NCBI RefSeq assembly: GCF_013403565.1
Contig: NZ_CP058627.1
Span: 434,001-498,000, forward strand
Length of the DNA: 64,000 bases
Source of the DNA: Chitinibacter bivalviorum
Lineage (GTDB): Bacteria > Pseudomonadota > Gammaproteobacteria > Burkholderiales > Chitinibacteraceae
Reading direction: 5' to 3'
Part shown: one piece after another, positions 1 through 64,000 of the stretch
How positions within the stretch are numbered: the first letter of the stretch is position 1
Layout of the letters: every line of letters begins with the position of its first letter
The notes under the pieces: model-generated
The model's input: only the letters and a program-made list of their open reading frames with translations
Database searches by the model: none
What the model was told of the DNA's origin: nothing
Made by a program: the position numbers and the translations under genes

Positions 1-121
1 TAATAATTTGCTCGCGTAATACGTCAAACGATAGGAAATACGGCAGCACGCCCAAGAGGGCGGTCAGCGAAATTGCCAGCAAAATTAAAATCCGTAGGGG
101 ACGGGAGTGTCGCCAATCCAT
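1..121 (-). CDS. N-terminal fragment of a membrane-anchored protein (AsmA-like?), cut by window edge
   Basis: Reading the minus strand from an ATG at 121 gives a 40-codon open frame that runs off the left edge. It begins MDWRHSRPLRILILLAIS and has one hydrophobic segment (about residues 9-30) followed by FDVLREQII. A short basic N-terminus, one membrane segment and an F-x-x-x-R-x-Q-I tail resemble the start of AsmA-family outer-membrane-assembly proteins, but 40 residues are too few to be sure. It is divergent from fadM, with about 160 bases between the two starts. The assignment to a coding start is fairly safe; the family is a guess. Confidence 0.4.
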   Translation of the reverse strand, partial: MDWRHSRPLRILILLAISLTALLGVLPYFLSFDVLREQII

Positions 122-282
122 ATAAAAACAATCGTTTTGTCGCGCGAATCGACCGATTATCCATAAGAAAGCACTTAAACAAAAGCCTGTTGTGAAAAAT
201 GTCGATTCATTTTGTTTCGCATTTACTGTTCTTATCGCCAAATCGCTTTATGATTCGAGTTAGTTTATGGAGATAATCTCGT

Positions 283-714
283 ATGGCGCATCACACCGTA
301 ATTAAAGTTCGTGGTTATCATCTTGATTTATATGGCCATGTGAATAACGCGCGCTATCTCGAGTTTTTGGAAGAGGCCCGCTGGGGTTTGCTCGAAGACC
401 GCACCGGCCTGGCCTGGTTTGCTGAGCGTCAGCTGGCGCTGGTGATTAGCCGCATCGACATTCGCTACAAGCGCCCTGCCACAATGGGCGATGTATTAAT
501 CATTGAAACCGAGCTGACCGAGCTACGTGAACGCGACGCCATTATTACGCAAAAAGTAGTCCGCCAAGATAATGGCAAATTGGTCGCGCAAGCGGAGGTG
601 ACTTTTGCGGTTATTCACCCCGATCAAGCGGGGGCTTTGCCAATCACCGGTGAACTGGCCGAACGCTTTGCCCCCATGATGAACTCACACACAGATACTC
701 CGTCCACATGCTGA
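283..714 (+). CDS. fadM: Acyl-CoA thioesterase, FadM/YbaW type (hotdog fold)
   Basis: A 143-residue protein closely matching E. coli FadM (thioesterase III), which hydrolyses long-chain acyl-CoAs, including dead-end products of oleate beta-oxidation, in the cytoplasm. The diagnostic N-terminus is visible: IKVRGYHLD at residues 7-15, then YGHVNNARYLEFLEEARW. D15 and the HVNN turn form the 4HBT active-site signature. Length agrees with the family (about 130-140). The start is the ATG preceded by GGAG at about 270. The stop overlaps the start of the next gene by 7 bases, so the two are probably co-translated. FadM is recognised by sequence similarity recalled from the E. coli protein; physiological substrates here are inferred. 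Confidence 0.88.
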   Translation: MAHHTVIKVRGYHLDLYGHVNNARYLEFLEEARWGLLEDRTGLAWFAERQLALVISRIDIRYKRPATMGDVLIIETELTELRERDAIITQKVVRQDNGKLVAQAEVTFAVIHPDQAGALPITGELAERFAPMMNSHTDTPSTC

Positions 715-1187
715 AACGACTTTTATTGATTATTTTGGCGGCTATTTTGGCCGCATGCTCGGCGATTCCAGCTAAATTTGAAGCGCCGCAAGTCAATCTG
801 GCGGGGATTTCCGTCGCTAAACTGGGCGTGTTCGAGCAGCAGTTTGTCCTCAGCTTGCGCGTGAGCAACCCGAATGATTTTGATATTCCCATCAATGGGC
901 TGACGGTGAATCTGGACGTGAATAATCAGCCTTTTGCCCAAGGTGTGAGCAATGAAAAAATCACCTTGCCGCGCTTGGGTGAAAAAATCGTCAAATTGAA
1001 TGTGACGACGAGCTTGAGCAATGTCTGGAAGCAAGTGCAAAAGCTACAAAAAGGCGATGCGGCCTTGGCGTATAAAGTGTACGGCAAAGTGTATGCGCCT
1101 TTAGTGCCGACCGGATTTTCGTTTGAGCGCAAAGGCGAGTTGAACGGCTTGGGCGATTTTGCAGTTAAATCGGCTGATAAAATTTGA
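708..1187 (+). CDS. LEA type 2 / WHy-domain lipoprotein
   Basis: A 159-residue predicted lipoprotein. Residues 1-17 form a signal peptide ending in the lipobox LAAC, so the mature protein should be anchored to a membrane through the lipidated Cys. The rest contains the pattern typical of bacterial LEA14/WHy domains: a beta-rich region with LSLRVSNPNDFDIPINGLTVNLDVN, where an NPN motif sits in an immunoglobulin-like fold. The role of these proteins in bacteria is poorly defined; desiccation or stress protection has been proposed for relatives. It overlaps fadM by 7 bases, suggesting translational coupling, but no functional link to thioesterase activity is evident. Confidence 0.8.
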   Translation: MLKRLLLIILAAILAACSAIPAKFEAPQVNLAGISVAKLGVFEQQFVLSLRVSNPNDFDIPINGLTVNLDVNNQPFAQGVSNEKITLPRLGEKIVKLNVTTSLSNVWKQVQKLQKGDAALAYKVYGKVYAPLVPTGFSFERKGELNGLGDFAVKSADKI

Positions 1188-1238
1188 TGGGTATTGGCCT
1201 GGGATTTAATTAATCCTTGCACTGCAAGGCTATACCCA
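1188..1238. repeat. Intergenic palindromic element (GGTATTG family, copy 1)
   Basis: Between two convergent genes, TGGGTAT (1188-1194) pairs with ATACCCA (1232-1238), and GCCT (1197-1200) with AGGC (1227-1230). Inside, CCTTGCA and TGCAAGG form a second hairpin with a one-base loop. The same outer motif recurs at other gene ends in the window (22591-22638, 33056-33103, 45295-45341). It may end transcription from both sides, but there is no strong T run. Confidence 0.55.
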
Positions 1239-1249
1239 CGCACTCATTC

Positions 1250-2197
1250 CTAGGCTTTGCGCCCCTCACTGGGCAATTGGCCAAAACGTGCTTGCCATAC
1301 TCGCCGAAAATCTCGTGCTGAGCCAAATCCCGCTTCATTGGCGACGGTTTCGATACTCAGGTTTGGATTGGCTAATAGTTGCTGCGCCAAAGCAAGTTTG
1401 AGTGATTGCTGATAGTCATGCGGGCTTAGCCCCGCGTATTGCACAAATAGCCGACTCAGGGTGCGGGGCGTCACGTGCACTTGGGCGGCTAGCTCGGCTA
1501 ATGTCCAGCGGCGGCTTTGCGGTTGGCTTAGCAAATCCTGTGCCTTATGTACGGTGGGATGTAGGTGATTGCGATGCACGAGCCACGCCGATAATTGCGG
1601 ATCGTTGCCACTGCGGCGCAACCAAATCACCATTTCGCGCGCGATGACTTGCGTCAGCTCAGCACCAAAATCGCGCGCGACCAGATGCAAGGCTAAATCA
1701 ATACCAGCACAAATACCGGCGCTAGTGGCAATTGGCCCATCTTCGACAAACAGTCGGTTTTCCAGTACGTCTGCATTCGGTGCCGCACTTTGCAGGCGCG
1801 CAATCAATTCGTGATGGGTCGTACAGCGTCGCCCAGCGAGTAGCCCCGCGTCTGCCGCGAGCAGGGCTCCTGAGCAAATACACGCGAGCTGATGGCGAGC
1901 TGGATCAAAGCTATTTTGCAGCCAACGCACAATGGCGCGGGCGGCGGGTAGTTGCAGATTGGTTTTGGAGTTTTGCACGCCGATGAGTAGCACCAAGGCT
2001 TGATCGGGGATAGTCTCAGGCAGTGCCTCGAGCTGGTGCTGGCGCAGCCCGACCGATGACACCAGCTCAGCCTCGGCGGCCACCATATGCAGCCGCAATG
2101 GCGCGCCATGCTCGATGGCAATCTGCAGCACTTCGGCTGGCCCTGCCAGATCGAGCAGCATAAAGTGCTGGCTCAATACAAAATACACATCGCGCAT
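1250..2197 (-). CDS. GlxA-family transcriptional regulator (DJ-1/PfpI domain + AraC HTH)
   Basis: A 315-residue regulator with an N-terminal DJ-1/PfpI-like amidotransferase fold (about 1-180), including the nucleophile-elbow-like ACICSGALLA around residue 110, and a C-terminal AraC-type double helix-turn-helix (about 215-310; WTLAELAAQVHVTPRTLSRL, then the second helix around VANEAGFGSARDFRR). Members of this family activate nearby catabolic or detoxification genes after sensing a small molecule. It is the last gene of a minus-strand run behind a DJ-1 protein and an isochorismatase-like hydrolase, with 15 bases to the preceding gene, so it may control its own operon. The ligand is unknown. 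Confidence 0.85.
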   Translation of the reverse strand: MRDVYFVLSQHFMLLDLAGPAEVLQIAIEHGAPLRLHMVAAEAELVSSVGLRQHQLEALPETIPDQALVLLIGVQNSKTNLQLPAARAIVRWLQNSFDPARHQLACICSGALLAADAGLLAGRRCTTHHELIARLQSAAPNADVLENRLFVEDGPIATSAGICAGIDLALHLVARDFGAELTQVIAREMVIWLRRSGNDPQLSAWLVHRNHLHPTVHKAQDLLSQPQSRRWTLAELAAQVHVTPRTLSRLFVQYAGLSPHDYQQSLKLALAQQLLANPNLSIETVANEAGFGSARDFRRVWQARFGQLPSEGRKA

Positions 2198-2212
2198 GGC
2201 GTTCTCGCAAAT

Positions 2213-2839
2213 TTATAGCTGAACACGACGTTGATTGTGTTCGGGATAAGGATATTCCATATATCGTGCAGTATTGCGCGCTATGCCTTCGCCATAAAGG
2301 CGCAAAACAATATACAGTGCCATTTCTATGCCTGCCGAGATGCCCGCGGAGGTCATTATTTTGCCATGATCGACGACATGCAAGTGATCGATTACCTCGA
2401 TGGCCGGAAATGTTTCCTGCAGCAAAGGCAGTGCGCGCCAATGCGTGGTCGCGCTCAGGCCATCGAGCAGGCCGGTTTTGCCTAGGATCAAGGCGCCGGT
2501 GCAGACCGAGGCAAGGATGTCGACTTGGCCAGCGTGCTGTGCAACAAAGTCCAACATCGCTGGATTATTCATTTCGCGCCGTGTACCCATGCCGCCGGCG
2601 ATGATGAGTAAATCAAGGTCTGGGCAGGTATCAAAGCTATAGTCCGGCAAAACTCTCATTCCGCCAGTGCACACGACGGTTTGCAGGCTCGGTGCGACAA
2701 GAACTACGTCAAATGGCGATGCATCGCTCACACGGCTGTTTTCATCAAGACGTGTGACCGAGAAAACCTCAAATGGCCCGCAGAAATCGAGTACTTCGAC
2801 CTGATCAAAAATAACGATACCAATGCGTTTACGCTGCAT
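2213..2839 (-). CDS. DJ-1/PfpI family protein, isonitrile-hydratase-like
   Basis: A stand-alone DJ-1/PfpI domain of 208 residues. The start chosen is the ATG giving MQRKRIGIVIFDQVEVLDF, because the fold begins immediately there; an open frame extends further upstream but lies inside the isochorismatase gene. E24 (GPFEVF) and C113 in SVCTGALILG form the usual DJ-1 Glu/Cys pair. The ATTHW motif after the nucleophile and the AGI-x-x-AL stretch resemble bacterial isonitrile (isocyanide) hydratases, but the substrate cannot be read from sequence. It overlaps the upstream hydrolase by 11 bases and is followed 15 bases later by the GlxA-type regulator, which carries a related domain, so the three probably form one operon. 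Confidence 0.8.
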   Translation of the reverse strand: MQRKRIGIVIFDQVEVLDFCGPFEVFSVTRLDENSRVSDASPFDVVLVAPSLQTVVCTGGMRVLPDYSFDTCPDLDLLIIAGGMGTRREMNNPAMLDFVAQHAGQVDILASVCTGALILGKTGLLDGLSATTHWRALPLLQETFPAIEVIDHLHVVDHGKIMTSAGISAGIEMALYIVLRLYGEGIARNTARYMEYPYPEHNQRRVQL

Positions 2840-3386
2840 ATTCCAGCTCCAGAGAGGTGAGTACTTCATTGACGGTGCAGATACGCGCAAAGCGATCTGC
2901 CAATACCAGCTCGGTACGCGCTTTGATCTCATCGGCGCTATACCGCGTGCCATTGGCGTACTGCATGGCAAAGGTGAGTGTCGCCTCGGTCACAAAATCG
3001 ACCGCAAAGCCCAGATCAGATGCCACCCTTGTTGTAGTTTCACAGCATTGTTCGGTGCGAATACCACAGACGATCAGTCGTGTAATCTGCTGCGCGTTGA
3101 GCCTCGGCAGTAGCCCCGATTCGGTGAGGGCATTGTGCACCCGTTTTTCAAACGTTGCGGCAGGCGTGTGGCTTAAAAAAGTCATCGGTTTGACCAGACC
3201 ACTGTCTTTGCGAAAAACATCGTCGTTATCGGTATGCAGGATATTGACCACCGGCACCCCTGCGGCTTGGCAACCTGCTACGAGGGCCAGAACATGTTGC
3301 TGAAATTGAGCGAGACCTTCGTCGCTCCAGTATGGGCGATGTTCAAATGATTGCTGGATATCGATCAGGAGTAGAGCTGCGGACAT
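2829..3386 (-). CDS. Isochorismatase-family cysteine hydrolase
   Basis: A 185-residue alpha/beta hydrolase of the isochorismatase-like (nicotinamidase-like) superfamily. D9 in ALLLIDIQ, a central Lys in the region after VKPMTF, and the Cys of CGIRTEQCCETTTR make up the expected Asp-Lys-Cys catalytic triad. Such enzymes cut C-N or vinyl-ether bonds of small amides or related compounds. It is first in a three-gene operon with a DJ-1 protein and a GlxA-type regulator, which suggests turnover of a small nitrogenous or electrophilic compound. The true substrate is unknown. Confidence 0.82.
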   Translation of the reverse strand: MSAALLLIDIQQSFEHRPYWSDEGLAQFQQHVLALVAGCQAAGVPVVNILHTDNDDVFRKDSGLVKPMTFLSHTPAATFEKRVHNALTESGLLPRLNAQQITRLIVCGIRTEQCCETTTRVASDLGFAVDFVTEATLTFAMQYANGTRYSADEIKARTELVLADRFARICTVNEVLTSLELEYAA

Positions 3387-3579
3387 TTTAGGCTTCCTGT
3401 GTTGGGTGTTGCAGTCAGTATCGTCCTGATAAAATATTAGGTATATGCCAGTTTATGACAATTTAGGGGACAAATATGGTCATTTTTTATTGTGCGACGT
3501 TCCCCGCATCACTCTATTGTTCAGCGAGTAGTCATTTTTGCCAGCCTATAATTGCCTCAATATCGGGAGATGGGGTGAA

Positions 3580-4143
3580 ATGATGAAAGCAATCCAATAT
3601 TTGATCATCGCGGCGGCCAGTTTTGGCCTGCTCGGATGCGCAGCGATGAATGAGTCCGAATGCCGAGTCGGCGATTGGTATGGTACTGGCTTACGCGATG
3701 GTCAATGGGGGGCACAAAACCGCATTGCTGATTATGCCGAGTCGTGTCAAAAGCTGGGCATAACGCCAAATCTAAATGAATATACGCGTGGGCGTAATCA
3801 AGGCTTGCGGGCGTATTGCACGCCAGATAGTGGCTATCGTGCGGGGCGAGCTGGTAATAGCTATGGCAATGTTTGCCCATCTGATTTGCAAGCGGGGTTT
3901 TTGTCGGGCTATGAGCGCGGCTATGCGCGTTATCGCTTGGAGCGCGATATCGATCAGTATCAAAATCAATTGATTAATTACCGCAGTGATCGTAAAAAGC
4001 TGGAAGATAAAATCGCCAAAGCGGCCACTGAGGACGAGCGTCGCAAATTGCTGCGCGATCTGGATCGATTATCGCGCCAGCAAATGTACTCACAGCAACA
4101 ACTGGATCAATTGCTGTTTCAACAAGCCAATTGGCGCGATTAA
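3580..4143 (+). CDS. DUF2799 lipoprotein
   Basis: A 187-residue lipoprotein. ATG 3580 was chosen over an upstream TTG because it directly precedes a signal peptide (MMKAIQYLIIAAASFGLLGC) with lipobox LLGC, and GGGAG lies about 12 bases upstream. The mature part has the DUF2799 features: an early W-Y-G-x-G-x-x-D-G motif, Y-x-x-G-R-x-x-G-L and repeated Gly/Tyr turns. A charged coiled-coil tail follows (about residues 125-185). DUF2799 proteins are small envelope proteins without a defined function. The stop codon overlaps that of rsmJ on the other strand by 4 bases, so the two genes converge with no spacer. Confidence 0.8.
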   Translation: MMKAIQYLIIAAASFGLLGCAAMNESECRVGDWYGTGLRDGQWGAQNRIADYAESCQKLGITPNLNEYTRGRNQGLRAYCTPDSGYRAGRAGNSYGNVCPSDLQAGFLSGYERGYARYRLERDIDQYQNQLINYRSDRKKLEDKIAKAATEDERRKLLRDLDRLSRQQMYSQQQLDQLLFQQANWRD

Positions 4144-4916
4144 GCTGCGGGTTTGAGCGGTAAATAGCCATCAAAGCGCGTGCTTTCACCCTCAAGCGCA
4201 AAGTCGGGCTTAACGCCTGCCAAATGTGGCGCATGACGCGGGCGTTTAACTGTAATGCGTTTGAGCGCAATTTGCCGTGCGGGGGCAAGTAGTGCGTCGG
4301 CGTCTTCATCGCCACCAATCAAAGTCTGAAATGCGGCCATGTCTTTTTTCGACTTGGCGCGTTTACCTGGCTCGGGGAACATCGGGTCGAGATACACCAC
4401 GTCAAATTGCTGCTCCGCCAGCGGCCCCAAGCCTTGGGCGCGCTCAGCTAGCCAGCTTCGGCCATCGCCAAAATGCAAACACATGCGGGCGGCAATGTCG
4501 GCAGTGGAGGTATCTTGCTGTGCGCGGCGTAGACCATCCTTGAGTAGCAGATACGCCACTGGGGTACGTTCGATTAAGGTGACTTCGCACCCTAGTGTAG
4601 CCAAGACAAATCCATCGCGGCCCAATCCCGCTGTGGCATCGAGGATGCGGGGTAGATAGCCGCTTTTAATACCCACCGCTTTGGCGACGGGCTGGCCTCG
4701 GCCGCCGCCAAATTGCCGCCGATGCGCTGCGGCGCCAGTGACAAAATCCACAAACACCGGCGCATTTTCGTTTACAGCCCGCAAAGCTAAATGCTCGTCT
4801 TCCCAATGCAAATAATGCGTGGCATCGCTAGGCGGGGTATCCCACAGTGATAAGCCAATGGATTGGGCTTGGGCGCAAAGCTCTGGGGGGGTATGGGTAA
4901 CAAGCAGACCGATCAT
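4140..4916 (-). CDS. rsmJ: 16S rRNA (guanine1516-N2)-methyltransferase RsmJ
   Basis: A class I SAM-dependent methyltransferase of 258 residues. Motif I is LDATAGLGRDGFVLATLG (about residues 91-108) and the catalytic loop is VVYLDPMFPEPGKRAKSKK (about 173-191), both characteristic of RsmJ (YhiQ), which methylates N2 of G1516 in 16S rRNA. The FGGGRGQPVAKAVG segment before motif I is also typical. The length matches the family (about 250). It converges with the DUF2799 gene (4-base overlap) and follows mtfA by a single base on the same strand, so mtfA-rsmJ are likely co-transcribed. Confidence 0.9.
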   Translation of the reverse strand: MIGLLVTHTPPELCAQAQSIGLSLWDTPPSDATHYLHWEDEHLALRAVNENAPVFVDFVTGAAAHRRQFGGGRGQPVAKAVGIKSGYLPRILDATAGLGRDGFVLATLGCEVTLIERTPVAYLLLKDGLRRAQQDTSTADIAARMCLHFGDGRSWLAERAQGLGPLAEQQFDVVYLDPMFPEPGKRAKSKKDMAAFQTLIGGDEDADALLAPARQIALKRITVKRPRHAPHLAGVKPDFALEGESTRFDGYLPLKPAA

Positions 4917-4917
4917 A

Positions 4918-5724
4918 TTAATGTACGAGTGTTTCTTCCAAATAAGAGCCGTAGCCTACACGAGGTAGACGTGAAATGGGGTCTTGGCGATAAAAGAGTT
5001 TGAGCTGCTCGTAGACGGCAGGGTAGGTATCGTTGAGCTTGTGGGGGTCTTCAAAAAAAACTTCGCTGCATACGGCAAAACATTCGGCCGGATTGGTGGC
5101 GGCATACAAATCGATCGGGCTGTATTCGCCAGTCCGAGCGCGATGTTGCAGATCGATAAAGGCATGGCTGAAGGCGGCTTTCCAGTCGCTGGGTTTCATG
5201 CCGTAATGCAGCGGCGGATCGCCATTGGGGTAGCCATTGCGCATATCGAGTTTATGCGCCAATTCATGAATGACCACATTCCAGCCATCTTGCCAGGGCG
5301 CTTCCATGACATCGTGCCACGAAAACAAAACAGGCCCGTCACTGCGAGCTTGCCCAGCTAATACTTGCTCGCCTTCATGAATCAGCCCATGGTGGTCGCG
5401 CTGGCGCGTTTTGCTGACAAATTGGCTGGGGTAAATAATGATTTCTTTCCAATCGTCGTAGGCGTCAAATCCCAGATTCAAAATGGGGAGCGCGGCCTGT
5501 ACGGCGAGCACCACACGCATTGGGTCGCTAAATTCTATGCCTTTGGTGGGCGAGATGGCTTTGGTATGCAAAAACCAAGCCGCAATTTGCTTGAGCCGTT
5601 TGAGTTCATCGGCACTCAAGCCTTGCAGGATAGGCATCGTGGTGAGCGGTAGCCACAATTCATCGCTGATCGGGTGACGATTGAGCCACCAGTTGCGATA
5701 CATCTCTTGAATAAAACGAATCAT
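4918..5724 (-). CDS. mtfA: Zinc-dependent peptidase MtfA (M90)
   Basis: A 268-residue cytosolic metallopeptidase. The zinc-binding HELAH motif is at residues 153-157 (NVVIHELAHKLDMRNG) and the third ligand is expected in the NPAECFAVCSEVFFEDP segment, both hallmarks of MtfA. In E. coli MtfA binds the repressor Mlc and thereby affects ptsG regulation; whether that partner exists here is not visible. The length and N-terminal WL-x-P region match the family. It lies immediately upstream of rsmJ. The upstream 220 bases separate it from the divergent chemoreceptor gene. Confidence 0.9.
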   Translation of the reverse strand: MIRFIQEMYRNWWLNRHPISDELWLPLTTMPILQGLSADELKRLKQIAAWFLHTKAISPTKGIEFSDPMRVVLAVQAALPILNLGFDAYDDWKEIIIYPSQFVSKTRQRDHHGLIHEGEQVLAGQARSDGPVLFSWHDVMEAPWQDGWNVVIHELAHKLDMRNGYPNGDPPLHYGMKPSDWKAAFSHAFIDLQHRARTGEYSPIDLYAATNPAECFAVCSEVFFEDPHKLNDTYPAVYEQLKLFYRQDPISRLPRVGYGSYLEETLVH

Positions 5725-5771
5725 GTGCGGCTCTATGAGGTGATCGTTCTATAGACATGGGCACGCAAGAC

Positions 5772-5798
5772 TTTATTTTCAATCGTTTTGGTCGATAA
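5772..5798 (+). promoter_or_regulatory. Candidate sigma-28 (FliA) promoter upstream of chemoreceptor
   Basis: TTTATTTT, an 11-base spacer, then GTCGATAA. Compared with the flagellar class 3 consensus (TAAAGTTT-N11-GCCGATAA) the -10 differs at one position and the -35 at three. It lies about 147 bases ahead of the chemoreceptor start, the type of gene sigma-28 commonly serves. Weaker than the flgM promoter at 25662. Confidence 0.4.
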
Positions 5799-5944
5799 TA
5801 AAGCGACGCGTCTGAATTCTTGCACACAATCTGTCACAAATACGTAACGTGTAAGAATCAATAGCATAATTAGTTTATGCTAATAAGTACTGCTGTCATG
5901 CGTTTGATCAATATTCCGACCTTACTTTTACTAGGTGACACCCT

Positions 5945-8293
5945 ATGTCGATTCAAGCTCGTATTCTACTTATCGCGGGTGCGATTTATTCCGTAAGTAT
6001 GATTATTCTACTTTTCATCGTGGGGGGGCGCGCTGATAGTGCGGGCGGTGATCTATTGCTGACCGTTCTTTCATTGGGCGTGTTGGGTTTGGGGGCGTTG
6101 ATTGCGAGCTTGTTTTGGGCGATGAAAACTTCATTTGGCCAATTGCAATTTGTCCGTGATGCAATTCGCCAACAGGCGGGCGAACATGGTGATTTAACCT
6201 TGCGCTTACCTGTTTCTGGCGGTGAAGTGGGGGAGATTTCTCAGGCCTATAACCTTTTTGTAAGCAAGTTTCAAAACGTACTGCGTGATGTGCAGCGCGA
6301 AATGGAAGGCTTGGCGATTAGCCTGCATGAGCTGAGCTCGGTGACGGCTCAAATGGCCAAAGATACGCGCAGCCAATCCGATTTTGCCGCCTCATCCGCC
6401 GCAACCGTTGAAGAAATCACCGTCAGTATTAATCATATTGCCGATAGCGCGCGCGATATGGATCATGTCGCGAGCGAAACCCAACGCATTTCTGGCGACA
6501 GTGCCGATGCGGTTCAGCGCGTTTCCGAAGAGGTGGGTCAAGTTTCGAATGCCATGGTTTCTTTGGGCAAAACCATGGATGGTTTGGGTGAGCGTTCAGT
6601 CGAAATCAGCGGCATTATTGGCGTGATTAAAGACATTGCCGATCAAACCAATCTATTGGCACTCAATGCGGCGATTGAAGCGGCCCGTGCGGGTGAGCAA
6701 GGGCGTGGTTTTGCTGTTGTGGCAGATGAAGTGCGCAAACTGGCTGAGCGTACGGCACAGGCAACGGTTGAAATCGCGCGCAAAATCGAATCGGTCGGTA
6801 AAGATACGGATCGCGCAGTCAGCAATATGTCGACCACCTCCGAGCGCGTGACGCAGAGTGTGACTTTGGCCGATGATGCACGCACGCATATGCTCGACAT
6901 TCGCGAACGCATGGATCATGTGGTGAGCTTGGTGCGTCAAATTGCCGACTCCACCACCGAGCAATCTTCGGCTGCGATGTCGATGGCGACCTCCGCCGAG
7001 CAAATCAATGTGATGACCATGGCGACGGACTCAGCCTTGCAGCAGGCGAGCAAAACCATTGTGTCACTTGATGATAGAGCCAAACGCCTATTGCAGATCG
7101 TCGGTAGCTACAAACTGGCGGATATTGAAGTTCTGCACTGGTGGCAGGCGGCCAGCGAGGCCAAGGCCGTTTCTGAAATCAAAGCCTTGCTCAATCAGCG
7201 TGATCACCATTGGGTGGATGCACAAATCGGCGGCGATAATCCGATGGGCTCGCTCAAACAGCGTGTCATGGCGGGTCATCCTCCGACTGCCGCTGCCATT
7301 GGCGGGGTCAAAATCCAAAACTGGGCGCGTGATGGCGTTTTGGCCGATTTAACCGATATTGCACACCGTGAAAACTGGTCTAGCATTTTGCCTGCGGTGC
7401 TCGACAAAATGATGCAAGCCAGCGGCAAATATGTGGCTGTTCCGCTGGGTGTGGCGCGCGTGAATATGATGTGGATTAACGCTGCGCTATTTAAGCGCAC
7501 AGGCCAGAATGTACCTAAAACATGGGATGAATTCTTCACCGTTGCAGAGCGATTTAAGCAAGCGGGCATTCCTATGATCGCCATTGGCGAACAACACTGG
7601 CAAATTGCTACGATTTTTGAAGCCTTGGCCTTGGGGCAAGGCGGTGCCGATTTTTATGTGAATGCGTTTAGCAAACTCGACCAAAGCGCTTTAACAGGCC
7701 CCGCAATGATTCGGGCACTGGAAACGCTACGCCGGATGAAGCCGTATTGCACGCCTGATAATAATAGCCGCGACTGGAATCTGGCGACTGCTGATGTGGT
7801 CAATGGCCGCGCTGCATTGCAAATTATGGGCGACTGGTCAAAAGGTGAATTTGTGCAAGCAGGGAAAGTACAGGGCAGCGATTATTTGTGCATCCCATCA
7901 CCAACCCTGAATGGCGAATACAGTTTTGCTGCCGATACCTTGACCATGTTCAAATTGTCGGATGAGAAAGCGATCAAGGCTCAAAATGATTTTGTGAGTC
8001 TGCTCATGAGCCAAGAAGGACAGGAAGTATTTAACTTGTATAAAGGGAATATTCCAGCCCGTACCGACGTGAATCTGAGCCGTTACGATGAGTATGCAAA
8101 ACAATCTGCACGTGACTTTTCGGGTGCTGCCAGCAAGGGCGTACTGGTGCCTTCTTGGGCGCATAATATGGCGGTTCAAGATGATGTGCGGATGGCGTGG
8201 TTTGATATTGTCGAAGCCTTCTGGCGCAATGCCAATATGACGCCACAAGATGCTGCACGTCGTTTTGCTGATGCAGCGCGAGCTAGTCATTAA
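5945..8293 (+). CDS. Methyl-accepting chemotaxis protein fused to a sugar-ABC-type solute-binding domain
   Basis: A 782-residue fusion. Residues 7-26 and about 36-60 are two membrane segments joined by a loop of only about ten residues, so there is no real periplasmic sensor. A HAMP-like region follows (to about 115), then the MCP coiled coil with the conserved tip around residue 231 ([40 protein letters not shown] in outline). From about residue 393 to the end is a complete family 1 extracellular sugar-binding protein resembling glucose/mannose ABC receptors: LHWW near its start, [27 protein letters not shown]. It lacks its own signal peptide. Because the MCP tip must face the cytoplasm to meet CheA/CheW, the binding domain should also be cytoplasmic. 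AGGTGA precedes the ATG. A terminator follows directly. Confidence 0.9.
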
Positions 8294-8308
8294 GATGGTT
8301 TTGCTAAT

Positions 8309-8337
8309 AAAAAAGGCTGCCTAGGCAGCCTTTTTTA
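8309..8337. terminator. Bidirectional intrinsic terminator
   Basis: AAAGGCTGC, a CTAG loop, GCAGCCTTT, with A and T runs on either side. It sits between the convergent chemoreceptor and glycosyltransferase genes and can serve both. Confidence 0.88.
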
Positions 8338-8352
8338 TTTGATCAGCATGAA

Positions 8353-9411
8353 TTATTCGCCACCAGCACCTTGCTCGGCCAGGCGTAATTCTTGCTGTGC
8401 ATGTGGCGTGAACGGGTGCAAGTGCGAAGCAAATTGGCGACTTGCTGCGGCCCAAGAATAACGCTCAGCAAAGCGACGAACTTCAGCGCGATCCAGTTGC
8501 AAGGCGCCCATGCACGCTTGGTGCAGATCTTCATGCAGTGAACCCGGACCATCGTTGCCGATAACATCAATTGGGCCAGTCACGGGGTATGCGGCTACAG
8601 GGCAACCGCAAGCCATTGCTTCGAGCAATACCAGGCCAAAAGTGTCCGTTTTGCTAGGGAACACAAACACATCGGCACTGCTATACACCTCGGCCAATTC
8701 CGCTTGATTGAGTACCCCTAACCAGTGCACATTTGGGTGATTGCCAAACTGAGCTTTCAAACCCGCTGCCGCAGGGCCATCGCCGACGATCCATTTGCTG
8801 CCGGGTAAGTCCAGATCCAGAAAGGCTTGAACATTTTTTTCCACTGCAACACGGCCGACATACACGAAAATAGGCGAACGAGAGGCAAGTTTGTCGCGAC
8901 GGCCTGGCTTAAAGATCTCCAGATCGACTCCGCGTGACCAGAGCACAACATTTTTGATGCCGCGCGCTTGTAGGTCTTCGACCACCACGCGAGTGGGAGC
9001 CATTACGGCTTCGGCGGAGTTATGAAAGCGTGCGAGCCAGGCATAAGTCCAAGACAAAGGAATGCCAAAACGTAATTGAACGTATTCTGGAAAGCGAGAG
9101 TGGTAAGCAGTGGTGTAGGGTAGCTTGTTTTTCAAACAGTATTTGCGTGCCGCCAAACCCAGCGGCCCTTCGGTGGCGATATGAATGGCATCGGGGGCAA
9201 ATTCACGAATGCGTTGATTGACTTTGCTCCCCGGGAACATCGAGAGGCGAATGTCTGGGTAAGTTGGACAAGGAATCGTTTTGAATTCCAGCGGCGTCAG
9301 TAGATCGACAGTGTGGCCCATTTTCTGCAGCTCGGCTCGGGTCTGTTTGAGAGTACGAACGACGCCATTCACTTGTGGTTCCCATGCATCTGTAACGATC
9401 AAAATCTTCAT
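8353..9411 (-). CDS. Glycosyltransferase family 4 (GT-B, mannosyltransferase-like)
   Basis: A 352-residue GT-B glycosyltransferase. The N-terminal acceptor domain has VTDAWEPQVNGVVRTLKQT, and the C-terminal nucleotide-sugar domain has VYVGRVAVEKNVQAFL and the PSKTDTFGLVLLEAMACGCPVAAYPVTGP donor site containing the conserved E-x7-E pattern. Its closest recognisable style is GDP-mannose-dependent alpha-mannosyltransferase MgtA / GT4 enzymes acting on lipid acceptors. Its ATG overlaps the stop of the upstream LpxH-like phosphoesterase gene by 4 bases (ATGA), so both are likely made together. This pairing suggests a step in glycolipid or envelope lipid synthesis. The donor and acceptor are inferred only loosely. 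Confidence 0.82.
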   Translation of the reverse strand: MKILIVTDAWEPQVNGVVRTLKQTRAELQKMGHTVDLLTPLEFKTIPCPTYPDIRLSMFPGSKVNQRIREFAPDAIHIATEGPLGLAARKYCLKNKLPYTTAYHSRFPEYVQLRFGIPLSWTYAWLARFHNSAEAVMAPTRVVVEDLQARGIKNVVLWSRGVDLEIFKPGRRDKLASRSPIFVYVGRVAVEKNVQAFLDLDLPGSKWIVGDGPAAAGLKAQFGNHPNVHWLGVLNQAELAEVYSSADVFVFPSKTDTFGLVLLEAMACGCPVAAYPVTGPIDVIGNDGPGSLHEDLHQACMGALQLDRAEVRRFAERYSWAAASRQFASHLHPFTPHAQQELRLAEQGAGGE

Positions 9412-10229
9412 GCCGCATTTCCTTGATAGATTGGAGAAAAAATTGGGCTAGGGAGTAGTGCCGCTAATTGTTCGGCTTGCTCCCCATAGAGCTTTTGCCA
9501 CGTAATTATTCTGAGTTCGCCGTTGGCAAGCTCAACAAGGGCGGTCAGGCTTTCGACCCAATCGCCGTCATTGCAGTACATCACGCCATTGATTTCGCGC
9601 ATTTCTGCTTTGTGAATGTGGCCGCAAATCACGCCATCAAGCCCGCGATTTTTGGCTTCGGCAGCCACCGCTTCTTCAAAATCCGTGACAAAATTCACGG
9701 CCTTTTTGACTTTGTGTTTCAGGTATTGCGAGAGAGACCAGTAGCCCAAACCCAAACGTGCGCGGGCTCGGTTAAACCAGTGATTGAGTTTGAGGGTGAG
9801 GCCATAGGCGCGATCGCCAACGATGGCTAACCATTTCGCGCATTGCACAACCGCGTCAAATTGATCGCCATGCAGCACTAAATAGCGTTTGCCATTGGCG
9901 GCGGTATGAATCACTTCATCTTCAATTTTGATCTCACCAAACATCAGTCCGATGAACTGACGAGCGGCTTCATCATGATTGCCTGGGATGAAGGTTACTT
10001 GTGTGCCTTTGCGTGCTTTACGCAACACTTTCTGAATGACGTCGTTATGGCTTTGCTCCCAATACCAGTTTCTTTTTAGAGCCCAGCCATCGATAATGTC
10101 GCCAACCAGATAGAGGTGGTCGCATTCGGTGTGCTTGAGAAAGTCCAGCAAATACTCGGCTTGGCAGCCAGAAGTACCTAGGTGAACGTCTGAAATCCAG
10201 ATGCTACGGAACCGTAATTCATTTGCCAT
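9408..10229 (-). CDS. LpxH-like metallophosphoesterase (UDP-2,3-diacylglucosamine diphosphatase family)
   Basis: A 273-residue calcineurin-like phosphoesterase. The metal-binding blocks are all present: SDVHLG (D-x-H), GDIIDGW, PGNHDE, a later HGDQFD, and C-G-H-I-H-K. The family includes LpxH, which cuts UDP-2,3-diacylglucosamine in lipid A synthesis, but this longer form, typical of beta-proteobacteria, may act on a different nucleotide-linked lipid. The ATG giving MANELRF was chosen because GGAG lies eight bases upstream; a GTG three codons earlier would overlap that ribosome-binding site. Its stop overlaps the glycosyltransferase start. A true lpxH may exist elsewhere, so no gene symbol is given. 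Confidence 0.82.
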   Translation of the reverse strand: MANELRFRSIWISDVHLGTSGCQAEYLLDFLKHTECDHLYLVGDIIDGWALKRNWYWEQSHNDVIQKVLRKARKGTQVTFIPGNHDEAARQFIGLMFGEIKIEDEVIHTAANGKRYLVLHGDQFDAVVQCAKWLAIVGDRAYGLTLKLNHWFNRARARLGLGYWSLSQYLKHKVKKAVNFVTDFEEAVAAEAKNRGLDGVICGHIHKAEMREINGVMYCNDGDWVESLTALVELANGELRIITWQKLYGEQAEQLAALLPSPIFSPIYQGNAA

Positions 10230-10367
10230 GAACTGCACTCCAATCAGGGTGTAAAACCATCTTGCCGCTGCTACATGACGGTATTGCTACCGAAAAATGA
10301 ATGAAATATGACGAGCATTTAATCAATCAAATTGACCGGCTTGTCGCTTGAATAATGGAAAACCCTA

Positions 10368-10589
10368 ATGTCTGAAAAACAGAATCGACCCGACTCTCCG
10401 TGTGTGGCTGTTTGCTCTACTGCCGTGGGAGATGATGTGTGTCGCGGTTGTGGGCGCACCATGCAGGAAGTGGCGATGTGGGTCGCTTTGCCGCCAGAGC
10501 AAAAAGATGCCGTTTGGCAACGGCTTGAGCAATTTTGGGCCAAAAAAGGCGTCGCACCGCCTTGGTTAGCCCGCGATAAAAAGGGCTAA
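10368..10589 (+). CDS. DUF1289 small cysteine-rich protein
   Basis: A 73-residue protein with the DUF1289 signature: SPCVAVCSTAVGDDVCRGCGRTMQEV, i.e. C-x3-C-x8-C-x2-C followed by RT-x2-E. The four cysteines suggest binding of a metal ion or iron-sulphur cluster, though this has not been shown for the family as far as I know. The function is unknown. It stands alone between a divergent phosphoesterase gene and an ankyrin-repeat gene. A second DUF1289 gene lies at 47942-48109 next to trhO. Confidence 0.85.
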   Translation: MSEKQNRPDSPCVAVCSTAVGDDVCRGCGRTMQEVAMWVALPPEQKDAVWQRLEQFWAKKGVAPPWLARDKKG

Positions 10590-10700
10590 GCATTTCATTC
10601 ATAACGTAATAATTACCATGTCAATGTGGTATTTCTTACGTGAGTTAGCCCCACTCGGGCAGTAAGCTAATGACATTCGCAGATTGATTAGGATTGCGTC

Positions 10701-11663
10701 ATGCACTTACTGGCTCGACAACTGAATGCGCTTGATCGTGCTGAATTAACGCCGACGAACTTGATTGAGCTAGACCCTGATTTGGCGACGTCGATCGCAT
10801 TGCGCTGGGGCGAAGCCGCTTTGTCCGATGAATTATTAGCGCTGCTCATGAGCGATGCGGCGCAAACCAGTGGTGAGATGGGCCATCGCTTTACGCCAAC
10901 CGTGGTGCGTGAGCTTATGCGCTTATCAACTGCTTATGCCGATTTACTACCTCAAATTGCGGCAACAAAAGACATTTGGGGAAATGAACGCGAAGTGAGT
11001 GAGCTTCCAAAAGGTTATTCCGATGGGTATATTCGTGAACGCAATAATAGTTATTCATCTAAATCAAATACATTGGGTGGGTATGTAGACGCCGCGCCTA
11101 CAATTATGCCGGTGCGCGATGACGAGAAAGAATGGACTCCACTGTTGCAAGCGTGTTTTGCGGGTCGACTGGATCGTGTTGAAAAATTGATTGAGCAGGG
11201 CGCCCACATTCACTGGGCTGATAAAGATGGTTATCAGGCGCTGCATTTAGCGGCATTACAAGGCTATGTTTCAATTGTTGCTTTATTGCTCGAGCATGGT
11301 GCAGATGCCAATGCAATCAGTCGTCGCTTTGCTACTGCGCTGCACTTAGCGGCCGCTCGCGGGCATCTGGAGGTGGTTGATGCTCTGCTCGACGCTGGGG
11401 TTAGTATCAACCATGCTAAACATGATGGTTGGACTGCGCTGCATAAAGCGGTCGCCAGCGGGCATGATGAGGTCGTTGTACGTTTACTAAGGGCGGGGGC
11501 TAATCCGATGTTGGAGACCAAAGCCGGGCAAACCGCGATTGCCTTGGTCCCTAGTCATAAAATGAGAATGGCTGAGTTGCTCGAACACGCGATACCCAAA
11601 CGTAAACTGCAGGTTTTGGCTGGCCGTGAAATTGTGTCGCAAGCTTGGATTGATTGGAATTGA
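10701..11663 (+). CDS. Ankyrin-repeat protein
   Basis: A 320-residue soluble protein. The N-terminal 140 residues are an unrecognised helical region (LARQLNALDRAELTP...) ending in a Ser/Asn/Gly-rich linker. Residues about 145-290 hold four ankyrin repeats, seen as EWTPLLQACFAGRLDRVEKLIEQGA, YQALHLAALQGY, ATALHLAAARGHLEVVDALLDAG and WTALHKAVASGHDEVVVRLLRAGA. Such repeats bind other proteins; the partner is unknown. There is no signal peptide or membrane segment. A weak hairpin (GCTTGC/GCAAGC, 11673-11704) lies between it and the convergent TPR gene. Confidence 0.85.
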   Translation: MHLLARQLNALDRAELTPTNLIELDPDLATSIALRWGEAALSDELLALLMSDAAQTSGEMGHRFTPTVVRELMRLSTAYADLLPQIAATKDIWGNEREVSELPKGYSDGYIRERNNSYSSKSNTLGGYVDAAPTIMPVRDDEKEWTPLLQACFAGRLDRVEKLIEQGAHIHWADKDGYQALHLAALQGYVSIVALLLEHGADANAISRRFATALHLAAARGHLEVVDALLDAGVSINHAKHDGWTALHKAVASGHDEVVVRLLRAGANPMLETKAGQTAIALVPSHKMRMAELLEHAIPKRKLQVLAGREIVSQAWIDWN

Positions 11664-11707
11664 GAACCACTTGCTTGCCAGCGAAGCCGGCCTTTGAAGC
11701 AAGCTAT

Positions 11708-12784
11708 TTATGTGGTGGGTCTGCTGCGTTGATAGCGAAGCCGGCAGCTTTCTAATTGCAGTAGGTCGGTCAGTGTTTTCAACTCGGGGTCTACTTTTTG
11801 TGCGCGTTTATGACCCATATCGTTTTGCAATGCATTCAAAGTAGTTTGGTTGTATTGCAAATGATGCTCTAAGGCGAGGGCAAAGTTGCCCTCGGTTTCA
11901 TACAGGCTTTCTAATAATTGATGTGCGTCTTGTATAAGGCTGGTGGCATTAAATTGCCGAGCTTTATCCAGTGCAATCAACAGCCATTGTTTTGCCTCGT
12001 CGTTTTTTTGCAGATACAAGTATAAGCGACCTAAACTGAGCGCATTGAGCGCGCTGCACCACAAACCACCGCCTTGCTGAGCGAACTGTAAACCGAGGTT
12101 TAATTCGGTCGTGGCTTCAGGCATTCGCCCCATTTCAAGGTGTACCATTCCTAGGTAAGTGTGAATTTCGGATTTCCAGGTGATATTGCTGGAGTCTTCG
12201 GCCGCTTGATGAATATGCTGTAACACCGCTAAAGCAGCATCAAAATATTTGAGTCGATACAGCGTAGAGGCGCGATTCATATGCAGCTCGATGGTCAACC
12301 GTGCATCTTTGATTTCTGTCGCATAAAACAGCGCTTTATCTTGGTATTGCAGCGCAAGGGCATAATTTTGGTGCGCTAAAAAAATGCCACCAATGCCGAC
12401 GTAGGCCTTTACAAACAAGGGCGCATCTTTTAACTCGGCAGCAAACTCTAGGCAGTTAATCCAAAAATCTTGAGCTCTGGCATAGTTGCCTAAGCTTAAA
12501 TAAGTATTGGCAATTTCATGATTGAGGCCACCTAGTAGTTCCACGAGGTGCATTTTTTTGGCCAAATTCAAAGCCTTGCGTAGATGCTGCAATGCTTGTT
12601 CTGGATTGGGTTGAACGGTGTAAAAGTAAGCGATGTTTCGTAATGCAATCACCATGCCGCGGTGATAATTAATAGCTTTTGCGGCTTGGTAGCTTTCTTG
12701 TAATTGGCCGAGTGTATAGGGCTGTTCGTCCAACTGGGCGAGATGCAGCGCCATATTTTGCTGGTCAATCAGTTCTGGGCTCAT
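11708..12784 (-). CDS. Tetratricopeptide-repeat protein, companion of the diguanylate cyclase
   Basis: A 358-residue all-helical protein made of about eight TPR units (e.g. AIALRNIAYFYTVQPNPEQALQHLRKAL, YVGIGGIFLAHQNYALALQYQDKALFYA). It has no output domain: after the repeats the C-terminus is short, KRAQKVDPELKTLTDLLQLESCRLRYQRSRP. Its start overlaps the stop of the TPR-GGDEF gene by 4 bases (ATGA), and several repeat sequences resemble those of that protein (AYIGIGN versus AYVGIGG, then NYFNDALRFHEDALEFA versus NYALALQYQDKALFYA). It looks like a duplicated sensor half that has lost the GGDEF domain. A regulatory or hetero-oligomer role is inferred. Confidence 0.8.
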   Translation of the reverse strand: MSPELIDQQNMALHLAQLDEQPYTLGQLQESYQAAKAINYHRGMVIALRNIAYFYTVQPNPEQALQHLRKALNLAKKMHLVELLGGLNHEIANTYLSLGNYARAQDFWINCLEFAAELKDAPLFVKAYVGIGGIFLAHQNYALALQYQDKALFYATEIKDARLTIELHMNRASTLYRLKYFDAALAVLQHIHQAAEDSSNITWKSEIHTYLGMVHLEMGRMPEATTELNLGLQFAQQGGGLWCSALNALSLGRLYLYLQKNDEAKQWLLIALDKARQFNATSLIQDAHQLLESLYETEGNFALALEHHLQYNQTTLNALQNDMGHKRAQKVDPELKTLTDLLQLESCRLRYQRSRPTT

Positions 12785-14400
12785 TGTGCATTGCTCCCAA
12801 TCTCAATGCGATTTCGGCCATTTTTCTTCGCAAGATATAAAGCCTTATCAGCAGTGCCGACCATTGAGTCGCCGGTATCGCTCAGCTCTAATAATGCTAG
12901 GCCGATACTGCATGTGCATTTGAGTTGAGGATTGAGTAGTGCCCAATTTTCGGCTTCAATACGGGATCTGATACGAGATGCCACTGCCATTGCGCTCTTG
13001 AGCCCTGATTGCGGTAAAAGCACGGTAAATTCTTCTCCGCCATAGCGGGCCACAATGTCATTATTGCGCACCGAATCTTGCATGATGGCCGCTGCTTTTT
13101 GTAAAACTTTATCCCCCATTTGATGGCTATATTGATCATTGATTTTCTTAAAATGATCAAGGTCTATCATCAAAATGGCCAATGGGGTGTTATTGGCGTG
13201 AGCCGCTGATACTTCATTATTGAGGTGTAAATTCAATGCGCGGCGATTGAGCACACCAGTTAATGCATCGCGTTGAGCTTGTTGGCTCAGTGTTTCGAGT
13301 AGTGCTAAATCTGAAGCTCTAGTTTGCCGCAGCTCGGCATTTTCATGCCGCGTGCGAAGTAGCTCCAGCTTGACTTCAACAGCCTTCATCCGCCTTTCGG
13401 CATTCATGATCAGCCGATCGGATGCCTGCTGCTTAGCTTGTTCGATCACGATGATATGGTGCTCACGGTAATGATAAAGTGCATCTTGCGGTTTGGACTG
13501 GGCTGTGGCTAATTGTGCGAGTAGAAGATGAGCTTGTTGTAATAAATTGGGGGATTGAAAACTCAAAATGGTGCTGAGCGCTTGTTGTAGGTAATGCTCT
13601 GCATCATGGTGCGCTTGCCGAGCCAGGGCGAGGCGGCCTAGCGCAAGTAGATTCAGCGCCTGACTCCAGCGATATTGCACTTCGGTATTGATTTGGAAGG
13701 CTTCGAGCAAAGTGCGATTGGCCAGCTCATATTCATTCAATTCAAAATACGCTTGACCACGATAGCTGAGTAAATCGGCAAGCCATGGTTTTTGTTGGCT
13801 GTCTAAGACATAAGACTGAGCCGCTTGCGAAACGTGGATGACGGTTTCAAATTGTTGAAGCTGGACGAGGTCTGCAATGATATTGAGATAGCAGCGACTA
13901 ATGGCCGTGTTATCTTGCAAAATGAGCGCGAATTCGAGTGCATCCTCGTGAAAGCGGAGCGCATCATTAAAATAGTTTTGAGCAAAGAACACATTGCCGA
14001 TGCCGATATAGGCCTGTGTATAGAGCGAAATCTCATGTAATGCGGTTGCTTGAGTTAGGCACTTAATCCAAGACTTTAGGGCTAGCAAGTAGTGATTTTG
14101 CGAGAAATGTAAATCACCTGCTAAGTCGTGGCAGCGCCCCAGTAATGGCAGTAAACCTTCTTGTTGGGCAATTTGCTCGACGCGGCGCAGCGTTTTACGA
14201 CCTTCATCAAGTTGCCCCAGCGCCCATAAACTACGTGCCCGCCAAAATAGCGCTTCGGCTTCACCTTCCCGATACTGGATACGCTGGGCTAGTGGCGCAA
14301 TTAACGCTGCCATTTCTGCGGTTTTGGCGCAGTCGGGAACAAACCAAAGCAGAGCAGCTTTGATTTGTTCATCGATGTCATGGGGGGTGAGCGCCTGCAT
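12781..14400 (-). CDS. TPR-GGDEF diguanylate cyclase
   Basis: A 539-residue cytoplasmic protein. About residues 1-330 are TPR repeats, about 335-370 form a charged coiled coil, and about 375-539 are a GGDEF domain making c-di-GMP from two GTP. The active-site loop is intact (RYGGEEFTVLLP), as is DALTGVLNRRAL, and the inhibitory I-site RNND lies five residues before GGEEF, predicting product feedback control. ATG 14400 was chosen because AGGAG lies just ahead of it; a GTG two codons upstream would overlap that site. The TPR part is probably a protein-binding sensor. It is co-translated with the TPR-only gene downstream. Confidence 0.88.
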   Translation of the reverse strand: MQALTPHDIDEQIKAALLWFVPDCAKTAEMAALIAPLAQRIQYREGEAEALFWRARSLWALGQLDEGRKTLRRVEQIAQQEGLLPLLGRCHDLAGDLHFSQNHYLLALKSWIKCLTQATALHEISLYTQAYIGIGNVFFAQNYFNDALRFHEDALEFALILQDNTAISRCYLNIIADLVQLQQFETVIHVSQAAQSYVLDSQQKPWLADLLSYRGQAYFELNEYELANRTLLEAFQINTEVQYRWSQALNLLALGRLALARQAHHDAEHYLQQALSTILSFQSPNLLQQAHLLLAQLATAQSKPQDALYHYREHHIIVIEQAKQQASDRLIMNAERRMKAVEVKLELLRTRHENAELRQTRASDLALLETLSQQAQRDALTGVLNRRALNLHLNNEVSAAHANNTPLAILMIDLDHFKKINDQYSHQMGDKVLQKAAAIMQDSVRNNDIVARYGGEEFTVLLPQSGLKSAMAVASRIRSRIEAENWALLNPQLKCTCSIGLALLELSDTGDSMVGTADKALYLAKKNGRNRIEIGSNAQ

Positions 14401-14506
14401 ATCCACTCCTAAGCTATCATTTACTATAGTGCGAGTCGTTTGAATGCAAAAGAGTTGCTTAGCTTAGAGTCGCCTTTGGTCAATAGATATGAAGCTTGGT
14501 GGCAAA

Positions 14507-15328
14507 TTAGACCGCTACTGGTGCTTTAATTGCCGGATGTGGATCATATCCTTCTAAGGTGAAGTCTTCATATTCGAAGGAAAACAGATCGGTTTTTGCA
14601 GGATTCAGTTTTAAAGTGGGCAGGCTGCGTGTTTCGCGCGAGAGTTGTTCTTTCACTTGGTCAAAGTGATTACGATAAATATGGCAGTCGCCACCGGTCC
14701 AGATAAAGTCACCCACTTGTAAATCGCATACTTGTGCCAGCATCATCACCAGTGTGGCATAGGACGCAATATTGAACGGCACGCCGAGGAAAAGGTCGGC
14801 GCTGCGTTGATAAAGCTGACAAGACAATTTTCCGCGCTGGTCGGCCTCACCGGCTTGGGCAGGTGCAACGTAAAACTGGAAAAATGCATGGCAGGGTGGC
14901 AGTGCCATATTTTCAATTTCACCAACATTCCATGCGGAAACAATAATCCGCCGCGAGTCAGGATTTGTTTTTAATTGTTTGATGACTTCGCTGATTTGAT
15001 CGATGTGTCGACCATCCGCAGTTGGCCAACTACGCCATTGATAGCCATAAACAGGGCCTAATTCCCCGTCTTCACTCGCCCATTCATCCCAAATGCTAAC
15101 TCCATGTTCTTGTAGCCAGCGCACATTGGTATCGCCACGTAAAAACCACAAAAGCTCATTAATAATTGATTTTAAATGTGTTTTTTTAGTGGTGACTAAG
15201 GGGAAACCTTCGGCAAGATTAAAACGCATTTGGTGACCAAAGACCGATACCGTACCGGTGCCTGTGCGATCTTCTTTAGCTACGCCCTTATCCATGACGT
15301 GTTGCAGCAAATCCAGATATTGGCGCAT
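14507..15328 (-). CDS. thyA: Thymidylate synthase
   Basis: A 273-residue ThyA, which converts dUMP to dTMP using 5,10-methylenetetrahydrofolate. Visible landmarks are [17 protein letters not shown] near the N-terminus, the catalytic Cys in [13 protein letters not shown], the [18 protein letters not shown] dUMP-binding block, and GDCHIYRNH. The C-terminal APVAV closes the active site. It is slightly longer than the 264-residue E. coli enzyme because of an extra loop ([12 protein letters not shown]) after the catalytic Cys. It appears monocistronic; folA is not in the window. Confidence 0.95.
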
Positions 15329-15428
15329 ATATTGACCTTAATGACGTTGAAATAGAGGGGCGCGGCAAGGTGTTATCCTTTGCCGCTAGACTCAGATTTT
15401 AACCGAATTGAATCAACAATGAGTGTGA

Positions 15429-17504
15429 TTAATCGATGCTTAAATCCGTTGATGAGGCAGGGAGTGTGACGATGAATTTAGCACCCTGACCAAATTGGCT
15501 TTCGCAGCGCACATGGCCATACATGCCTTCTACCAATTTCTTGACGATGGATAATCCCAAGCCCGTGGTGTGTTCTCCCCCTGTTGGGCGGGCGGAGAGG
15601 CGGCTAAATTTTTTGAATAACATGCCGATTTCGTGAGGTGCTATACCGGGGCCATGATCGGCCACCGTAATGTTGACCCCTTCTTCAGATTGATTGGCAC
15701 TAATATCGATACTTTGATCATTGGGTGAGTATTTAACTGCATTTGAGATCAAATTATCCAAGATTTGCCAAAGTGCTTGTCGATCCGTTCTGACCTTGAG
15801 ACCAGTCGGTGTGTAGTTGGCTGTTTGCTGCTTGCTCTTGAGTCGTTCGCGCCATGTAATCAAGGTATCGCTAATAATTTCATCGAGATCGACTACCTCA
15901 AACTGCATTTGGACTGAGCCCGCCTCGAGGGCATCGTGATCGAGTAAATTACTAATAATTCGCTGCATCCGACCTGCAAGCAGATGAATGCCATCCAGCC
16001 GGTCTTTGATTTTTTCTGTTGGCCACGTATCTAGTCTTTCATTCAGTAACCCGGCCATACCTTGAATGCTAGCCACTGGGTTTTTCAGATCATGTGCTGC
16101 GATAGCGAGCAGCTCATTTTTTTCTTGATTCAGATATTTGAGCGCTTCATTCGCGGCTTCAAGTTGCAGATTGCGCGTTGCAAGTTCTTGTGTGCGATCG
16201 GTCACTAGTTCTTCTAAATGCATGCGATGTGATTGCACTGTATGTGACATGTCGTTAAAGGTGCGAGCTAGCTCGCCGATTTCATCGCTGCGGTGCAGAT
16301 CGAGTTGATCTGTCGATTTGCCCGCAGCTAGACTGCGAATCGCATTTTTTAATCGCTCCAACGGACGCGCAACATCATTGCGCAGCACCATGGCCAAAAG
16401 GCCGAGCTCGACGGCAAGTGCAAAAATCCCAAGGATCAGCACCATGCTTGCCGCCCAAGCTGCTTTTTCTTCTAATAGCCGCTTGGGGTAGACCGTAACA
16501 AATAGCCAATCTGCGCCTTTGATTGGGGCAATACCTAGCCATGCACGACCATCTTTACTTTCGATAAAGCGATCGCGTGGTGAAGCATGGCTGACCGCGC
16601 TATATATCGCCTGAAGTGCGGGAGCGCCTTTGCGCATATCAAGGCGGCCTTGCGTTTCATGAATTTTTCCCATGAACTCGGGGTGAGCGATCAAATAGCC
16701 GTCACGGGTAAAAATCATATTGTAGGTGCCGGCGATATTGACTGTATTGGTTCTGACAATCAATTGATCTAACAGTACATCTTGGCCGACGCTACCAATG
16801 AATTTACCTAAATAATCGATCGGCGTAATGACTGATACCATCCATTCGAGGGCCTGTTTGTCGTAATAAATCCCGGTCCAAATAGACTGGCGAGATGGAT
16901 TTCGCTCTGGCAAGGCAACCAACTCGGCTTCAATATCTTCGGCAAAATCCGCTAATGAGCCGTTTCTGGCATAGTTGAGCCGTGGTAGATACATCAAGTT
17001 GGCATCAGAGACGTTTAAGTCAATGAACGTGTCGTAATTACGGCTGCGATAGGCGGGGCCATACTGGCTGAGGATTTGGTGCCCAAGTACAACTTGGCGC
17101 ATAAATTCGGGAGTTTGCTTAGCTGTGGGCAATGCTGCGACAGTCGCTTGATGTTCAAAATCATCAAGCTCAGTTTTGACGCGCCACATCCCATCTTTAT
17201 CTTGACGAAGCAGACCGTAAAATTGATTACTCACATCTAGATTTTGTATGAGGGCATAGCGGCGAACAAATTCGTCGCGAATCAATTTTGTATTTGATTC
17301 CGCATTAATAAATAGCTCGCTTTCAAGTTGGCTGCGAGTGTCAATATATTTGGATAAGTTGGCTAATGCTTCTTCTTGGAGGCGAACGTAGCTGTAGTAG
17401 TAACTCAGGGCAGAAATAAGGCAGGCAGCTAATGCGATGCGCAGCGCCATGCTGCGTAAGACTCGGCGAAATAAGCTGCTGGTAGCGTGGTTATGTGTAT
17501 CCAT
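15429..17504 (-). CDS. Membrane sensor histidine kinase with periplasmic Cache-type domain
   Basis: A 691-residue kinase. The ATG giving MDTHNHATSS was chosen because the first membrane helix follows at about 17-37; an upstream alternative adds a Cys-rich dozen residues. A long periplasmic part (about 40-345) has dCache-like features (WTGIYYDKQALEWMVSVITPI, GSVGQDV, FTRDGYLIAHPE). A second membrane helix (about 350-375), a HAMP domain (about 375-430), a short coiled coil, a HisKA domain with phospho-acceptor His in AIAAHDLKNPVASI, and an HATPase_c domain (DNLISNAVKYSP, ADHGPGIA, GLGLSIVKKLVEG) follow. No response regulator is adjacent, so it is an orphan kinase here. The ligand, probably a small organic molecule, is unknown. 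Confidence 0.85.
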   Translation of the reverse strand: MDTHNHATSSLFRRVLRSMALRIALAACLISALSYYYSYVRLQEEALANLSKYIDTRSQLESELFINAESNTKLIRDEFVRRYALIQNLDVSNQFYGLLRQDKDGMWRVKTELDDFEHQATVAALPTAKQTPEFMRQVVLGHQILSQYGPAYRSRNYDTFIDLNVSDANLMYLPRLNYARNGSLADFAEDIEAELVALPERNPSRQSIWTGIYYDKQALEWMVSVITPIDYLGKFIGSVGQDVLLDQLIVRTNTVNIAGTYNMIFTRDGYLIAHPEFMGKIHETQGRLDMRKGAPALQAIYSAVSHASPRDRFIESKDGRAWLGIAPIKGADWLFVTVYPKRLLEEKAAWAASMVLILGIFALAVELGLLAMVLRNDVARPLERLKNAIRSLAAGKSTDQLDLHRSDEIGELARTFNDMSHTVQSHRMHLEELVTDRTQELATRNLQLEAANEALKYLNQEKNELLAIAAHDLKNPVASIQGMAGLLNERLDTWPTEKIKDRLDGIHLLAGRMQRIISNLLDHDALEAGSVQMQFEVVDLDEIISDTLITWRERLKSKQQTANYTPTGLKVRTDRQALWQILDNLISNAVKYSPNDQSIDISANQSEEGVNITVADHGPGIAPHEIGMLFKKFSRLSARPTGGEHTTGLGLSIVKKLVEGMYGHVRCESQFGQGAKFIVTLPASSTDLSID

Positions 17505-17585
17505 GCCAATACAATAACAGCAGCATATGCGGGCTGGCAAAGACGATTACATTAAATTACGCAGATGTCGTTGAAAAGCAAACAC

Positions 17586-18143
17586 TTAACTTTCTATTTT
17601 TGTATAGACCACGCGAATGATTTCAAGCTCTTCTGCGCCTGCGGGGGTGCGTAAATAGACAACATCCCCTTCACGACCTTTGATCAGGGCTCGTGCAACG
17701 GGAGAAGTCCAGCTGATGTGGTTGAGTTGTAGATTGGTTTCATCGACACCAACAATGCTCACCGTTTCTTCGCGTCCATCTTCTCGCAAATACGTTACTG
17801 TGGCACTGAAGAATACTTGGTCGGTGGCTTCCCGAGTTTCTGGGTCGATTACTTCGGCATTTTCAAGTCGTTTGCTAATGAAGCGAATTCGGCGATCAAT
17901 TTCTCGCAGCCGACGTTTGCCATAGTGATAGTCGGCGTTTTCTGACCGATCGCCATTGCTTGCCGCCCAATTGACCACTTGAGTCACATGGGGGCGTTCT
18001 TTATGAACCAAGTCATATAACTCGGTTTTCATTTGTTGCCAGCCCTGTGGAGTCATGTAGTTTTTGCTACCTACAGGAACTTTGAGTTCTGCAGGTAGCT
18101 CATCTTCATCGAGCTCGACTTCCTTGGTAAATGCCTTACTCAT
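17586..18143 (-). CDS. greB: Transcription elongation factor GreB
   Basis: A 185-residue Gre factor. The N-terminal coiled coil that enters the RNA polymerase secondary channel carries the GreB signature NGDRSENADYHYGKRRLREIDRRI, with the acidic tip pair that stimulates cleavage of backtracked transcripts. The C-terminal FKBP-like part ends EGDVVYLRTPAGAEELEIIRVVY. An N-terminal extension of about 25 acidic residues makes it longer than E. coli GreB (158). It follows rluB by 8 bases and is probably in its operon. Confidence 0.93.
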   Translation of the reverse strand: MSKAFTKEVELDEDELPAELKVPVGSKNYMTPQGWQQMKTELYDLVHKERPHVTQVVNWAASNGDRSENADYHYGKRRLREIDRRIRFISKRLENAEVIDPETREATDQVFFSATVTYLREDGREETVSIVGVDETNLQLNHISWTSPVARALIKGREGDVVYLRTPAGAEELEIIRVVYTKIES

Positions 18144-18151
18144 GATTGTGC

Positions 18152-19360
18152 TCAGCGTGGTTTAACCTGACCCATCATGGTCAAATCAGCCCATTTCATC
18201 ACTGCGAGTACTTCAGTTTCGGTTAATTCGTAAAATTGCCCGCGTTTGAGGCGACCAGGAAGGCGGAAATTGCCAAAGCGAATCCGCATTAAGCGACTTA
18301 CCATCAAGTTATAGTGTTCGAACATCCGGCGAACTTCGCGGTTACGACCTTCTTTCAGAATAACGTGATACCAATGGTTTTGGCCTTCGCCACCACGATC
18401 TTCAATGCGGGTGAAGTTGGCCGGGCCATCATCGAGCTCAATGCCGTCTACCATTTCTTTCATTTGCTCTGGCGTGAGTTTGCCGTGGGTACGGACTGCA
18501 TATTCACGTTCAACTTCGAAGCTTGGGTGCATCATCCGATTGGCGAGCTCACCCGAGGTTGTGAAAAGCAGCAGACCTGAGGTATTAAAGTCCAAACGAC
18601 CAATGGCGACCCATTTGCTGGAAGAGATGCGTTTGAGCCGATCAAATACCGTCACACGGCCTTCTGGGTCATCACGGCTAACCAATTCGCCTTCCTGCTT
18701 GTGATACATAATTACGCGAGGTAAGCGATCTTGCCATTTGAGCGCGATGCGCTTGCCATCAATCCGTACGTCATCACCAGGGCTAACTTTTGCGCCCAGA
18801 TCAGCGACTTTACCACCGATGGTGACGCGGCCAGCTTCAATGACTTCTTCCATTTCACGGCGTGAACCAATGCCCGAAAACGCTAATACTTTTTGCAGGC
18901 GTTCTTCACCGATTTGCTCTACGTTCAGGCGTTTTTCACGCAATTGCTTCTGAATCGAAATCTCATGCTGCGAGCCGTGACGCTGTGGCATTTTCTTGGC
19001 GCGTTTGACGCTGGGGCGGAATTTGCTATCGCGTATCGTGGTTTGAGTTTCACTGGCTGTACCCACTTCAGTCGCGGGTTTTACGCCTTGCACTTCACGT
19101 GCCACAGCCGTTTTGGCGATCGCTTGTGCCACCATACGGCTCATGCCACTGGTCGGCGAATTGCGCTTTTTGCTGGTGCTTGGTGTCAATGAACGACCCA
19201 TATCAGGGCCAGAGGTGGTTTTCTTTTTCACATTTGAAAAGCGGGTTTCTTTAGACGCAGACTGACCACGTAGACCTGTTTTTTGTGCTGCGCGCTGTTG
19301 ATCGCTCGCATTGGCTTCACGAATGGCCGGGTGCGGACGTCGAGCTTTAGTGGTTTTCAT
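18152..19360 (-). CDS. rluB: 23S rRNA pseudouridine(2605) synthase RluB with long basic N-terminal tail
   Basis: A 402-residue RsuA/RluB-type pseudouridine synthase. Residues 1-150 are a low-complexity Lys/Arg/Ser/Thr-rich tail. An S4 RNA-binding domain follows (ERLQKVLAFSGIGSRREMEEVIEAGRVTIGG, about 155-205), then the catalytic domain with the active-site Asp in GRLDFNTSGLLLFT and the REYAVR and EGRNREVRRMFEH blocks. It isomerises U2605 of 23S rRNA. The tail is longer than that of E. coli RluB, which carries its extra basic region at the C-terminus, and may help ribosome binding (inference). greB lies 8 bases downstream. Confidence 0.9.
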   Translation of the reverse strand: MKTTKARRPHPAIREANASDQQRAAQKTGLRGQSASKETRFSNVKKKTTSGPDMGRSLTPSTSKKRNSPTSGMSRMVAQAIAKTAVAREVQGVKPATEVGTASETQTTIRDSKFRPSVKRAKKMPQRHGSQHEISIQKQLREKRLNVEQIGEERLQKVLAFSGIGSRREMEEVIEAGRVTIGGKVADLGAKVSPGDDVRIDGKRIALKWQDRLPRVIMYHKQEGELVSRDDPEGRVTVFDRLKRISSSKWVAIGRLDFNTSGLLLFTTSGELANRMMHPSFEVEREYAVRTHGKLTPEQMKEMVDGIELDDGPANFTRIEDRGGEGQNHWYHVILKEGRNREVRRMFEHYNLMVSRLMRIRFGNFRLPGRLKRGQFYELTETEVLAVMKWADLTMMGQVKPR

Positions 19361-19423
19361 GGAAAGTTTTGCCTATTGAATAAGGTGTGATTATACCGCT
19401 TCTAGCTAGCTTGCGCCAAAACG

Positions 19424-19450
19424 AAGAAAGCCGCGCAAGGCGGCTTTCTT
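19424..19450 (-). terminator. Intrinsic terminator-like hairpin
   Basis: A perfect 11-bp stem (AAGAAAGCCGC / GCGGCTTTCTT) with a five-base loop, just past the stop of the small minus-strand gene at 19465 and before rluB. The T run on the minus strand is short (CGTTTTGG). Confidence 0.7.
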
Positions 19451-19464
19451 GGGCTAGCTGCGGT

Positions 19465-19920
19465 TTATTTTTCGCAGGTGAAAAAGGCGATGCTGCCAAG
19501 ACTGGTCATGCCGAGATTAAATACTTGGCCTTCCATGCTTTTTTCTTCGCGATTGAGTTCCAATTTGCGTTGAATCTCAAACAGCACTTCGATTTCCTTA
19601 AACCATTTAAGGAGTCGGGTATCGTTATTGATGTAATTTTCAATGGCTTCTTGGTCAGGGTGGTGGCCAATCACAGCAATTTTGCCTTCCCCTGCGCTGC
19701 GCAATTGATAGGCGGGAGGAACATGAACTTGAGCATGAATGGCCAAATGGCTGGACAAATCTTCACCAAAGCGGCGTAGCTCGTTGGCAGTGCTGGATTT
19801 AAAGTCGTTGATTTCTAGTCCAGGTGTGTCACCTTGATCGGAAAGCATGCGAGCTAGATCGAGTAAAGTGGTGCCTTGGCGATCTACTATCGCATCTGAA
19901 ATATCCGTCGCTGTGTTCAT
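19465..19920 (-). CDS. Unknown protein, 151 residues
   Basis: Not recognised. It is soluble, with no signal peptide or membrane helix. A helical N-terminus (DISDAIVDRQGTTLLDLARMLSD) leads to a central segment HLAIHAQVHVPPAYQLRSAGEGKIAVIGHHPDQEAIENYINND and a charged helix LKWFKEIEVLFEIQRKLELNREEKS. The composition and codon use match the neighbours, and it has its own terminator at 19424-19450, which supports a real gene. It lies downstream of mutS with a 93-base gap. The central HxxVHVPPAYQL style resembles small proteins of unknown function in related bacteria; no function can be assigned. Confidence 0.7.
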   Translation of the reverse strand: MNTATDISDAIVDRQGTTLLDLARMLSDQGDTPGLEINDFKSSTANELRRFGEDLSSHLAIHAQVHVPPAYQLRSAGEGKIAVIGHHPDQEAIENYINNDTRLLKWFKEIEVLFEIQRKLELNREEKSMEGQVFNLGMTSLGSIAFFTCEK

Positions 19921-20013
19921 GTTTTAATCCTTAAAAACGTAGCAGAATGTCTAATGCTCTTAGGCTAGTTAATTTACCCCTGCTATGCAGTGTAAATATT
20001 GCGCAAAGTTGAT

Positions 20014-22581
20014 TTAGATTAGTTCCTTGAGTTTATAGATGATCTCCAGCGCTTCGCGAGCGGAAATTTCATCAGGGATTATCCTATCTAGCATTTCGAC
20101 AGCGGGGTGTGTTTGAAGTTCCGGCTCTGGTGCGAATGTGGGGGCAAACAAATCGGGTTGCAAGCCATGGCTGAGGCTGCTTTGTTCTAATTCTTGCAGT
20201 TTTCGTTTGGCGCTGCGCACCACTTCTTTGGGAACGCCTGCGAGGCTGGCGACGGCAACGCCGTAGCTTTGCGATGCAGGGCCTTCCTGTACGGCGTGCA
20301 GGAATACAATCCGATCTTTATGCTCGACCGCATCCAGATGTACGTTGGCAACTTGGGCGTAATCCTGTGCCAAGCGGGTGAGCTCGAAATAGTGCGTGGC
20401 AAACAGCGTGTAGCAGCGATTTTTCTCGATCAAGGCCTTCGCAATCGACCATGCTAGCGCGAGCCCGTCAAACGTCGATGTACCGCGTCCGACCTCATCC
20501 ATCAGTACCAGGCTATGCTCGCCTGCATTATTCAGAATATTCGCCGTCTCTGTCATTTCGACCATAAAGGTCGAGCGTCCGCCAGCCAGATCATCGCTGG
20601 CGCCAATGCGTGTGAAAATCCGATCCAGCCGACCGATTTTCGCGGCCGTTGCAGGGACGTAGGAGCCAACATGGGCGAGTAGGGCAATCAAGGCCACTTG
20701 GCGCATATATGTCGATTTACCGCCCATATTTGGGCCGGTAATCAGCAGTAGTTTGCGCGCTAGATGAAAGTCGACGCTGTTGGGAATAAAGTCATCGATC
20801 TGGTCTTCAACCACGGGGTGACGACCCGCTGCAATATTGAGCATGGCTTCATCGCAAAACTCGGGCGCAATATAGCCTGAAAGCTGAGCGCGCTGCGCCA
20901 AGCAGACCAAGACATCGAGTGTCGCAACCGCTTGTGCAGCGAGGCGTAGAGTCGCGAGGTGCGCTTGCAGTGACTCGATCACGCCTTCGAATAATTGCTT
21001 TTCCAGTGCTAAAGCTCGGTCATTGGCCGATAGCGCTTTTTCTTCAAATTGCTTGAGCTCGGGTGTGATGTAGCGCTCGGCATTTTTCATCGTCTGGCGA
21101 CGACGATAATCGTCAGGTACCTGCCCTAGGTATGAGTTGGTAACTTCAATAAAAAAGCCTGCTACACGGTTATACTCCACGCGTAGCGTCGCGATGCCAG
21201 TGCGTTCACGCTCGCGCGCTTCCAGCATGGTCAGGAATTCGCCGCAATTATTCTGAATGGCGCGCAGCTCGTCCAAATCCACCGAATACCCATCGGCGAT
21301 CACGCCACCTTCGCGAATTACGACGCCTGGCTCGGGCATGATCGCCGCCGCCAGCTGCTGGTAAATGGCGGGCTCGGCCTGCATTGCGTGCGAGAGCCCA
21401 TCAAATAAGCCACCCGATGGCATTTGCGCTGCCAGATCGGGCAACACCCGCAAACTATCGCGCAAGCTGGCTAAATCGCGTGGGCGGGCGCTTTTTAGCG
21501 CGATGCGCGACACAATGCGCTCAATATCGGCAATCTCGCGCAATTGTGCGTAGAGACTGTCGTTTTGGCCCGCATCGAGCAACGTACCAATCGCGCTTTG
21601 TCGTGCCAAAATTTTGGCGTGACTCCGCAGTGGGTGATGCAGCCAGTTGGCCAGCAAACGAGAACCCATACCTGTGGCGCAGTTGTCCAGCAATGAAAAT
21701 AACGTTGGCGCGGTTTCGCCACGAATGGTTTCGGTGATTTCCAGATTGCGGCGAGTTGCGGCATCCAGCTCGATAAACTGGCTGTGACTTTCCACGCGTA
21801 AACCAGCCAGCGCGGGCAGTACGCCGCCTTGGGTGCTACGGACATATTCGAGCAGTGCGCCAGCGGCACCAAGTGCGAGCAGTGGTTCGGTAATACCAAA
21901 GCCCGCCAAATCATGTACCGCGAAATGACGCGTGAGATTGCGCTCGGCGCTGGCGGCATCAAATTGCCAGCTAGCTACGCGGCGCACCGGGATGCGCAAT
22001 TGGTCAAACAGCGTGAGTTCAGCTTCATCGCTAATCAAAATCTCGGCGGGGCGCAGGCGCTCTAGCTCGGAAGTGAGCTTTTCAGCGTCGGCATCCATTA
22101 AGGCAAAATCGCCCGAGGCGAGCGAGAGCCAAGCCATGCCCATTTTGCCGCGTACCATCCGGATCGCCAGCAGGCGGTTTTCTTGCTTATCGTCCAGTAG
22201 CGCCGCATCGGTCAGCGTGCCAGGCGTAATCACGCGCATGACTTTGCGCTCGACCGGACCTTTGCTGGTGGCCGGATCGCCGACTTGCTCACAGATGGCG
22301 ACTGATTCACCGAGCTTTACCAATTTGGCGAGATAGGGCTCGAGCGAGTGAAATGGGATGCCGGCCATTTTAATTGGCTCGCCCGCGCTGCTGCCGCGCG
22401 TGGTGAGCGTGATGTCCAGCAGGCGCGCAGCCTTGATGGCATCGTCAAAAAACAGCTCGTAAAAATCGCCCATGCGATAAAACACCAGCTTGTCCTGATG
22501 ATCCGCCTTGAGTGCAAAATATTGCGCCATCATCGGCGTATGAGATGGAGCGGTGTTTTCCGTTGCGGTTTTTTTTGCCAT
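20014..22581 (-). CDS. mutS: DNA mismatch repair protein MutS
   Basis: An 855-residue MutS, the mismatch-binding ATPase that starts methyl-directed or nick-directed repair with MutL. The N-terminal mismatch-reading loop MGDFYELF (Phe-x-Glu) is at about residues 37-44. The C-terminal ATPase has Walker [14 protein letters not shown] (about 617-629), Walker [17 protein letters not shown] and the ATHYFELT switch. The length matches E. coli MutS (853). It follows accA-tilS on the same strand, about 50 bases after tilS; that gap carries a palindromic repeat (22591-22638). Confidence 0.97.
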
Positions 22582-22590
22582 TGTTTTCTT

Positions 22591-22638
22591 GGGTATATTG
22601 CTGAGGGCTAATTCTGTATTGATCTACAGAGCTATACC
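22591..22638. repeat. Intergenic palindromic element (GGTATTG family, copy 2)
   Basis: GGGTATA (22591-22597) pairs with TATACC (22633-22638). On the minus strand the right arm reads GGTATAGCTCTGTAGATCAA, which matches the copy at 45296 (GGTATTGCTTTGTAGATCAA) except at two positions. The element overlaps the tilS stop codon and lies between tilS and mutS. Confidence 0.6.
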
Positions 22639-24035
22639 TTTGGTTTGTAAGGGTGCCACTCGGGCGTCCAGCCTATGCTGCCTGCTGGGGCGATAAATTC
22701 GTGATTGATGCCAAGGCCGGGCATCGCCGCGAGTTGACCATCAATATAAATCAAGGGGGTGGTTTCGCGCAGCCACGGCGCAATCGCGGCGGCTTGGCAC
22801 TGTGCTTTGAGCGAACGGGTAGGGCGATTGGCCGCGAGTTTGAATTGCTCGCCGCCTTGGCGACCGCGCACACTGATGTTGGCCTTGCTGCAAAAAGCTT
22901 CGGCAATGCCGCCCGATTCGGTCGCTACCCAGCGCAATACGCCGCGCCAGTCAGGTAGATCATTTTCGCCATTGCATTGGACCTGAATCTCTTGTTCTGG
23001 CCCCGCTTGCAAGCTCGCTTGAGTGATGTGCAAATGACCTTGATAGCGACGCACGGCGGCATTGCGCCATACCAGTGCTGGGTGTGTATCGCCGGCGGCG
23101 TCAATTGCGGTGCGAATTAATTCATTAAAGGCGCGCAATTCCAGCACGATACCCGCTTGCGCTAACCAGTGACGCAGCACATTTTTTTGCCGTACTGCAC
23201 TGAGCTTGAGCCAAGGTTCAAGCGCTAGGCTATTGCCAGACTGGCATTGCTGCAAATCGAGTTCGGCAATTTCGATCAGTAAGTCATTGACTTCGGATTG
23301 ATGTATGGCGCTGCGAGTAATGGTAGTTAATGCTTTGGGCGATATACGCATGATAGTGGGCATTAAATTATGCCGAATATCATTGCGCTGATATTGGGTG
23401 TCCAGATTGCTTTCATCTTCTACCCACTGCAAATCATGGCTTTGAGCGTACGACAATAACTCGCTGCGGGGTAGCGTCAGTAGCGGGCGCAACAAGGCCA
23501 TGTGCGGATTAAGTGGGCGCTGGCTAGGCATCGCGGCAAGGCCCGCGGGGCCACAACCACGTAGCAAATTGATCAAGACAGTTTCGGCCTGATCATTTTG
23601 ATGGTGCGCCAAAACAATCGCGTCGCAAGCTTGAAGTTCGTATTGGGCATAGCGCGCTTTACGCGCCGCGCCTTCAATGCCATAGCCGCTATTGGGCTCG
23701 AGCGTGACGTGTTGAATCTGGCAAGGCACATTCAAATGCGCGGCAAATGCTTGAGCGGATTGGGCCCAAATGTCCGCGTTGGGTGAAAGCCCGTGATGAA
23801 CGTGCAGGGCGCTTAATGCAAAGCCTAGCTCGTCGCGCAGCGAGGCTAGAAAGTGCAATAGCACGCTGGAGTCGAGTCCGCCCGATAGCCCCACGCTCAG
23901 GCGAGGTGTTTGGAAGGCACAACGGGAGCCGAAGCTCCCGTTGTCGTTTTGCTGCTGATCGATAAAGCGCGTAATCAAATCACGCGCTTCTGGCCAGTTC
24001 GCCTTAGGCGACGGCTTCTTCTTTGAATTTGCCAT
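22632..24035 (-). CDS. tilS: tRNA(Ile)-lysidine synthetase
   Basis: A 467-residue TilS, the essential enzyme that ligates lysine to C34 of the tRNA(Ile2) anticodon so that it reads AUA. The ATP pyrophosphatase P-loop [17 protein letters not shown] lies at about residues 47-63, and the family's [16 protein letters not shown] and [26 protein letters not shown] blocks follow. The C-terminal TilS domain is present. The chosen ATG lies inside the 3' end of accA (32-base overlap); a slightly later start is possible. Genes run accA-tilS-mutS. Confidence 0.94.
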
Positions 24036-24972
24036 GTTCCATCAAGCGATCAAAACGTGAATCAAGTAGCTCGTCGATACTTTGCGCTTTGAGCGCTTTG
24101 AGTGAGTCGGCGATTGATTTTTTCAGGGTTGCCATCATCGCTTGCGGATCACGATGTGCGCCGCCAACGGGTTCTGGTACAACCTTGTCGATCAAGCCCA
24201 AGGTTTTCAGGCGAGTGGCCGTAATGCCCAACGCTTCAGCTGCATCAGCCGCACGTTCAGCGGTTTTCCACAAAATCGTCGCGCAACCTTCTGGTGAAAT
24301 GACCGAGTAGGTTGAATATTGCAACATTTGTACTACGTCGCCGACGGCAATTGCCAACGCGCCGCCCGAGCCGCCTTCACCAATCACGGTGCAGATCACT
24401 GGCACGCGCAATTTGGCCATTTCAAACAGATTGCGACCAATCGCTTCCGATTGTCCACGCTCTTCCGCGCCTATACCTGGGTAGGCACCCGGCGTGTCGA
24501 CAAAGGTGATCACTGGAATATTGAATTTTTCGGCCAGCTTCATCATGCGCAAGGCTTTGCGATAGCCTTCTGGGCGTGGCATACCAAAATTACGCGCGAT
24601 TTTTTCTTTGGTATCGCGGCCTTTTTGATGGCCGATGACCATGACGCTTTGACCATTAAAGCGCGCTAAACCACCTACAATCGCCAAATCATCAGCAAAT
24701 GCGCGGTCGCCATGCAGCTCTTGGAAATCGGTAAATAAGCCCGCAATATAATCGTAGGTGTACGGACGCTGTGGATGGCGTGACACCTGTGAAATTTGCC
24801 AAGGCGTTAATTTCGAATAGATATTTTTGGTGAGTTCAAGACTCTTTTTCTCGAGGTGAGAAATCTCAACCGAAATATCAACTGCCGAATCATCCTGCAC
24901 GTAGCGCAGCTCTTCGATCTTGTTTTCGAGCTCGGCAACCGATTGCTCGAAGTCAAGGAAGGTGGTTTTCAT
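24004..24972 (-). CDS. accA: Acetyl-CoA carboxylase carboxyltransferase subunit alpha
   Basis: A 322-residue AccA, which with AccD moves the carboxyl group from carboxy-biotin to acetyl-CoA in the first committed step of fatty acid synthesis. The family start [20 protein letters not shown], the [22 protein letters not shown] block, and the crotonase-fold segment [26 protein letters not shown] with [11 protein letters not shown] are present. The length matches the E. coli protein (319). It heads the accA-tilS run. Confidence 0.97.
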
Positions 24973-25118
24973 GCTCTAAAACTCCAGAGGCGCCAATTTA
25001 GCGCAAGCAGGTAGCCCAGATGGCTACCCCAAAAATTTGGCGCAATCATACAACAAGCGTGCTGCAAACCCAAGCTATCGTGCAGCTAAAGTGTTATTGC
25101 TTTGCAGCAAATTGCCGC

Positions 25119-25532
25119 TTATTTGTTGCTAAATACGATATCTGCTTTGAGATCTGTTTTTTGCAAACCCTTACGAGACTGCAGGTTGATGACCAGTGGT
25201 GCCAAGGTATTGGCACGAATTGCTTCGCCTTCTGGTCGCGACAAAATCAGAAACAACATGGCTTCGGAAGCGTCTTTTAACTCGATAGAGTCACATTCTT
25301 CATCGTTTAGCGTGAGCACGTAGTTAAAGCCTAAGCGTTCGGCCGCGATAATTGAAAACGCCACGCTGGCATCATCAAGCGACTGTAGCCAGTAAATGCT
25401 GGGATTGGGTTTTTCTTCGTTGAGCAATTTGAAGTTTTTGCAATCGTCAAATCCCGGCAAGCCAGCCGGAAAATGAATAACCGTATTTGGATCGACTTCG
25501 ATCGGGCCAAACTGACTTTGGAAAACTTCCAT
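25119..25532 (-). CDS. fliW: Flagellar assembly factor FliW
   Basis: A 137-residue FliW. Recognisable features are FGPIEVDPNTVIHFPAGLPGFDDCKNFKLL near the N-terminus, the FSIIAAERLGFNYVLTLNDEE core and LAPLVINLQSRKGLQ near the end. FliW binds flagellin and, in many bacteria, antagonises the post-transcriptional regulator CsrA, coupling flagellin export to its translation. GGGGAG lies ahead of the start. csrA is not adjacent here. It is divergent from flgM, so this spot is a small flagellar-regulation locus. Confidence 0.92.
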   Translation of the reverse strand: MEVFQSQFGPIEVDPNTVIHFPAGLPGFDDCKNFKLLNEEKPNPSIYWLQSLDDASVAFSIIAAERLGFNYVLTLNDEECDSIELKDASEAMLFLILSRPEGEAIRANTLAPLVINLQSRKGLQKTDLKADIVFSNK

Positions 25533-25661
25533 TGCGCATACTCCCCTATGAATAAGCTAAAATCATAGTCCAGCTTACTCAAAAGCGGGGCTAATTGGCT
25601 ATTTTTTGTATGAAATTGGCCGCAAAGTGTATTAGAATAATCTGATAAAAGGTTGAATTGC

Positions 25662-25688
25662 TAAAGAATTTCTCTCTGCTGCCGATTA
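25662..25688 (+). promoter_or_regulatory. Sigma-28 (FliA) promoter of flgMN
   Basis: TAAAGAAT, an 11-base spacer, then GCCGATTA. This is close to the sigma-28 consensus TAAAGTTT-N11-GCCGATAA (six of eight and seven of eight matches) and lies about 60 bases ahead of flgM. It implies that the anti-sigma factor gene is under the control of the sigma factor it inhibits. Confidence 0.8.
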
Positions 25689-25748
25689 TAGGCATAATGG
25701 TTAAATAACGGGACGATGACCGCCGGACATCACGGTAGGGGATACATC

Positions 25749-26024
25749 ATGAAAATCGACAATTCGGGTAAGCCGCTTGCGAGTTTAGCGAGTAAAACGG
25801 CTGAGGTGCGCAGCAATGCCAGCGCCAAAACCGATGCTGCTACGCCAGTTGAAAGTAGCAGTGTCAATAGTAAGCTCTCAGGCGTAGCCAGTAATGAAGC
25901 CAGCTTTGATGCTGAAAAAGTAGCTGCAATTCGCTCTGCGATTGCAGAAGGCCGCTTTGCGGTTAAACCGGAAGCGATTGCCGATGGTTTGCTATCAAGT
26001 GTGAAAGAGCTACTGGCCCGCTAA
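25749..26024 (+). CDS. flgM: Anti-sigma-28 factor FlgM
   Basis: A 91-residue FlgM. The ATG giving MKIDNSGKPL was chosen because AGGGGA lies just ahead; an earlier in-frame start has no such site. The N-terminal half is Ala/Ser/Thr-rich and probably disordered, and the C-terminal half has the sigma-binding helices (FDAEKVAAIRSAIAEGRFAVKPEAIADGLLSSVKELL). FlgM holds FliA inactive until the hook is finished and is then exported through the flagellar channel. flgN follows after 5 bases, and a good sigma-28 promoter precedes. Confidence 0.93.
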   Translation: MKIDNSGKPLASLASKTAEVRSNASAKTDAATPVESSSVNSKLSGVASNEASFDAEKVAAIRSAIAEGRFAVKPEAIADGLLSSVKELLAR

Positions 26025-26029
26025 TCACG

Positions 26030-26482
26030 ATGAGCAATGAAGGCTTGAGAAACCATTTATCGGCTGAACTATCCGGTGTGCAAGCACTGATTGTTTTGTT
26101 GACCCAAGAGCAAGATGCGCTAATCAAACGCCAGTTTGACGCGGTTCAAAAAATCATTGAAGACAAAAATCGCGCGTTGCAGGCTTTAGAGCTGGCAAGC
26201 AAGGCGCGCGCTCAGTATTGCTCACAAGCGCAATTGCAAACAATCGATCAAATTGAAGTAGCCTTAGGTGAGCAGATTCAGGTTTGGCAAGATTTACGCC
26301 AAAGTGCCAAGCTCGCTGAAATGATGAATCGCACCAATGGCCAATTGATCGAAACGCATGAAGAAGCGAATCGTTTCATTATGTCTAATCTGGCTGCGCA
26401 ACGTAATCCTGATGTGGGTTACAGCGCTGATGGGCGTTTAAGTCAGTTGTCGGCAATTAGTCGCCCCTTCGATCGCGCGTAA
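26030..26482 (+). CDS. flgN: Flagellar chaperone FlgN
   Basis: A 150-residue, mostly helical protein matching the FlgN family: a long N-terminal coiled coil (LRNHLSAELSGVQALIVLLTQEQDAL, then KRQFDAVQKIIEDKNRALQALE), a NRTNGQLIE motif in the C-terminal half and a YSADG near the end. FlgN is the export chaperone for the hook-filament junction proteins FlgK and FlgL. It is in an operon with flgM (5-base gap). Confidence 0.9.
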   Translation: MSNEGLRNHLSAELSGVQALIVLLTQEQDALIKRQFDAVQKIIEDKNRALQALELASKARAQYCSQAQLQTIDQIEVALGEQIQVWQDLRQSAKLAEMMNRTNGQLIETHEEANRFIMSNLAAQRNPDVGYSADGRLSQLSAISRPFDRA

Positions 26483-26733
26483 TTTCCTCCGTTCTATTTC
26501 TTCTATTCCTCATTTTGAGATTCATCATCCGAGCTCTATCCAAATGCTCGGGTGTATAGCTGGGATGCTGCTATTGGTATTTGCTCAATAGTTTTTTCAA
26601 TTCAGTCCAAAATCGTAGCCCTGTACACACCCACACTGGCTTGAATGCGAGATTAATCAAGAACTCACCCTCGCAAAATGCATATGATTTGACAGCAATA
26701 GCGATTCGCAGAGAAAATCGGGGTTCTGAACGA

Positions 26734-26922
26734 CAAGAGAGGCGCCTTGCCCAGGGCGTATTGCTGAGGAAATCATATTCCGCTGACGCAGTACTAGGGG
26801 GTGCAAGGCCGAAGTGTTTGACTATGTGATGAGTCAAGCGCTGGTTGCAGGGGCTGAATCCCCTGGACTGTCAGTAGCCCACTGTGTGCTTTGCCGCGCA
26901 TTGAGGTACTGGAGTGCTCTTG
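26734..26922 (+). ncRNA. Lysine riboswitch (L box)
   Basis: The leader ahead of the dapA homologue carries the conserved core of lysine riboswitches in the right order, compared from memory with the E. coli lysC leader: AGAGGCGCCTTGCCCA at the 5' side, then TGCTGAGGAAATC, GGGGGTGCAAGGCCGAAGTG, the hairpin CAGGGGCTGAATCCCCTG (26848-26865), ACTGTCA, and GGAGTGCTCTTGG at the 3' side. CAAGAG (26734-26739) and CTCTTG (26917-26922) close helix P1. A further hairpin, TTGAC/GTCAA, lies at about 26818-26837. No strong T run follows, and the ribosome-binding site is about 80 bases downstream, so control of translation or RNA stability is as likely as termination. Confidence 0.93.
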
Positions 26923-27010
26923 GTGATGATTTATTCTGGCGCTATTTTGGCGCCTGTCATTGCCGCACTTTTCCTCTCTCCAATCGTTATTACTTGATTT
27001 GGAGAATCGC

Positions 27011-27886
27011 ATGACCTCACTCAATCCCCGCCAGAGATCGCTCTGGACTGCGCTGATTACCCCCTTTTTACCTGACGAGTCACTCGATCTGAATGCCCTG
27101 ACGGCTTTGCTGCGCGAGCAGGAAGCGGCTGGTGCTGGCGTGCTCTTGCTCGGCTCAACGGGTGAAGGTAGTAATCTGACTTTGGCCGAGCGTAAAGCCG
27201 TGTTACAGCACGCCTGTAGCCTGCAATTGCAAGTGCCGATCATGGTCGGCGTTGGTGGGCTTGATCTAGCTAGCCAGCTTGAGTGGCTGGCTTTTTGTGA
27301 AACCTTGCCGATCCACGCCTATCTGTTGGTGACACCGATCTATGCCAAGCCGGGTGCTGAAGGGCAGCGCCGCTGGTTTGCCGCGCTGATGGATGCAGTT
27401 AACAAGCCCTGTATGCTGTACAACATTCCATCGCGCGCAGGCGTGCCACTGTCGGATGTGGCACTGGCGGGCCTGATTGAGCACCCCAATTGCTGGGCGG
27501 TTAAAGAATCGGGTGGCAATGCCGCGCGCTTTGCGGAGCTAAAAGCCGCCTTTCCAAGCATCGCTTGGTATTCGGGCGACGATGTGCTGTTTGCCGAGCA
27601 CGCAAAACTCGGTGCTGCGGGCTTGGTTTCAGTGGCGAGTAATGTCTGGCCGCAGCAAGTGGCGCGCTGGGTAGCGCAGGGCTTGGCGGGCGAGGTGATT
27701 GGTGATTTGCTGCGCAGCGCATCCGAAACGCTATTCTTGGCCGCCAACCCGATACCCGCCAAAGCAATCATGCATCACCAAGGGCGAATTACTTCGAATG
27801 AACTGCGCCTGCCGCTGTGTGCCGCAGATCTGAATTCGCTTGAGCCAATCCTAGCTAAAGATCGTGAAGTGGCCGAGCTAGTTTGA
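27011..27886 (+). CDS. dapA: 4-hydroxy-tetrahydrodipicolinate synthase family protein (DapA)
   Basis: A 291-residue aldolase of the DapA/NAL family. The start is the ATG ten bases after GGAG; a longer open frame exists but its extra residues are not family-like. Key sites are GSTGEGSNLT (pyruvate-carboxylate binding, canonical GTTGES), the Tyr of MLYNIPSRAG and the Schiff-base Lys of WAVKESGG. DapA condenses pyruvate with aspartate semialdehyde in lysine and diaminopimelate synthesis. The upstream lysine riboswitch strongly supports this role over other family members. A second dapA may exist elsewhere, in which case this would be the lysine-repressed one. Confidence 0.88.
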   Translation: MTSLNPRQRSLWTALITPFLPDESLDLNALTALLREQEAAGAGVLLLGSTGEGSNLTLAERKAVLQHACSLQLQVPIMVGVGGLDLASQLEWLAFCETLPIHAYLLVTPIYAKPGAEGQRRWFAALMDAVNKPCMLYNIPSRAGVPLSDVALAGLIEHPNCWAVKESGGNAARFAELKAAFPSIAWYSGDDVLFAEHAKLGAAGLVSVASNVWPQQVARWVAQGLAGEVIGDLLRSASETLFLAANPIPAKAIMHHQGRITSNELRLPLCAADLNSLEPILAKDREVAELV

Positions 27887-27901
27887 TTAGATACCCCTAT
27901 G

Positions 27902-27948
27902 AGTATTGCCGTCTAGCCCTTTTTGATCTTAATCTTGACGGCGATACT
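27902..27948 (+). terminator. Hairpin after dapA
   Basis: AGTATTGCCGTC (27902-27913) pairs with GACGGCGATACT (27937-27948), with one G-U pair and a 23-base loop. TTGTAAAAATTAG follows, so the T run is poor. The arms resemble the GGTATTG repeat family seen at other gene ends. Confidence 0.5.
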
Positions 27949-27957
27949 TTGTAAAAA

Positions 27958-28404
27958 TTAGTGTTTTTTGGCTCTTTTCTTGATTCCAAATTTACGAGTT
28001 GTTTTATTCAATTGTTCGGAACTTGCGTAACTAATCAGATTTTTGCGTGGTTTTATTCTGAGAACGAAAGGTACAAATTGGGTTAGGCATCCGATGAGTG
28101 CAGACGCTGGCACCCCGATAAACAAGGTAAACACATATGCCATGGCCGCCCCTCCGCTTTGTTGCGCTTGCAAGCACTCTGCATGATTTGCCCACATCAG
28201 AAAAGGGATTGAGCCAAAAGCAGCACCAATACCAGATGATGGTTTACTTGTGAATGCAAATAAAATTGCAGGAACTAGCATAATGAATCCAGCAATAAAT
28301 AGTTCTAATGCTTCGCAACGAGTAAAGGCAGCAACTAAACCTTGAAGGCCAAGTGTCAAGGCGATGCAGCCGAAGGCAATAACTCGAACAGTGCTAGTTT
28401 TCAT
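27958..28404 (-). CDS. Small integral membrane protein, unknown
   Basis: A 148-residue protein with about four hydrophobic segments: about 8-28 (VIAFGCIALTLGLQGLVAA), 32-52 (ALELFIAGFIMLVPAILFAF), 58-74 and 86-116 (AYVFTLFIGVPASALIGCL). It ends in a strongly basic cytoplasmic-type tail rich in Lys/Arg. The family is not recognised. The base composition is lower in GC than its neighbours. It converges with dapA across the hairpin at 27902-27948. Confidence 0.65.
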   Translation of the reverse strand: MKTSTVRVIAFGCIALTLGLQGLVAAFTRCEALELFIAGFIMLVPAILFAFTSKPSSGIGAAFGSIPFLMWANHAECLQAQQSGGAAMAYVFTLFIGVPASALIGCLTQFVPFVLRIKPRKNLISYASSEQLNKTTRKFGIKKRAKKH

Positions 28405-28483
28405 TAGTTACGCTCGCAGGTGGATGGTCTATGGTTGCTTCAGTCTCCAGATCAAAGCCGTGCAGCATATGGTAGTTACAAAA

Positions 28484-28503
28484 AACCCGCTCGTAAGCGG
28501 GTT
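28484..28503 (-). terminator. Intrinsic terminator for the nitronate monooxygenase gene
   Basis: AACCCGCT, CGTA loop, AGCGGGTT, followed on the minus strand by a T run (A run at 28480-28485 on the plus strand). It is 17 bases past the stop codon. Confidence 0.88.
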
Positions 28504-28519
28504 GGTGGTGTGCAGCTAA

Positions 28520-29809
28520 TTAAACCGCCGTTTCGTCCAATTCTGGCAATGCGATTTGGTTGTCGGTGCTGAACTGGTAATCTTTGAATACATGTTCGGC
28601 AGTCAGAAGCTGGTAGCGACCATCGGGTAGTTTGTTGGTCGTGTCTTTGAGGCGATATGTATAGTGGCCGCAAGTCCAGCAATCGAAGTTGCGCATATGC
28701 GTACATAGGCAAGTTTTCTCGTAAACGTGAATTTCCGAGATTTTCTTGGCTGTTGGGTTTTCTTCGATGACTTTGTTGTAGGCCTGAATGTACGAGCAGC
28801 TGCCGTTGGCGTCGAGCAGGTAGCCATACGCTTCGCAGTTCGGGCGAATGCCTGAGCCAATGGCTGGCGTGTTTTTCAACATGCGCATTGGGTAGCCGGT
28901 TGGCGAAATTTGATTCACTTCGATGATGTCTTCCGACGCTTTGAAATATTCCTGTTTCACATCATCAGGCAGGCCGCATTCTTTGGTCACGGTAAAGCGC
29001 GTTGCCACTTGCACGCCGCCGCAGCCCATTTCGAGGTACTTGACTGCATCCGAGCCAGTAAATACGCCGCCTGCGGCGATCACTGGCATGTTGTCGTAGC
29101 CTTGCTCTTTAATCCAAGCCACCACTTCAGCGGCGATGTCTTCGAGCTTGAACTCGGCCCAATCCATACCAAAGCCCAAGTGACCACCGGCCAATGGGCC
29201 TTCAACCACGACGTAATCAGGCAGGCGATTGGTGCGTGCTGATTTTTTGATGAACAATTGCAGTGCACGCACTGAAGACACAATGATGCCGAGCTTGGCG
29301 GTCCGGAAACGCGGATGATCTTCGATCAGTGAAAACGACCCCAGGTGCAGACCCGCAGCCAGCGTAATGCCGTCGATGCCCGCATCGAGCGCAGCACGCA
29401 TCCGCACACGCAAGGTTTCTTTCGGGCCATTCATCGTCAACTTTTCCATGCAGTTGATCAGAATCAGGCCGTCGCCTTGTTTGCGTTTCATGGTGGCTTC
29501 AACGTGCAGGCGCGTGGCTTCTTCTAATTGCGCCAGATCGAATTGCACCACTGATTTGTCGCTATTGGCGACATTGAATTTGTATTGTTTTAGCTTGTCT
29601 TTGACATGCTTGGTGTTGTAGCGGCGATCAGTAACCGTATTGATCATGGCATCTGAAATGTGGCCAATACCGCCGAGGCGACAGGCTTCGAGTGCCAAAT
29701 CAGCAGTCGAAATATCGACACCCATGCCACCAATCATAATTGGCACGTACTTTTTTTCATTTCCTTCAAGGTCTTTAAAGGTCAGGCGAAAATCATCAAC
29801 ACGCTTCAT
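28520..29809 (-). CDS. Nitronate monooxygenase / 2-nitropropane dioxygenase family FMN protein
   Basis: A 429-residue TIM-barrel flavoprotein. The N-terminal PIMIGGMGVDISTADLALEACRLGGIGHIS and the central VVVEGPLAGGHLG and VIAAGGVFTGSDAVKYLEMGCGGVQVATRF blocks are the FMN and phosphate-binding signatures of the NMO/NPD family, which oxidise alkyl nitronates or related compounds, or act as enoyl-ACP reductases (FabK). It is longer than typical NMO (about 320-380), because of an insert-rich first half and a C-terminal module with the cysteine set CLCTHMRNFDCWTCG (about residues 369-383) that may hold a metal. Which reaction it performs is not clear. A terminator follows, and a perfect 18-base palindrome lies 31 bases upstream of its start. 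Confidence 0.8.
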   Translation of the reverse strand: MKRVDDFRLTFKDLEGNEKKYVPIMIGGMGVDISTADLALEACRLGGIGHISDAMINTVTDRRYNTKHVKDKLKQYKFNVANSDKSVVQFDLAQLEEATRLHVEATMKRKQGDGLILINCMEKLTMNGPKETLRVRMRAALDAGIDGITLAAGLHLGSFSLIEDHPRFRTAKLGIIVSSVRALQLFIKKSARTNRLPDYVVVEGPLAGGHLGFGMDWAEFKLEDIAAEVVAWIKEQGYDNMPVIAAGGVFTGSDAVKYLEMGCGGVQVATRFTVTKECGLPDDVKQEYFKASEDIIEVNQISPTGYPMRMLKNTPAIGSGIRPNCEAYGYLLDANGSCSYIQAYNKVIEENPTAKKISEIHVYEKTCLCTHMRNFDCWTCGHYTYRLKDTTNKLPDGRYQLLTAEHVFKDYQFSTDNQIALPELDETAV

Positions 29810-29839
29810 TCAATCTAATCCACTGCTTCATGTACTGGT

Positions 29840-29857
29840 ATTAAACAATTGTTTAAT
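29840..29857. promoter_or_regulatory. Perfect 18-bp palindrome, probable operator
   Basis: ATTAAACAATTGTTTAAT reads the same on both strands. It is 31 bases upstream of the nitronate monooxygenase start, where a promoter would lie. The shape fits a dimeric TetR- or MarR-type repressor; no such regulator gene is adjacent in the window. Confidence 0.55.
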
Positions 29858-30078
29858 TTTCGGGCACACAAAATCGCTATTTTTCAGAAGGGGCAATCAT
29901 ATCCTTAAATGGCCTTGCGTGGGGCGGAACTAACATGACGAGGCGCAATAATTTCATCTTTGCTGCAGTTATTTCGAGGTAAATAATCCAGATTCATGCC
30001 CATGATTGTGCATTTTCGGTGCCGCTGGCGATTTTGGGTAAAATAGCCCGAGTATCGAATGCCGCCTGAAGGACTTGC

Positions 30079-31263
30079 ATGTCTGAATCCCCATTTCTAA
30101 ATCAATTAGCCACCGAATTAAGCGAGCGCGAGAGTAAAAGCCTGTATCGCCGCCGCCGCGTCCTCGATTCGCCACAAGGCGCGCGGGTGATGTGCAATGG
30201 CTGTGAAGTGCTTAATTTTTGTAGCAATGATTATTTGGGGTTGGCCAATCACCCAAGCGTTGTCGCTGCCGCGCAGCAAGGTGCGGCGGAGTGGGGCGTG
30301 GGCAGCGGTGCGGCGCATTTGGTCGCGGGGCATTTCACGCCGCAGCATACGTTGGAAGAGCGCTTTGCTGCGTTTAGCGGCAAACCCGCGGCGATTTTGC
30401 TTTCAACCGGATTTATGGCCAATCTGGCCGTCATCCCCGCCTTGCTCGGGCGCGGGGATGCAGTGTTTGCCGATAAGCTCAATCACGCTTCGCTCAATGA
30501 CGCTTGCCAGCTGGCGCGCGCCGATTTCAAACGCTTTGCGCACAACGACGTCGCGCAGCTCGAACGTCTGCTGGCGCAATCGGATGCAAAACGAAAGCTG
30601 ATCGCGGTCGATGCCGTATTTAGCATGGACGGCGATATCGCGCCGCTGGCGCAATATCTGGCGCTGGCAGAGCAATACGATGCGCTGCTGTATATCGACG
30701 ACGCGCACGGCTTTGGCGTGCTCGGCGAAGGGCGCGGTACGCTGGCTGAATTAGGACTTGATTCGCCACGGATCATTTATATGGCCACCTTGGGCAAGGC
30801 GGCAGGCGTTGCAGGGGCGTATATCGCTGCAGAGCAAGTGGTCATTGATTATCTGATCAATACCGCCCGCTCGTATATCTATACCACCGCAGCGCCGCCG
30901 CTGCTGGCCTGCGCGCTGCACGCTAGCCTCGATGTGATCGAGCACGATAAGGCACGCCGCGAGCGCCTGCTCTCGCACATTCGTTATTTCAAACAATTTT
31001 TTGCGACCGAGCTTGTCGATGCTCCGTGTGAATTGCTGCCTTCGGATACCGCCATTCAACCACTCATTGTCAAAGATAACGCCACCGCAGTGGCGCTGTC
31101 GCAAGCCTTGCTCGATGCCGGTCTGCTCGTCGCCGCGATCCGCCCGCCAACCGTTGCCACGCCCCGCTTGCGCGTGACTTTATCGGCGGCGCATAGCGAT
31201 GACGACGTGAAATTACTCTGCCGTGAAATCAAACGCGTTTTAATGGCCGCCGAGCAAGGGTGA
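30079..31263 (+). CDS. bioF: 8-amino-7-oxononanoate synthase BioF
   Basis: A 394-residue PLP enzyme of the alpha-oxoamine synthase family. It joins pimeloyl-ACP (or -CoA) and alanine in biotin synthesis. Visible are CNDYLGLANHP near the N-terminus, GSGAAHLVAGHFTPQHTLEERFAAF, the PLP-ring Asp/His pair in IDDAHGFGVLGEGRG, and the Schiff-base Lys in ATLGKAAGVAGAY. The length matches E. coli BioF (384). A -10-like TAAAAT lies about 40 bases upstream. It starts a run with a DUF2520 gene and bioH. bioC, bioA, bioB and bioD are not in the window. Confidence 0.94.
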   Translation: MSESPFLNQLATELSERESKSLYRRRRVLDSPQGARVMCNGCEVLNFCSNDYLGLANHPSVVAAAQQGAAEWGVGSGAAHLVAGHFTPQHTLEERFAAFSGKPAAILLSTGFMANLAVIPALLGRGDAVFADKLNHASLNDACQLARADFKRFAHNDVAQLERLLAQSDAKRKLIAVDAVFSMDGDIAPLAQYLALAEQYDALLYIDDAHGFGVLGEGRGTLAELGLDSPRIIYMATLGKAAGVAGAYIAAEQVVIDYLINTARSYIYTTAAPPLLACALHASLDVIEHDKARRERLLSHIRYFKQFFATELVDAPCELLPSDTAIQPLIVKDNATAVALSQALLDAGLLVAAIRPPTVATPRLRVTLSAAHSDDDVKLLCREIKRVLMAAEQG

Positions 31264-31268
31264 AAGCA

Positions 31269-32144
31269 ATGCCGAGCTTGAATCTCATCGGTGCTGGTCG
31301 CCTTGGCAATAGTTTGGCTTACCTTGCGCATGCCAGCGGGCAGTATCAAATTGCAGGTATTTATTCGCGTAGCGAGGCGAGCAGCATTGCCGCGCGTGAA
31401 TTTATTGGCGCAGGGAATGTATTTGAAAATTTGGCGCAACTGCCGCCGGCGGATTTGTGGCTGCTTGCCGTGCCCGATGGCGCGATTGCTACTGTCGCCA
31501 GCCAATTGGCGCAGGCTGGGGTGGTGAATGCTGGCGCTATCGTGTTTCACGCCAGCGGCGCTTTGGCGGCCGATCAGCTTGCGGCCTTATCCCCGCTTGG
31601 TGCGCAGTGTGCCAGCCTGCACCCGGCGTTTTCTTTTGCCGACCCCGCCCGCGCTGTCGCGACTTTTGCTGGGACTTTATGTGCACTCGAAGGCGATGCA
31701 GCCGCTTGTGAGGCTTTGGCCCGCTTGGTGCATGCGATTGGCGGTGTGCCGTTTCAATTGCAAGGTGGCAAGGACGCCAAAGTCGCTTATCATGCGGCGC
31801 TCTCGATGGCGGCCAATTATTTGGTGACCTTGTCCGATTTAGCTTTGCAAACCGCAAATCAAGCGGGTATTGCCCCAGAGATAGCGAATCAACTGGTATT
31901 GGGGTTGATACGTCAAACTTTGGTGAATGTTGAACAGCTTGGCCCCGCTGCGGCGCTCACTGGCCCGATTGTGCGTGGCGATGCCGCGACGGTGGCGCAG
32001 CATTTGGCGGTATTGCCCAGCACGCATCAGGCCTCGTATCGGGCCTTGGGCGAAGCCACGGTGGTTTTGGCGGGCGATCGCCTGAGCGACGCGGCACGCA
32101 GCGCATTACTTAATACATTGCAAAGTGAGCCGCGCAGCACATAA
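31269..32144 (+). CDS. Rossmann-like / DUF2520 protein
   Basis: A 291-residue NAD(P)-binding protein. An N-terminal Rossmann fold (LNLIGAGRLGNSLAYLAHASG) and the C-terminal helical DUF2520 domain (AYHAALSMAANYLVTLSDLALQTANQAGI) give the architecture of pyrroline-5-carboxylate-reductase-like or F420-dependent-like oxidoreductases. ATG 31269 was chosen because AAGGG lies eight bases upstream; a GTG at 31260 overlapping the bioF stop is the alternative. No substrate is known for the family. Its place between bioF and bioH suggests co-expression with biotin genes. Confidence 0.8.
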   Translation: MPSLNLIGAGRLGNSLAYLAHASGQYQIAGIYSRSEASSIAAREFIGAGNVFENLAQLPPADLWLLAVPDGAIATVASQLAQAGVVNAGAIVFHASGALAADQLAALSPLGAQCASLHPAFSFADPARAVATFAGTLCALEGDAAACEALARLVHAIGGVPFQLQGGKDAKVAYHAALSMAANYLVTLSDLALQTANQAGIAPEIANQLVLGLIRQTLVNVEQLGPAAALTGPIVRGDAATVAQHLAVLPSTHQASYRALGEATVVLAGDRLSDAARSALLNTLQSEPRST

Positions 32145-32272
32145 AACAAAGACGCGAGCTTTTTCAGCCGGATTCAAACTAGGATTTGGCCCATCTAAAT
32201 TGGCCAAAAGACACGCACGCAAGGCAAGGCCGCGTGCAGACTTGGGCCTGAAACAGCGCAACAGGATACGAA

Positions 32273-33055
32273 ATGGAGTTAATGATTGAAACCAGCGGCC
32301 ACGGCCCAGATGTTGTGCTGCTGCACGGCTGGGCGATGAATGGCACGGTGTGGAACGCCGTCGCGCGCGAGTTGGAAAACGATTTTTGCGTACATAAAGT
32401 TGATTTACCTGGCCACGGCGGCAGCGCATTTGACGAGGCGACGCAGGGCGATTTGTCCTTGCAACACATGGTCGATGCGGTGAACGCCGCTTTTCCCTAT
32501 CCGGTGCAGGTCGTTGGTTGGTCGCTCGGCGGCGCGGTGGCGGCGCAATGGGCTTTGCAGCAGCGCGAAAAAGTTCGCTCCTTGACGCTGGTGGCCTCCA
32601 GCCCGTGTTTTATGCAGCGTGATGATTGGCAACCGGCGATGGCGCAAAAGGTGTTGGAGCAATTTGCTGCGGCGCTGCAAACCGATTGGCAAGGCACGCT
32701 CAAACGCTTTATCAGCCTGCAAGCGATGGGCGACGCCAGCGCGCGCGAGGTGACGCGGGAGTTGCTCGCCGATTTGTTCAAACACGGCGAGCCCAAATTG
32801 GCACACCTCGCGCATGGCCTCAATATCTTGCGCGACACCGATTTGCGCGGCGAGATTGGCCAGATTGATTGCCCCGTACTACTGCAATATGGCGATCGCG
32901 ATACCTTGACGCCGCTGGAAGCCGGCATGTGGCTCGCCAAAGCCTTACCCGACGCGCAATTTAAGCTGCATTACAAAGCCGCGCACGCGCCGTTTTTGTC
33001 GCATTTTGCCGATTTCGTGCAAACCCAGCGCGAGTTTTTACTGAATAATCAATAA
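32273..33055 (+). CDS. bioH: Pimeloyl-ACP methyl ester esterase BioH
   Basis: A 260-residue alpha/beta hydrolase matching BioH: LLHGWAMNGTVWNAVARELENDF, then PGHGGSAFDE, the nucleophile Ser in VGWSLGGAVAAQWAL, the Asp in YGDRDTLTPL and the catalytic His in KAAHAPFLSH. BioH removes the methyl group that BioC adds, releasing pimeloyl-ACP for BioF. An alternative ATG lies three codons further in. A 128-base gap separates it from the DUF2520 gene. A palindromic element (33056-33103) begins directly after its stop. Confidence 0.92.
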   Translation: MELMIETSGHGPDVVLLHGWAMNGTVWNAVARELENDFCVHKVDLPGHGGSAFDEATQGDLSLQHMVDAVNAAFPYPVQVVGWSLGGAVAAQWALQQREKVRSLTLVASSPCFMQRDDWQPAMAQKVLEQFAAALQTDWQGTLKRFISLQAMGDASAREVTRELLADLFKHGEPKLAHLAHGLNILRDTDLRGEIGQIDCPVLLQYGDRDTLTPLEAGMWLAKALPDAQFKLHYKAAHAPFLSHFADFVQTQREFLLNNQ

Positions 33056-33103
33056 GGGTATTGCTCTGAAATCCAGATTGTAAAATGATTTCAGGGCTAT
33101 ACC
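33056..33103. repeat. Intergenic palindromic element (GGTATTG family, copy 3)
   Basis: GGTATTGCTCTGAAATC (33057-33073) pairs with GATTTCAGGGCTATACC (33087-33103): 17-base arms with one mismatch and one G-U pair, and a 13-base loop. It starts at the base after the bioH stop and ends 15 bases before cobQ. It is the best-formed copy in the window. Confidence 0.7.
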
Positions 33104-33118
33104 TGCCAAGGATGTGCT

Positions 33119-34594
33119 GTGCCTACTTTAATGATCCAAGGTTGTACCTCCGACGCGGGTAAATCAACGCTGACCGCCGCGCTGTGCCGCTTGCTGATGC
33201 GTCGCGGCGTGAAAGTCGCGCCATTCAAGCCGCAAAATATGGCGCTCAACTCGGCGGTGACCGAGGATGGTGGCGAGATTGGTCGGGCGCAAGCGGTGCA
33301 GGCGGTGGCGTGTGGCTTGGCGGCGCATACCGATATGAATCCAGTCTTACTTAAGCCGTCGAGTGATTGCCGCGCGCAGGTGATTATTCAGGGCAAATCG
33401 ATTGGCAATCTGGATGCGGTCGATTATCACGACTACAAGACGACGGCCAAACGCGCGGTGTTTGAGTCGTGGGGCCGCTTGGCGGCCAACTATGATTGGG
33501 TGATTGTTGAAGGTGCGGGCAGCCCGGCGGAAGTGAATTTACGCCAGGGCGATATTGCCAATATGGGTTTTGCCGAGGAAGCCGATTGCCCCGTTTGGCT
33601 GGTGGCCGATATTGATCGCGGCGGCGTGTTTGCGCATTTTGTCGGCACGCTGGCTTGCCTGAGTGCATCGGAACAGGCGCGGATTCAGGGTTTTATCATC
33701 AACCGTTTTCGCGGTGATATTAGCCTCTTGCAGCCCGGTTGCGACTGGCTGGAGGCCAAAACCGGTAAGCCGGTGCTGGCGGTGGTGCCGTATTTGCATG
33801 GCTTGGAAATCGCAGCCGAAGACGCATTGCCGCGCACAGTGGCGAATGTCGACGGCGAGTTTCGCATCGTGATTGCAACGCTGCCGCATATTTCCAATCA
33901 CACCGATTTTGATCCGCTACGCCGCTTACCGAATGTACGTTGCGAATTTGCTAACCCCAATCAGCCTTTGCCTGATTGCGATTTGCTAATTATCCCCGGT
34001 AGCAAAAATACGCTCGGCGATTTGGCGCATTTGCGCGCGCAAGGCTGGGATGCACAAATCGCGCGGCATTTGCGCTACGGTGGCAAGCTGATGGGCGTGT
34101 GTGGCGGTTTGCAGATTTTGGGCGCGCAAATTGATGACCCTGAGGGTATCGAGTCGGGAGCTATTTCTGATCGAGGTCTTAGCCATATACCCATTAATAC
34201 AGTGCTGGAGGCGGATAAGCAGCTTGTGAATGTCACTGGCCAGATTGCGGCGAGTGGCACGCCGATTCGCGGCTATGAAATCCACGTTGGCCGATCAAGC
34301 TGGATTGATGCAACGCAAGCTCAATGGCCACGCTTTGCCCACTTGGGCGATGGTCGCGCCGATGGTTGGGTCTCGCCCGATGGGCAGATTTTGGCGACGT
34401 ATTTGCATGGCCTGTTTGATGAGCCAGCCGCGCTGCAAAGCTTGCTGGCGTGGGCGGGGTGCGCGCTTGAGACCGCCAATTTGCCCGCTGCGAATGTGCT
34501 GCTCGAGCGCGAAATTGATCGCCTTGCCGATGCGCTGGATGCGGCGCTCGATTGGTCGCGCGTCGCAGCCGCAGGATTGAGCTTGCCACACTAG
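33119..34594 (+). CDS. cobQ: Cobyric acid synthase CobQ/CbiP
   Basis: A 491-residue glutamine-dependent amidotransferase that amidates adenosyl-cobyrinic acid a,c-diamide at four positions in cobalamin synthesis. The N-terminal P-loop-like domain reads [22 protein letters not shown], then [24 protein letters not shown], typical of CobQ. The C-terminal class I glutaminase-like domain has the Cys in [13 protein letters not shown] and the His in ATYLHGLFD. The GTG start has AAGGA seven bases upstream. No other cobalamin genes and no B12 riboswitch were seen nearby. Confidence 0.94.
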
Positions 34595-34704
34595 CGGCAA
34601 GCCGTGCTCATGGCTCCCCTTAAATCCGGTAGGCTTGAATCGGATTGGGATTTTCAGGCGGCATTCACTATAAAGAGCAGTATCTAACTTGCTTTGGGGG
34701 CGGT

Positions 34705-35676
34705 ATGCCTGGCCTAGTGAAGTCCCTATTGATGGCTGTATTGCTTGTCGCATTGACGGCCTGCTCACCGCCCAAAGCCAAAGAGCCTTTGCGCGTCGGT
34801 TTTAATCCATGGCCGGGATATGAGTTTTTATATCTGGCCAAAGCCAAGGGTTTTTATGAAAAGGCGGGCCTAGAGGTCAAGCTTGTTGAACTCAATACCC
34901 TTGGCGATGTGCGCCGTGCGTTTGAGCGGGGGCAAATCGATGTGATGGCCAGCACCTTGGTCGAGGCTGCGATTGCCACGGAAAACACCGGTAAAAAACT
35001 CAAAATCGTCGCCGTCGTTGATGCCTCAGATGGGGCCGATATGATGATTGCGCGAAAACCAATTAGCAGTGTGGCCGAGTTGGCTGGCAAAAAAGTAGGG
35101 ATGGAAGGCGTTACGGTGGATGTGCTCAATGCGTATTTTGCATTGCAAAGCGCCAAACTCACGCTCAAAGATGTGCAAGTGGTGACCCGTACGCAGGATG
35201 ATCTGATGATTGAGCTTGAATCGGGTCGCATCGACGCAATGCAAACCTACCCGCCTTATTCGATCAAGCTGTTGCAAAATGAGCAATACCAAAAGATTTT
35301 TGATTCATCAAAAATCGCAGGCAAAGTGATTGATGTGATTTCGGTCGATGCTACGGTGCTTGCCGAGCGAGCTGATGAGATCAAGGCGCTGGTGCACAGC
35401 TACTTTGCCGCGATGGAAGATTTTCAGGCTAACCGGCAAGTCGATGCACACTTGATGGGCTCTCGTTCCGGTGGTAATGCCGAGTCCTACTTGGCTGGGC
35501 TGGATGGTTTAAAGCTCATCGCCCGTAATGAGCAAATCAATTACCTCAAAGCCAATGGACAACTGCAGCAATCATTACAGGCTACCGGCATGGCGCTGCA
35601 AACTGCTGGCGTTTTGAAAAAGCCCGTTGATGTCAACGCATTTATGTCTGAACAAGCACTAGAGTTTTATCCATAA
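34705..35676 (+). CDS. ABC-type substrate-binding lipoprotein (NMT1/SsuA-like), sensor partner
   Basis: A 323-residue lipoprotein. ATG 34705 was chosen because it starts a signal peptide (MPGLVKSLLMAVLLVALTAC) with lipobox LTAC and follows a G-rich ribosome-binding site. The mature protein matches the NMT1/SsuA/NrtA group (LRVGFNPWPGYEFLYLAKAKGFYEKAGLEVKLVEL; later ELESGRIDAMQTYPPYS), which binds taurine, nitrate, thiamine precursors and similar compounds. No permease or ATPase gene is nearby. Instead the next gene, one base on, is a hybrid histidine kinase. It is therefore more likely the ligand-sensing component of a signalling system than of a transporter (inference). Confidence 0.87.
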   Translation: MPGLVKSLLMAVLLVALTACSPPKAKEPLRVGFNPWPGYEFLYLAKAKGFYEKAGLEVKLVELNTLGDVRRAFERGQIDVMASTLVEAAIATENTGKKLKIVAVVDASDGADMMIARKPISSVAELAGKKVGMEGVTVDVLNAYFALQSAKLTLKDVQVVTRTQDDLMIELESGRIDAMQTYPPYSIKLLQNEQYQKIFDSSKIAGKVIDVISVDATVLAERADEIKALVHSYFAAMEDFQANRQVDAHLMGSRSGGNAESYLAGLDGLKLIARNEQINYLKANGQLQQSLQATGMALQTAGVLKKPVDVNAFMSEQALEFYP

Positions 35677-35677
35677 A

Positions 35678-38362
35678 ATGCCAACTGAGCGCGCAAATTT
35701 GTCATTTTTTACCCGACTGCAATGGCAGCTTGTGTTGCCGATGTTGTTGATCTGGTTATTGCTTGGCGGATTGGGCTTGTATGGCTTGATTTCAGTGATC
35801 CGCGCTGAGTTTCAACAGCAGGTGCTAGAGCGGGCGCGAGCGATTTCACAGTCGGCACAATTTGCCACTGAATCGGCAAGTAATCTGGCCGGCGTGCAGC
35901 GCTTTGTGGCTTCGCTGGGGGCGGATGTGCAGGTTGAGCGTGTTTTGATCCTATCCGGTGCGCCAGCCAAAATCATTGCGGCAAACGAATTATCACTGGT
36001 CGGGCAGCGCGTGGATACTTTGCTCGATGCCGATCTGAAAAGGCATCTGAGCAATATGTTCATGCATGCTTTGCCCTATAACGATTTTCAGCATCCGCAC
36101 CACGCCAATATCTTGGAATATGCCGAGCCCTTATTGCTCAATAATTTAGCGCTTGGGCCTGAGGTCGTTCAATCAGGCGTTTTGGTCTTGTTTATCCGCA
36201 CCGAAAGCATTAATCAGGCAATCCAGACCAGTTTATTGATACTGGGTGCCATTTTTACGCTGCTGATGTTGGTGTTGGGGGCGGTGCTGATTTGGTTGGT
36301 GCAACGGCGAGTGTTGCACCCCATTGAAAATATGCTGCAGACCGTAGATCGACGTTCTGCCGGTGAAACAGCCTTGGTGTCTGCCTTAGCGCCCAATGAG
36401 CTGGGGCAATTGGGGCGGGCATTAAATCAAATGCTCTTGATGAGTGATGAGCAGCGTGCGCAGCTTTCGGCGCAAGAATTGATGCTGGCCGAACAACTCA
36501 CGCAATTACAGCTGGCCGCCAGTGCGCTCAAAATGGGGGCGTGGACTTACCATCCACAATCGCATTGTCTGCAATGGAATCAAGCTCTGTTTGAGTTGTA
36601 TGGCGTCGATATGGCCTCGTTCCCTGAGCCTGCCGATGTGCGGCAATTATGCATGGCCGCGGCGGATGTCGCGCAAGAGGATGCGCTGCTTGCTGCGCTT
36701 GACCACGCCAATCCAAGTTATAGCGTGGTGTATTCCATCGAGCGCAATGGACAAACGGTGTATTTGATGAGCGCTGGTAAATTAAGTGGCGATTATGTGA
36801 TTGGCTTGTGCCTTGATGTGACTGAGCTCAAGCAAGCGCAACTGCGTGCGGAGGCGGCAAATCAGGCCAAAAGTGCGTTTTTAGCCAATATGAGTCATGA
36901 AATACGCACGCCGATGAATGCAGTGCTGGGCTTTGCGCAATTGCTGGGCGACTGTAATTTGGGCGAGACCGAGCGTGATTATGTGCGCCATATTTGGCAA
37001 GCAGGCGATGCCTTGCTCGCGCTCATCAATGATATTTTGGATTTCTCCAAAATCGAATCAGGTAATCTGGAGCTGGAGCACATTGCATTTGATTTGTATG
37101 GCGTATTGAGAAATTCGCACGATATCGTCAGTGTAAAACTCAGGGAAAAAGGCTTGCAGTTTGAAATGCAGCTGCCCGATGCGCCGGCGGCTCGTATTTA
37201 TGGTGACCCAAGTCGGTTGCGTCAGATTTTACTTAACCTACTGAATAACGCCATCAAGTTTACCTATGATGGGTATATTAAGATGAGCCTTGATTGTAAT
37301 GATGTTGACGAATATACCTCTGATGTAATTATTAAAGTCTGCGACACTGGGATTGGCATGGACGAGGTTGGGCTGGCGCGGTTATTTAAGCCGTTTAGCC
37401 AAGCGGATGTGAGTACCACCCGCCGATTTGGCGGCACGGGCTTGGGGCTATCAATTAGCAAAAAATTGCTTGAGGCTATGGGCGGGACGATTTCCGTTGC
37501 TAGTCAGCAGGGAAAGGGCAGTTGTTTTACGATGCAATTGAGATGTCAAAAAGCACCCGCAGCACCCGTCTTGCAATTTGCCAACCTTGCGGGCAAAAAA
37601 ATCCTCGTCGTGCATGTGGGCGCGGAAATAGATCATTTATTGCTCTCGCAGCTTAAGCAATTGGCCTGTCACATCAGTACGGCCAATCTGATAGAGCCCA
37701 TTGCAGTGGCTCAATATGATCTATGGCTATTTGACTTGGGCCCCCACATTGATGAAGACCAAGCCTTGGTGTCGTTGCGTCAACAATTGCATGCTTATCC
37801 CGCGCCAGCGGTTTTGATTTCTAGTGCGGGCAGTGGCAGCGCACGGCAGGCGCGCTTAGCCGGCTTTAATGCCTATCTAGGTCGCCCGCTGATTGCGGAT
37901 CAGGTGGCGCAATGTTTGGCGGCTACCTTAGGTGCTCAGGCAAGTGGGGCCGCGCAAGAATTGCTCACCGTGCATCAGATTCGTGAAGCGCGGCAAAGTG
38001 CGCCGCAGATTTTGCTGGTGGATGATAATCCGCTGAATTTAAAAGTTGCGCAGTTGATGCTGCAAAAACTAGGCTGCAATGTCGACACGGCCAGTGATGG
38101 TCAGCAAGCGATCGATTGCGTGCAGCGACAATCGTACGCACTGGTTTTGATGGATTGCCAAATGCCGGTTATGGATGGTTTTGCCGCAACCCGAGCGATA
38201 CGGCAGCACTATAGTGCTGAGCAGTTGCCGATTATTGCGTTGACGGCCAATGCATTTCAAGAGGATGCCCAGCACTGCCATGATGCCGGGATGAATGACT
38301 TTCTCAGTAAACCTGTCGCGCAGAATGAATTGCAAGTCATGCTGAGCCGCTGGGTTGCTTAA
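35678..38362 (+). CDS. Hybrid sensor histidine kinase / response regulator
   Basis: An 894-residue membrane kinase. Two membrane helices (about 18-42 and 187-212) enclose a periplasmic sensor of about 145 residues. HAMP (about 212-265), a coiled coil, a PAS-like domain (about 285-385), HisKA with the phospho-acceptor at about H407 (NMSHEIRTPMNAVLGFAQLLG), HATPase_c (NLLNNAIKFTYDG, CDTGIGM, GGTGLGLSISKKL), a degenerate receiver (about 635-750, lacking the acidic pocket) and a true receiver (about 775-890; LLVDDNPLNLKVAQ, phospho-acceptor about D826 in LMDCQMPVMDG) follow. The gene starts one base after the binding-protein stop. The likely targets are the two receiver-containing proteins encoded next, one degrading and one making c-di-GMP. 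Confidence 0.9.
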   Translation: MPTERANLSFFTRLQWQLVLPMLLIWLLLGGLGLYGLISVIRAEFQQQVLERARAISQSAQFATESASNLAGVQRFVASLGADVQVERVLILSGAPAKIIAANELSLVGQRVDTLLDADLKRHLSNMFMHALPYNDFQHPHHANILEYAEPLLLNNLALGPEVVQSGVLVLFIRTESINQAIQTSLLILGAIFTLLMLVLGAVLIWLVQRRVLHPIENMLQTVDRRSAGETALVSALAPNELGQLGRALNQMLLMSDEQRAQLSAQELMLAEQLTQLQLAASALKMGAWTYHPQSHCLQWNQALFELYGVDMASFPEPADVRQLCMAAADVAQEDALLAALDHANPSYSVVYSIERNGQTVYLMSAGKLSGDYVIGLCLDVTELKQAQLRAEAANQAKSAFLANMSHEIRTPMNAVLGFAQLLGDCNLGETERDYVRHIWQAGDALLALINDILDFSKIESGNLELEHIAFDLYGVLRNSHDIVSVKLREKGLQFEMQLPDAPAARIYGDPSRLRQILLNLLNNAIKFTYDGYIKMSLDCNDVDEYTSDVIIKVCDTGIGMDEVGLARLFKPFSQADVSTTRRFGGTGLGLSISKKLLEAMGGTISVASQQGKGSCFTMQLRCQKAPAAPVLQFANLAGKKILVVHVGAEIDHLLLSQLKQLACHISTANLIEPIAVAQYDLWLFDLGPHIDEDQALVSLRQQLHAYPAPAVLISSAGSGSARQARLAGFNAYLGRPLIADQVAQCLAATLGAQASGAAQELLTVHQIREARQSAPQILLVDDNPLNLKVAQLMLQKLGCNVDTASDGQQAIDCVQRQSYALVLMDCQMPVMDGFAATRAIRQHYSAEQLPIIALTANAFQEDAQHCHDAGMNDFLSKPVAQNELQVMLSRWVA

Positions 38363-38469
38363 ATCCATATTGCCAATGGTTGCCAATTATTCGGCCTAAT
38401 CAATGGGAAACGTATCGCAATTTTCACCACGCGCACTATGATGAATTGTTGAATAACTGATAGATATAA

Positions 38470-40011
38470 ATGGGTATGGATTTTTTACTCGACGACGTGC
38501 CCTCGATCAATGATGAAGTGTTAACGCCCTGGAAAGTGGCGGTGATTGATGATGAGCGCGATATTTTTGAAGTCACCCGTCTATCGTTGTCGCGCGTGAA
38601 GGTCGATGGTCGCCCGCTCGAATTGTTGTATGCCAATAGCGGTCAAAGTGGCTTTGATCTGATCAATTCCCACCCCGATATCGCGGTGGCATTTATTGAT
38701 GTGGTGATGGAGTCACCCGAAGCGGGTTTATTGCTGGTCGATAAAATCCGTTCTGATTTAAAAAATCATGCATTACGGATTATTTTGCGCACGGGGCAGC
38801 CCAATCAGCATCCCGAAGAGCTGGTGATCGAGTCTTACGATATTAACGATTACAAAGCCAAAACTGAGCTCACCAATATCAAGCTCAAAACCTGTATTTA
38901 TGCGGCTATTCGCTCTTATCGCGACATCATGACCATTAGCAATACGCAATTGGGCATGGAAAAAGTGATTTCCTCTTCGCAAGCGGTGTTGCGCAGCCGT
39001 ACTTTGCATCAATTTGGCTCTGCCGTATTGCAGCAGTTACTCGATCTACTCAATATTCAAAGCAGTGAAGTGTATCTGGTGTCGCAATCGATCGATTTAT
39101 ATGGCGACAGGGTTAATCATGTGCTCGCCGCCACTGGCGACAATGTGCAGCTTGACGATCAGCTCAATGGCCCGCTTTTACCCGATCATGTGCGCGAATT
39201 GGTTAATTTTGCCAATGCTGGCGGGGAAAACAAGCTGCCCGATTTTGCATTTCTAGCCCGCTTTCAAGTGGGCGAGTTGGCCTCAAATGTGCTTTACGCC
39301 AGCTTGGCTCACCCCCTTGACCCGCTGCAAACCAAATTGCTGCAAATGTTTGCCAGTAATGTCGCCTTGGTATTTGAGGCGCTCTACACCAAAGAAAATA
39401 TCCAGGAAACGCAGAAAGAATTGCTGCTGGTGATTGGCGACGCCATTGAGCAACGCTCCAAAGAAACGGGTATGCATGTTCGTCGTGTGGCGCTGATGTG
39501 CGAATTACTAGCGCGTAAACTCGGCCAGTCGCCGGAGTATTGTGAAACGATTCGTTATGCGTCCCCACTGCATGACATCGGCAAAATTGGTATTCCTGAA
39601 ACCATATTGCATAAACACGGGAAATTAGATCCCGATGAATGGGCCGTCATGCAAACGCATGCCGAATTGGGTTATCAATTGCTGAAAAATACCAAACGCG
39701 TCATTGCCAAAATGGGCGCGATTATCGCCCGCGATCACCATGAAAAATGGGATGGCAGCGGCTATCCGCGGGGCTTAAAAGGGCAGGATATCCCTCTTGA
39801 AGCCCGCATTATGGCGGTGGTTGATGTGATTGATGCGCTGGCTTCGCGGCGCTCATATAAAGAAGCCTGGCCTGACGAGGCCATTATCACTTTGCTCAAA
39901 GCCGAACGGGGACGCCATTTTGACCCTGATATCGTCGATTTGGCTCTGGCCACTTACGATGAATTCGTGGCAATTCGTCGGCAATTACCAGATCGCAACG
40001 AGCATGTTTGA
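38470..40011 (+). CDS. HD-GYP response regulator with DUF3369 (c-di-GMP phosphodiesterase)
   Basis: A 513-residue soluble protein. The N-terminal receiver (about 20-140) has VAVIDDERDIFEVTRL and an Asp in FIDVVMESPEAG. The DUF3369 middle (about 170-310) is GAF-like. The C-terminal HD-GYP domain (about 320-500) has HDIGKIGIPETIL, HAELGYQLL, RDHHEKWDGSGYPRGLKGQDIP and VDVIDALASRRSYK, with the full GYP motif, so phosphodiesterase activity against c-di-GMP is expected. It lies 107 bases after the hybrid kinase and overlaps the GGDEF gene by 8 bases. Confidence 0.9.
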   Translation: MGMDFLLDDVPSINDEVLTPWKVAVIDDERDIFEVTRLSLSRVKVDGRPLELLYANSGQSGFDLINSHPDIAVAFIDVVMESPEAGLLLVDKIRSDLKNHALRIILRTGQPNQHPEELVIESYDINDYKAKTELTNIKLKTCIYAAIRSYRDIMTISNTQLGMEKVISSSQAVLRSRTLHQFGSAVLQQLLDLLNIQSSEVYLVSQSIDLYGDRVNHVLAATGDNVQLDDQLNGPLLPDHVRELVNFANAGGENKLPDFAFLARFQVGELASNVLYASLAHPLDPLQTKLLQMFASNVALVFEALYTKENIQETQKELLLVIGDAIEQRSKETGMHVRRVALMCELLARKLGQSPEYCETIRYASPLHDIGKIGIPETILHKHGKLDPDEWAVMQTHAELGYQLLKNTKRVIAKMGAIIARDHHEKWDGSGYPRGLKGQDIPLEARIMAVVDVIDALASRRSYKEAWPDEAIITLLKAERGRHFDPDIVDLALATYDEFVAIRRQLPDRNEHV

Positions 40012-40921
40012 TTTTGAAGGCAAGGAATCGGCGGTTATCTTGATCATCGACGATAGTCGCATGAATCAAATGCTGCTCAGTGCCATGCTCAAAGAGATGG
40101 GCCAAATTCATTGTGCCAACCACGGCGAAGAGGGCGTAATGTTGGCGCAAACGTTACACCCAAATGTCATTTTGCTCGATGTGGAAATGCCGGGCATGAA
40201 TGGCTTTGAAGTGTGCAAAATGCTCAAACAGCAGCCTAATTTTGAGAGCGCGATTATTTTTGTCACGGCGCATAGTGGTTCTGAGCATGAGGTCAGGGCG
40301 CTGGATGCTGGTGCAGTCGATTTTATCACCAAGCCATTTCACGATGCGGTCGTTAAGGCGCGGGTGAGTGCTCACCTTCTGCTTAATTTGCAAACCCATT
40401 ATCTACGCAATCTGGTAAATCTCGATGGTTTAACCGGCGTTTTTAATCGCCGACATTTTGATGAGATGCTGGCACAGGAATGGCGGCGCCATCTGCGCGC
40501 CCAGCAATCATTGGCGCTGGCTTTGTTAGATGTCGATTTTTTCAAGCGTTATAACGACGCTTTGGGGCATCAAGCAGGGGATGATTGCCTAAAGGCTGTG
40601 GCGCATTGCCTGGCAAAAAGTACGAAACGACCAGGCGAGATTGTTACGCGCTATGGTGGTGAAGAATTTGCCATTATTTTACCCAATACCAGTCAAGAAG
40701 AGGTTTTGGGTTTTGGTCATTACTTGTGTCAGCAGATTGCTGCTCTGCAATTACCGCACCCTGATCGCCCCGATTTGCCTTTCGTAACTATTAGTGTTGG
40801 CCTGAGTGCCGTGCTACCTACATTGCAAAGCGAACCTAAATCGCTGATTGCCGCAGCCGATGCCGCTTTGTATCGCGCCAAAGAGCAAGGCCGCAATCAG
40901 GCTTGTTTGGGTAAATCTTAG
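40004..40921 (+). CDS. GGDEF response regulator (PleD/WspR-like diguanylate cyclase)
   Basis: A 305-residue protein. The receiver (about 10-125) has LIIDDSRMNQMLLSAML, phospho-acceptor Asp in VILLDVEMPGMNGFEV and the KPF motif. The GGDEF domain (about 140-300) has LDGLTGVFNRRHFDEML and intact RYGGEEFAIILP. Five residues before GGEEF the I-site position reads RPGE rather than RxxD, so product inhibition may be lost, unlike in the TPR-GGDEF protein. ATG 40004 was chosen because the receiver begins directly there; it lies in the last codons of the HD-GYP gene (8-base overlap), so the enzymes that make and break c-di-GMP are translationally coupled. Confidence 0.9.
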   Translation: MFDFEGKESAVILIIDDSRMNQMLLSAMLKEMGQIHCANHGEEGVMLAQTLHPNVILLDVEMPGMNGFEVCKMLKQQPNFESAIIFVTAHSGSEHEVRALDAGAVDFITKPFHDAVVKARVSAHLLLNLQTHYLRNLVNLDGLTGVFNRRHFDEMLAQEWRRHLRAQQSLALALLDVDFFKRYNDALGHQAGDDCLKAVAHCLAKSTKRPGEIVTRYGGEEFAIILPNTSQEEVLGFGHYLCQQIAALQLPHPDRPDLPFVTISVGLSAVLPTLQSEPKSLIAAADAALYRAKEQGRNQACLGKS

Positions 40922-40945
40922 CCCTTGTCCAATGAGCAAAGCCGC

Positions 40946-41539
40946 TTAATCGCCCGCACTGTGTATTTGCAGCCGTACGGCGGCGATTAAATCTGGATAA
41001 AAGGTCAGAAAATCGCTTTCAAGTTGTGCATAGTGCAAGCGTAAATCATCGATTCCTGCCGCAAAGGCACTAGCGCGGCGAATACGATGGCGCGCAAAGC
41101 CAGCCAATACCATTTCAATTCGTTCCATGTCCTGATAGCCGCCCAGCCAATCATACTTGATCATACTAGGTGCAATTTCTTGCAACCTTTTGGGCAAAAT
41201 GGCGTCGTATTTTTGCAATTCGGCATAACACTGCTGGCTAAAGTCGCTGAGTGTCTGGTGATGAAATTGTCGCCAATGGCGAGCCAGATAATGATCGAAA
41301 AATATATCGATCAGTATGCCGGCGTAGCGCTGGCGCTCGCTCGCAATGCGGCGTTTGGCGCGGATGACGATTTGATGGTGATCGGTAAAATGATCAATAA
41401 AGCGATGCAGCGCCATACCTGTTTGCATCGGCATAGGTAAATGACCTGCTAGTGCAGGTTTAAGAAAATCACCCAGCAGATTGCCAATGCGGGCTTGCTC
41501 ATTATCGGGGGCAAGGTGTAAATGGGCTAGGTAATTCAT
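40946..41539 (-). CDS. acpH: Acyl carrier protein phosphodiesterase AcpH
   Basis: A 197-residue HD-domain-like hydrolase. MNYLAHLHLAPDNEQARIGNLLGDFLK, LHRFIDHFTDHH and DIFFDHYLARHW match AcpH, which removes the 4'-phosphopantetheine group from acyl carrier protein. The length matches E. coli AcpH (193). It is convergent with the GGDEF gene and starts only 18 bases from the divergent DUF697-like gene. Confidence 0.88.
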   Translation of the reverse strand: MNYLAHLHLAPDNEQARIGNLLGDFLKPALAGHLPMPMQTGMALHRFIDHFTDHHQIVIRAKRRIASERQRYAGILIDIFFDHYLARHWRQFHHQTLSDFSQQCYAELQKYDAILPKRLQEIAPSMIKYDWLGGYQDMERIEMVLAGFARHRIRRASAFAAGIDDLRLHYAQLESDFLTFYPDLIAAVRLQIHSAGD

Positions 41540-41557
41540 TCGTGAAAGGAAAAAATC

Positions 41558-42046
41558 ATGTTGAAGATGACGCTCGCAGAGCTTGAAGCCATTCGGCTGG
41601 AATGCCTCAGTTTAGTCAATCAGCGCTCGTTCGTATCGGCGGCTGTCGCGGTTGTACCGATTCCCGGTTTGGATGTCGGTGCAGATGTCGCGATTATGAC
41701 GCGCATGATTGACCTGATTAACCAAAAATTTCAGCTGACCGCGCAAGACGTAGGTCGGCTTGATCCAAAAACCCAGCAACGTATTCTGGTGATTGTGAGC
41801 TCATTAGGCAGCACTCTGATCGGCAAATATTTATCCAAAGAACTCATCGTCTTGGCCTTAAAGCGTGTTGGGGTGCGGATGGCGAGCAAACAGGCGGCCA
41901 AATTTGTACCCTTGCTGGGCTCGGCCATTGCGGCAGGATTAAGCTACGGAGCGATGCGCTGGCTGGGCAATGCGCATATCGAAGATTGCTATCAAGTGCT
42001 CAAACGGGCGATCGAGGAGCAAGAGCGCATCGTCGATGTGCAATAA
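41558..42046 (+). CDS. DUF697-like membrane-associated protein
   Basis: A 162-residue protein with three hydrophobic Gly/Ala-rich stretches: about 25-48 (SAAVAVVPIPGLDVGADVAI), 75-90 (LVIVSSLGSTLIGKYL) and 115-137 (FVPLLGSAIAAGLSYGAM). The P-I-P-G-L-D-V and F-V-P-L-L-G-S-A-I-A-A-G-x-S-Y motifs are those of the DUF697 domain found in YcjF and in GTPase-linked membrane proteins. The function is unknown. GAAAGGA precedes its start. It is divergent from acpH. Confidence 0.72.
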   Translation: MLKMTLAELEAIRLECLSLVNQRSFVSAAVAVVPIPGLDVGADVAIMTRMIDLINQKFQLTAQDVGRLDPKTQQRILVIVSSLGSTLIGKYLSKELIVLALKRVGVRMASKQAAKFVPLLGSAIAAGLSYGAMRWLGNAHIEDCYQVLKRAIEEQERIVDVQ

Positions 42047-42113
42047 GGCTGCTGGCTAATTAAGGCCAAACAGTGGGAAAATAGCGGCCAGTTATTTACC
42101 GAAAAGCCACTCA

Positions 42114-43118
42114 ATGACCACCATGCAAAATACCGTCGAGCATTTGATTGTCCACCAACTGCACAAAGAGCCTAATGGCCCCGCACGCGTCGCCTTGGGT
42201 TCTGCACCTTTGGTGGTCAATAGCGCCTCGCAACGCTTGATCGATCATTTGTGCGAGTTATACGGCACGCGTAATGGCAAAGGTTTTGGCAAATTTGAAG
42301 CTGATGATGCTGGCTACGCGATGCCGGGCTTAATTCGCCAATACACCGACGAGCGGATTGATTTTCATGCCTTATCACAGCAGATGATGGCGGAGTTGCA
42401 AACCCGTGCTGAAGCCGAGCCTCTCGCGAGCGGTGGCTATGTACTGATTGCGCAAGTGAGCAATCCGGCGATGCAGTTTCTGTTTGTCGCCTTGATCAGT
42501 GAAGTGATTGGTACAGCCATTAGCGATGACATGAATGTGGCCGATAGCATTCACCTCGATATGGATCACCTGCGCGTTGCCGGGCGGATTGATCTGGGCA
42601 GCTATCGCGCCGGCGGCGAGCGCTATGTCAGCTTTTTGCGTGGTCGCGGTGATGTGGCGGCGTATTTCAAATTGTTCCTCGGCTGCAATGATGTCCATAC
42701 GCCATTGAAAGAAACGCAAAAGCTGGTAAAAGGCTTGGAAGCCTTTGCCAACGAGCAGGCCATTGCTGGCAATGAGCGCGACGAAATGTTCCAGCGCGCA
42801 CATAGCTATCTTGATGCCTTGGGTGACGGCCAAGGCGAAGTCGATTTGGCGACCGTGGCCGAGCAGGTATTTCCAGCTGCGCCGGCGCAATTGCAAAGCG
42901 CTTTGCAAAATGAAGACTTGGGCATTAACGATGGCTTTGTGCCAGATCGTCGTGCGATCAAGCCACTGATGCGCTTTAAGGCCAATGGCCCACAGTGGAA
43001 GCTTGAATTTGATCGCGCCAGCTTGCGCAGCGGCGCGGTGATTTACGATAAATACAGCGATACGCTGGTGCTGTCGAATATTCCAGATGAATTAAAAAAG
43101 GCATTACTCGAACAATAA
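42114..43118 (+). CDS. yejK: Nucleoid-associated protein NdpA/YejK
   Basis: A 334-residue protein of the 37-kDa nucleoid-associated (NdpA) family. The segments ASQRLIDHLCELYGTRNGKGFGKFE, HLDMDHLRVAGRIDLGSYRAGGERYVSFLRGRGDVAAYFKLFLGC and the C-terminal LRSGAVIYDKYSDTLVLSNIPDELKK are typical. E. coli YejK binds DNA and affects topoisomerase activity. A second ATG lies three codons in. A terminator hairpin (43179-43233) follows. Confidence 0.88.
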   Translation: MTTMQNTVEHLIVHQLHKEPNGPARVALGSAPLVVNSASQRLIDHLCELYGTRNGKGFGKFEADDAGYAMPGLIRQYTDERIDFHALSQQMMAELQTRAEAEPLASGGYVLIAQVSNPAMQFLFVALISEVIGTAISDDMNVADSIHLDMDHLRVAGRIDLGSYRAGGERYVSFLRGRGDVAAYFKLFLGCNDVHTPLKETQKLVKGLEAFANEQAIAGNERDEMFQRAHSYLDALGDGQGEVDLATVAEQVFPAAPAQLQSALQNEDLGINDGFVPDRRAIKPLMRFKANGPQWKLEFDRASLRSGAVIYDKYSDTLVLSNIPDELKKALLEQ

Positions 43119-43178
43119 TTGCTCAAACACCGCGGCTAAAGATGTGAATATGTCACGAAAGTGATATATACCAACGAT

Positions 43179-43233
43179 GGGTATATTGATGAAGACTTAT
43201 TAAATAAAGGTTTTTATCGATATACCCTTTTTT
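43179..43233 (+). terminator. Intrinsic terminator after yejK, with alternative upstream pairing
   Basis: GGGTATATTGAT (43179-43190) pairs with ATCGATATACCC (43216-43227), followed by TTTTTT (43228-43233). The left arm can instead pair with ATATACC just upstream (about 43166-43172). The two hairpins exclude each other, as in an attenuator. Confidence 0.7.
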
Positions 43234-43341
43234 ATTGGTGTTTCTCGCAGTTTTTCAGCCAGCGCTGTGCTGCGGCATACTGCGTTTTTATTCGATCAAT
43301 CAAGGCGCTCGATCTGGGCGAGGCGTTTGAATGGAGGCGCA

Positions 43342-44811
43342 ATGCAAGCAGCAGTAGACTGGATCAATGGTTGGGTCTGGAGCAATGGATTGATTTTTCT
43401 CTGCCTGGCGGCAGGTCTGTATTTTTCGATTCGAACCCGTTTTTTGCAGTTACGGCACTTTGGCGAAATGTTCCGCCTGATGTTTGATGGTAAAGCTTCC
43501 GCAGCGGGTGTTTCCTCATTTCAAGCTTTAGCGATGTCTTTGTCGGGGCGCGTCGGGATCGGCAATATCGCGGGCGTGGCCACGGCCATTGCCTTTGGCG
43601 GGCCGGGTGCCGTGTTCTGGATGTGGATGGTCGCATTTTTGGGCGCCAGTACGGCGTTTGTCGAAGCCACACTGGGCCAACTGTATAAAGAAGAACATCA
43701 CGGGCAATACCGTGGCGGCCCCGCGTTTTACATCGAAAAAGGGCTGGGCTGGAAGTGGTATTCGATCATCTTTGCGCTGGCGACGATTTTCGCGTGCGGT
43801 ATTTTATTGCCGGGAATGCAGGGCTACGGCATCGCGTCAGGGCTGCAAAATGCCTTTGGCATGCCGCCCGCAGTGACGGGCGCTATTGTGGTGCTGATGT
43901 TAGGGATGATTATTTTTGGCGGCGTGAAACGGATCGCCAGCTTTACCCAGTTTGTCGTGCCATTTATGGCGCTGGGGTATTTATTGATTGCGTTCACCGT
44001 CGTTGCGCTCAATATTTCCGCCTTACCCGATGTGCTGATGTTGATTGTCAAATCGGCTTTTGGGGCCGAGGCGGGTTTTGGCGCCATGCTGGGCTTGGCG
44101 ATTCAATGGGGGGTGAAGCGCGGTATCTATTCCAATGAAGCAGGGCAAGGCTCAGCGCCACACGCGGCGGCGGCGGCCGAGGTGAGTCATCCGGCCAAGC
44201 AAGGTTTAGTGCAAGCGTTTTCGGTCTATATCGACACGCTGGTGGTGTGTTCTGCCACCGCGTTTATGATCTTGATTACTGGTAAATACAATGTCATTGG
44301 CCCCGATGGGCAGACTATCGTCAGTGGCGTGGCGGGGATTGAAGCAGGTGCGGCATATACGCAGGCGGCGGTGGAGTCGGTCTTGCCCGGCTTTGGTGCG
44401 GTTTTTGTCGGGATTGCGCTGTTCTTTTTCGCCTTTACCACCATGCTGTCGTACTACTATGTGGCCGAAACCAATCTTTCGTACTTGTGCCGCAAAATCA
44501 ATGCGCCTTGGCTGTTTGTACTGCTTAAGCTGATCTTGCTCGCCGCCGCGCTCTATGGTTGCGTGCGTACCTCTGCGCTGGCGTGGGGCATGGGGGATAT
44601 TGGCGTTGGCGTTATGGCGTGGCTCAATATTATTGCGATTTTAGTGCTGCAAAAACCGGCGCTGGCCTTGCTAAAAGACTATGAAACACAGCAGGCACAA
44701 GGCCTAGACCCTGTATTTTCGCCTGCGCAATCTGGAATTGCTGCGAGCGAAATTTGGAGCAAGAAAGCGCAGTTGATCAGCAATGCAGAGGAAAAAGTCA
44801 TGCATGATTAG
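43342..44811 (+). CDS. Sodium:alanine/glycine symporter (AGCS family)
   Basis: A 489-residue inner-membrane transporter with about 11 membrane segments. ATG 43342 was chosen for the GGAGG seven bases upstream; longer frames add a charged non-family tail. AGCS signatures are FQALAMSLSGRVGIGNIAGVATAIAFGGPGAVFWMW near the N-terminus and GLAIQWGVKRGIYSNEAGQGSAPHAAAAAEVSHPAKQG in the middle. The family couples Na+ (or H+) to uptake of alanine or glycine. The leader carries the alternative hairpins at 43166-43233, so expression may depend on read-through from upstream. Confidence 0.92.
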   Translation: MQAAVDWINGWVWSNGLIFLCLAAGLYFSIRTRFLQLRHFGEMFRLMFDGKASAAGVSSFQALAMSLSGRVGIGNIAGVATAIAFGGPGAVFWMWMVAFLGASTAFVEATLGQLYKEEHHGQYRGGPAFYIEKGLGWKWYSIIFALATIFACGILLPGMQGYGIASGLQNAFGMPPAVTGAIVVLMLGMIIFGGVKRIASFTQFVVPFMALGYLLIAFTVVALNISALPDVLMLIVKSAFGAEAGFGAMLGLAIQWGVKRGIYSNEAGQGSAPHAAAAAEVSHPAKQGLVQAFSVYIDTLVVCSATAFMILITGKYNVIGPDGQTIVSGVAGIEAGAAYTQAAVESVLPGFGAVFVGIALFFFAFTTMLSYYYVAETNLSYLCRKINAPWLFVLLKLILLAAALYGCVRTSALAWGMGDIGVGVMAWLNIIAILVLQKPALALLKDYETQQAQGLDPVFSPAQSGIAASEIWSKKAQLISNAEEKVMHD

Positions 44812-44837
44812 CCGATAAGCCTCTGAAAACGTTGAAT

Positions 44838-44900
44838 TTGGCGGGAAGGCACAGAATGTTGCTTTTGTAGAACAATCGTTCTTTTTGTGCTTGCCGCCAA
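44838..44900 (+). terminator. Long imperfect hairpin after the AGCS symporter
   Basis: TTGGCGG-x-AAG-(G)-CACA (44838-44853) pairs with TGTGCTTGCCGCCAA (44886-44900). The T run lies before rather than after the second arm, so it is a structured spacer or a weak terminator. It encloses the operator-like site at 44870-44881. Confidence 0.45.
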
Positions 44901-44931
44901 GCACATTCTTTTGTATTGTGAACGTACGTTC
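44892..44931 (+). promoter_or_regulatory. Candidate promoter and palindromic operator ahead of the 114-residue gene
   Basis: TTGCCG, 17 bases, TATTGT form a modest sigma-70 promoter (44892-44920). It runs directly into GAACGTACGTTC (44920-44931), a perfect 12-bp palindrome. A related imperfect site, GAACAATCGTTC, lies at 44870-44881, exactly 50 bases away. This geometry fits a dimeric repressor bound at two sites. Confidence 0.5.
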
Positions 44932-44948
44932 TATATGAGGTGAATGTC

Positions 44949-45293
44949 ATGGCTTATCGTTTCCGTATTTCAGCAACTGCGTTCGTTCAACTGCAACAGC
45001 TACAAGTGCCAATGGCGCTCATCGAATATTTGGCCCAGCCCGCTTGGCGGGGTTCGGCACCCATGCTATCGAGCCGCATGCTTGCGCAAATGCCGCCATC
45101 ATTGCGGATGATGGCGCAGCGTTTTCTCGGCTTGTATGTCACGGCCAATGGTGAAGGCGAGGTCACCAGCGTACAGCGCATGCAGCATCGCTTGGCCAGC
45201 GCCGCGCAGGCCGATCACTATGGACTGGTCGTGAATCAGCAGCCTGGCGCAGCACAGCACGAAATCAATTGGCGCACGCCTATCGGTGCCTAA
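44949..45293 (+). CDS. Unknown protein, 114 residues
   Basis: Not recognised. ATG 44949 has GAGG eight bases upstream and begins MAYRFRISATAFVQLQQL. The protein is soluble, rich in Gln, Met and Ala, with a helical middle (MLSSRMLAQMPPSLRMMAQRFLGLYV) and a beta-like end (HYGLVVNQQPGAAQHEINWRTPIG). The composition and codon use match the neighbours. It has its own promoter-like region with palindromes and ends at a palindromic repeat (45295), so it is probably a single-gene unit under a specific regulator. Confidence 0.6.
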   Translation: MAYRFRISATAFVQLQQLQVPMALIEYLAQPAWRGSAPMLSSRMLAQMPPSLRMMAQRFLGLYVTANGEGEVTSVQRMQHRLASAAQADHYGLVVNQQPGAAQHEINWRTPIGA

Positions 45294-45294
45294 T

Positions 45295-45341
45295 GGGTAT
45301 TGCTTTGTAGATCAATAATGATGTTGATTTGAAGCAAATAC
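45295..45341. repeat. Intergenic palindromic element (GGTATTG family, copy 4)
   Basis: GGGTATTGCTTTGTAGATCAA (split here: GGGTATTGC, TTTGTAGATCAA) at 45295-45315 pairs imperfectly with TTGATTTGAAGCAAATAC (45324-45341). The left arm differs at only two of 22 positions from the minus-strand arm of the tilS-mutS copy at 22617-22638. It begins two bases after a stop codon. Confidence 0.6.
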
Positions 45342-45425
45342 ACGCTATGGGTATTGATGATGGTTGGGCGTAGCTGCCGAGTATTTGCTACACTCCACAC
45401 CATTCGTCTGTAAAGGTTTAAACCC

Positions 45426-47093
45426 ATGGCTCAATATGTAATGTCCATGCTCCGCGTGAGCAAAATCGTACCGCCCAAGCGCCAAATTATTAAAGACATT
45501 TCCCTGTCTTTTTTCCCCGGCGCAAAAATCGGTCTCTTGGGTCTGAATGGCTCAGGTAAATCGACCGTATTGAAAATCATGGCCGGCGTTGACAAAGAAT
45601 ACGACGGCGAAGTGCAGCATTTGCCCGGCATTAAAATCGGCTATCTGGCGCAAGAGCCAGAATTGACCGCCACCAATACCGTACGTCAAGAAGTTGAAAG
45701 CGGTTTGGGCGAAGTATTTGAAGCGCAAGCCAAGCTCGAAGCCGTGTACGCCGCTTACGCTGAAGAAGGCGCTGATTTTGACGCGCTGGCGGAAGAGCAA
45801 GCGCGCTTGGAAGCGATTATTTCCGCAGGCTCGGGCGAAAACGTCGAGCTGCAACTGGAAATCGCCGCCGATGCGCTGCGTTTGCCAGAGTGGGACGCGA
45901 TTGTTGGCAATCTATCCGGTGGTGAAAAACGCCGTGTTGCGCTATGCAAATTGCTGTTGTCGAAGCCCGATATGCTCTTGCTCGACGAACCAACCAATCA
46001 CTTGGATGCCGAGTCGGTTGAATGGCTGGAGCAATTCTTGGTGCGCTTCCCGGGGACCGTCGTGGCCGTAACGCACGATCGTTACTTCCTCGACAACGCT
46101 GCTGAGTGGATTTTGGAGTTGGACCGTGGCCAAGGTATCCCTTGGAAAGGCAACTACTCTTCTTGGTTGGAGCAAAAAGAAGCGCGTTTGAAGTTGGAAG
46201 AATCGCAAGAATCGGCGCGTCAGAAAGCTCTGAACAAAGAGTTGGAATGGGTACGTCAAAATGCCAAAGGCCGCCAAGCCAAATCCAAAGCGCGTATCGC
46301 ACGCTTTGAAGAATTGAGCAGCTTTGAGCATCAAAAACGCAATGAAACCCAAGAGATCTTTATCCCTGTGGCCGAGCGTTTGGGCGATAAAGTAATTGAA
46401 TTCAAAGGCGTTTCTAAAGCCTTTGGTGATCGCTTGTTGATAGATAATCTGAGCTTTAACGTACCAGCCGGTGCGATCGTCGGCATTATCGGCCCCAATG
46501 GCGCGGGTAAATCAACGCTGTTCAAAATGATCGCTGGCAAAGAGTTGCCCGATAGCGGTGAAGTTGAAATCGGCCAAACCACGCAAATGGCCTTTGTTGA
46601 GCAAAGCCGCGAAGGTCTGGAAAACAGCAAAACCGTATTTGAAGACGTTTCGGGTGGTCATGACGTGATCAACGTCGGCAAATTTGAAATGAGCAGCCGT
46701 GCGTATCTGGGCCGCTTTAACTTCAAAGGCGCAGATCAGGCGAAAATCGTCGGCAACCTATCAGGTGGTGAGCGCGGTCGTTTGCACTTGGCCAAAACGC
46801 TACTGAAAGGCGGCAATGTTTTGCTGCTCGACGAGCCATCAAATGATCTGGACGTTGAAACCCTGCGCGCACTGGAAGACGCTTTGCTGGAGTTTGCCGG
46901 TACGGCCTTTGTGATCTCCCACGATCGCTGGTTCCTCGACCGTATCGCGACACACATTTTGGCGGCTGAAGGCAATTCGCAATGGACTTTCTTCGACGGC
47001 AATTATCAAGAATACGAAGCTGATAAACGCAAACGTCTGGGTGAAGAGGGTGCGAAACCAAAACGTATCCGCTACAAACCGATTGCACGTTAA
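45426..47093 (+). CDS. ettA: Energy-dependent translational throttle protein EttA (ABC-F)
   Basis: A 555-residue soluble ABC-F protein with two ATPase domains and no membrane segment. Walker A sites are GLNGSGKST (about 38-46) and GPNGAGKST (about 357-365). Signature motifs are NLSGGEKRRVALCKLLL and NLSGGERGRLHLAKTLL, with Walker B LLLDEPTNHLD and LLLDEPSNDLD. The linker and the arm insertion between them fit EttA, which sits in the ribosomal E site and gates entry into elongation according to the ADP/ATP ratio. The length equals E. coli EttA (555). A good terminator follows. Confidence 0.95.
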   Translation: MAQYVMSMLRVSKIVPPKRQIIKDISLSFFPGAKIGLLGLNGSGKSTVLKIMAGVDKEYDGEVQHLPGIKIGYLAQEPELTATNTVRQEVESGLGEVFEAQAKLEAVYAAYAEEGADFDALAEEQARLEAIISAGSGENVELQLEIAADALRLPEWDAIVGNLSGGEKRRVALCKLLLSKPDMLLLDEPTNHLDAESVEWLEQFLVRFPGTVVAVTHDRYFLDNAAEWILELDRGQGIPWKGNYSSWLEQKEARLKLEESQESARQKALNKELEWVRQNAKGRQAKSKARIARFEELSSFEHQKRNETQEIFIPVAERLGDKVIEFKGVSKAFGDRLLIDNLSFNVPAGAIVGIIGPNGAGKSTLFKMIAGKELPDSGEVEIGQTTQMAFVEQSREGLENSKTVFEDVSGGHDVINVGKFEMSSRAYLGRFNFKGADQAKIVGNLSGGERGRLHLAKTLLKGGNVLLLDEPSNDLDVETLRALEDALLEFAGTAFVISHDRWFLDRIATHILAAEGNSQWTFFDGNYQEYEADKRKRLGEEGAKPKRIRYKPIAR

Positions 47094-47116
47094 TTAGCTT
47101 TAGTGTTCAGCTAAGT

Positions 47117-47142
47117 AAAAAGCAGCTTTGGCTGCTTTTTTT
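47117..47142 (+). terminator. Intrinsic terminator of ettA
   Basis: AAAAAGCAGC, TTTG loop, GCTGCTTTTT followed by more T: a 10-bp stem 24 bases after the ettA stop. Confidence 0.92.
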
Positions 47143-47282
47143 ATGCGTCTAAATAACGCAAGCGCACTTTAGGCACTAGATCTTAGGTGTTGCATGTGTG
47201 CACGAACTTCGTGACGCAAATAGAAAATTTAAACAATGTACTTAAAATATCAAAATCATTCATTCAATTAACTGAGAATTAT

Positions 47283-47873
47283 ATGTTCTTACGAAAAACA
47301 CTTGCGTCTATTTTGTGTGCGTCGACTATTTTGCTATCTGGTTGTATCCATACAGTCGATGCGATTAATTTAAAGCATCAACCAGCGCAAACAATCACAA
47401 AATTACCACAAGCTAGTAATCAAAAGGTCTCTATAAATGTATTTGATGCACGGGCAGATAAGTCAAAGGTTGGAACTAAAATTGACGGAATGGGAAACCC
47501 CGCAGCAGCAATTATCGCTACGGAAGATGTTGCATTTGTCATGAAAAAAAGCATCGAATCTGAATTGGTGCAGCGCGGATTTGCAATCAGCGACACTGCT
47601 CCGGTTGCTATGAATGTTAATTTGAATGCGTTTATGAGCTCATTTGATCTGGGCTTCTTGAAGTTGGACTCAAAGGCCGAAATAAAAATGTCAGTTAATA
47701 TCGCTAATTCAGGTAAGAATTATCAACTTGACATTCAGGCTGTAGGTGGCGAGAAATTTATTCAAGTCGTTGATGGAGATAATGCGAGAATTGCACTAGA
47801 AATGGCGATTGATAATGCGCTGAATCAGCTTTTTGCAGATTCCAAAGTCATCGAGACCTTGACTGCGCGCTAA
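47283..47873 (+). CDS. YajG-like lipoprotein
   Basis: A 196-residue lipoprotein: MFLRKTLASILCASTILLSGC is a signal peptide with lipobox LSGC. ATG 47283 was chosen because it starts that peptide, although the ribosome-binding site is weak. The mature part (KVSINVFDARADKSKVGTKIDGMGNPAAAI, then VAFVMKKSIESELVQRGFAI) resembles the YajG family of small outer-membrane lipoproteins of unknown function. The gene and its leader are clearly richer in A and T than ettA before it, which may mean transfer or relaxed codon use. Confidence 0.72.
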   Translation: MFLRKTLASILCASTILLSGCIHTVDAINLKHQPAQTITKLPQASNQKVSINVFDARADKSKVGTKIDGMGNPAAAIIATEDVAFVMKKSIESELVQRGFAISDTAPVAMNVNLNAFMSSFDLGFLKLDSKAEIKMSVNIANSGKNYQLDIQAVGGEKFIQVVDGDNARIALEMAIDNALNQLFADSKVIETLTAR

Positions 47874-47941
47874 AAAATGAGCACTTACAATTTGCCGAAA
47901 TAAAAGCCATTGTCGAGTGCCCATTGATCGATTTTGATGCT

Positions 47942-48109
47942 TTAAATACGAGTGGTTTCTAATTGCGCCAGCCGATTCAGAATTGACTGTTTTTCTTCGT
48001 CGCTGGCTTTGCCCCAGCGACGTAGCTCGTCCAGTGTGCGCAGGCAGCCGATGCAATGCTTGCCTGTGTCATCGAGTTGGCACAATTTAATGCAGGGCGA
48101 TTCAATCAT
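47942..48109 (-). CDS. DUF1289 small cysteine protein
   Basis: A 55-residue protein: [26 protein letters not shown] gives the DUF1289 C-x3-C-x8-C-x2-C-x-RT pattern. The ATG giving MIESPC was chosen; it overlaps the 3' end of trhO by 8 bases, so it is likely translated after it. The function is unknown, but DUF1289 proteins often sit next to rhodanese-type or RNA-modification genes. The second copy in this window is at 10368. Confidence 0.82.
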
Positions 48110-49094
48110 TTTTTTGCGCGCGTGCCTTGTCTTGTTCTTTGCGTAATTGCTTTTGCTGGCGGTGCAGCTCGGCGGCTTTGGCTGCATCGCTGCCGATGTG
48201 GGCTTCGCCGCGCTGCTTGGCTAAGCTAACTTGCTTTTGACGCTCTAGGAAACGTTGCTGTTGCTCTGGGGTATGCTTGCCAAAGCAATGTGGGCAGCAG
48301 GCGCCAAGGATATACTGCTCGCTTTTCTTTTCGTCTTCCGATAGTGGCATGCGGCAGGCGTGGCATTGATCGTATTGGCCTTTTTCCAGTTTGTGATTGA
48401 CGGCAACACGCTCGTCGAACACGAAACATTCGCCTTCCCACATTGTGTCGGTTTCTGGCACTTCTTCCAGATATTTCAAAATGCCGCCTTCTAGGTGGTA
48501 AACCTCTTCAAAGCCTTGCTCTTTCAAATAGGCGGTCGATTTTTCACAGCGAATACCGCCGGTGCAAAACATCGCGACTTTTTTGTTTTTCGCCGGATCC
48601 AGGTTTTGCTTCACGTAATCGGGAAACTCGCGGAAAGTTTCTGTTTTGGGGTTGATCGCGCCTTTGAACGTACCGATTTGTACTTCGTAATCATTGCGCG
48701 TATCGACCAGCACCACGTCGGGATCGGAAATCAGCGCATTCCAGTCTTTGGGCTTGACGTAAGTGCCGACCACGCGACGTGGGTCGATCCCTTCAATGCC
48801 CATCGTGACGATTTCTTTTTTCAGTTTCACCTTGGTGCGGTGAAACGGCATAGTGTCGTCAAAGGAAAATTTCACGACGATATTTTCCAACCCCGGCTGT
48901 TTATCCAGCCAAGCGAGTAGTGCATCGATGCCTTCCTGTGTGCCTGCTACCGTGCCGTTGATGCCTTCCAAAGCCAGCAATAAAGTGCCACGAATGCCAT
49001 TGCCCAGCATTTGATTGAGCAGCGGCTGGCGCAGCTCGACATAGTTTTCCAGCGAAACAAATTTATACAGCGCACACACAACAACTTGAGACAT
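48102..49094 (-). CDS. trhO: tRNA uridine 5-oxyacetic acid pathway hydroxylase TrhO (rhodanese domain)
   Basis: A 330-residue YceA/TrhO protein. An N-terminal acylphosphatase-like region ([45 protein letters not shown]) is followed by a rhodanese domain with active-site Cys in [17 protein letters not shown], then a C-terminal Cys-rich part ([19 protein letters not shown]). TrhO uses O2 to hydroxylate U34 of tRNAs to ho5U, a precursor of cmo5U. The ATG giving [12 protein letters not shown] was chosen for the AGGAG eight bases upstream. The basic C-terminal tail is Gln/Lys/Ala-rich. Confidence 0.92.
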
Positions 49095-49532
49095 GTCCAC
49101 AACTCCTCGCCGTTTTCGGCAAAACCTAGTACGCCCAACAGCAGTACCTAGGGTGGGGGGATTTTTGATCAGGCGCAATTATACGGTGATTATTGCTTGA
49201 CGTGTGATGGAGTCTGGCGTAAAGCAAGTGCGGCCAAATTGTTTGGGGTATCTGTGTTGGCGCCTTATTTAACATGCACTACATACATATACCCATTGTT
49301 TTGTGGGTGGGCACATTTGTAATGCGGCTATTTAACTGATCAGTGGCGCGCCTATGGCAGACGCGTCACTGCGTTGCGCATGCAAATGCCATCTTCAGGA
49401 AAAAACTGAGGATTCATTCGGTTAAAGCGAATTTATTTCGCCATCATTCTGGAATAGTCTGGTAATCGTTACAGCAGTAGAAATTCATCATCAATCACTG
49501 CTAATTTATTAATCCAGTTGAAGGATATCAAT
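49095..49532. other. Intergenic region without a gene
   Basis: No convincing open frame or RNA gene. It holds a 10-bp imperfect inverted repeat (CAGTGGCGCG at 49341-49350, CGCGTCACTG at 49362-49371, one mismatch) and a short ACCCA/TGGGT pair near 49280. The promoters of trhO (minus) and the 99-residue gene (plus) must lie here, but none stands out. Confidence 0.5.
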
Positions 49533-49832
49533 ATGGCCAAATATCAGTTTTTCGAGTTAACTCAAGATGGCAAAAAGCTCGTTCGCTATTTATGCACTGA
49601 TCTCATCAATTTCACGCAAGAAAAAGATCGTTTATTGGCACAAGGTTTTGAAGTGATGGGCGATATGATTTATGCCGGAAATGAAGAAGAGGCAATCGCG
49701 CACTTTAATAGCGGTATGGTCTATCCATTGGAGGAATATAATAAGTCTAATATCGTTGGTGGATTGTTTTATTGCGTCAAAAGTTTGGCTGAATCGGCCA
49801 GTGGCTTATTACATCGCCGTTCTGATAATTAG
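49533..49832 (+). CDS. Unknown protein, 99 residues, upstream of SPFH gene
   Basis: Not recognised. AAGGA lies seven bases ahead of the ATG (MAKYQFFELTQDGKK). It is soluble and mixed alpha/beta, with RLLAQGFEVMGDMIYAGNEEEAIAHFNSGMVYPLEEYN in the middle. The KDRLLAQGFEV... pattern suggests a small regulatory or phage-like protein. The SPFH gene follows after 39 bases, so they may share a transcript. Confidence 0.65.
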   Translation: MAKYQFFELTQDGKKLVRYLCTDLINFTQEKDRLLAQGFEVMGDMIYAGNEEEAIAHFNSGMVYPLEEYNKSNIVGGLFYCVKSLAESASGLLHRRSDN

Positions 49833-49871
49833 TCGCCGAGTTGATATATACCAAAAATTATAAATAAAGAG

Positions 49872-50774
49872 ATGAGAGAAAAAATGCAAATTATAAGCAA
49901 TATTCGTGTACTAGGCATGCTCGCGGTCGCTGCCGTCATTGGCTTTATCCTGCATTTGTTTGTGGCCTCGGTATCGGCCAATCATGTCGGGGTTGAGTTT
50001 AATCGTATCGATGGTAAGGTTGAGCCGATTCCATTATCCAGCGGTTGGCATTTTATTGGAATTGGTACCAGCGTCGTAGAATTTCCGACCTTTACTCAAA
50101 CTTATACCTGGACTCAATCAAAAACCGAAGGATCGCCTGCTGATGAATCAATGAATTTTCAGGTGGCATCTGGCGTGGTGATTAATGCGGATATTAGTAT
50201 TTCGTACAGTATTGATTCGAGTAAAGCCCCTGTGCTGTATCAAAAATACAAACGTGGCTACGAGGAAATTACCAGCCAGATTATTCGCAATGCCATTCGT
50301 AATGCATTAAATAATTATGGCACGGCATATGATGCGGAAGGATTATTAGCTGGCGGTAAAATTCGCTTGGCTGAGCAGGTGCGGGCTAAAATTAATCATG
50401 AAATGAATCAATATGGCATTGTGGTAGAGCAATTTGGTTTTGTGAATGAATTGCGCCTACCCGCCAATATTCAAGGCGCGATTAATGCCAAAATTCAGGC
50501 CACCCAAGAGGCCTTGCAATCTGAAGCCCTGCTGCGCAAAAACCAAGCTGATGCTGCCAATGCAGTAGCGGTGGCAAAAGGTAAGGCCGATGCCAAAATC
50601 GCTGAAGCGCAAGGTGATGCGCGAGCGCTGGAAGTGGTCGGTGAAGCGATCAAGAAATACGGTGCTGAGGCCGCGCAGGTGAAAAACCAAACGTTGTGGA
50701 TCGAGAAATGGAATGGTCAATTGCCTACGACCAGCTTGGGCACCAACACCACGGCGATGATCGGTGTGAAATAA
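49872..50774 (+). CDS. SPFH/Band 7 (prohibitin-like) membrane protein
   Basis: A 300-residue protein with an N-terminal membrane helix (about 10-33) and a Band 7 domain (about 36-200; VGVEFNRIDGKVEPIPLSSGWHFI, then SGVVINADISISYSID). A coiled coil rich in Ala, Lys and Glu follows (AKIQATQEALQSEALLRKNQADAANAVAVAKGKADAKI) and is typical for oligomer formation. Such proteins build membrane-bound rings or microdomains that control proteases. An ATG four codons later is an alternative start. No FtsH, NfeD or protease partner is adjacent. A terminator follows. Confidence 0.85.
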   Translation: MREKMQIISNIRVLGMLAVAAVIGFILHLFVASVSANHVGVEFNRIDGKVEPIPLSSGWHFIGIGTSVVEFPTFTQTYTWTQSKTEGSPADESMNFQVASGVVINADISISYSIDSSKAPVLYQKYKRGYEEITSQIIRNAIRNALNNYGTAYDAEGLLAGGKIRLAEQVRAKINHEMNQYGIVVEQFGFVNELRLPANIQGAINAKIQATQEALQSEALLRKNQADAANAVAVAKGKADAKIAEAQGDARALEVVGEAIKKYGAEAAQVKNQTLWIEKWNGQLPTTSLGTNTTAMIGVK

Positions 50775-50808
50775 GTTATCGCGGAGTGAATTGCGAAACG
50801 CGACGAAT

Positions 50809-50838
50809 AAAAGCCCATCCAACGCAGGATGGGCTTTT
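50809..50838. terminator. Bidirectional intrinsic terminator
   Basis: AAAAGCCCATCC, AACGCA loop, GGATGGGCTTTT: a perfect 12-bp stem between the convergent SPFH and OLD-type genes. Confidence 0.93.
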
Positions 50839-50862
50839 ATTATTTCAAGCAGCGTAATTGCT

Positions 50863-52572
50863 TCAATAATCGGGCAGCGTCGTGCTGCGCTCTTGCAAGA
50901 TGGCAAACATGGTTTGGAATATCGCTGGAATACGCTCGCGCCCCGCCAGCTCGGCGGCCTCGGCGATTTCCAGCGCCATCCCCGGTTTGCTGTGATTGCG
51001 CAGCGCGCGGTTGATGATCTCTTCGTCCGGCAGCGGCACTTGCGCTTGCAATGCCAGAGCTGCGGCGTGTTGCGGTGAAATCGGGTTTTTATAGCTAGTA
51101 GCCGCAGTGCGATACACCTCGGCAAAGCCGTTATCCCATAGGAAATGCTCGATATCGCGGCTTGGCAGCACGGTGATGTGCTGTGCTTCATCGCGATCGC
51201 GCAGCAATTTTTGCGCGCGTTGCTGATATTTTTGCCCCGCATCGTCTCCATCGCACACTACATGCCAATGAATGCCCAGATGATCGGCAAATTTAATCAG
51301 CGGCGCGAGCCCGGCTTGGGCAAACTCGACGCAGCGGATGCCTTCCAGCGGGAAATTCACGCCGCAGATACGCGCTAATTCGGGCAGCAGCCAAAACTCC
51401 GTTTCACCTTCAACCAGCAGCCAGACGCGGGCAAACATGCTGCTGGCGCGGTTGCTGCGAATATGAAATGCCACTTTGCGCGCATCGGTCATCGACAGCG
51501 CGTTTTCCGCCAGCTGATACACATGCACATGATTGGGCCAGCGCACCAAACGGCGCAGCGCCTGCTGCGGAAAGCTCGCCAGCAGATCGCCGTGATTGGT
51601 GGTAATGATTTTTTGCAACGGCAATTGCTCGATCAGCCCCCACAACATCGCTAGCTGAATCGGGTGCAAATGCGTTTCGGGGTCTTCCATCACCAAGATC
51701 GGATCGGCTTCATGGCTGAGCGGATGCTCGCCGCGCGCATGCAACAGCGCGCCCAGCAGCATCAGTAGCGCCACGCGTCGTAGATTCGATCCCGAACGAT
51801 TGGCAATCTCGACCAGACTATCTTCGTCGCGAAAATTGAGCGGCGCATTGGCAATTTGCTCGGCCAGCCTTTGCGTCGGTGCTTCAGCGGTAACGAGCTG
51901 CGCATTTTCGCTTAGCAGCTCTTGCATCGCCGCGAGGCCTTGGCGCAATTCCTGCGGATGCAATTGGTGTGGCACCGTCAAAATCCGCTCAAACACCGCG
52001 CGTACCGCATCGCCTGCCGGTAATTTGGGGTCTTCCGGCTGCGGGCTGGAGGCCAAGCGCGGGTGCTCCAGCCAATCGGTCAATTGCATATCGCGAAAGC
52101 GCAGTACCGGATGCAGGCGAATCAGCAAATCGGCCAGCGCATCGGTATCGGCATGCTCGATCTCCGCGCCATCGCCATTCACAAAATAGCGCCGCGCCCG
52201 AATCTCGCCATGGCCAAAACGCTCGGCAAAAAACCGCAGTGCCACACAGGCGGGTGGTGCTTCGCTCGCCTCAATCCCCGCTGGTGTCCACATGACTTCT
52301 TGCAATGCAGCCGGGGTATGGCCCTGAAAATACAGTGTGATATTGAGTCTGCGGGCAATACTGGCCCGACTATTGGCAACACGGTGGAAATCTTCGCTGG
52401 TAAACAAAGTCGCAACGGGCGCTGGCGCAGTCAGGCAACGGCACAGCGCCACGATCAAGCTGGTCTTGCCCCAGTTATTTTCCCCAAATAAAGCCGTCGC
52501 CGCCGCATCCAGCGTCAAATCAATCTGGCTAATGCCACGAAAATTAGTCACTTGCAGGCGAGTCAATTGCAT
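50863..52572 (-). CDS. OLD/YbjD-type ATPase-TOPRIM protein
   Basis: A 569-residue protein. The ATG giving MQLTRLQVTNFRGISQIDL was chosen because ABC-type ATPases of this group start so. Walker A is ALFGENNWGKTSLIVAL, where the usual N-x-x-GKS/T is kept; the signature and Walker B region is ILVMEDPETHLHPIQLAML, and the H-loop is IITTNHGDLLASFP. A C-terminal TOPRIM nuclease domain follows (LLVEGETEFWLLPELARI; HWHVVCDGDDAGQKY), giving the OLD-family order as in E. coli YbjD (DUF2813). OLD proteins are ATP-dependent nucleases; some act in phage defence. No UvrD-like helicase partner (as in Gabija) is adjacent. Confidence 0.85.
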   Translation of the reverse strand: MQLTRLQVTNFRGISQIDLTLDAAATALFGENNWGKTSLIVALCRCLTAPAPVATLFTSEDFHRVANSRASIARRLNITLYFQGHTPAALQEVMWTPAGIEASEAPPACVALRFFAERFGHGEIRARRYFVNGDGAEIEHADTDALADLLIRLHPVLRFRDMQLTDWLEHPRLASSPQPEDPKLPAGDAVRAVFERILTVPHQLHPQELRQGLAAMQELLSENAQLVTAEAPTQRLAEQIANAPLNFRDEDSLVEIANRSGSNLRRVALLMLLGALLHARGEHPLSHEADPILVMEDPETHLHPIQLAMLWGLIEQLPLQKIITTNHGDLLASFPQQALRRLVRWPNHVHVYQLAENALSMTDARKVAFHIRSNRASSMFARVWLLVEGETEFWLLPELARICGVNFPLEGIRCVEFAQAGLAPLIKFADHLGIHWHVVCDGDDAGQKYQQRAQKLLRDRDEAQHITVLPSRDIEHFLWDNGFAEVYRTAATSYKNPISPQHAAALALQAQVPLPDEEIINRALRNHSKPGMALEIAEAAELAGRERIPAIFQTMFAILQERSTTLPDY

Positions 52573-52707
52573 GGGGCGCTCGATCGGAGTGCGAGGGGGA
52601 TGGTGCGAGTCTAGCAAAAAATGGTGAGCTAGGGATTACAGCATCGGGAATGGTGATAGATAGGCTGGGTGTGGTCGTGTATCAAAATCAAACAGCAAAG
52701 ATTGGCA

Positions 52708-52795
52708 GGATGAGTCAAATGTGGCCGTAGATCCAAGGGGAGGCGTTAAGTGCGTTATCTGGGCTAGGGGCTGCATTCAACTCAAAGCGGGAAGT
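52708..52795 (+). repeat. Direct repeat, unit 1 of 2
   Basis: An 88-base unit starting GGATGAGTCAAATGTGGCCG and containing GATCCAAGGGGAGGCGTTAA and GGGCTAGGGGCTGCAT. A second copy at 52871-52958 differs at about 10 positions. It is non-coding. An inverted repeat (52801-52857) lies between the two copies. Confidence 0.85.
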
Positions 52796-52800
52796 AGGTA

Positions 52801-52857
52801 CGATTAGCGTAGCGTAATCGTACGAAAGTCATTCCTCCGATTACGCTACGCTAATCG
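52801..52857. repeat. Perfect 20-bp inverted repeat (REP-like hairpin)
   Basis: CGATTAGCGTAGCGTAATCG (52801-52820) and its exact reverse complement (52838-52857) surround a 17-base loop. The ATTAGCGTAGCGTAATC text is of the kind found as dispersed intergenic repeats in many proteobacteria. Confidence 0.85.
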
Positions 52858-52870
52858 GAGCTACGGAGCT

Positions 52871-52958
52871 GGATGAGTCAAATGTAGCTGCAGATCCAAG
52901 GGGAGGCGTTAATTGCGTTCTTTGGGCTAGGGGCTGCATACAACCCAAAGCGGAAAGC
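52871..52958 (+). repeat. Direct repeat, unit 2 of 2
   Basis: The second copy of the 88-base unit at 52708. It is followed by another imperfect palindrome: GTAGGGT (52963-52969) and ACCCTAC (53027-53033), with inner GTGCGC-type pairs. Confidence 0.85.
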
Positions 52959-53040
52959 TGCCGTAGGGTAATGAAACGCAAGCGTTGCGCACCATTTCGT
53001 CGCTCTGTCCCGCGTGCGCACGGCGCACCCTACACGGCTT

Positions 53041-53442
53041 TCAAAAAGTTACGCCATTTAGGTGTGCCTCAATACTTTGTGCGTTCTTAATATCTTCACC
53101 CGTGATGTCACCAGCTGATGGGCAGAGGGATATTCGCAAGATGCTATGTTCGCAGTGAATATAAACAGGAACGCCGAATATTTCACAATTACCGGGTTGT
53201 TCGATTAAGCACCCTGGAATTAAGTTTGGAAATTTACGAAACTCAGTTAATTCGTAAGTCTTTCCAGCTTCTCGTTGCTCTGGAATACTGCTATGGATTT
53301 TTGCTTTTACTCCAAGTTTCTCAAATATATGCAGAATATTAGTTTTGCCTGCATAAGCAATTTCCATTTCAAGTGATTCAAACAGCATGGGAGGGAAGCC
53401 GCAGCTTTCCCTTTTTAGTTTAAAATACGTCAGTTTATTCAT
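53041..53442 (-). CDS. Unknown protein, 133 residues, in accessory region
   Basis: Not recognised. The ATG giving MNKLTYFKLKRESCGFPPML was chosen because the coding-like sequence begins there; the frame stays open upstream but reads through repeat-like DNA. It is mixed alpha/beta with KLGVKAKIHSSIPEQREAGKTYELTEFRKFPNLIPGCLIEQ in the middle and no membrane segment. The gene is AT-rich compared with its surroundings. It sits between the repeat block and an IS1182-family element, so it looks like an acquired gene. A small immunity- or effector-type role is possible but not supported by any motif. Confidence 0.6.
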   Translation of the reverse strand: MNKLTYFKLKRESCGFPPMLFESLEMEIAYAGKTNILHIFEKLGVKAKIHSSIPEQREAGKTYELTEFRKFPNLIPGCLIEQPGNCEIFGVPVYIHCEHSILRISLCPSAGDITGEDIKNAQSIEAHLNGVTF

Positions 53443-53589
53443 TAATTTTCTTCGAAGTAAGGGCTGTACTTGGCCTACAACCACCTTTTTCGACCCAGAA
53501 CAGACTTGCAATTGGCTAAATTCAGCCACTGCACTCGACCCAGAGCGTTGACTGCTTGTCGGCAAGGTTATGGAATGTCTGTTTCTGGC
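53443..53589. other. Gap between orphan gene and IS1182-type element
   Basis: About 150 bases without a gene. It contains CGACCCAGA twice (about 53490 and 53540) within text of the type CGACCCAGAGCG...ACTGC. The right flank of the IS begins ACCCATTGCAGTCACTC, which looks like a continuation of the same dispersed repeat, split by the insertion. Confidence 0.4.
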
Positions 53590-55227
53590 CCAGGCTGTGT
53601 AAAAACGCCAAGACCGACGTGGGTTATTTTGCCTAACCAATTTGAATCACGCGCGTGTTGCTTGAAGTAAACGTAAAACTTCATGAATAACACCACTAAA
53701 AACAGCAATTAAAAGGCCTTTCAGCCCTTCATTGCCACCAACATTGCTTGATTTCCCATTATGTTCATAACTCGCTTCATGTTATACGCGAGTATATGCA
53801 AACTCATCTCTGTACTGACGTGCTTCAAGGTCTTCATTAGGAAATGCGTTGCCCCCATCCAGGCTTTTAGCGTCCCAAAGGGATGTTCAACGGTCTGCCG
53901 TCGAACACGCATTGCATCTGGTTGCAATTCCAATCGCTGCTGCGCTTTTTCCAGTACGGCCTCATGCTCCCAGCGACTCACGCGCCGGTAATCACTCGGT
54001 GTACATCTGGTCTTGAGCGGGCAACGTGGGCAGTCAGAACTCCAATACCGGCTCATATAGCGCCCAGCTTCCAAGCTCACAAAACGATGAATTAGTCGGC
54101 TATTGCCTGGGCAGACATATTCATCACGAGCTGGGTCATAGTGGAATTCATCTTTGCCAAAGCGCCCATCTGCTTTAGCACCTGAGGTTTGCGGTTTCGG
54201 CACCAAAACCGTAATGCCCGCCTGTTCACACGCCAGTATTTCATCACCGTTGTAATAACCTCGGTCTACGACCACCTCTATTGTTTCTTGTGCGAGGACT
54301 GCTTTGGCTTGTTGGGCCATATTGGCCAGCTGCGTACGGTCATGCCCTTGATTGGTGACCTGATGCGCAATAATTAAATGGTGCTTGGCATCGACAACGG
54401 TTTGCACGTTATAACCCACAACACCACTGCCACGGCCGCTGGTCGCCATGGAACGGGCATCTGGGTCGGTGAGTGAAATCTGTTTGTCTGGCGTCTTGGC
54501 GAGTTGAGCCTCGACCTCATCCAGGCGGGCCATCTGCGACTTCAGTCGCGCCAACTTGTCCTGCAAGCGAGCGACCTTGGCTTCTGCAATATCGGGCTGT
54601 TGCCGGTCTGCAATTTCCATCTCCCGCAGGTAACTTGCAATGTTCGCTTCGATTTGCTCCCGTTGCTTCGCGAGTTTGTTGCTGGTGTAGTTGCGGTCGC
54701 GATGATTAACGGCTTTGAACTTGCTGCCATCAATTGCCACAATGGCGTTGCTAAATAAACTGAGTTGCCGACATAACTGGACAAACTGCCCGCAAACCTT
54801 GCAAATCGCTGGCCCATTATCTTTGCGGAAATTGGCGATGGTTTTAAAGTCGGGCATTAAGCGACCGGTGAGCCAAATCAGCTCTAGATTCCGGTGGGCT
54901 TCACGTTCCAAGCGACGGCTAGATTGGATTCTGTTGAGGTAACCGTAGATATACAGCTTGAGCATCGTGCTGGGATGGTAGGCTGGGCGGCCAGTGGCTT
55001 CTGGCTCAACCCCATCGAAACCGAGTGCCTTTAAATCTAGGTATTCAACGAACTGGTCAACGACCCGGACGGGGTTGTCCGCGCTGATATAATCTTCCAA
55101 GCATTCAGGCAGCAGCAATGTTTGGGTTCTGCTTTCACCTACAATGAATCTGGGCATAGAATCATCCTTGGCGGAGAGTTCCAAGAATTATACCGGTCGA
55201 GTGTTTATGTGTTTTTACACAGCCTGG
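53590..55227 (-). mobile_element. IS1182-family insertion sequence
   Basis: A 1.64-kb element bounded by inverted repeats: CCAGGCTGTGTAAAAAC (53590-53606) and GTTTTTACACAGCCTGG (55211-55227), an exact 17-bp match that may extend a few imperfect bases outward. It holds one full transposase gene. A clear target duplication could not be picked out. Confidence 0.85.
53721..55157 (-). CDS. IS1182-family transposase
   Basis: A 478-residue DDE transposase. The ATG giving MPRFIVGESRTQTLLLPECL was chosen for the AAGGA seven bases upstream. The N-terminal region YLDLKALGFDGVEPEATGRPAYHPSTMLKLYIYGYLNRIQSSRRLEREAHRNLELIWLTGRL... (in outline) is the DUF772 domain; the catalytic Asp residues are in AIDGSKFKAVNHRDRNYT and EVVVDRGYYNGDE, and the Glu is in the C-terminal VEHPFGTLKAWMG block after the CPRCPLKTRCTPS cysteine set. 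A coiled coil lies in the middle. The frame is intact, so the element may be active. Confidence 0.93.
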   Translation of the reverse strand: MPRFIVGESRTQTLLLPECLEDYISADNPVRVVDQFVEYLDLKALGFDGVEPEATGRPAYHPSTMLKLYIYGYLNRIQSSRRLEREAHRNLELIWLTGRLMPDFKTIANFRKDNGPAICKVCGQFVQLCRQLSLFSNAIVAIDGSKFKAVNHRDRNYTSNKLAKQREQIEANIASYLREMEIADRQQPDIAEAKVARLQDKLARLKSQMARLDEVEAQLAKTPDKQISLTDPDARSMATSGRGSGVVGYNVQTVVDAKHHLIIAHQVTNQGHDRTQLANMAQQAKAVLAQETIEVVVDRGYYNGDEILACEQAGITVLVPKPQTSGAKADGRFGKDEFHYDPARDEYVCPGNSRLIHRFVSLEAGRYMSRYWSSDCPRCPLKTRCTPSDYRRVSRWEHEAVLEKAQQRLELQPDAMRVRRQTVEHPFGTLKAWMGATHFLMKTLKHVSTEMSLHILAYNMKRVMNIMGNQAMLVAMKG

Positions 55228-55316
55228 ACCCATTGCAGTCACTCAACCATCCGAGCCATTAACGGCTGGAAATAGGTACGAAACCACTGTATTTCATACT
55301 ATCCATGGATAACTTA

Positions 55317-55685
55317 TTATATGGAATTATTAATTGCGGCTTCAAAATATTTAATCGAATCGTCTTCCCCAAGCACTGATAGAGCCTGATTAACAATAAT
55401 CCAACTATCATCTAGCTTTTCATTTATGTGGTATTGGTAAAGATTATAAATTGAACAATAGGCCATTTCCATGTCTGAGCTAAATTTGAGGTCTTGGTCT
55501 TGCAAGGCAGTAACTGGCTCTAAGTAGCGTTCCTTAATATTTAATTCGTCTTTACCTTTGATAACGGCTTCTATTGCATCGTGGGGTAAAGAGAAATCAA
55601 TTTCTTGCATAGTACCTGCCGCTGTTTCACAGTACTCAGTCATTCCATTATTACTGACATAGCTTAGCCATAACTGATAAGCCAT
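55317..55685 (-). CDS. Unknown acidic protein, 122 residues, in accessory region
   Basis: Not recognised. An AT-rich gene coding for an acidic, helical soluble protein: MAYQLWLSYVSNNGMTEYCET, then EAVIKGKDELNIKERYLEPV, and a C-terminal YCSIYNLYQYHINEKLDDSWIIVNQALSVLGED. Size, acidity and genomic setting (between two IS elements, without a toxin gene) are like orphan immunity proteins of polymorphic toxin systems, but no named domain was identified. No clear ribosome-binding site precedes the ATG. Confidence 0.6.
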   Translation of the reverse strand: MAYQLWLSYVSNNGMTEYCETAAGTMQEIDFSLPHDAIEAVIKGKDELNIKERYLEPVTALQDQDLKFSSDMEMAYCSIYNLYQYHINEKLDDSWIIVNQALSVLGEDDSIKYFEAAINNSI

Positions 55686-55851
55686 TTGACAAAGAGTGAT
55701 ATGAACTTTTTTGTTTTTCTGGCGGCAACTAAAAATATTTATTCGCTACTGGATGCATGTAACATCACCTATTAAGTTCACCGCACTCATTTAGTAGTAA
55801 CTAGCAATTATTTCCGCTATTGGCCGAAAATTGACTGCTAAGAATGTTAGG

Positions 55852-56325
55852 TTAAATCCACTCTTCATTTGTCAATCTCTTGAGTTCATTAAATGCAGAT
55901 AAAAACTCATCATATTTAAACTTGACGCTTTGATTTCTTTTGTCCCAGCTTACTGAAACTGGGACGTGGTTAATCACATGAGTGACCAAGCCAAACTTAT
56001 GCCATATAACAGTTTCATTAGTTATCTCTTGTTCAACAGCAATGACCGTGCAACTCAAATCCATATCGTCTGGACAGATTAGCAAAGGGACAATAGTTGA
56101 ACAATCTACACTACTAGGCATGAGTAATTCCCATGCTGCGTTTAAATCCTCATCATCAATTAACCATCCTTGTGCGGGGACAAGGTGGTTAGTTGTATCG
56201 GCACCATCAGGGTCAAATACGATACCGGTAATCCACATTTCAAGAGGAACATCATTGATTAAAAGTATAGGATGCGGATTCTTAGCAATCTTTGATTTGT
56301 GCAGAGTCGCAGATATTTTATCCAT
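55852..56325 (-). CDS. Unknown acidic protein, 157 residues, in accessory region
   Basis: Not recognised. ATG 56325 is taken as the start (MDKISATLHKSKIAKNPHPI); a TTG precedes it by one codon. The protein is acidic and soluble, with repeated Trp and Asp residues (PLEMWITGIVFDPDGADTTNH, LIDDEDLNAAWELL, ICPDDMDLSCTVIAVEQEITNETVIWHKFG) and a beta-rich pattern. The gene is AT-rich like the one at 55317 and lies on the same strand 166 bases away. It may be another acquired immunity-type gene. No function can be stated. Confidence 0.6.
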   Translation of the reverse strand: MDKISATLHKSKIAKNPHPILLINDVPLEMWITGIVFDPDGADTTNHLVPAQGWLIDDEDLNAAWELLMPSSVDCSTIVPLLICPDDMDLSCTVIAVEQEITNETVIWHKFGLVTHVINHVPVSVSWDKRNQSVKFKYDEFLSAFNELKRLTNEEWI

Positions 56326-56454
56326 CAAATGTAAGCCCTTACTCTTTAATAGTCTGCTCTTGGCCGTCTGTCTGCCTGTGCCATTCCAACGATTCTAATT
56401 ATTTTTAGTGCCTACGGCACGATGTTTTTGGTGCGCGTTCCGCCGCGCAGACAG

Positions 56455-56486
56455 GTAGGGGTATTTGCTTCGCCAAATACCCCTAC
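56455..56486. repeat. Perfect 13-bp hairpin
   Basis: GTAGGGGTATTTG, loop CTTCGC, CAAATACCCCTAC. The loop resembles a stable tetraloop-type turn. There is no T run, so it is more repeat-like than a terminator. Confidence 0.75.
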
Positions 56487-56736
56487 ACCCCAAAGGCGAC
56501 CCGGGCGAAAAGCGCTCCGCGCTGCCCTTGCCGCGTCGTGAGCCAAACGATACGTCCGTTTGTCTCTCTCCTTGCTGCGGTTTTCGCTACACGGGAATTC
56601 AAGCCCCAGACCAATCATCACGCAATATACCTTCCATGGTGTTACTCCAAAAGCCAGATATTAAATAGTTCCTGTTGATATACCCCTGTATTAATTAGGA
56701 CTGATTGCCCGTGGAGACGCGCCGTTCGGGAGGCGG

Positions 56737-56812
56737 TTGGCAAGGTTTTAAGCCGCAACCTGTTTGAGCTGCGCGACGCTAGCGCGCAGCGAGTTTTGCG
56801 GCGCCTTGCCAA
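56737..56812. repeat. Multi-arm 76-bp palindromic element
   Basis: Three nested pairs: TTGGCAAGG/CCTTGCCAA (56737-56745, 56804-56812), GCCGCAA/TTGCGGC (56752-56758, 56796-56802) and CTGCGCG/CGCGCAG (56769-56775, 56783-56789). This is a long, non-coding, MITE- or REP-like structure beside an IS. Confidence 0.75.
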
Positions 56813-56857
56813 TTGCCGGACGGACGGGGTTTCGCGGCGATCGGGCGCGCTGGGGTT

Positions 56858-58312
56858 GTTAGGGGTGGGGCAAGACCCACTGCCGCGAAAATAAGCTAAT
56901 TCTTTCATATTCAATCACTTGTAGGCTCGGTGATAGCGAGGCTTAATGCGACTTGGATTGCGTGGGGGGCCAGATCTATCGGGGCGTAATCGTTCGACTT
57001 GCTTGATTAATAAGACAATTATTTTATCGAACAAGGCACCAAACCGCTTAGGGTCACTCAACAAGCGAGGCAACTGGTGTCGCAGTTGCGAAGCGGCGTA
57101 ACTTAAATTGGCATGAAATAAGGCCTGCTGCTCTGCAGGCAATGCTCGCAATGCATCTTCACAAGCTAGACTCGCCAGATTATGTAACAAAATGGCGGCA
57201 TGAAACTCCTGTCGTACAGCCAGTGGGGTTTCACCACCAAATTGTTCCAGCTTTAAGCGGCACTTGAGATTGCGGAATGCCTCTTCAATTCGCCAACGAC
57301 GGTGATAGAGCGCGGCAAATTCCGCGTGAGGATACTGCACTTCATTTAAGAGCGATGTGGCCAGTATTTCGATCATACCCGACTGAAGTATCACCTTAAC
57401 CAGCCTGATTTTAAAGGGTTTAATGGCAATACCATGAGTATTGAAGGACTTATATTGCGCTCGATTAGGTGTAATGGTGATGACTTCGCTCATCCGATCT
57501 GAGCGCGCAAAGGCGGTGACCAGTGGATTGTAGGACGAGCTATAGAGTCGCATACAAAACGCTTGTTGGCGTTCAAGCAGCAAGGCAAACAGCCAATGCG
57601 CAGGATAGCCTCGATCAAGCACCAATAAATCGTCTTGTTTGAGGATGGGTAACTGCCGGAGCAGCAGCTCACGCTCGCTGACGCGATCGGCATCAAGATC
57701 CGCACACAGAATCAATCCAGTACTGGTTTCGCACAAGGCGGCAGCACGTGCCAAGGAATAAGGGGGCGCATTTGCGCCATCATAAACATTGAAGTGTTCA
57801 GGCTTGCGAATATCTGCATGGTTGGGCAAATACAAAGTGGTTGAGTCGGCGGCAATGATTCTCCAGCTATGCCAACGTTGAGCCAAATCGCTTGGTAAAT
57901 CATGGTTGATTTGGTCGCGCAGCTCGATATAAGCAGACTCTTTGAGCTTCTTACGCGCCATTCGAAAGGCGTCGTCATTGGGTAAACGGCCATCAGGCAG
58001 ATCCAAATGATCAAAGAACTGATCGACTTCGACTTGCAAAGATTGCTGAAGTCCAGCGAGCAAAATGCCCGCTACGCGTGGAAAGGTAAAAGTGGTGTTG
58101 CGAGTGAAATCTTGCGGGCGTTGACGGTGGCGGGAACGAAATTCAAGAGAATGAAGTAACTGCTGGATTTTATAGATTGATTTGGAATATAGGGAGGGTC
58201 GGATTCATAGTCTATTAGTTATATAAAACAATAAGATAACACATAATGCCATGATCGGGCGACCTGGGAAAGGCTTATTTTCGCGGCAGTGGGGGCAAGA
58301 CCCACCCCTAAC
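56858..58312 (-). mobile_element. IS4-family insertion sequence (putative ends)
   Basis: A 1.45-kb region bounded by a roughly 40-bp imperfect inverted repeat: GTTAGGGGTGGG ... CCCACTGCCGCGAAAATAAGC on the left (from 56858) and its inverted counterpart on the right (GCTTATTTTCGCGGCAGTGG ... CCCACCCCTAAC, to about 58312). Length and distance to the transposase gene fit IS4-family elements. No target duplication was seen, so the ends are provisional. Confidence 0.6.
56915..58208 (-). pseudogene. IS4-family transposase, frameshifted at its start
   Basis: The main frame codes for a DDE transposase: first Asp in IIAADSTTLYLP, second in DLLVLDRGYPAHWLF, and the Y-x2-R-W-x-I-E-E-x-F-R-x-L-K (YREK) block YHRRWRIEEAFRNLKCRL with the Glu. 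This frame stays open upstream to 58204 and encodes family-like sequence (SIYKIQQLLHSLEFRSRHRQ, then RPQDFTRNTTFTF), yet it has no ATG, GTG or TTG in its first 47 codons. An ATG at 58208 is one base out of frame: deleting one A right after it would give M-IRPSLYSKS in frame. A single-base insertion has probably disabled the gene. If it is still made, the first usable start is the TTG at 58063. Confidence 0.8.
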
Positions 58313-58491
58313 TCGTTTGGCTGGCGAAACGGCCGGTCTACCGCCTGCGCAGCAGGCCAAGCTTGTCTATTTAATCAGGAACGCAAAATCAGGAACGCAA
58401 GGTTTGTTACTAATCATAATCAACCCCATCCGTCAGCCCATAGTCAGCCCATAAATCAGTTAAAATGCCCCATCCCGCCTCGGACTTTGCC

Positions 58492-61400
58492 ATGACTTCT
58501 TCAACGTCTCGTTTGAATTTATTTCAATCCAATCGCCTCGAAAATTTATTTGAACTGATGCAGGCGCTGTTTGCGGTGCCGCTGTCCGACCCGTTTGCGA
58601 ACGAGAAAATTATCGTGTCGAGCAAGGGGATGGAGCGCTGGTTGCGATTTCAGTTGGCGCAGCGGGTCGGGATTTGTTCGGGGGTGGATTTTGCGCTGCC
58701 GGCGGGGTTTATCTGGCGGCTCTTGCAAGACGCGATGCCGGGTTTGCCGGCGGATTCGCCGTATAGCTCCAGCCCATTGGCGTGGCGTTTGTTTGGCTTG
58801 CTGCCCGAGTCGCAGGCGCGCGAGGCGAGCCCGATTGTGGCGGCGTATTTGGCCGAGGGCGATGCGCGGCGGCGGATGGCTTTGGCGGGCAAGCTGGCCG
58901 ATGTGTTTGACCAATATCTGGTGTTTCGCAGCGACTGGATTGCAGAATGGGAAGCGGGGCGCTTAGTTGGCGATCTGGGGCCAGATGAAGCGTGGCAGGC
59001 TACACTCTGGCGGGAGCTGCGCGCCAGTATTGATAGCGACCCGCGTGATGCTGCCGGTTTCGATGCCAGTATTCCGCATCGCGCCGAGATGTTTGTGCGG
59101 CTGTTCGCCCAATGGGGAGAGAAAATGCCGCAACGCCTGCCCGAGCGGCTGACGGTGTTTGGCGTCAGCGGCATGCCGCCGGCGTATATCGATGTGCTGG
59201 GCGCACTGTCTGAGCACATCGACGTGAATTTATTTTTGCTTAATCCCTGCCGAGAGGATTGGGGCGCGATTGTCAGCCCGAAAGCGGTGGCGATCCGCGC
59301 GGTGAAGCAGCCGCAGGAAGCGCTGTATCTGGATATTGGTCATCCATTGCTCGCCAGTATGGGCAAGGCGGGGCGCGATTTTTTCCGTGCCGTGACCGAG
59401 CGTTTTCCGTGGAGCGTCGGCGGAGATGGCCCGCTGTTTACCGATCCATGCGAAAACTTGGCTGACACCAATTTATTGCGAACAATTCAATCGGATATTT
59501 TGAATTTACTGCCGCGCGACGCGATCAATCGCCAAGTGATCGCGCCAGATGATAGATCGCTGACCTTCCATAGTTGTCACAGCGCGATGCGCGAGGTGGA
59601 AGTGCTGCACGATCAGCTTTGCCATGTCTTGGCCAAAGACAGCACGCTGTTGGCATCCGACATTGCCGTGCTGCTGCCCGATCTAGGGCCCTACGCGCCG
59701 CTGATCGAGGCGGTGTTTGGTGGGGCAGCTGCCGCAGGCTCACCCGTGTTGCCATTTAATATTGCCGATCTGAGTACCGCGCAGGAATGCCCTGCGGTGG
59801 CGGTGTTTTTGCAATTATTCAATTTGCCCGACAGCCGCTGCAAAGCCGATGAGATTTTTGGCCTGCTCGAAACGCCGCAATTGGCGGCGCGCTTTGGCAT
59901 TAGCCCCGACGAGCTGTTGACTTTGCAGCATTGGATTGCCGCCTCGGGTATTCGCTGGGGCTTGGATGAAGCGCACCGCGCCGAGTTTGCCGACCAGCTT
60001 GGCGATGCAGGCTTGGAAAGCATGGGCGCGGCCAATACTTGGCAGGCCGGGCTAGATAGCCTGATTTTGGGCGCGGCTTTGCCGCAGGCTTTGGCCGCTG
60101 AGGCATTGCCGCTGTGGCAAGGGCTGGCGCCGTGGGATGATCTGGAAGGCTCGCAGGTCGCGCTGCTGGCCAAGCTCAATGGCGTGCTCGCGACGCTTAA
60201 ATCATGGCGCGAACAGCTCAAAGCCCCGCGTACACTGGCCGATTGGAGCGTGTGCGCGCAGACTTTGCTGGATGATTTCTTGCAATTTGACGATGCGGTC
60301 GAGGCCGAGCGTTTGCTGCTGCAGGCGATTCGCGAATCGCTCGCGCAGATTGCCGACGAGGCCACGCTGGCACAGCTGAATATTGAGGTCGAGCGCGGCG
60401 TAGTGCTCGATTGGTTGCGCCATCGCTTCGATACCTCGAGCCGTGGTTCGGGCTTTATGTCGCGCGGGATTACCTTCTGTACCATGGTGCCGATGCGCGG
60501 CCTGCCTTTCCGCGTGATTGCGGTGCTGGGCTTGAACGAGGCCGATTTTCCGCGTAATCCGGCTACCGCCGGTTTTGATCTGATTGCGCAAAACCCGCAA
60601 TTGGGCGATCGCTCGCGGCGACTCGATGATCGGTATTTATTCCTCGATATATTGCTGGCGGCGCGCGATGCGCTGTATTTATCGTGGGTAGGTCGCGGCG
60701 TACGCGATAATGAGGCGTATCCGCCATCGGTATTGGTGTCTGATTTAATCGATTGCGTGCAGCAAGGGTTTAGCTTGCAAGGCAATGATGCTGAAAACGC
60801 GCTGATTGAACATATTTCACACGAGTATAGCCTGCAAGTCTTTAGCCCAATTGGATTTGAAGCCAATACCCAATGGCAATCTTTTAATCCGCTGTGGTGC
60901 GCTGCTGCGCAGCAGTTGCAGTCGGGTGAAGCGCCAGTAGCGCCTGCTTCTGCCGCCGCCTCGATTGATGCGGCCTCTGATGTGGCCGCTGATGTGATGT
61001 CAGCAGTTCAGATTCCCACGCAAATCACCATGGCCGATCTGGCCGAATGCCTTGCCAAACCCGCCGCATTTTATCTGCGCCAACGTGCCAATTTGGTGCT
61101 TGATGAAGTCGATGGCGCGCTCGATGATGACGAGCCATTTGATCTACGCGATTTTGCCAATCGTAAGGTACGCGATGCGGGCCTGCGCTACGGCGAAGAC
61201 GCACCCACACTGCTGGCCGCGCAAGGGCGCGTGCCGCTGGGAACGCCGGGGCAAATCATGGTGGCCGATGAAATTGCCGCCAGCCTGCAATTGAAAGCGG
61301 CACTCGAGCACTATCACGCCGACGCGAGTTTGCCAGTTTTGGCTGATTTTCTGACTTTATCGCTGCCCGCATTGGGCGCTGAAGCAGGTGATGAAGGGGC

Positions 61401-61995
61401 CGCAGGCGCAGGTCAAACTGTGTCGGTGCAACTGAGCGTAGTGCTGCCCGATCTGTACCCGCAGGGTCAATTGATTGCCCGCAGTTGCCTGTATCCGCGC
61501 GACAAAATCAAATACTGGGTGCGCCATTTAGCGCTGTGCGCGCTGCAAAGCCAGCATGGAGAACTTGATAACGTCGCGCCGATTACGCGTGTGCTCTCGC
61601 CCGATAAAGTCTGGCTCTATCCCGCCATCGACGCGACGATCGCGCGCCAGACCTTGGCTGATTTGCTGCAATTTTATCGCGCCAATTGGCTGACGCCGCA
61701 GCCCTTCTTTGCTAAAACCGCGCTCAAATGGATCGCCAAAGAACCGGAAAAGCGCTGGGATGTGATCGCAGATGCCTGGCTCGATGGTTTTGATTCGGTC
61801 GGTGAATACAGCGATGCCGCGATTCAATTGCTGTGGCCAGACGATCCGCTGGACGAGGACGCGCCGACGCGGGATGACTTTGCCATGTGGTGCGAAGCGC
61901 TGCTGGGCTTAATGCAGCAATGCGTGAGCGAGCGTGGCCTAGCCAAAGACTTGGCTGAATTTTTGCAAACGAGCACGCAAGGGGAGGCGGTATGA
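58492..61995 (+). CDS. recC: Exodeoxyribonuclease V subunit gamma (RecC)
   Basis: An 1167-residue RecC. The ATG giving MTSSTSRLNLFQSNRLENLF was chosen because RecC proteins begin just ahead of the SNRLE block; an ATG nine codons upstream is possible. Further family text: IIVSSKGMERWLRFQLAQRVGICSGVDFALPAGFIWRL, SFHSCHSAMREVEVLHDQL, and FCTMVPMRGLPFRVIAVLGLNEADFPR. RecC is the non-catalytic, Chi-recognising scaffold of RecBCD, which processes double-strand ends for recombination and destroys foreign linear DNA. Its stop overlaps the recB start by 4 bases (ATGA). Confidence 0.93.
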   Translation: MTSSTSRLNLFQSNRLENLFELMQALFAVPLSDPFANEKIIVSSKGMERWLRFQLAQRVGICSGVDFALPAGFIWRLLQDAMPGLPADSPYSSSPLAWRLFGLLPESQAREASPIVAAYLAEGDARRRMALAGKLADVFDQYLVFRSDWIAEWEAGRLVGDLGPDEAWQATLWRELRASIDSDPRDAAGFDASIPHRAEMFVRLFAQWGEKMPQRLPERLTVFGVSGMPPAYIDVLGALSEHIDVNLFLLNPCREDWGAIVSPKAVAIRAVKQPQEALYLDIGHPLLASMGKAGRDFFRAVTERFPWSVGGDGPLFTDPCENLADTNLLRTIQSDILNLLPRDAINRQVIAPDDRSLTFHSCHSAMREVEVLHDQLCHVLAKDSTLLASDIAVLLPDLGPYAPLIEAVFGGAAAAGSPVLPFNIADLSTAQECPAVAVFLQLFNLPDSRCKADEIFGLLETPQLAARFGISPDELLTLQHWIAASGIRWGLDEAHRAEFADQLGDAGLESMGAANTWQAGLDSLILGAALPQALAAEALPLWQGLAPWDDLEGSQVALLAKLNGVLATLKSWREQLKAPRTLADWSVCAQTLLDDFLQFDDAVEAERLLLQAIRESLAQIADEATLAQLNIEVERGVVLDWLRHRFDTSSRGSGFMSRGITFCTMVPMRGLPFRVIAVLGLNEADFPRNPATAGFDLIAQNPQLGDRSRRLDDRYLFLDILLAARDALYLSWVGRGVRDNEAYPPSVLVSDLIDCVQQGFSLQGNDAENALIEHISHEYSLQVFSPIGFEANTQWQSFNPLWCAAAQQLQSGEAPVAPASAAASIDAASDVAADVMSAVQIPTQITMADLAECLAKPAAFYLRQRANLVLDEVDGALDDDEPFDLRDFANRKVRDAGLRYGEDAPTLLAAQGRVPLGTPGQIMVADEIAASLQLKAALEHYHADASLPVLADFLTLSLPALGAEAGDEGAAGAGQTVSVQLSVVLPDLYPQGQLIARSCLYPRDKIKYWVRHLALCALQSQHGELDNVAPITRVLSPDKVWLYPAIDATIARQTLADLLQFYRANWLTPQPFFAKTALKWIAKEPEKRWDVIADAWLDGFDSVGEYSDAAIQLLWPDDPLDEDAPTRDDFAMWCEALLGLMQQCVSERGLAKDLAEFLQTSTQGEAV

Positions 61996-64000
61996 GCCAG
62001 CACTCGGCAATTACACTGGAAGCTCTCGACGTTCATGCCGTGCCGCTGGCGGGGCGCAATCTGATCGAGGCCTCGGCGGGGACGGGCAAGACATTTAATA
62101 TTACCGGCCTTTATGCTCGGCTAATTTTGGGCGCGGCAGATCCTGATGCCGACTCTGATACGAATGCGGCTGGCCAGCCTTGTTTTGACGCGAGTCGCGG
62201 CCTGTTGCCCGAGCAGATTTTGCTGGTGACCTTTACCAAGGCGGCAACGGCCGAGCTCAAAGATCGTATTCGCACTCGATTATCGCAGTTGGCACAAACC
62301 TTTGCGCAGGGCTCGCCGGTGCTGCTGGATGGCAAACCCGAGCCTTTTTGCGCCACCGTGTGGCAGCAGGTTCAGAGCGATGTTCGCGTCGATGCTGAGC
62401 AACTACTCAACCAACTGCGCCTCGCACTGGCCACACTCGATCAAGCGGCGATTTCAACGATCCATAGTTTTTGTCAGCGCTTGCTGACCGAGCAGGCTTT
62501 TGAAGCTGGCTTTGACTTTGATCGCGAAATGGTGAGCGATGAGAGCGAGGTATTGGCTCAGATAACTCGTGATTTCTGGCGTTCAGAGGTATACCCGTCG
62601 CCAACATTCTGGGCTGATTATTTACGCTCAATCTCGATTGCACCGCGTACCCGTGGCGTTAATGTCGAGACCTTAAGCCGTATCGCCGCGAGTTTGGCCA
62701 AACTTGATGTCGAGACTTTGCTGGCTTTGCCCGAGCAGCCCGATTTGCTGGCGCTGCAAACGCGCTGGAATACGGCAGTGGGCGCCGCGCGCCGCGCGTG
62801 GCATGAGGCTGAGATTGCGAGCTTGCTGCAAGCCAAATGGCGAGACGGCATTTACAAAAAAACCGCCAAGCTTGATTTCACCGCCGACACTGCGTGGGCA
62901 AGCGAGATCAGCGATTTTCTGGCCCAGCCGGGCTGGAGTATGCCGCCCGAGTTAAAGCTGCTGACGCACAGCAAATTGGCCGATGCGGTATTGAAAAAGT
63001 TTCAGGATCAAGCGCCCGAGCACGAATTTTTTGCCGCGCTGGAAGACCTGCAAGACAGCCGTGCGACACTGGAAACCGATCTAGCGGTGTACTTTAATCA
63101 TTGGCTGCTGAAATTTGGCGCGTATGCGCGCGAGCAACTGGTGCTGCGCAAAGCACAAGCGGGGCAAATGTCGTTTGACGATAGCTTGACGCTGCTGGCG
63201 TCGGCGCTGCGCGATGAGACGCGAGCGAGCAATCTGATTGCCAAAGTGCACGCCAAATACCGCGCCGCGCTGGTCGATGAATTTCAAGATACCGACCCGA
63301 CGCAGTTTTTGATTATTGATACCTTGTTTGGCACGCCGACGGCCGATGGTGATGTGTTGCCGTTTTTTATGGTGGGCGACCCCAAGCAGGCGATTTATGC
63401 CTTTCGCGGCGCGGATGTGTACGCCTATCTGGGCGCGCGCGAGGCCGCCAAAGGGCAATATTCGATCGACACCAATTATCGCTCGGACGCGCCGATTATT
63501 AGTTTTGTAAACCGCCTGTTTGCGCCCGAAACCGCGTTTGTCGAAGCGCAGATCCAGCATCCCACGATCAAAGCCAATCAATGTGGCGCATCGAAATGCC
63601 AAATCGCCGATGATCGTGCCGCCGTGCACGCTTTTGTCTGGCAGGCGAGCAAAAAGGACGCGGCGGAAAAAGACTGCTATCGCGGTGTGGCGAACGAAAT
63701 CGCGGGGCTACTTAAATTGGCGCAGCAAGGCCAAGCCAATTTGGGCGCGCGCCCTCTGGCGCCCGGCGATATGGCGGTGTTGGTGAGCAATCATCATCAG
63801 GCCGCGCAAGTGCGCCGTGCGCTGGCTCAGGTCGGCGTGCCATCGGTTTCGCAATCGCGCGACAACGTCTTTGCCAGTAGCGAAGCGCAAGGCTTGCTCG
63901 CTTTGCTCAAAGCGGTGAACGAGCCCGCCAACGAGCCACAATTGCGCCGCGCCTTGGTCAGTGGCGTGATGGGCTATTCGGTGGCGCAACTGATTGAATT
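61992..64000 (+). CDS. recB: Exodeoxyribonuclease V subunit beta (RecB), 3' end beyond window
   Basis: The first 669 codons of RecB, the 3'-5' helicase and nuclease subunit. It starts MSQHSAITLEALDVHAVPLAG at an ATG overlapping the recC stop, with GGGAGG just upstream. Superfamily 1 helicase motifs are visible: Walker A NLIEASAGTGKTFNITGLYARL (about 23-44), motif Ia ILLVTFTKAATAELKDRIR, ISTIHSFCQRLL, motif II ALVDEFQDTDPTQF, and motif III FFMVGDPKQAIYAFRGADVYAYL, then TNYRSD. The nuclease domain and recD would lie to the right of the window. Confidence 0.95.
   Translation, partial: MSQHSAITLEALDVHAVPLAGRNLIEASAGTGKTFNITGLYARLILGAADPDADSDTNAAGQPCFDASRGLLPEQILLVTFTKAATAELKDRIRTRLSQLAQTFAQGSPVLLDGKPEPFCATVWQQVQSDVRVDAEQLLNQLRLALATLDQAAISTIHSFCQRLLTEQAFEAGFDFDREMVSDESEVLAQITRDFWRSEVYPSPTFWADYLRSISIAPRTRGVNVETLSRIAASLAKLDVETLLALPEQPDLLALQTRWNTAVGAARRAWHEAEIASLLQAKWRDGIYKKTAKLDFTADTAWASEISDFLAQPGWSMPPELKLLTHSKLADAVLKKFQDQAPEHEFFAALEDLQDSRATLETDLAVYFNHWLLKFGAYAREQLVLRKAQAGQMSFDDSLTLLASALRDETRASNLIAKVHAKYRAALVDEFQDTDPTQFLIIDTLFGTPTADGDVLPFFMVGDPKQAIYAFRGADVYAYLGAREAAKGQYSIDTNYRSDAPIISFVNRLFAPETAFVEAQIQHPTIKANQCGASKCQIADDRAAVHAFVWQASKKDAAEKDCYRGVANEIAGLLKLAQQGQANLGARPLAPGDMAVLVSNHHQAAQVRRALAQVGVPSVSQSRDNVFASSEAQGLLALLKAVNEPANEPQLRRALVSGVMGYSVAQLIE

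Follow-up and report, generated by a model that had tools for sequence, protein, structure and literature searches.

How a chemoreceptor comes to end in what resembles an intact transport-type binding protein, and on which side of the membrane that protein then works, is the question raised by one gene of Chitinibacter bivalviorum in the window, by which we mean the whole analysed stretch of 64,000 nucleotides. MCP tips must meet CheA/CheW in the cytoplasm, and the binding protein of an ABC transporter classically works outside it; an earlier note on this DNA proposed that the two are united in one frame. The frame starts with ATG and runs uninterrupted over 782 amino acids without any internal stop, and both Pfam domains are present in it: MCPsignal at residues 195-356 (E 1.7e-45, 155.4 bits against a curated cut-off of 34.6) and SBP_bac_1 at residues 420-693 (E 3.8e-22, 80.1 bits against a cut-off of 26). 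That two separate genes were misread as one is ruled out, as no stop lies within the frame, and an assembly error or frameshift is likewise ruled out, as fused frames recur in many genomes. Taking all lines of evidence together, we consider it likely that the protein is a membrane-anchored chemoreceptor for an intracellular ligand, which arose by a single fusion.

Table 1. Features of the fused chemoreceptor gene and its surroundings; positions refer to the window, residues to the encoded protein.
Feature	Position	Strand	Basis or remark
Ribosome-binding-like AGGTGA, 6 bases before ATG	5933..5938	+	read from sequence
Fused chemoreceptor gene, 782 aa	5945..8293	+	intact frame; Pfam MCPsignal + SBP_bac_1
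Membrane helix 1, residues 3-28	5951..6028	+	model helix 3-28; hydropathy
Loop of about 7 residues (29-35)	6029..6049	+	model; loop slot in 58 fused proteins
Membrane helix 2, residues 36-58	6050..6118	+	hydropathy; model helix 36-78
HAMP-like stretch, residues 59-108, under the Pfam cut-off in the query	6119..6268	+	Pfam
MCP signalling hairpin, helices 94-248 and 250-387	6224..7105	+	Pfam, NCBIfam, model
Junction of about 6 residues (388-393)	7106..7123	+	model
Glucose-binding-protein (GBP) type solute-binding domain, residues 394-781	7124..8287	+	Pfam; 5dvf match; Foldseek
Ala-Ile-Gly, residues 451-453, at the GBP Q90 and K92 sites	7295..7303	+	alignment
Ala, residue 662, at the GBP N301 site	7928..7930	+	alignment
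Tyr, residue 717; in most unfused relatives the second Cys of a conserved pair	8093..8095	+	alignment
Terminator-like hairpin between the fused gene and its convergent neighbour	8306..8339	.	-20.5 kcal/mol, z -4.0

In the encoded protein (the query), hydropathy windows above 1.2 begin only at residues 1-21 and 30-47, which are the two membrane segments, and at residues 497-498 within the binding domain. The two segments with their tiny loop, as the earlier note had described them, also appear in the structure model, which was calculated for a single chain with moderate confidence (mean pLDDT 80.9, pTM 0.58), and across 58 fused proteins the loop slot (query residues 28-37) holds only 0-10 residues. 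A loop of about seven residues is too small for a periplasmic sensor domain. The HAMP domain claimed next to it could be retained only in part: a HAMP-like stretch is present, but its score of 16.7 bits stays under the Pfam cut-off of 25, which is passed by the second paralogue of the same genome (32.7 bits). The signalling hairpin, by contrast with such a partial match, is complete as claimed, and at its tip 27 of the 31 residues at 234-264 are invariant across 38 aligned fused proteins. For methylation sites, a strict consensus gave no matches and a relaxed pattern gave one, at residue 336. Query residues 38-390 align to positions 204-557 of the 558 in the NCBIfam model of P. aeruginosa CtpM (NF058645), which indicates that the binding domain starts just after the end of a complete receptor. 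With 178.8 bits against a family cut-off of 900 the query is far from being a CtpM itself, and it differs from CtpM in having no periplasmic ligand domain and in continuing 390 residues further.

These 390 residues form a complete binding domain of the glucose type. Aligned to 5dvf, the glucose-binding protein of P. putida, residues 391-782 match at 387 of their 392 positions (E 4.8e-99), and a Foldseek comparison placed unliganded 5dvf among the closest folds to the predicted domain (TM by target length 0.95, rmsd 1.6, 42% identity), with galactose-bound 5dvj at TM 0.90 and rmsd 2.8. The domain directly follows the MCP helix, and neither a linker nor a signal sequence nor a third membrane helix lies ahead of it, in agreement with the earlier observation that a signal peptide is absent at this place.

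A sensor-type domain that follows the MCP signalling domain is the layout of the C-terminal-ligand-domain chemoreceptors, a poorly characterised class with at least 17 Pfam domain types (PMC7390727), and SBP Pfam domains are also noted to serve as sensors in receptors of both the cytosolic and the transmembrane kind (PMC9602780). The earlier judgement that the architecture is not known to be described therefore stands for this particular fusion, of which we found no description in the accessible portions of the literature on architecture (including PMC7390727, PMC9602780 and PMC8547431; the supplementary type list of PMC7390727 may include it), but it does not stand for the class, which is already known. 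CZB-domain receptors resemble the query in that a C-terminal sensor domain follows the MCP signalling domain (PMC7390727). What the query carries at this place is a two-lobed, transport-type binding protein of about 390 residues. The CZB domain, in contrast, is a small zinc-binding domain. A functional likeness is offered by P. aeruginosa GltB, a glucose-binding protein that feeds signalling receptors by binding the sensor domains of GtrS and PctA (PMC7927077). In that system two proteins meet outside the cell, whereas the query is one chain with its binding part apparently inside.

We favour a cytoplasmic position of the binding domain for reasons that come from comparing the sequences of fused and unfused proteins, and they give further backing to the inside location claimed before, the topology of the earlier note being borne out as well. 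Over 58 fused proteins, Lys and Arg residues together average 1.3 ahead of helix 1, 0.14 within the loop and 2.3 past helix 2, which favours both ends being inside. A pair of cysteines at the places of query residues 649 and 717 occurs in 37 of 40 unfused relatives, with the remaining three having neither, and in 87 of the 91 unfused rows of a second, overlapping set, which suggests that it may form a disulphide in the unfused proteins. None of 60 fused rows (including two duplicates, L105 = P0015 and L114 = P0031) has both cysteines; in a set of 76 fused proteins, every one has Tyr at position 717, and 649 is still Cys in 27 of them. Exactly two cysteines are found in the domain of 38 of the 40 unfused relatives. 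Fused rows range from two (16 of 60) to six, and the additional ones at 602 (50 of 60) and 534 (36 of 60) are absent from the 37 unfused proteins compared. Loss of the pair together with extra cysteines fits a reducing compartment. As all fused proteins derive from one event and form one clade, their shared traits are not independent, and the loss at 717 counts once, while the scattered cysteine gains are more independent. It also has to be weighed that four of the 91 unfused rows lack the pair as well, two of them with Tyr at both places, and that 16 of the 60 fused rows have gained no cysteine beyond a count of two.

The opposite placement, with the binding domain outside the cell via an inverted or unusual topology, could appeal to the origin of the domain. 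By a simple hydropathy rule, used instead of a signal-peptide program, 84 of 88 unfused full proteins have a hydrophobic, signal-like stretch ahead of the domain, and none of 76 fused ones does (residues 350-394), so that the home of the domain is the periplasm. It could also appeal to the fused homologue P0087, whose hairpin contains a hydropathy peak of 1.67. In some distant fused members only one membrane window is clear by the threshold used. We nevertheless regard an outside position as highly improbable. It is established that MCP tips require contact with CheA/CheW in the cytoplasm, hydropathy in the query never rises above 1.2 from the second helix to the start of the domain, a region where the other 75 fused proteins reach 1.42 at most, and both the charge pattern and the loss of the cysteine pair stand against it.

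Twelve residues of ppGBP contact glucose (PMC7927077), and nine of these are identical in the query, which thus lacks the full glucose-contact set by the replacement of Q90, K92 and N301. The fused proteins have the fold in common with the periplasmic GtsA/GltB/ppGBP proteins (5dvf, 5dvj) and retain five of their glucose contacts, W36, W270, D303, K339 and H379, in 76 of 76 members, but they differ from them by the missing signal sequence and cysteine pair, by the attached MCP and by just these three replacements. Q90A and N301A occur in all 76, and the K92 site is Gly in 52, Ala in 20 and Arg in 4. The W250 site holds Trp in 65 and Phe in 11, and W35, E41 and G68 vary, W35 being replaced in 55 of 76. 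Of 91 unfused rows, altered sisters included, 79 retain Q90, 66 retain K92 and 69 retain N301. With three polar side chains gone, the site should be wider and less polar at this point, and this would argue for a ligand bulkier than glucose. Literature searches yielded nothing on the sugar atoms that are touched by Q90, K92 and N301.

That the domain senses free intracellular glucose, and so reports uptake via an ABC transporter, would accord with the closest solved structures being glucose-binding proteins and with the nine identical contact residues. In the same genome, moreover, an unfused GBP-type gene (locus L102) is followed by genes that, judged by their sequences, are permease-like and ABC ATPase-like. 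With three glucose-contact residues replaced in every fused member and W35 in most of them, at positions where the unfused rows mostly keep Q90, K92 and N301, we think that plain glucose is an unlikely ligand.

The same replacements, together with the drift at W35, E41 and G68, could also mean that the domain has given up ligand binding and serves, at the receptor's base, as a scaffold or docking site for proteins. The five contact residues that are invariant in all 76 members are hard to reconcile with such a role, as is the pocket as a whole, whose 12 columns show more conservation than sets of domain columns drawn at random (p 0.0066, with rows unweighted for kinship). The low dN/dS of the binding domain points in the same direction. 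Against five genomes of the genus, this ratio was 0.022-0.074 for the binding domain and 0.008-0.049 for the hairpin, and 0.17-0.21 for the helices and HAMP region in the four computable genomes; since dS is saturated (mostly above 1), only the ranking of these ratios is useful. Evolution is fastest in the N-terminal part, as would befit an anchor, and strong constraint is seen in the binding domain. A mere scaffold thus appears quite improbable to us.

The best reading of the pocket is therefore a putative sensor of some intracellular sugar derivative rather than of plain glucose, and the proposal of the earlier note that the fused protein senses an internal sugar or sugar phosphate remains the most plausible one. 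A more specific version, which we put forward tentatively, is that the binding protein moved to the cytoplasm with a pocket enlarged for a bulkier derivative, for example GlcNAc, GlcNAc-6-phosphate or GlcN-6-phosphate, and lets the cell steer by its internal metabolic state rather than by the concentration outside; the candidate ligand would then plausibly be a product of chitin breakdown, either an amino sugar or a sugar phosphate. Chitinibacteraceae are known for chitin use, and the GlcNAc-PTS (TIGR01998) scores over its cut-off in 40 of 43 genomes of the family, which makes GlcNAc or its phosphate attractive, if by a weak correlation. The three genomes without this PTS also have no receptor, but they belong to one genus, and five others have the PTS without the receptor, so that the correlation says little. 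The variation at W35, E41 and G68 may mean that members differ in their ligand, or that some bind none. In four fused receptors (P0030, P0032, P0048 and P0049), the pocket loop PTAAANRIINIGKW replaces another 14-residue loop, which may hint at a different ligand within the family.

The fusion is widespread in its family. A protein search returned at least 80 matches from 7997 scored candidates, and both MCPsignal and SBP_bac_1, the combination for which a domain search had been suggested, are found in 60 of the 80 proteins among the matches listed. The nearest named proteins among these matches are from Chitinibacter (92% over the binding domain), for which reason the family of the compared genomes is taken as Chitinibacteraceae; the other named genera presumably belong to it as well. 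Frames of fused length were counted at 51 places, spread over 35 of the 43 family genomes; the count took open frames of at least 775 amino acids that hold the SBP domain, with the MCP half checked directly in part. In two of the 51 the matched span contains a stop, and both of these matches reach the last residue of the query. Sixteen genomes have two fused copies, and the eight genomes without a fused frame comprise three of one genus and five of another. The genome of C. bivalviorum itself encodes one more fused copy, with 55% identity in the domain, three matching unfused relatives and 31 MCP matches over the Pfam cut-off, and a CheA-type H-kinase_dim match is present in 43 of 43 family genomes.

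Beyond the family, no confirmed fused copy was found in 399 sampled genomes of the order, and at the strict threshold none beyond the own genome in 369 genomes of the class; these searches used few candidates per genome and thresholds of 1e-40 and 1e-120, so that more distant fusions may have escaped them. Three long frames were rejected as fusions, as only SBP domains were found in them (G037 with 1224, G289 with 874 and G068 with 775 amino acids), and the longer frame of G037, being without an MCP domain, was excluded from the count of 51. A search with a distant member yielded 18 further fused proteins, of which one carries an organism name, Catenovulum sp. SM1970, a gammaproteobacterium. 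The architecture is thus mostly, but not only, a trait of Chitinibacteraceae. A partial fused protein labelled as from a Psychromonas MAG (P0076; 55% to the query) resembles the second Chitinibacteraceae group, loop included, and may reflect mis-binning or transfer.

The gene neighbourhood names no ligand, as across the compared loci none of the gene families next to the receptor is shared by more than two, and a conserved operon partner was rejected on the same ground. Two genes on each side recur in one locus (L104, from the genus to which Deefgea tanakiae belongs), and a relative of the gene at 10701-11663 lies in another (L103). The divergent neighbour at 4918-5724 (minus strand) is a Peptidase_M90 protein, presumably of the MtfA type, a family that Pfam describes as a glucose-regulated metallo-peptidase; it recurs beside the receptor in L104 and in no other compared locus. 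Elsewhere in the own genome, a group II intron reverse transcriptase/maturase gene (L102:5278-6645) lies between a response-regulator-like gene and the unfused GBP-type gene. In the genome G001, an unfused GBP-type protein adjoins an ordinary MCP of 540 amino acids on the same strand (L143:1819-3441 and 3682-4929), as expected of the usual two-protein arrangement.

Both halves of the protein were used to trace its origin, with near-identical rows thinned before the trees were calculated. In trees of the SBP half the fused proteins form one clade (support 100/98 and 100/100); for the 100/100 tree, 30 of 125 rows were dropped, including P0157, P0159, P0181 and P0182, which have no cysteine pair. 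In a first tree of the MCP half, for which 12 rows with stops were skipped, the fused rows were not one clade (2 changes), and six rows sat on very long branches and were taken for misread frames. The hairpins were then re-extracted by their tip motif, and three loci were excluded for want of a clean hairpin; after this, L191 and L207 fell on short branches, and 33 fused rows formed one clade against 47 unfused MCP rows from five family genomes (100/100). One locus whose frame had been misread, giving seven stops (L004), was left out of later counts, and L119 and P0101 appear to be the same gene. The simplest reading of these trees is that a single fusion event took place.

Seven unfused rows (Jeongeupia and others; two are apparently one gene) group with the fused proteins at 100/100, and the nearest unfused row is placed with 31/16 in one SBP tree, while a Jeongeupia-type pair is nearest at 98/82 in the other. 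All seven sisters retain the cysteine pair and have Gly at position 92; their position 90 is Ala, Thr or Met and position 301 is Ala or Asp. As these unfused sisters have a similarly altered pocket, the pocket change probably preceded the fusion. No permease gene was seen beside such sisters in two loci (L129:4230-5540 and L144:3629-4906). In both of these a LysR-type gene lies on one side of the unfused binding-protein gene; the other neighbour is ftsK in L129, and in L144 it is a long frame that matches no Pfam family. We infer the following order of events: an exported binding protein, with its pocket already shifted from glucose, would have been joined to an MCP, the signal sequence and the paired cysteines would then have been lost, and the fused receptor would later have been duplicated in some lineages.

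As to how such a receptor could work, the two N-terminal helices would serve as an anchor only, and the MCP hairpin would extend inward as far as CheA/CheW. The binding domain, attached straight to the C-terminal helix that returns toward the membrane, would take up a small sugar-type molecule in the cytoplasm. Its motion from an open to a closed clamp could shift the end of that helix near the membrane, and this shift could alter the hairpin and hence control of the CheA kinase and methylation. The sequences themselves show the architecture and its conservation, the single fusion clade, the changes in the pocket and the pattern of cysteines. The cytoplasmic location, ligand binding, the nature of the ligand, domain closure and signalling are what we infer here, and with a single-chain model at pTM 0.58 the signalling geometry is a guess.

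The label "extracellular solute-binding protein", which most named members carry among the matches listed, would mislead for these proteins. A transporter binding protein has seemingly been recruited, pocket included, as an internal sensor, with a traceable history that probably leads from a pocket change in the exported protein via the fusion to the loss of the paired cysteines. The probable position of the sensor inside the cell suggests that a sugar-like metabolite of the cytoplasm guides the movement of these bacteria. If the domain does bind a metabolite, the receptor would offer a direct handle on metabolism-dependent chemotaxis, and it would be a natural model of a two-lobed binding protein that is wired to a receptor helix from the C-terminal side.
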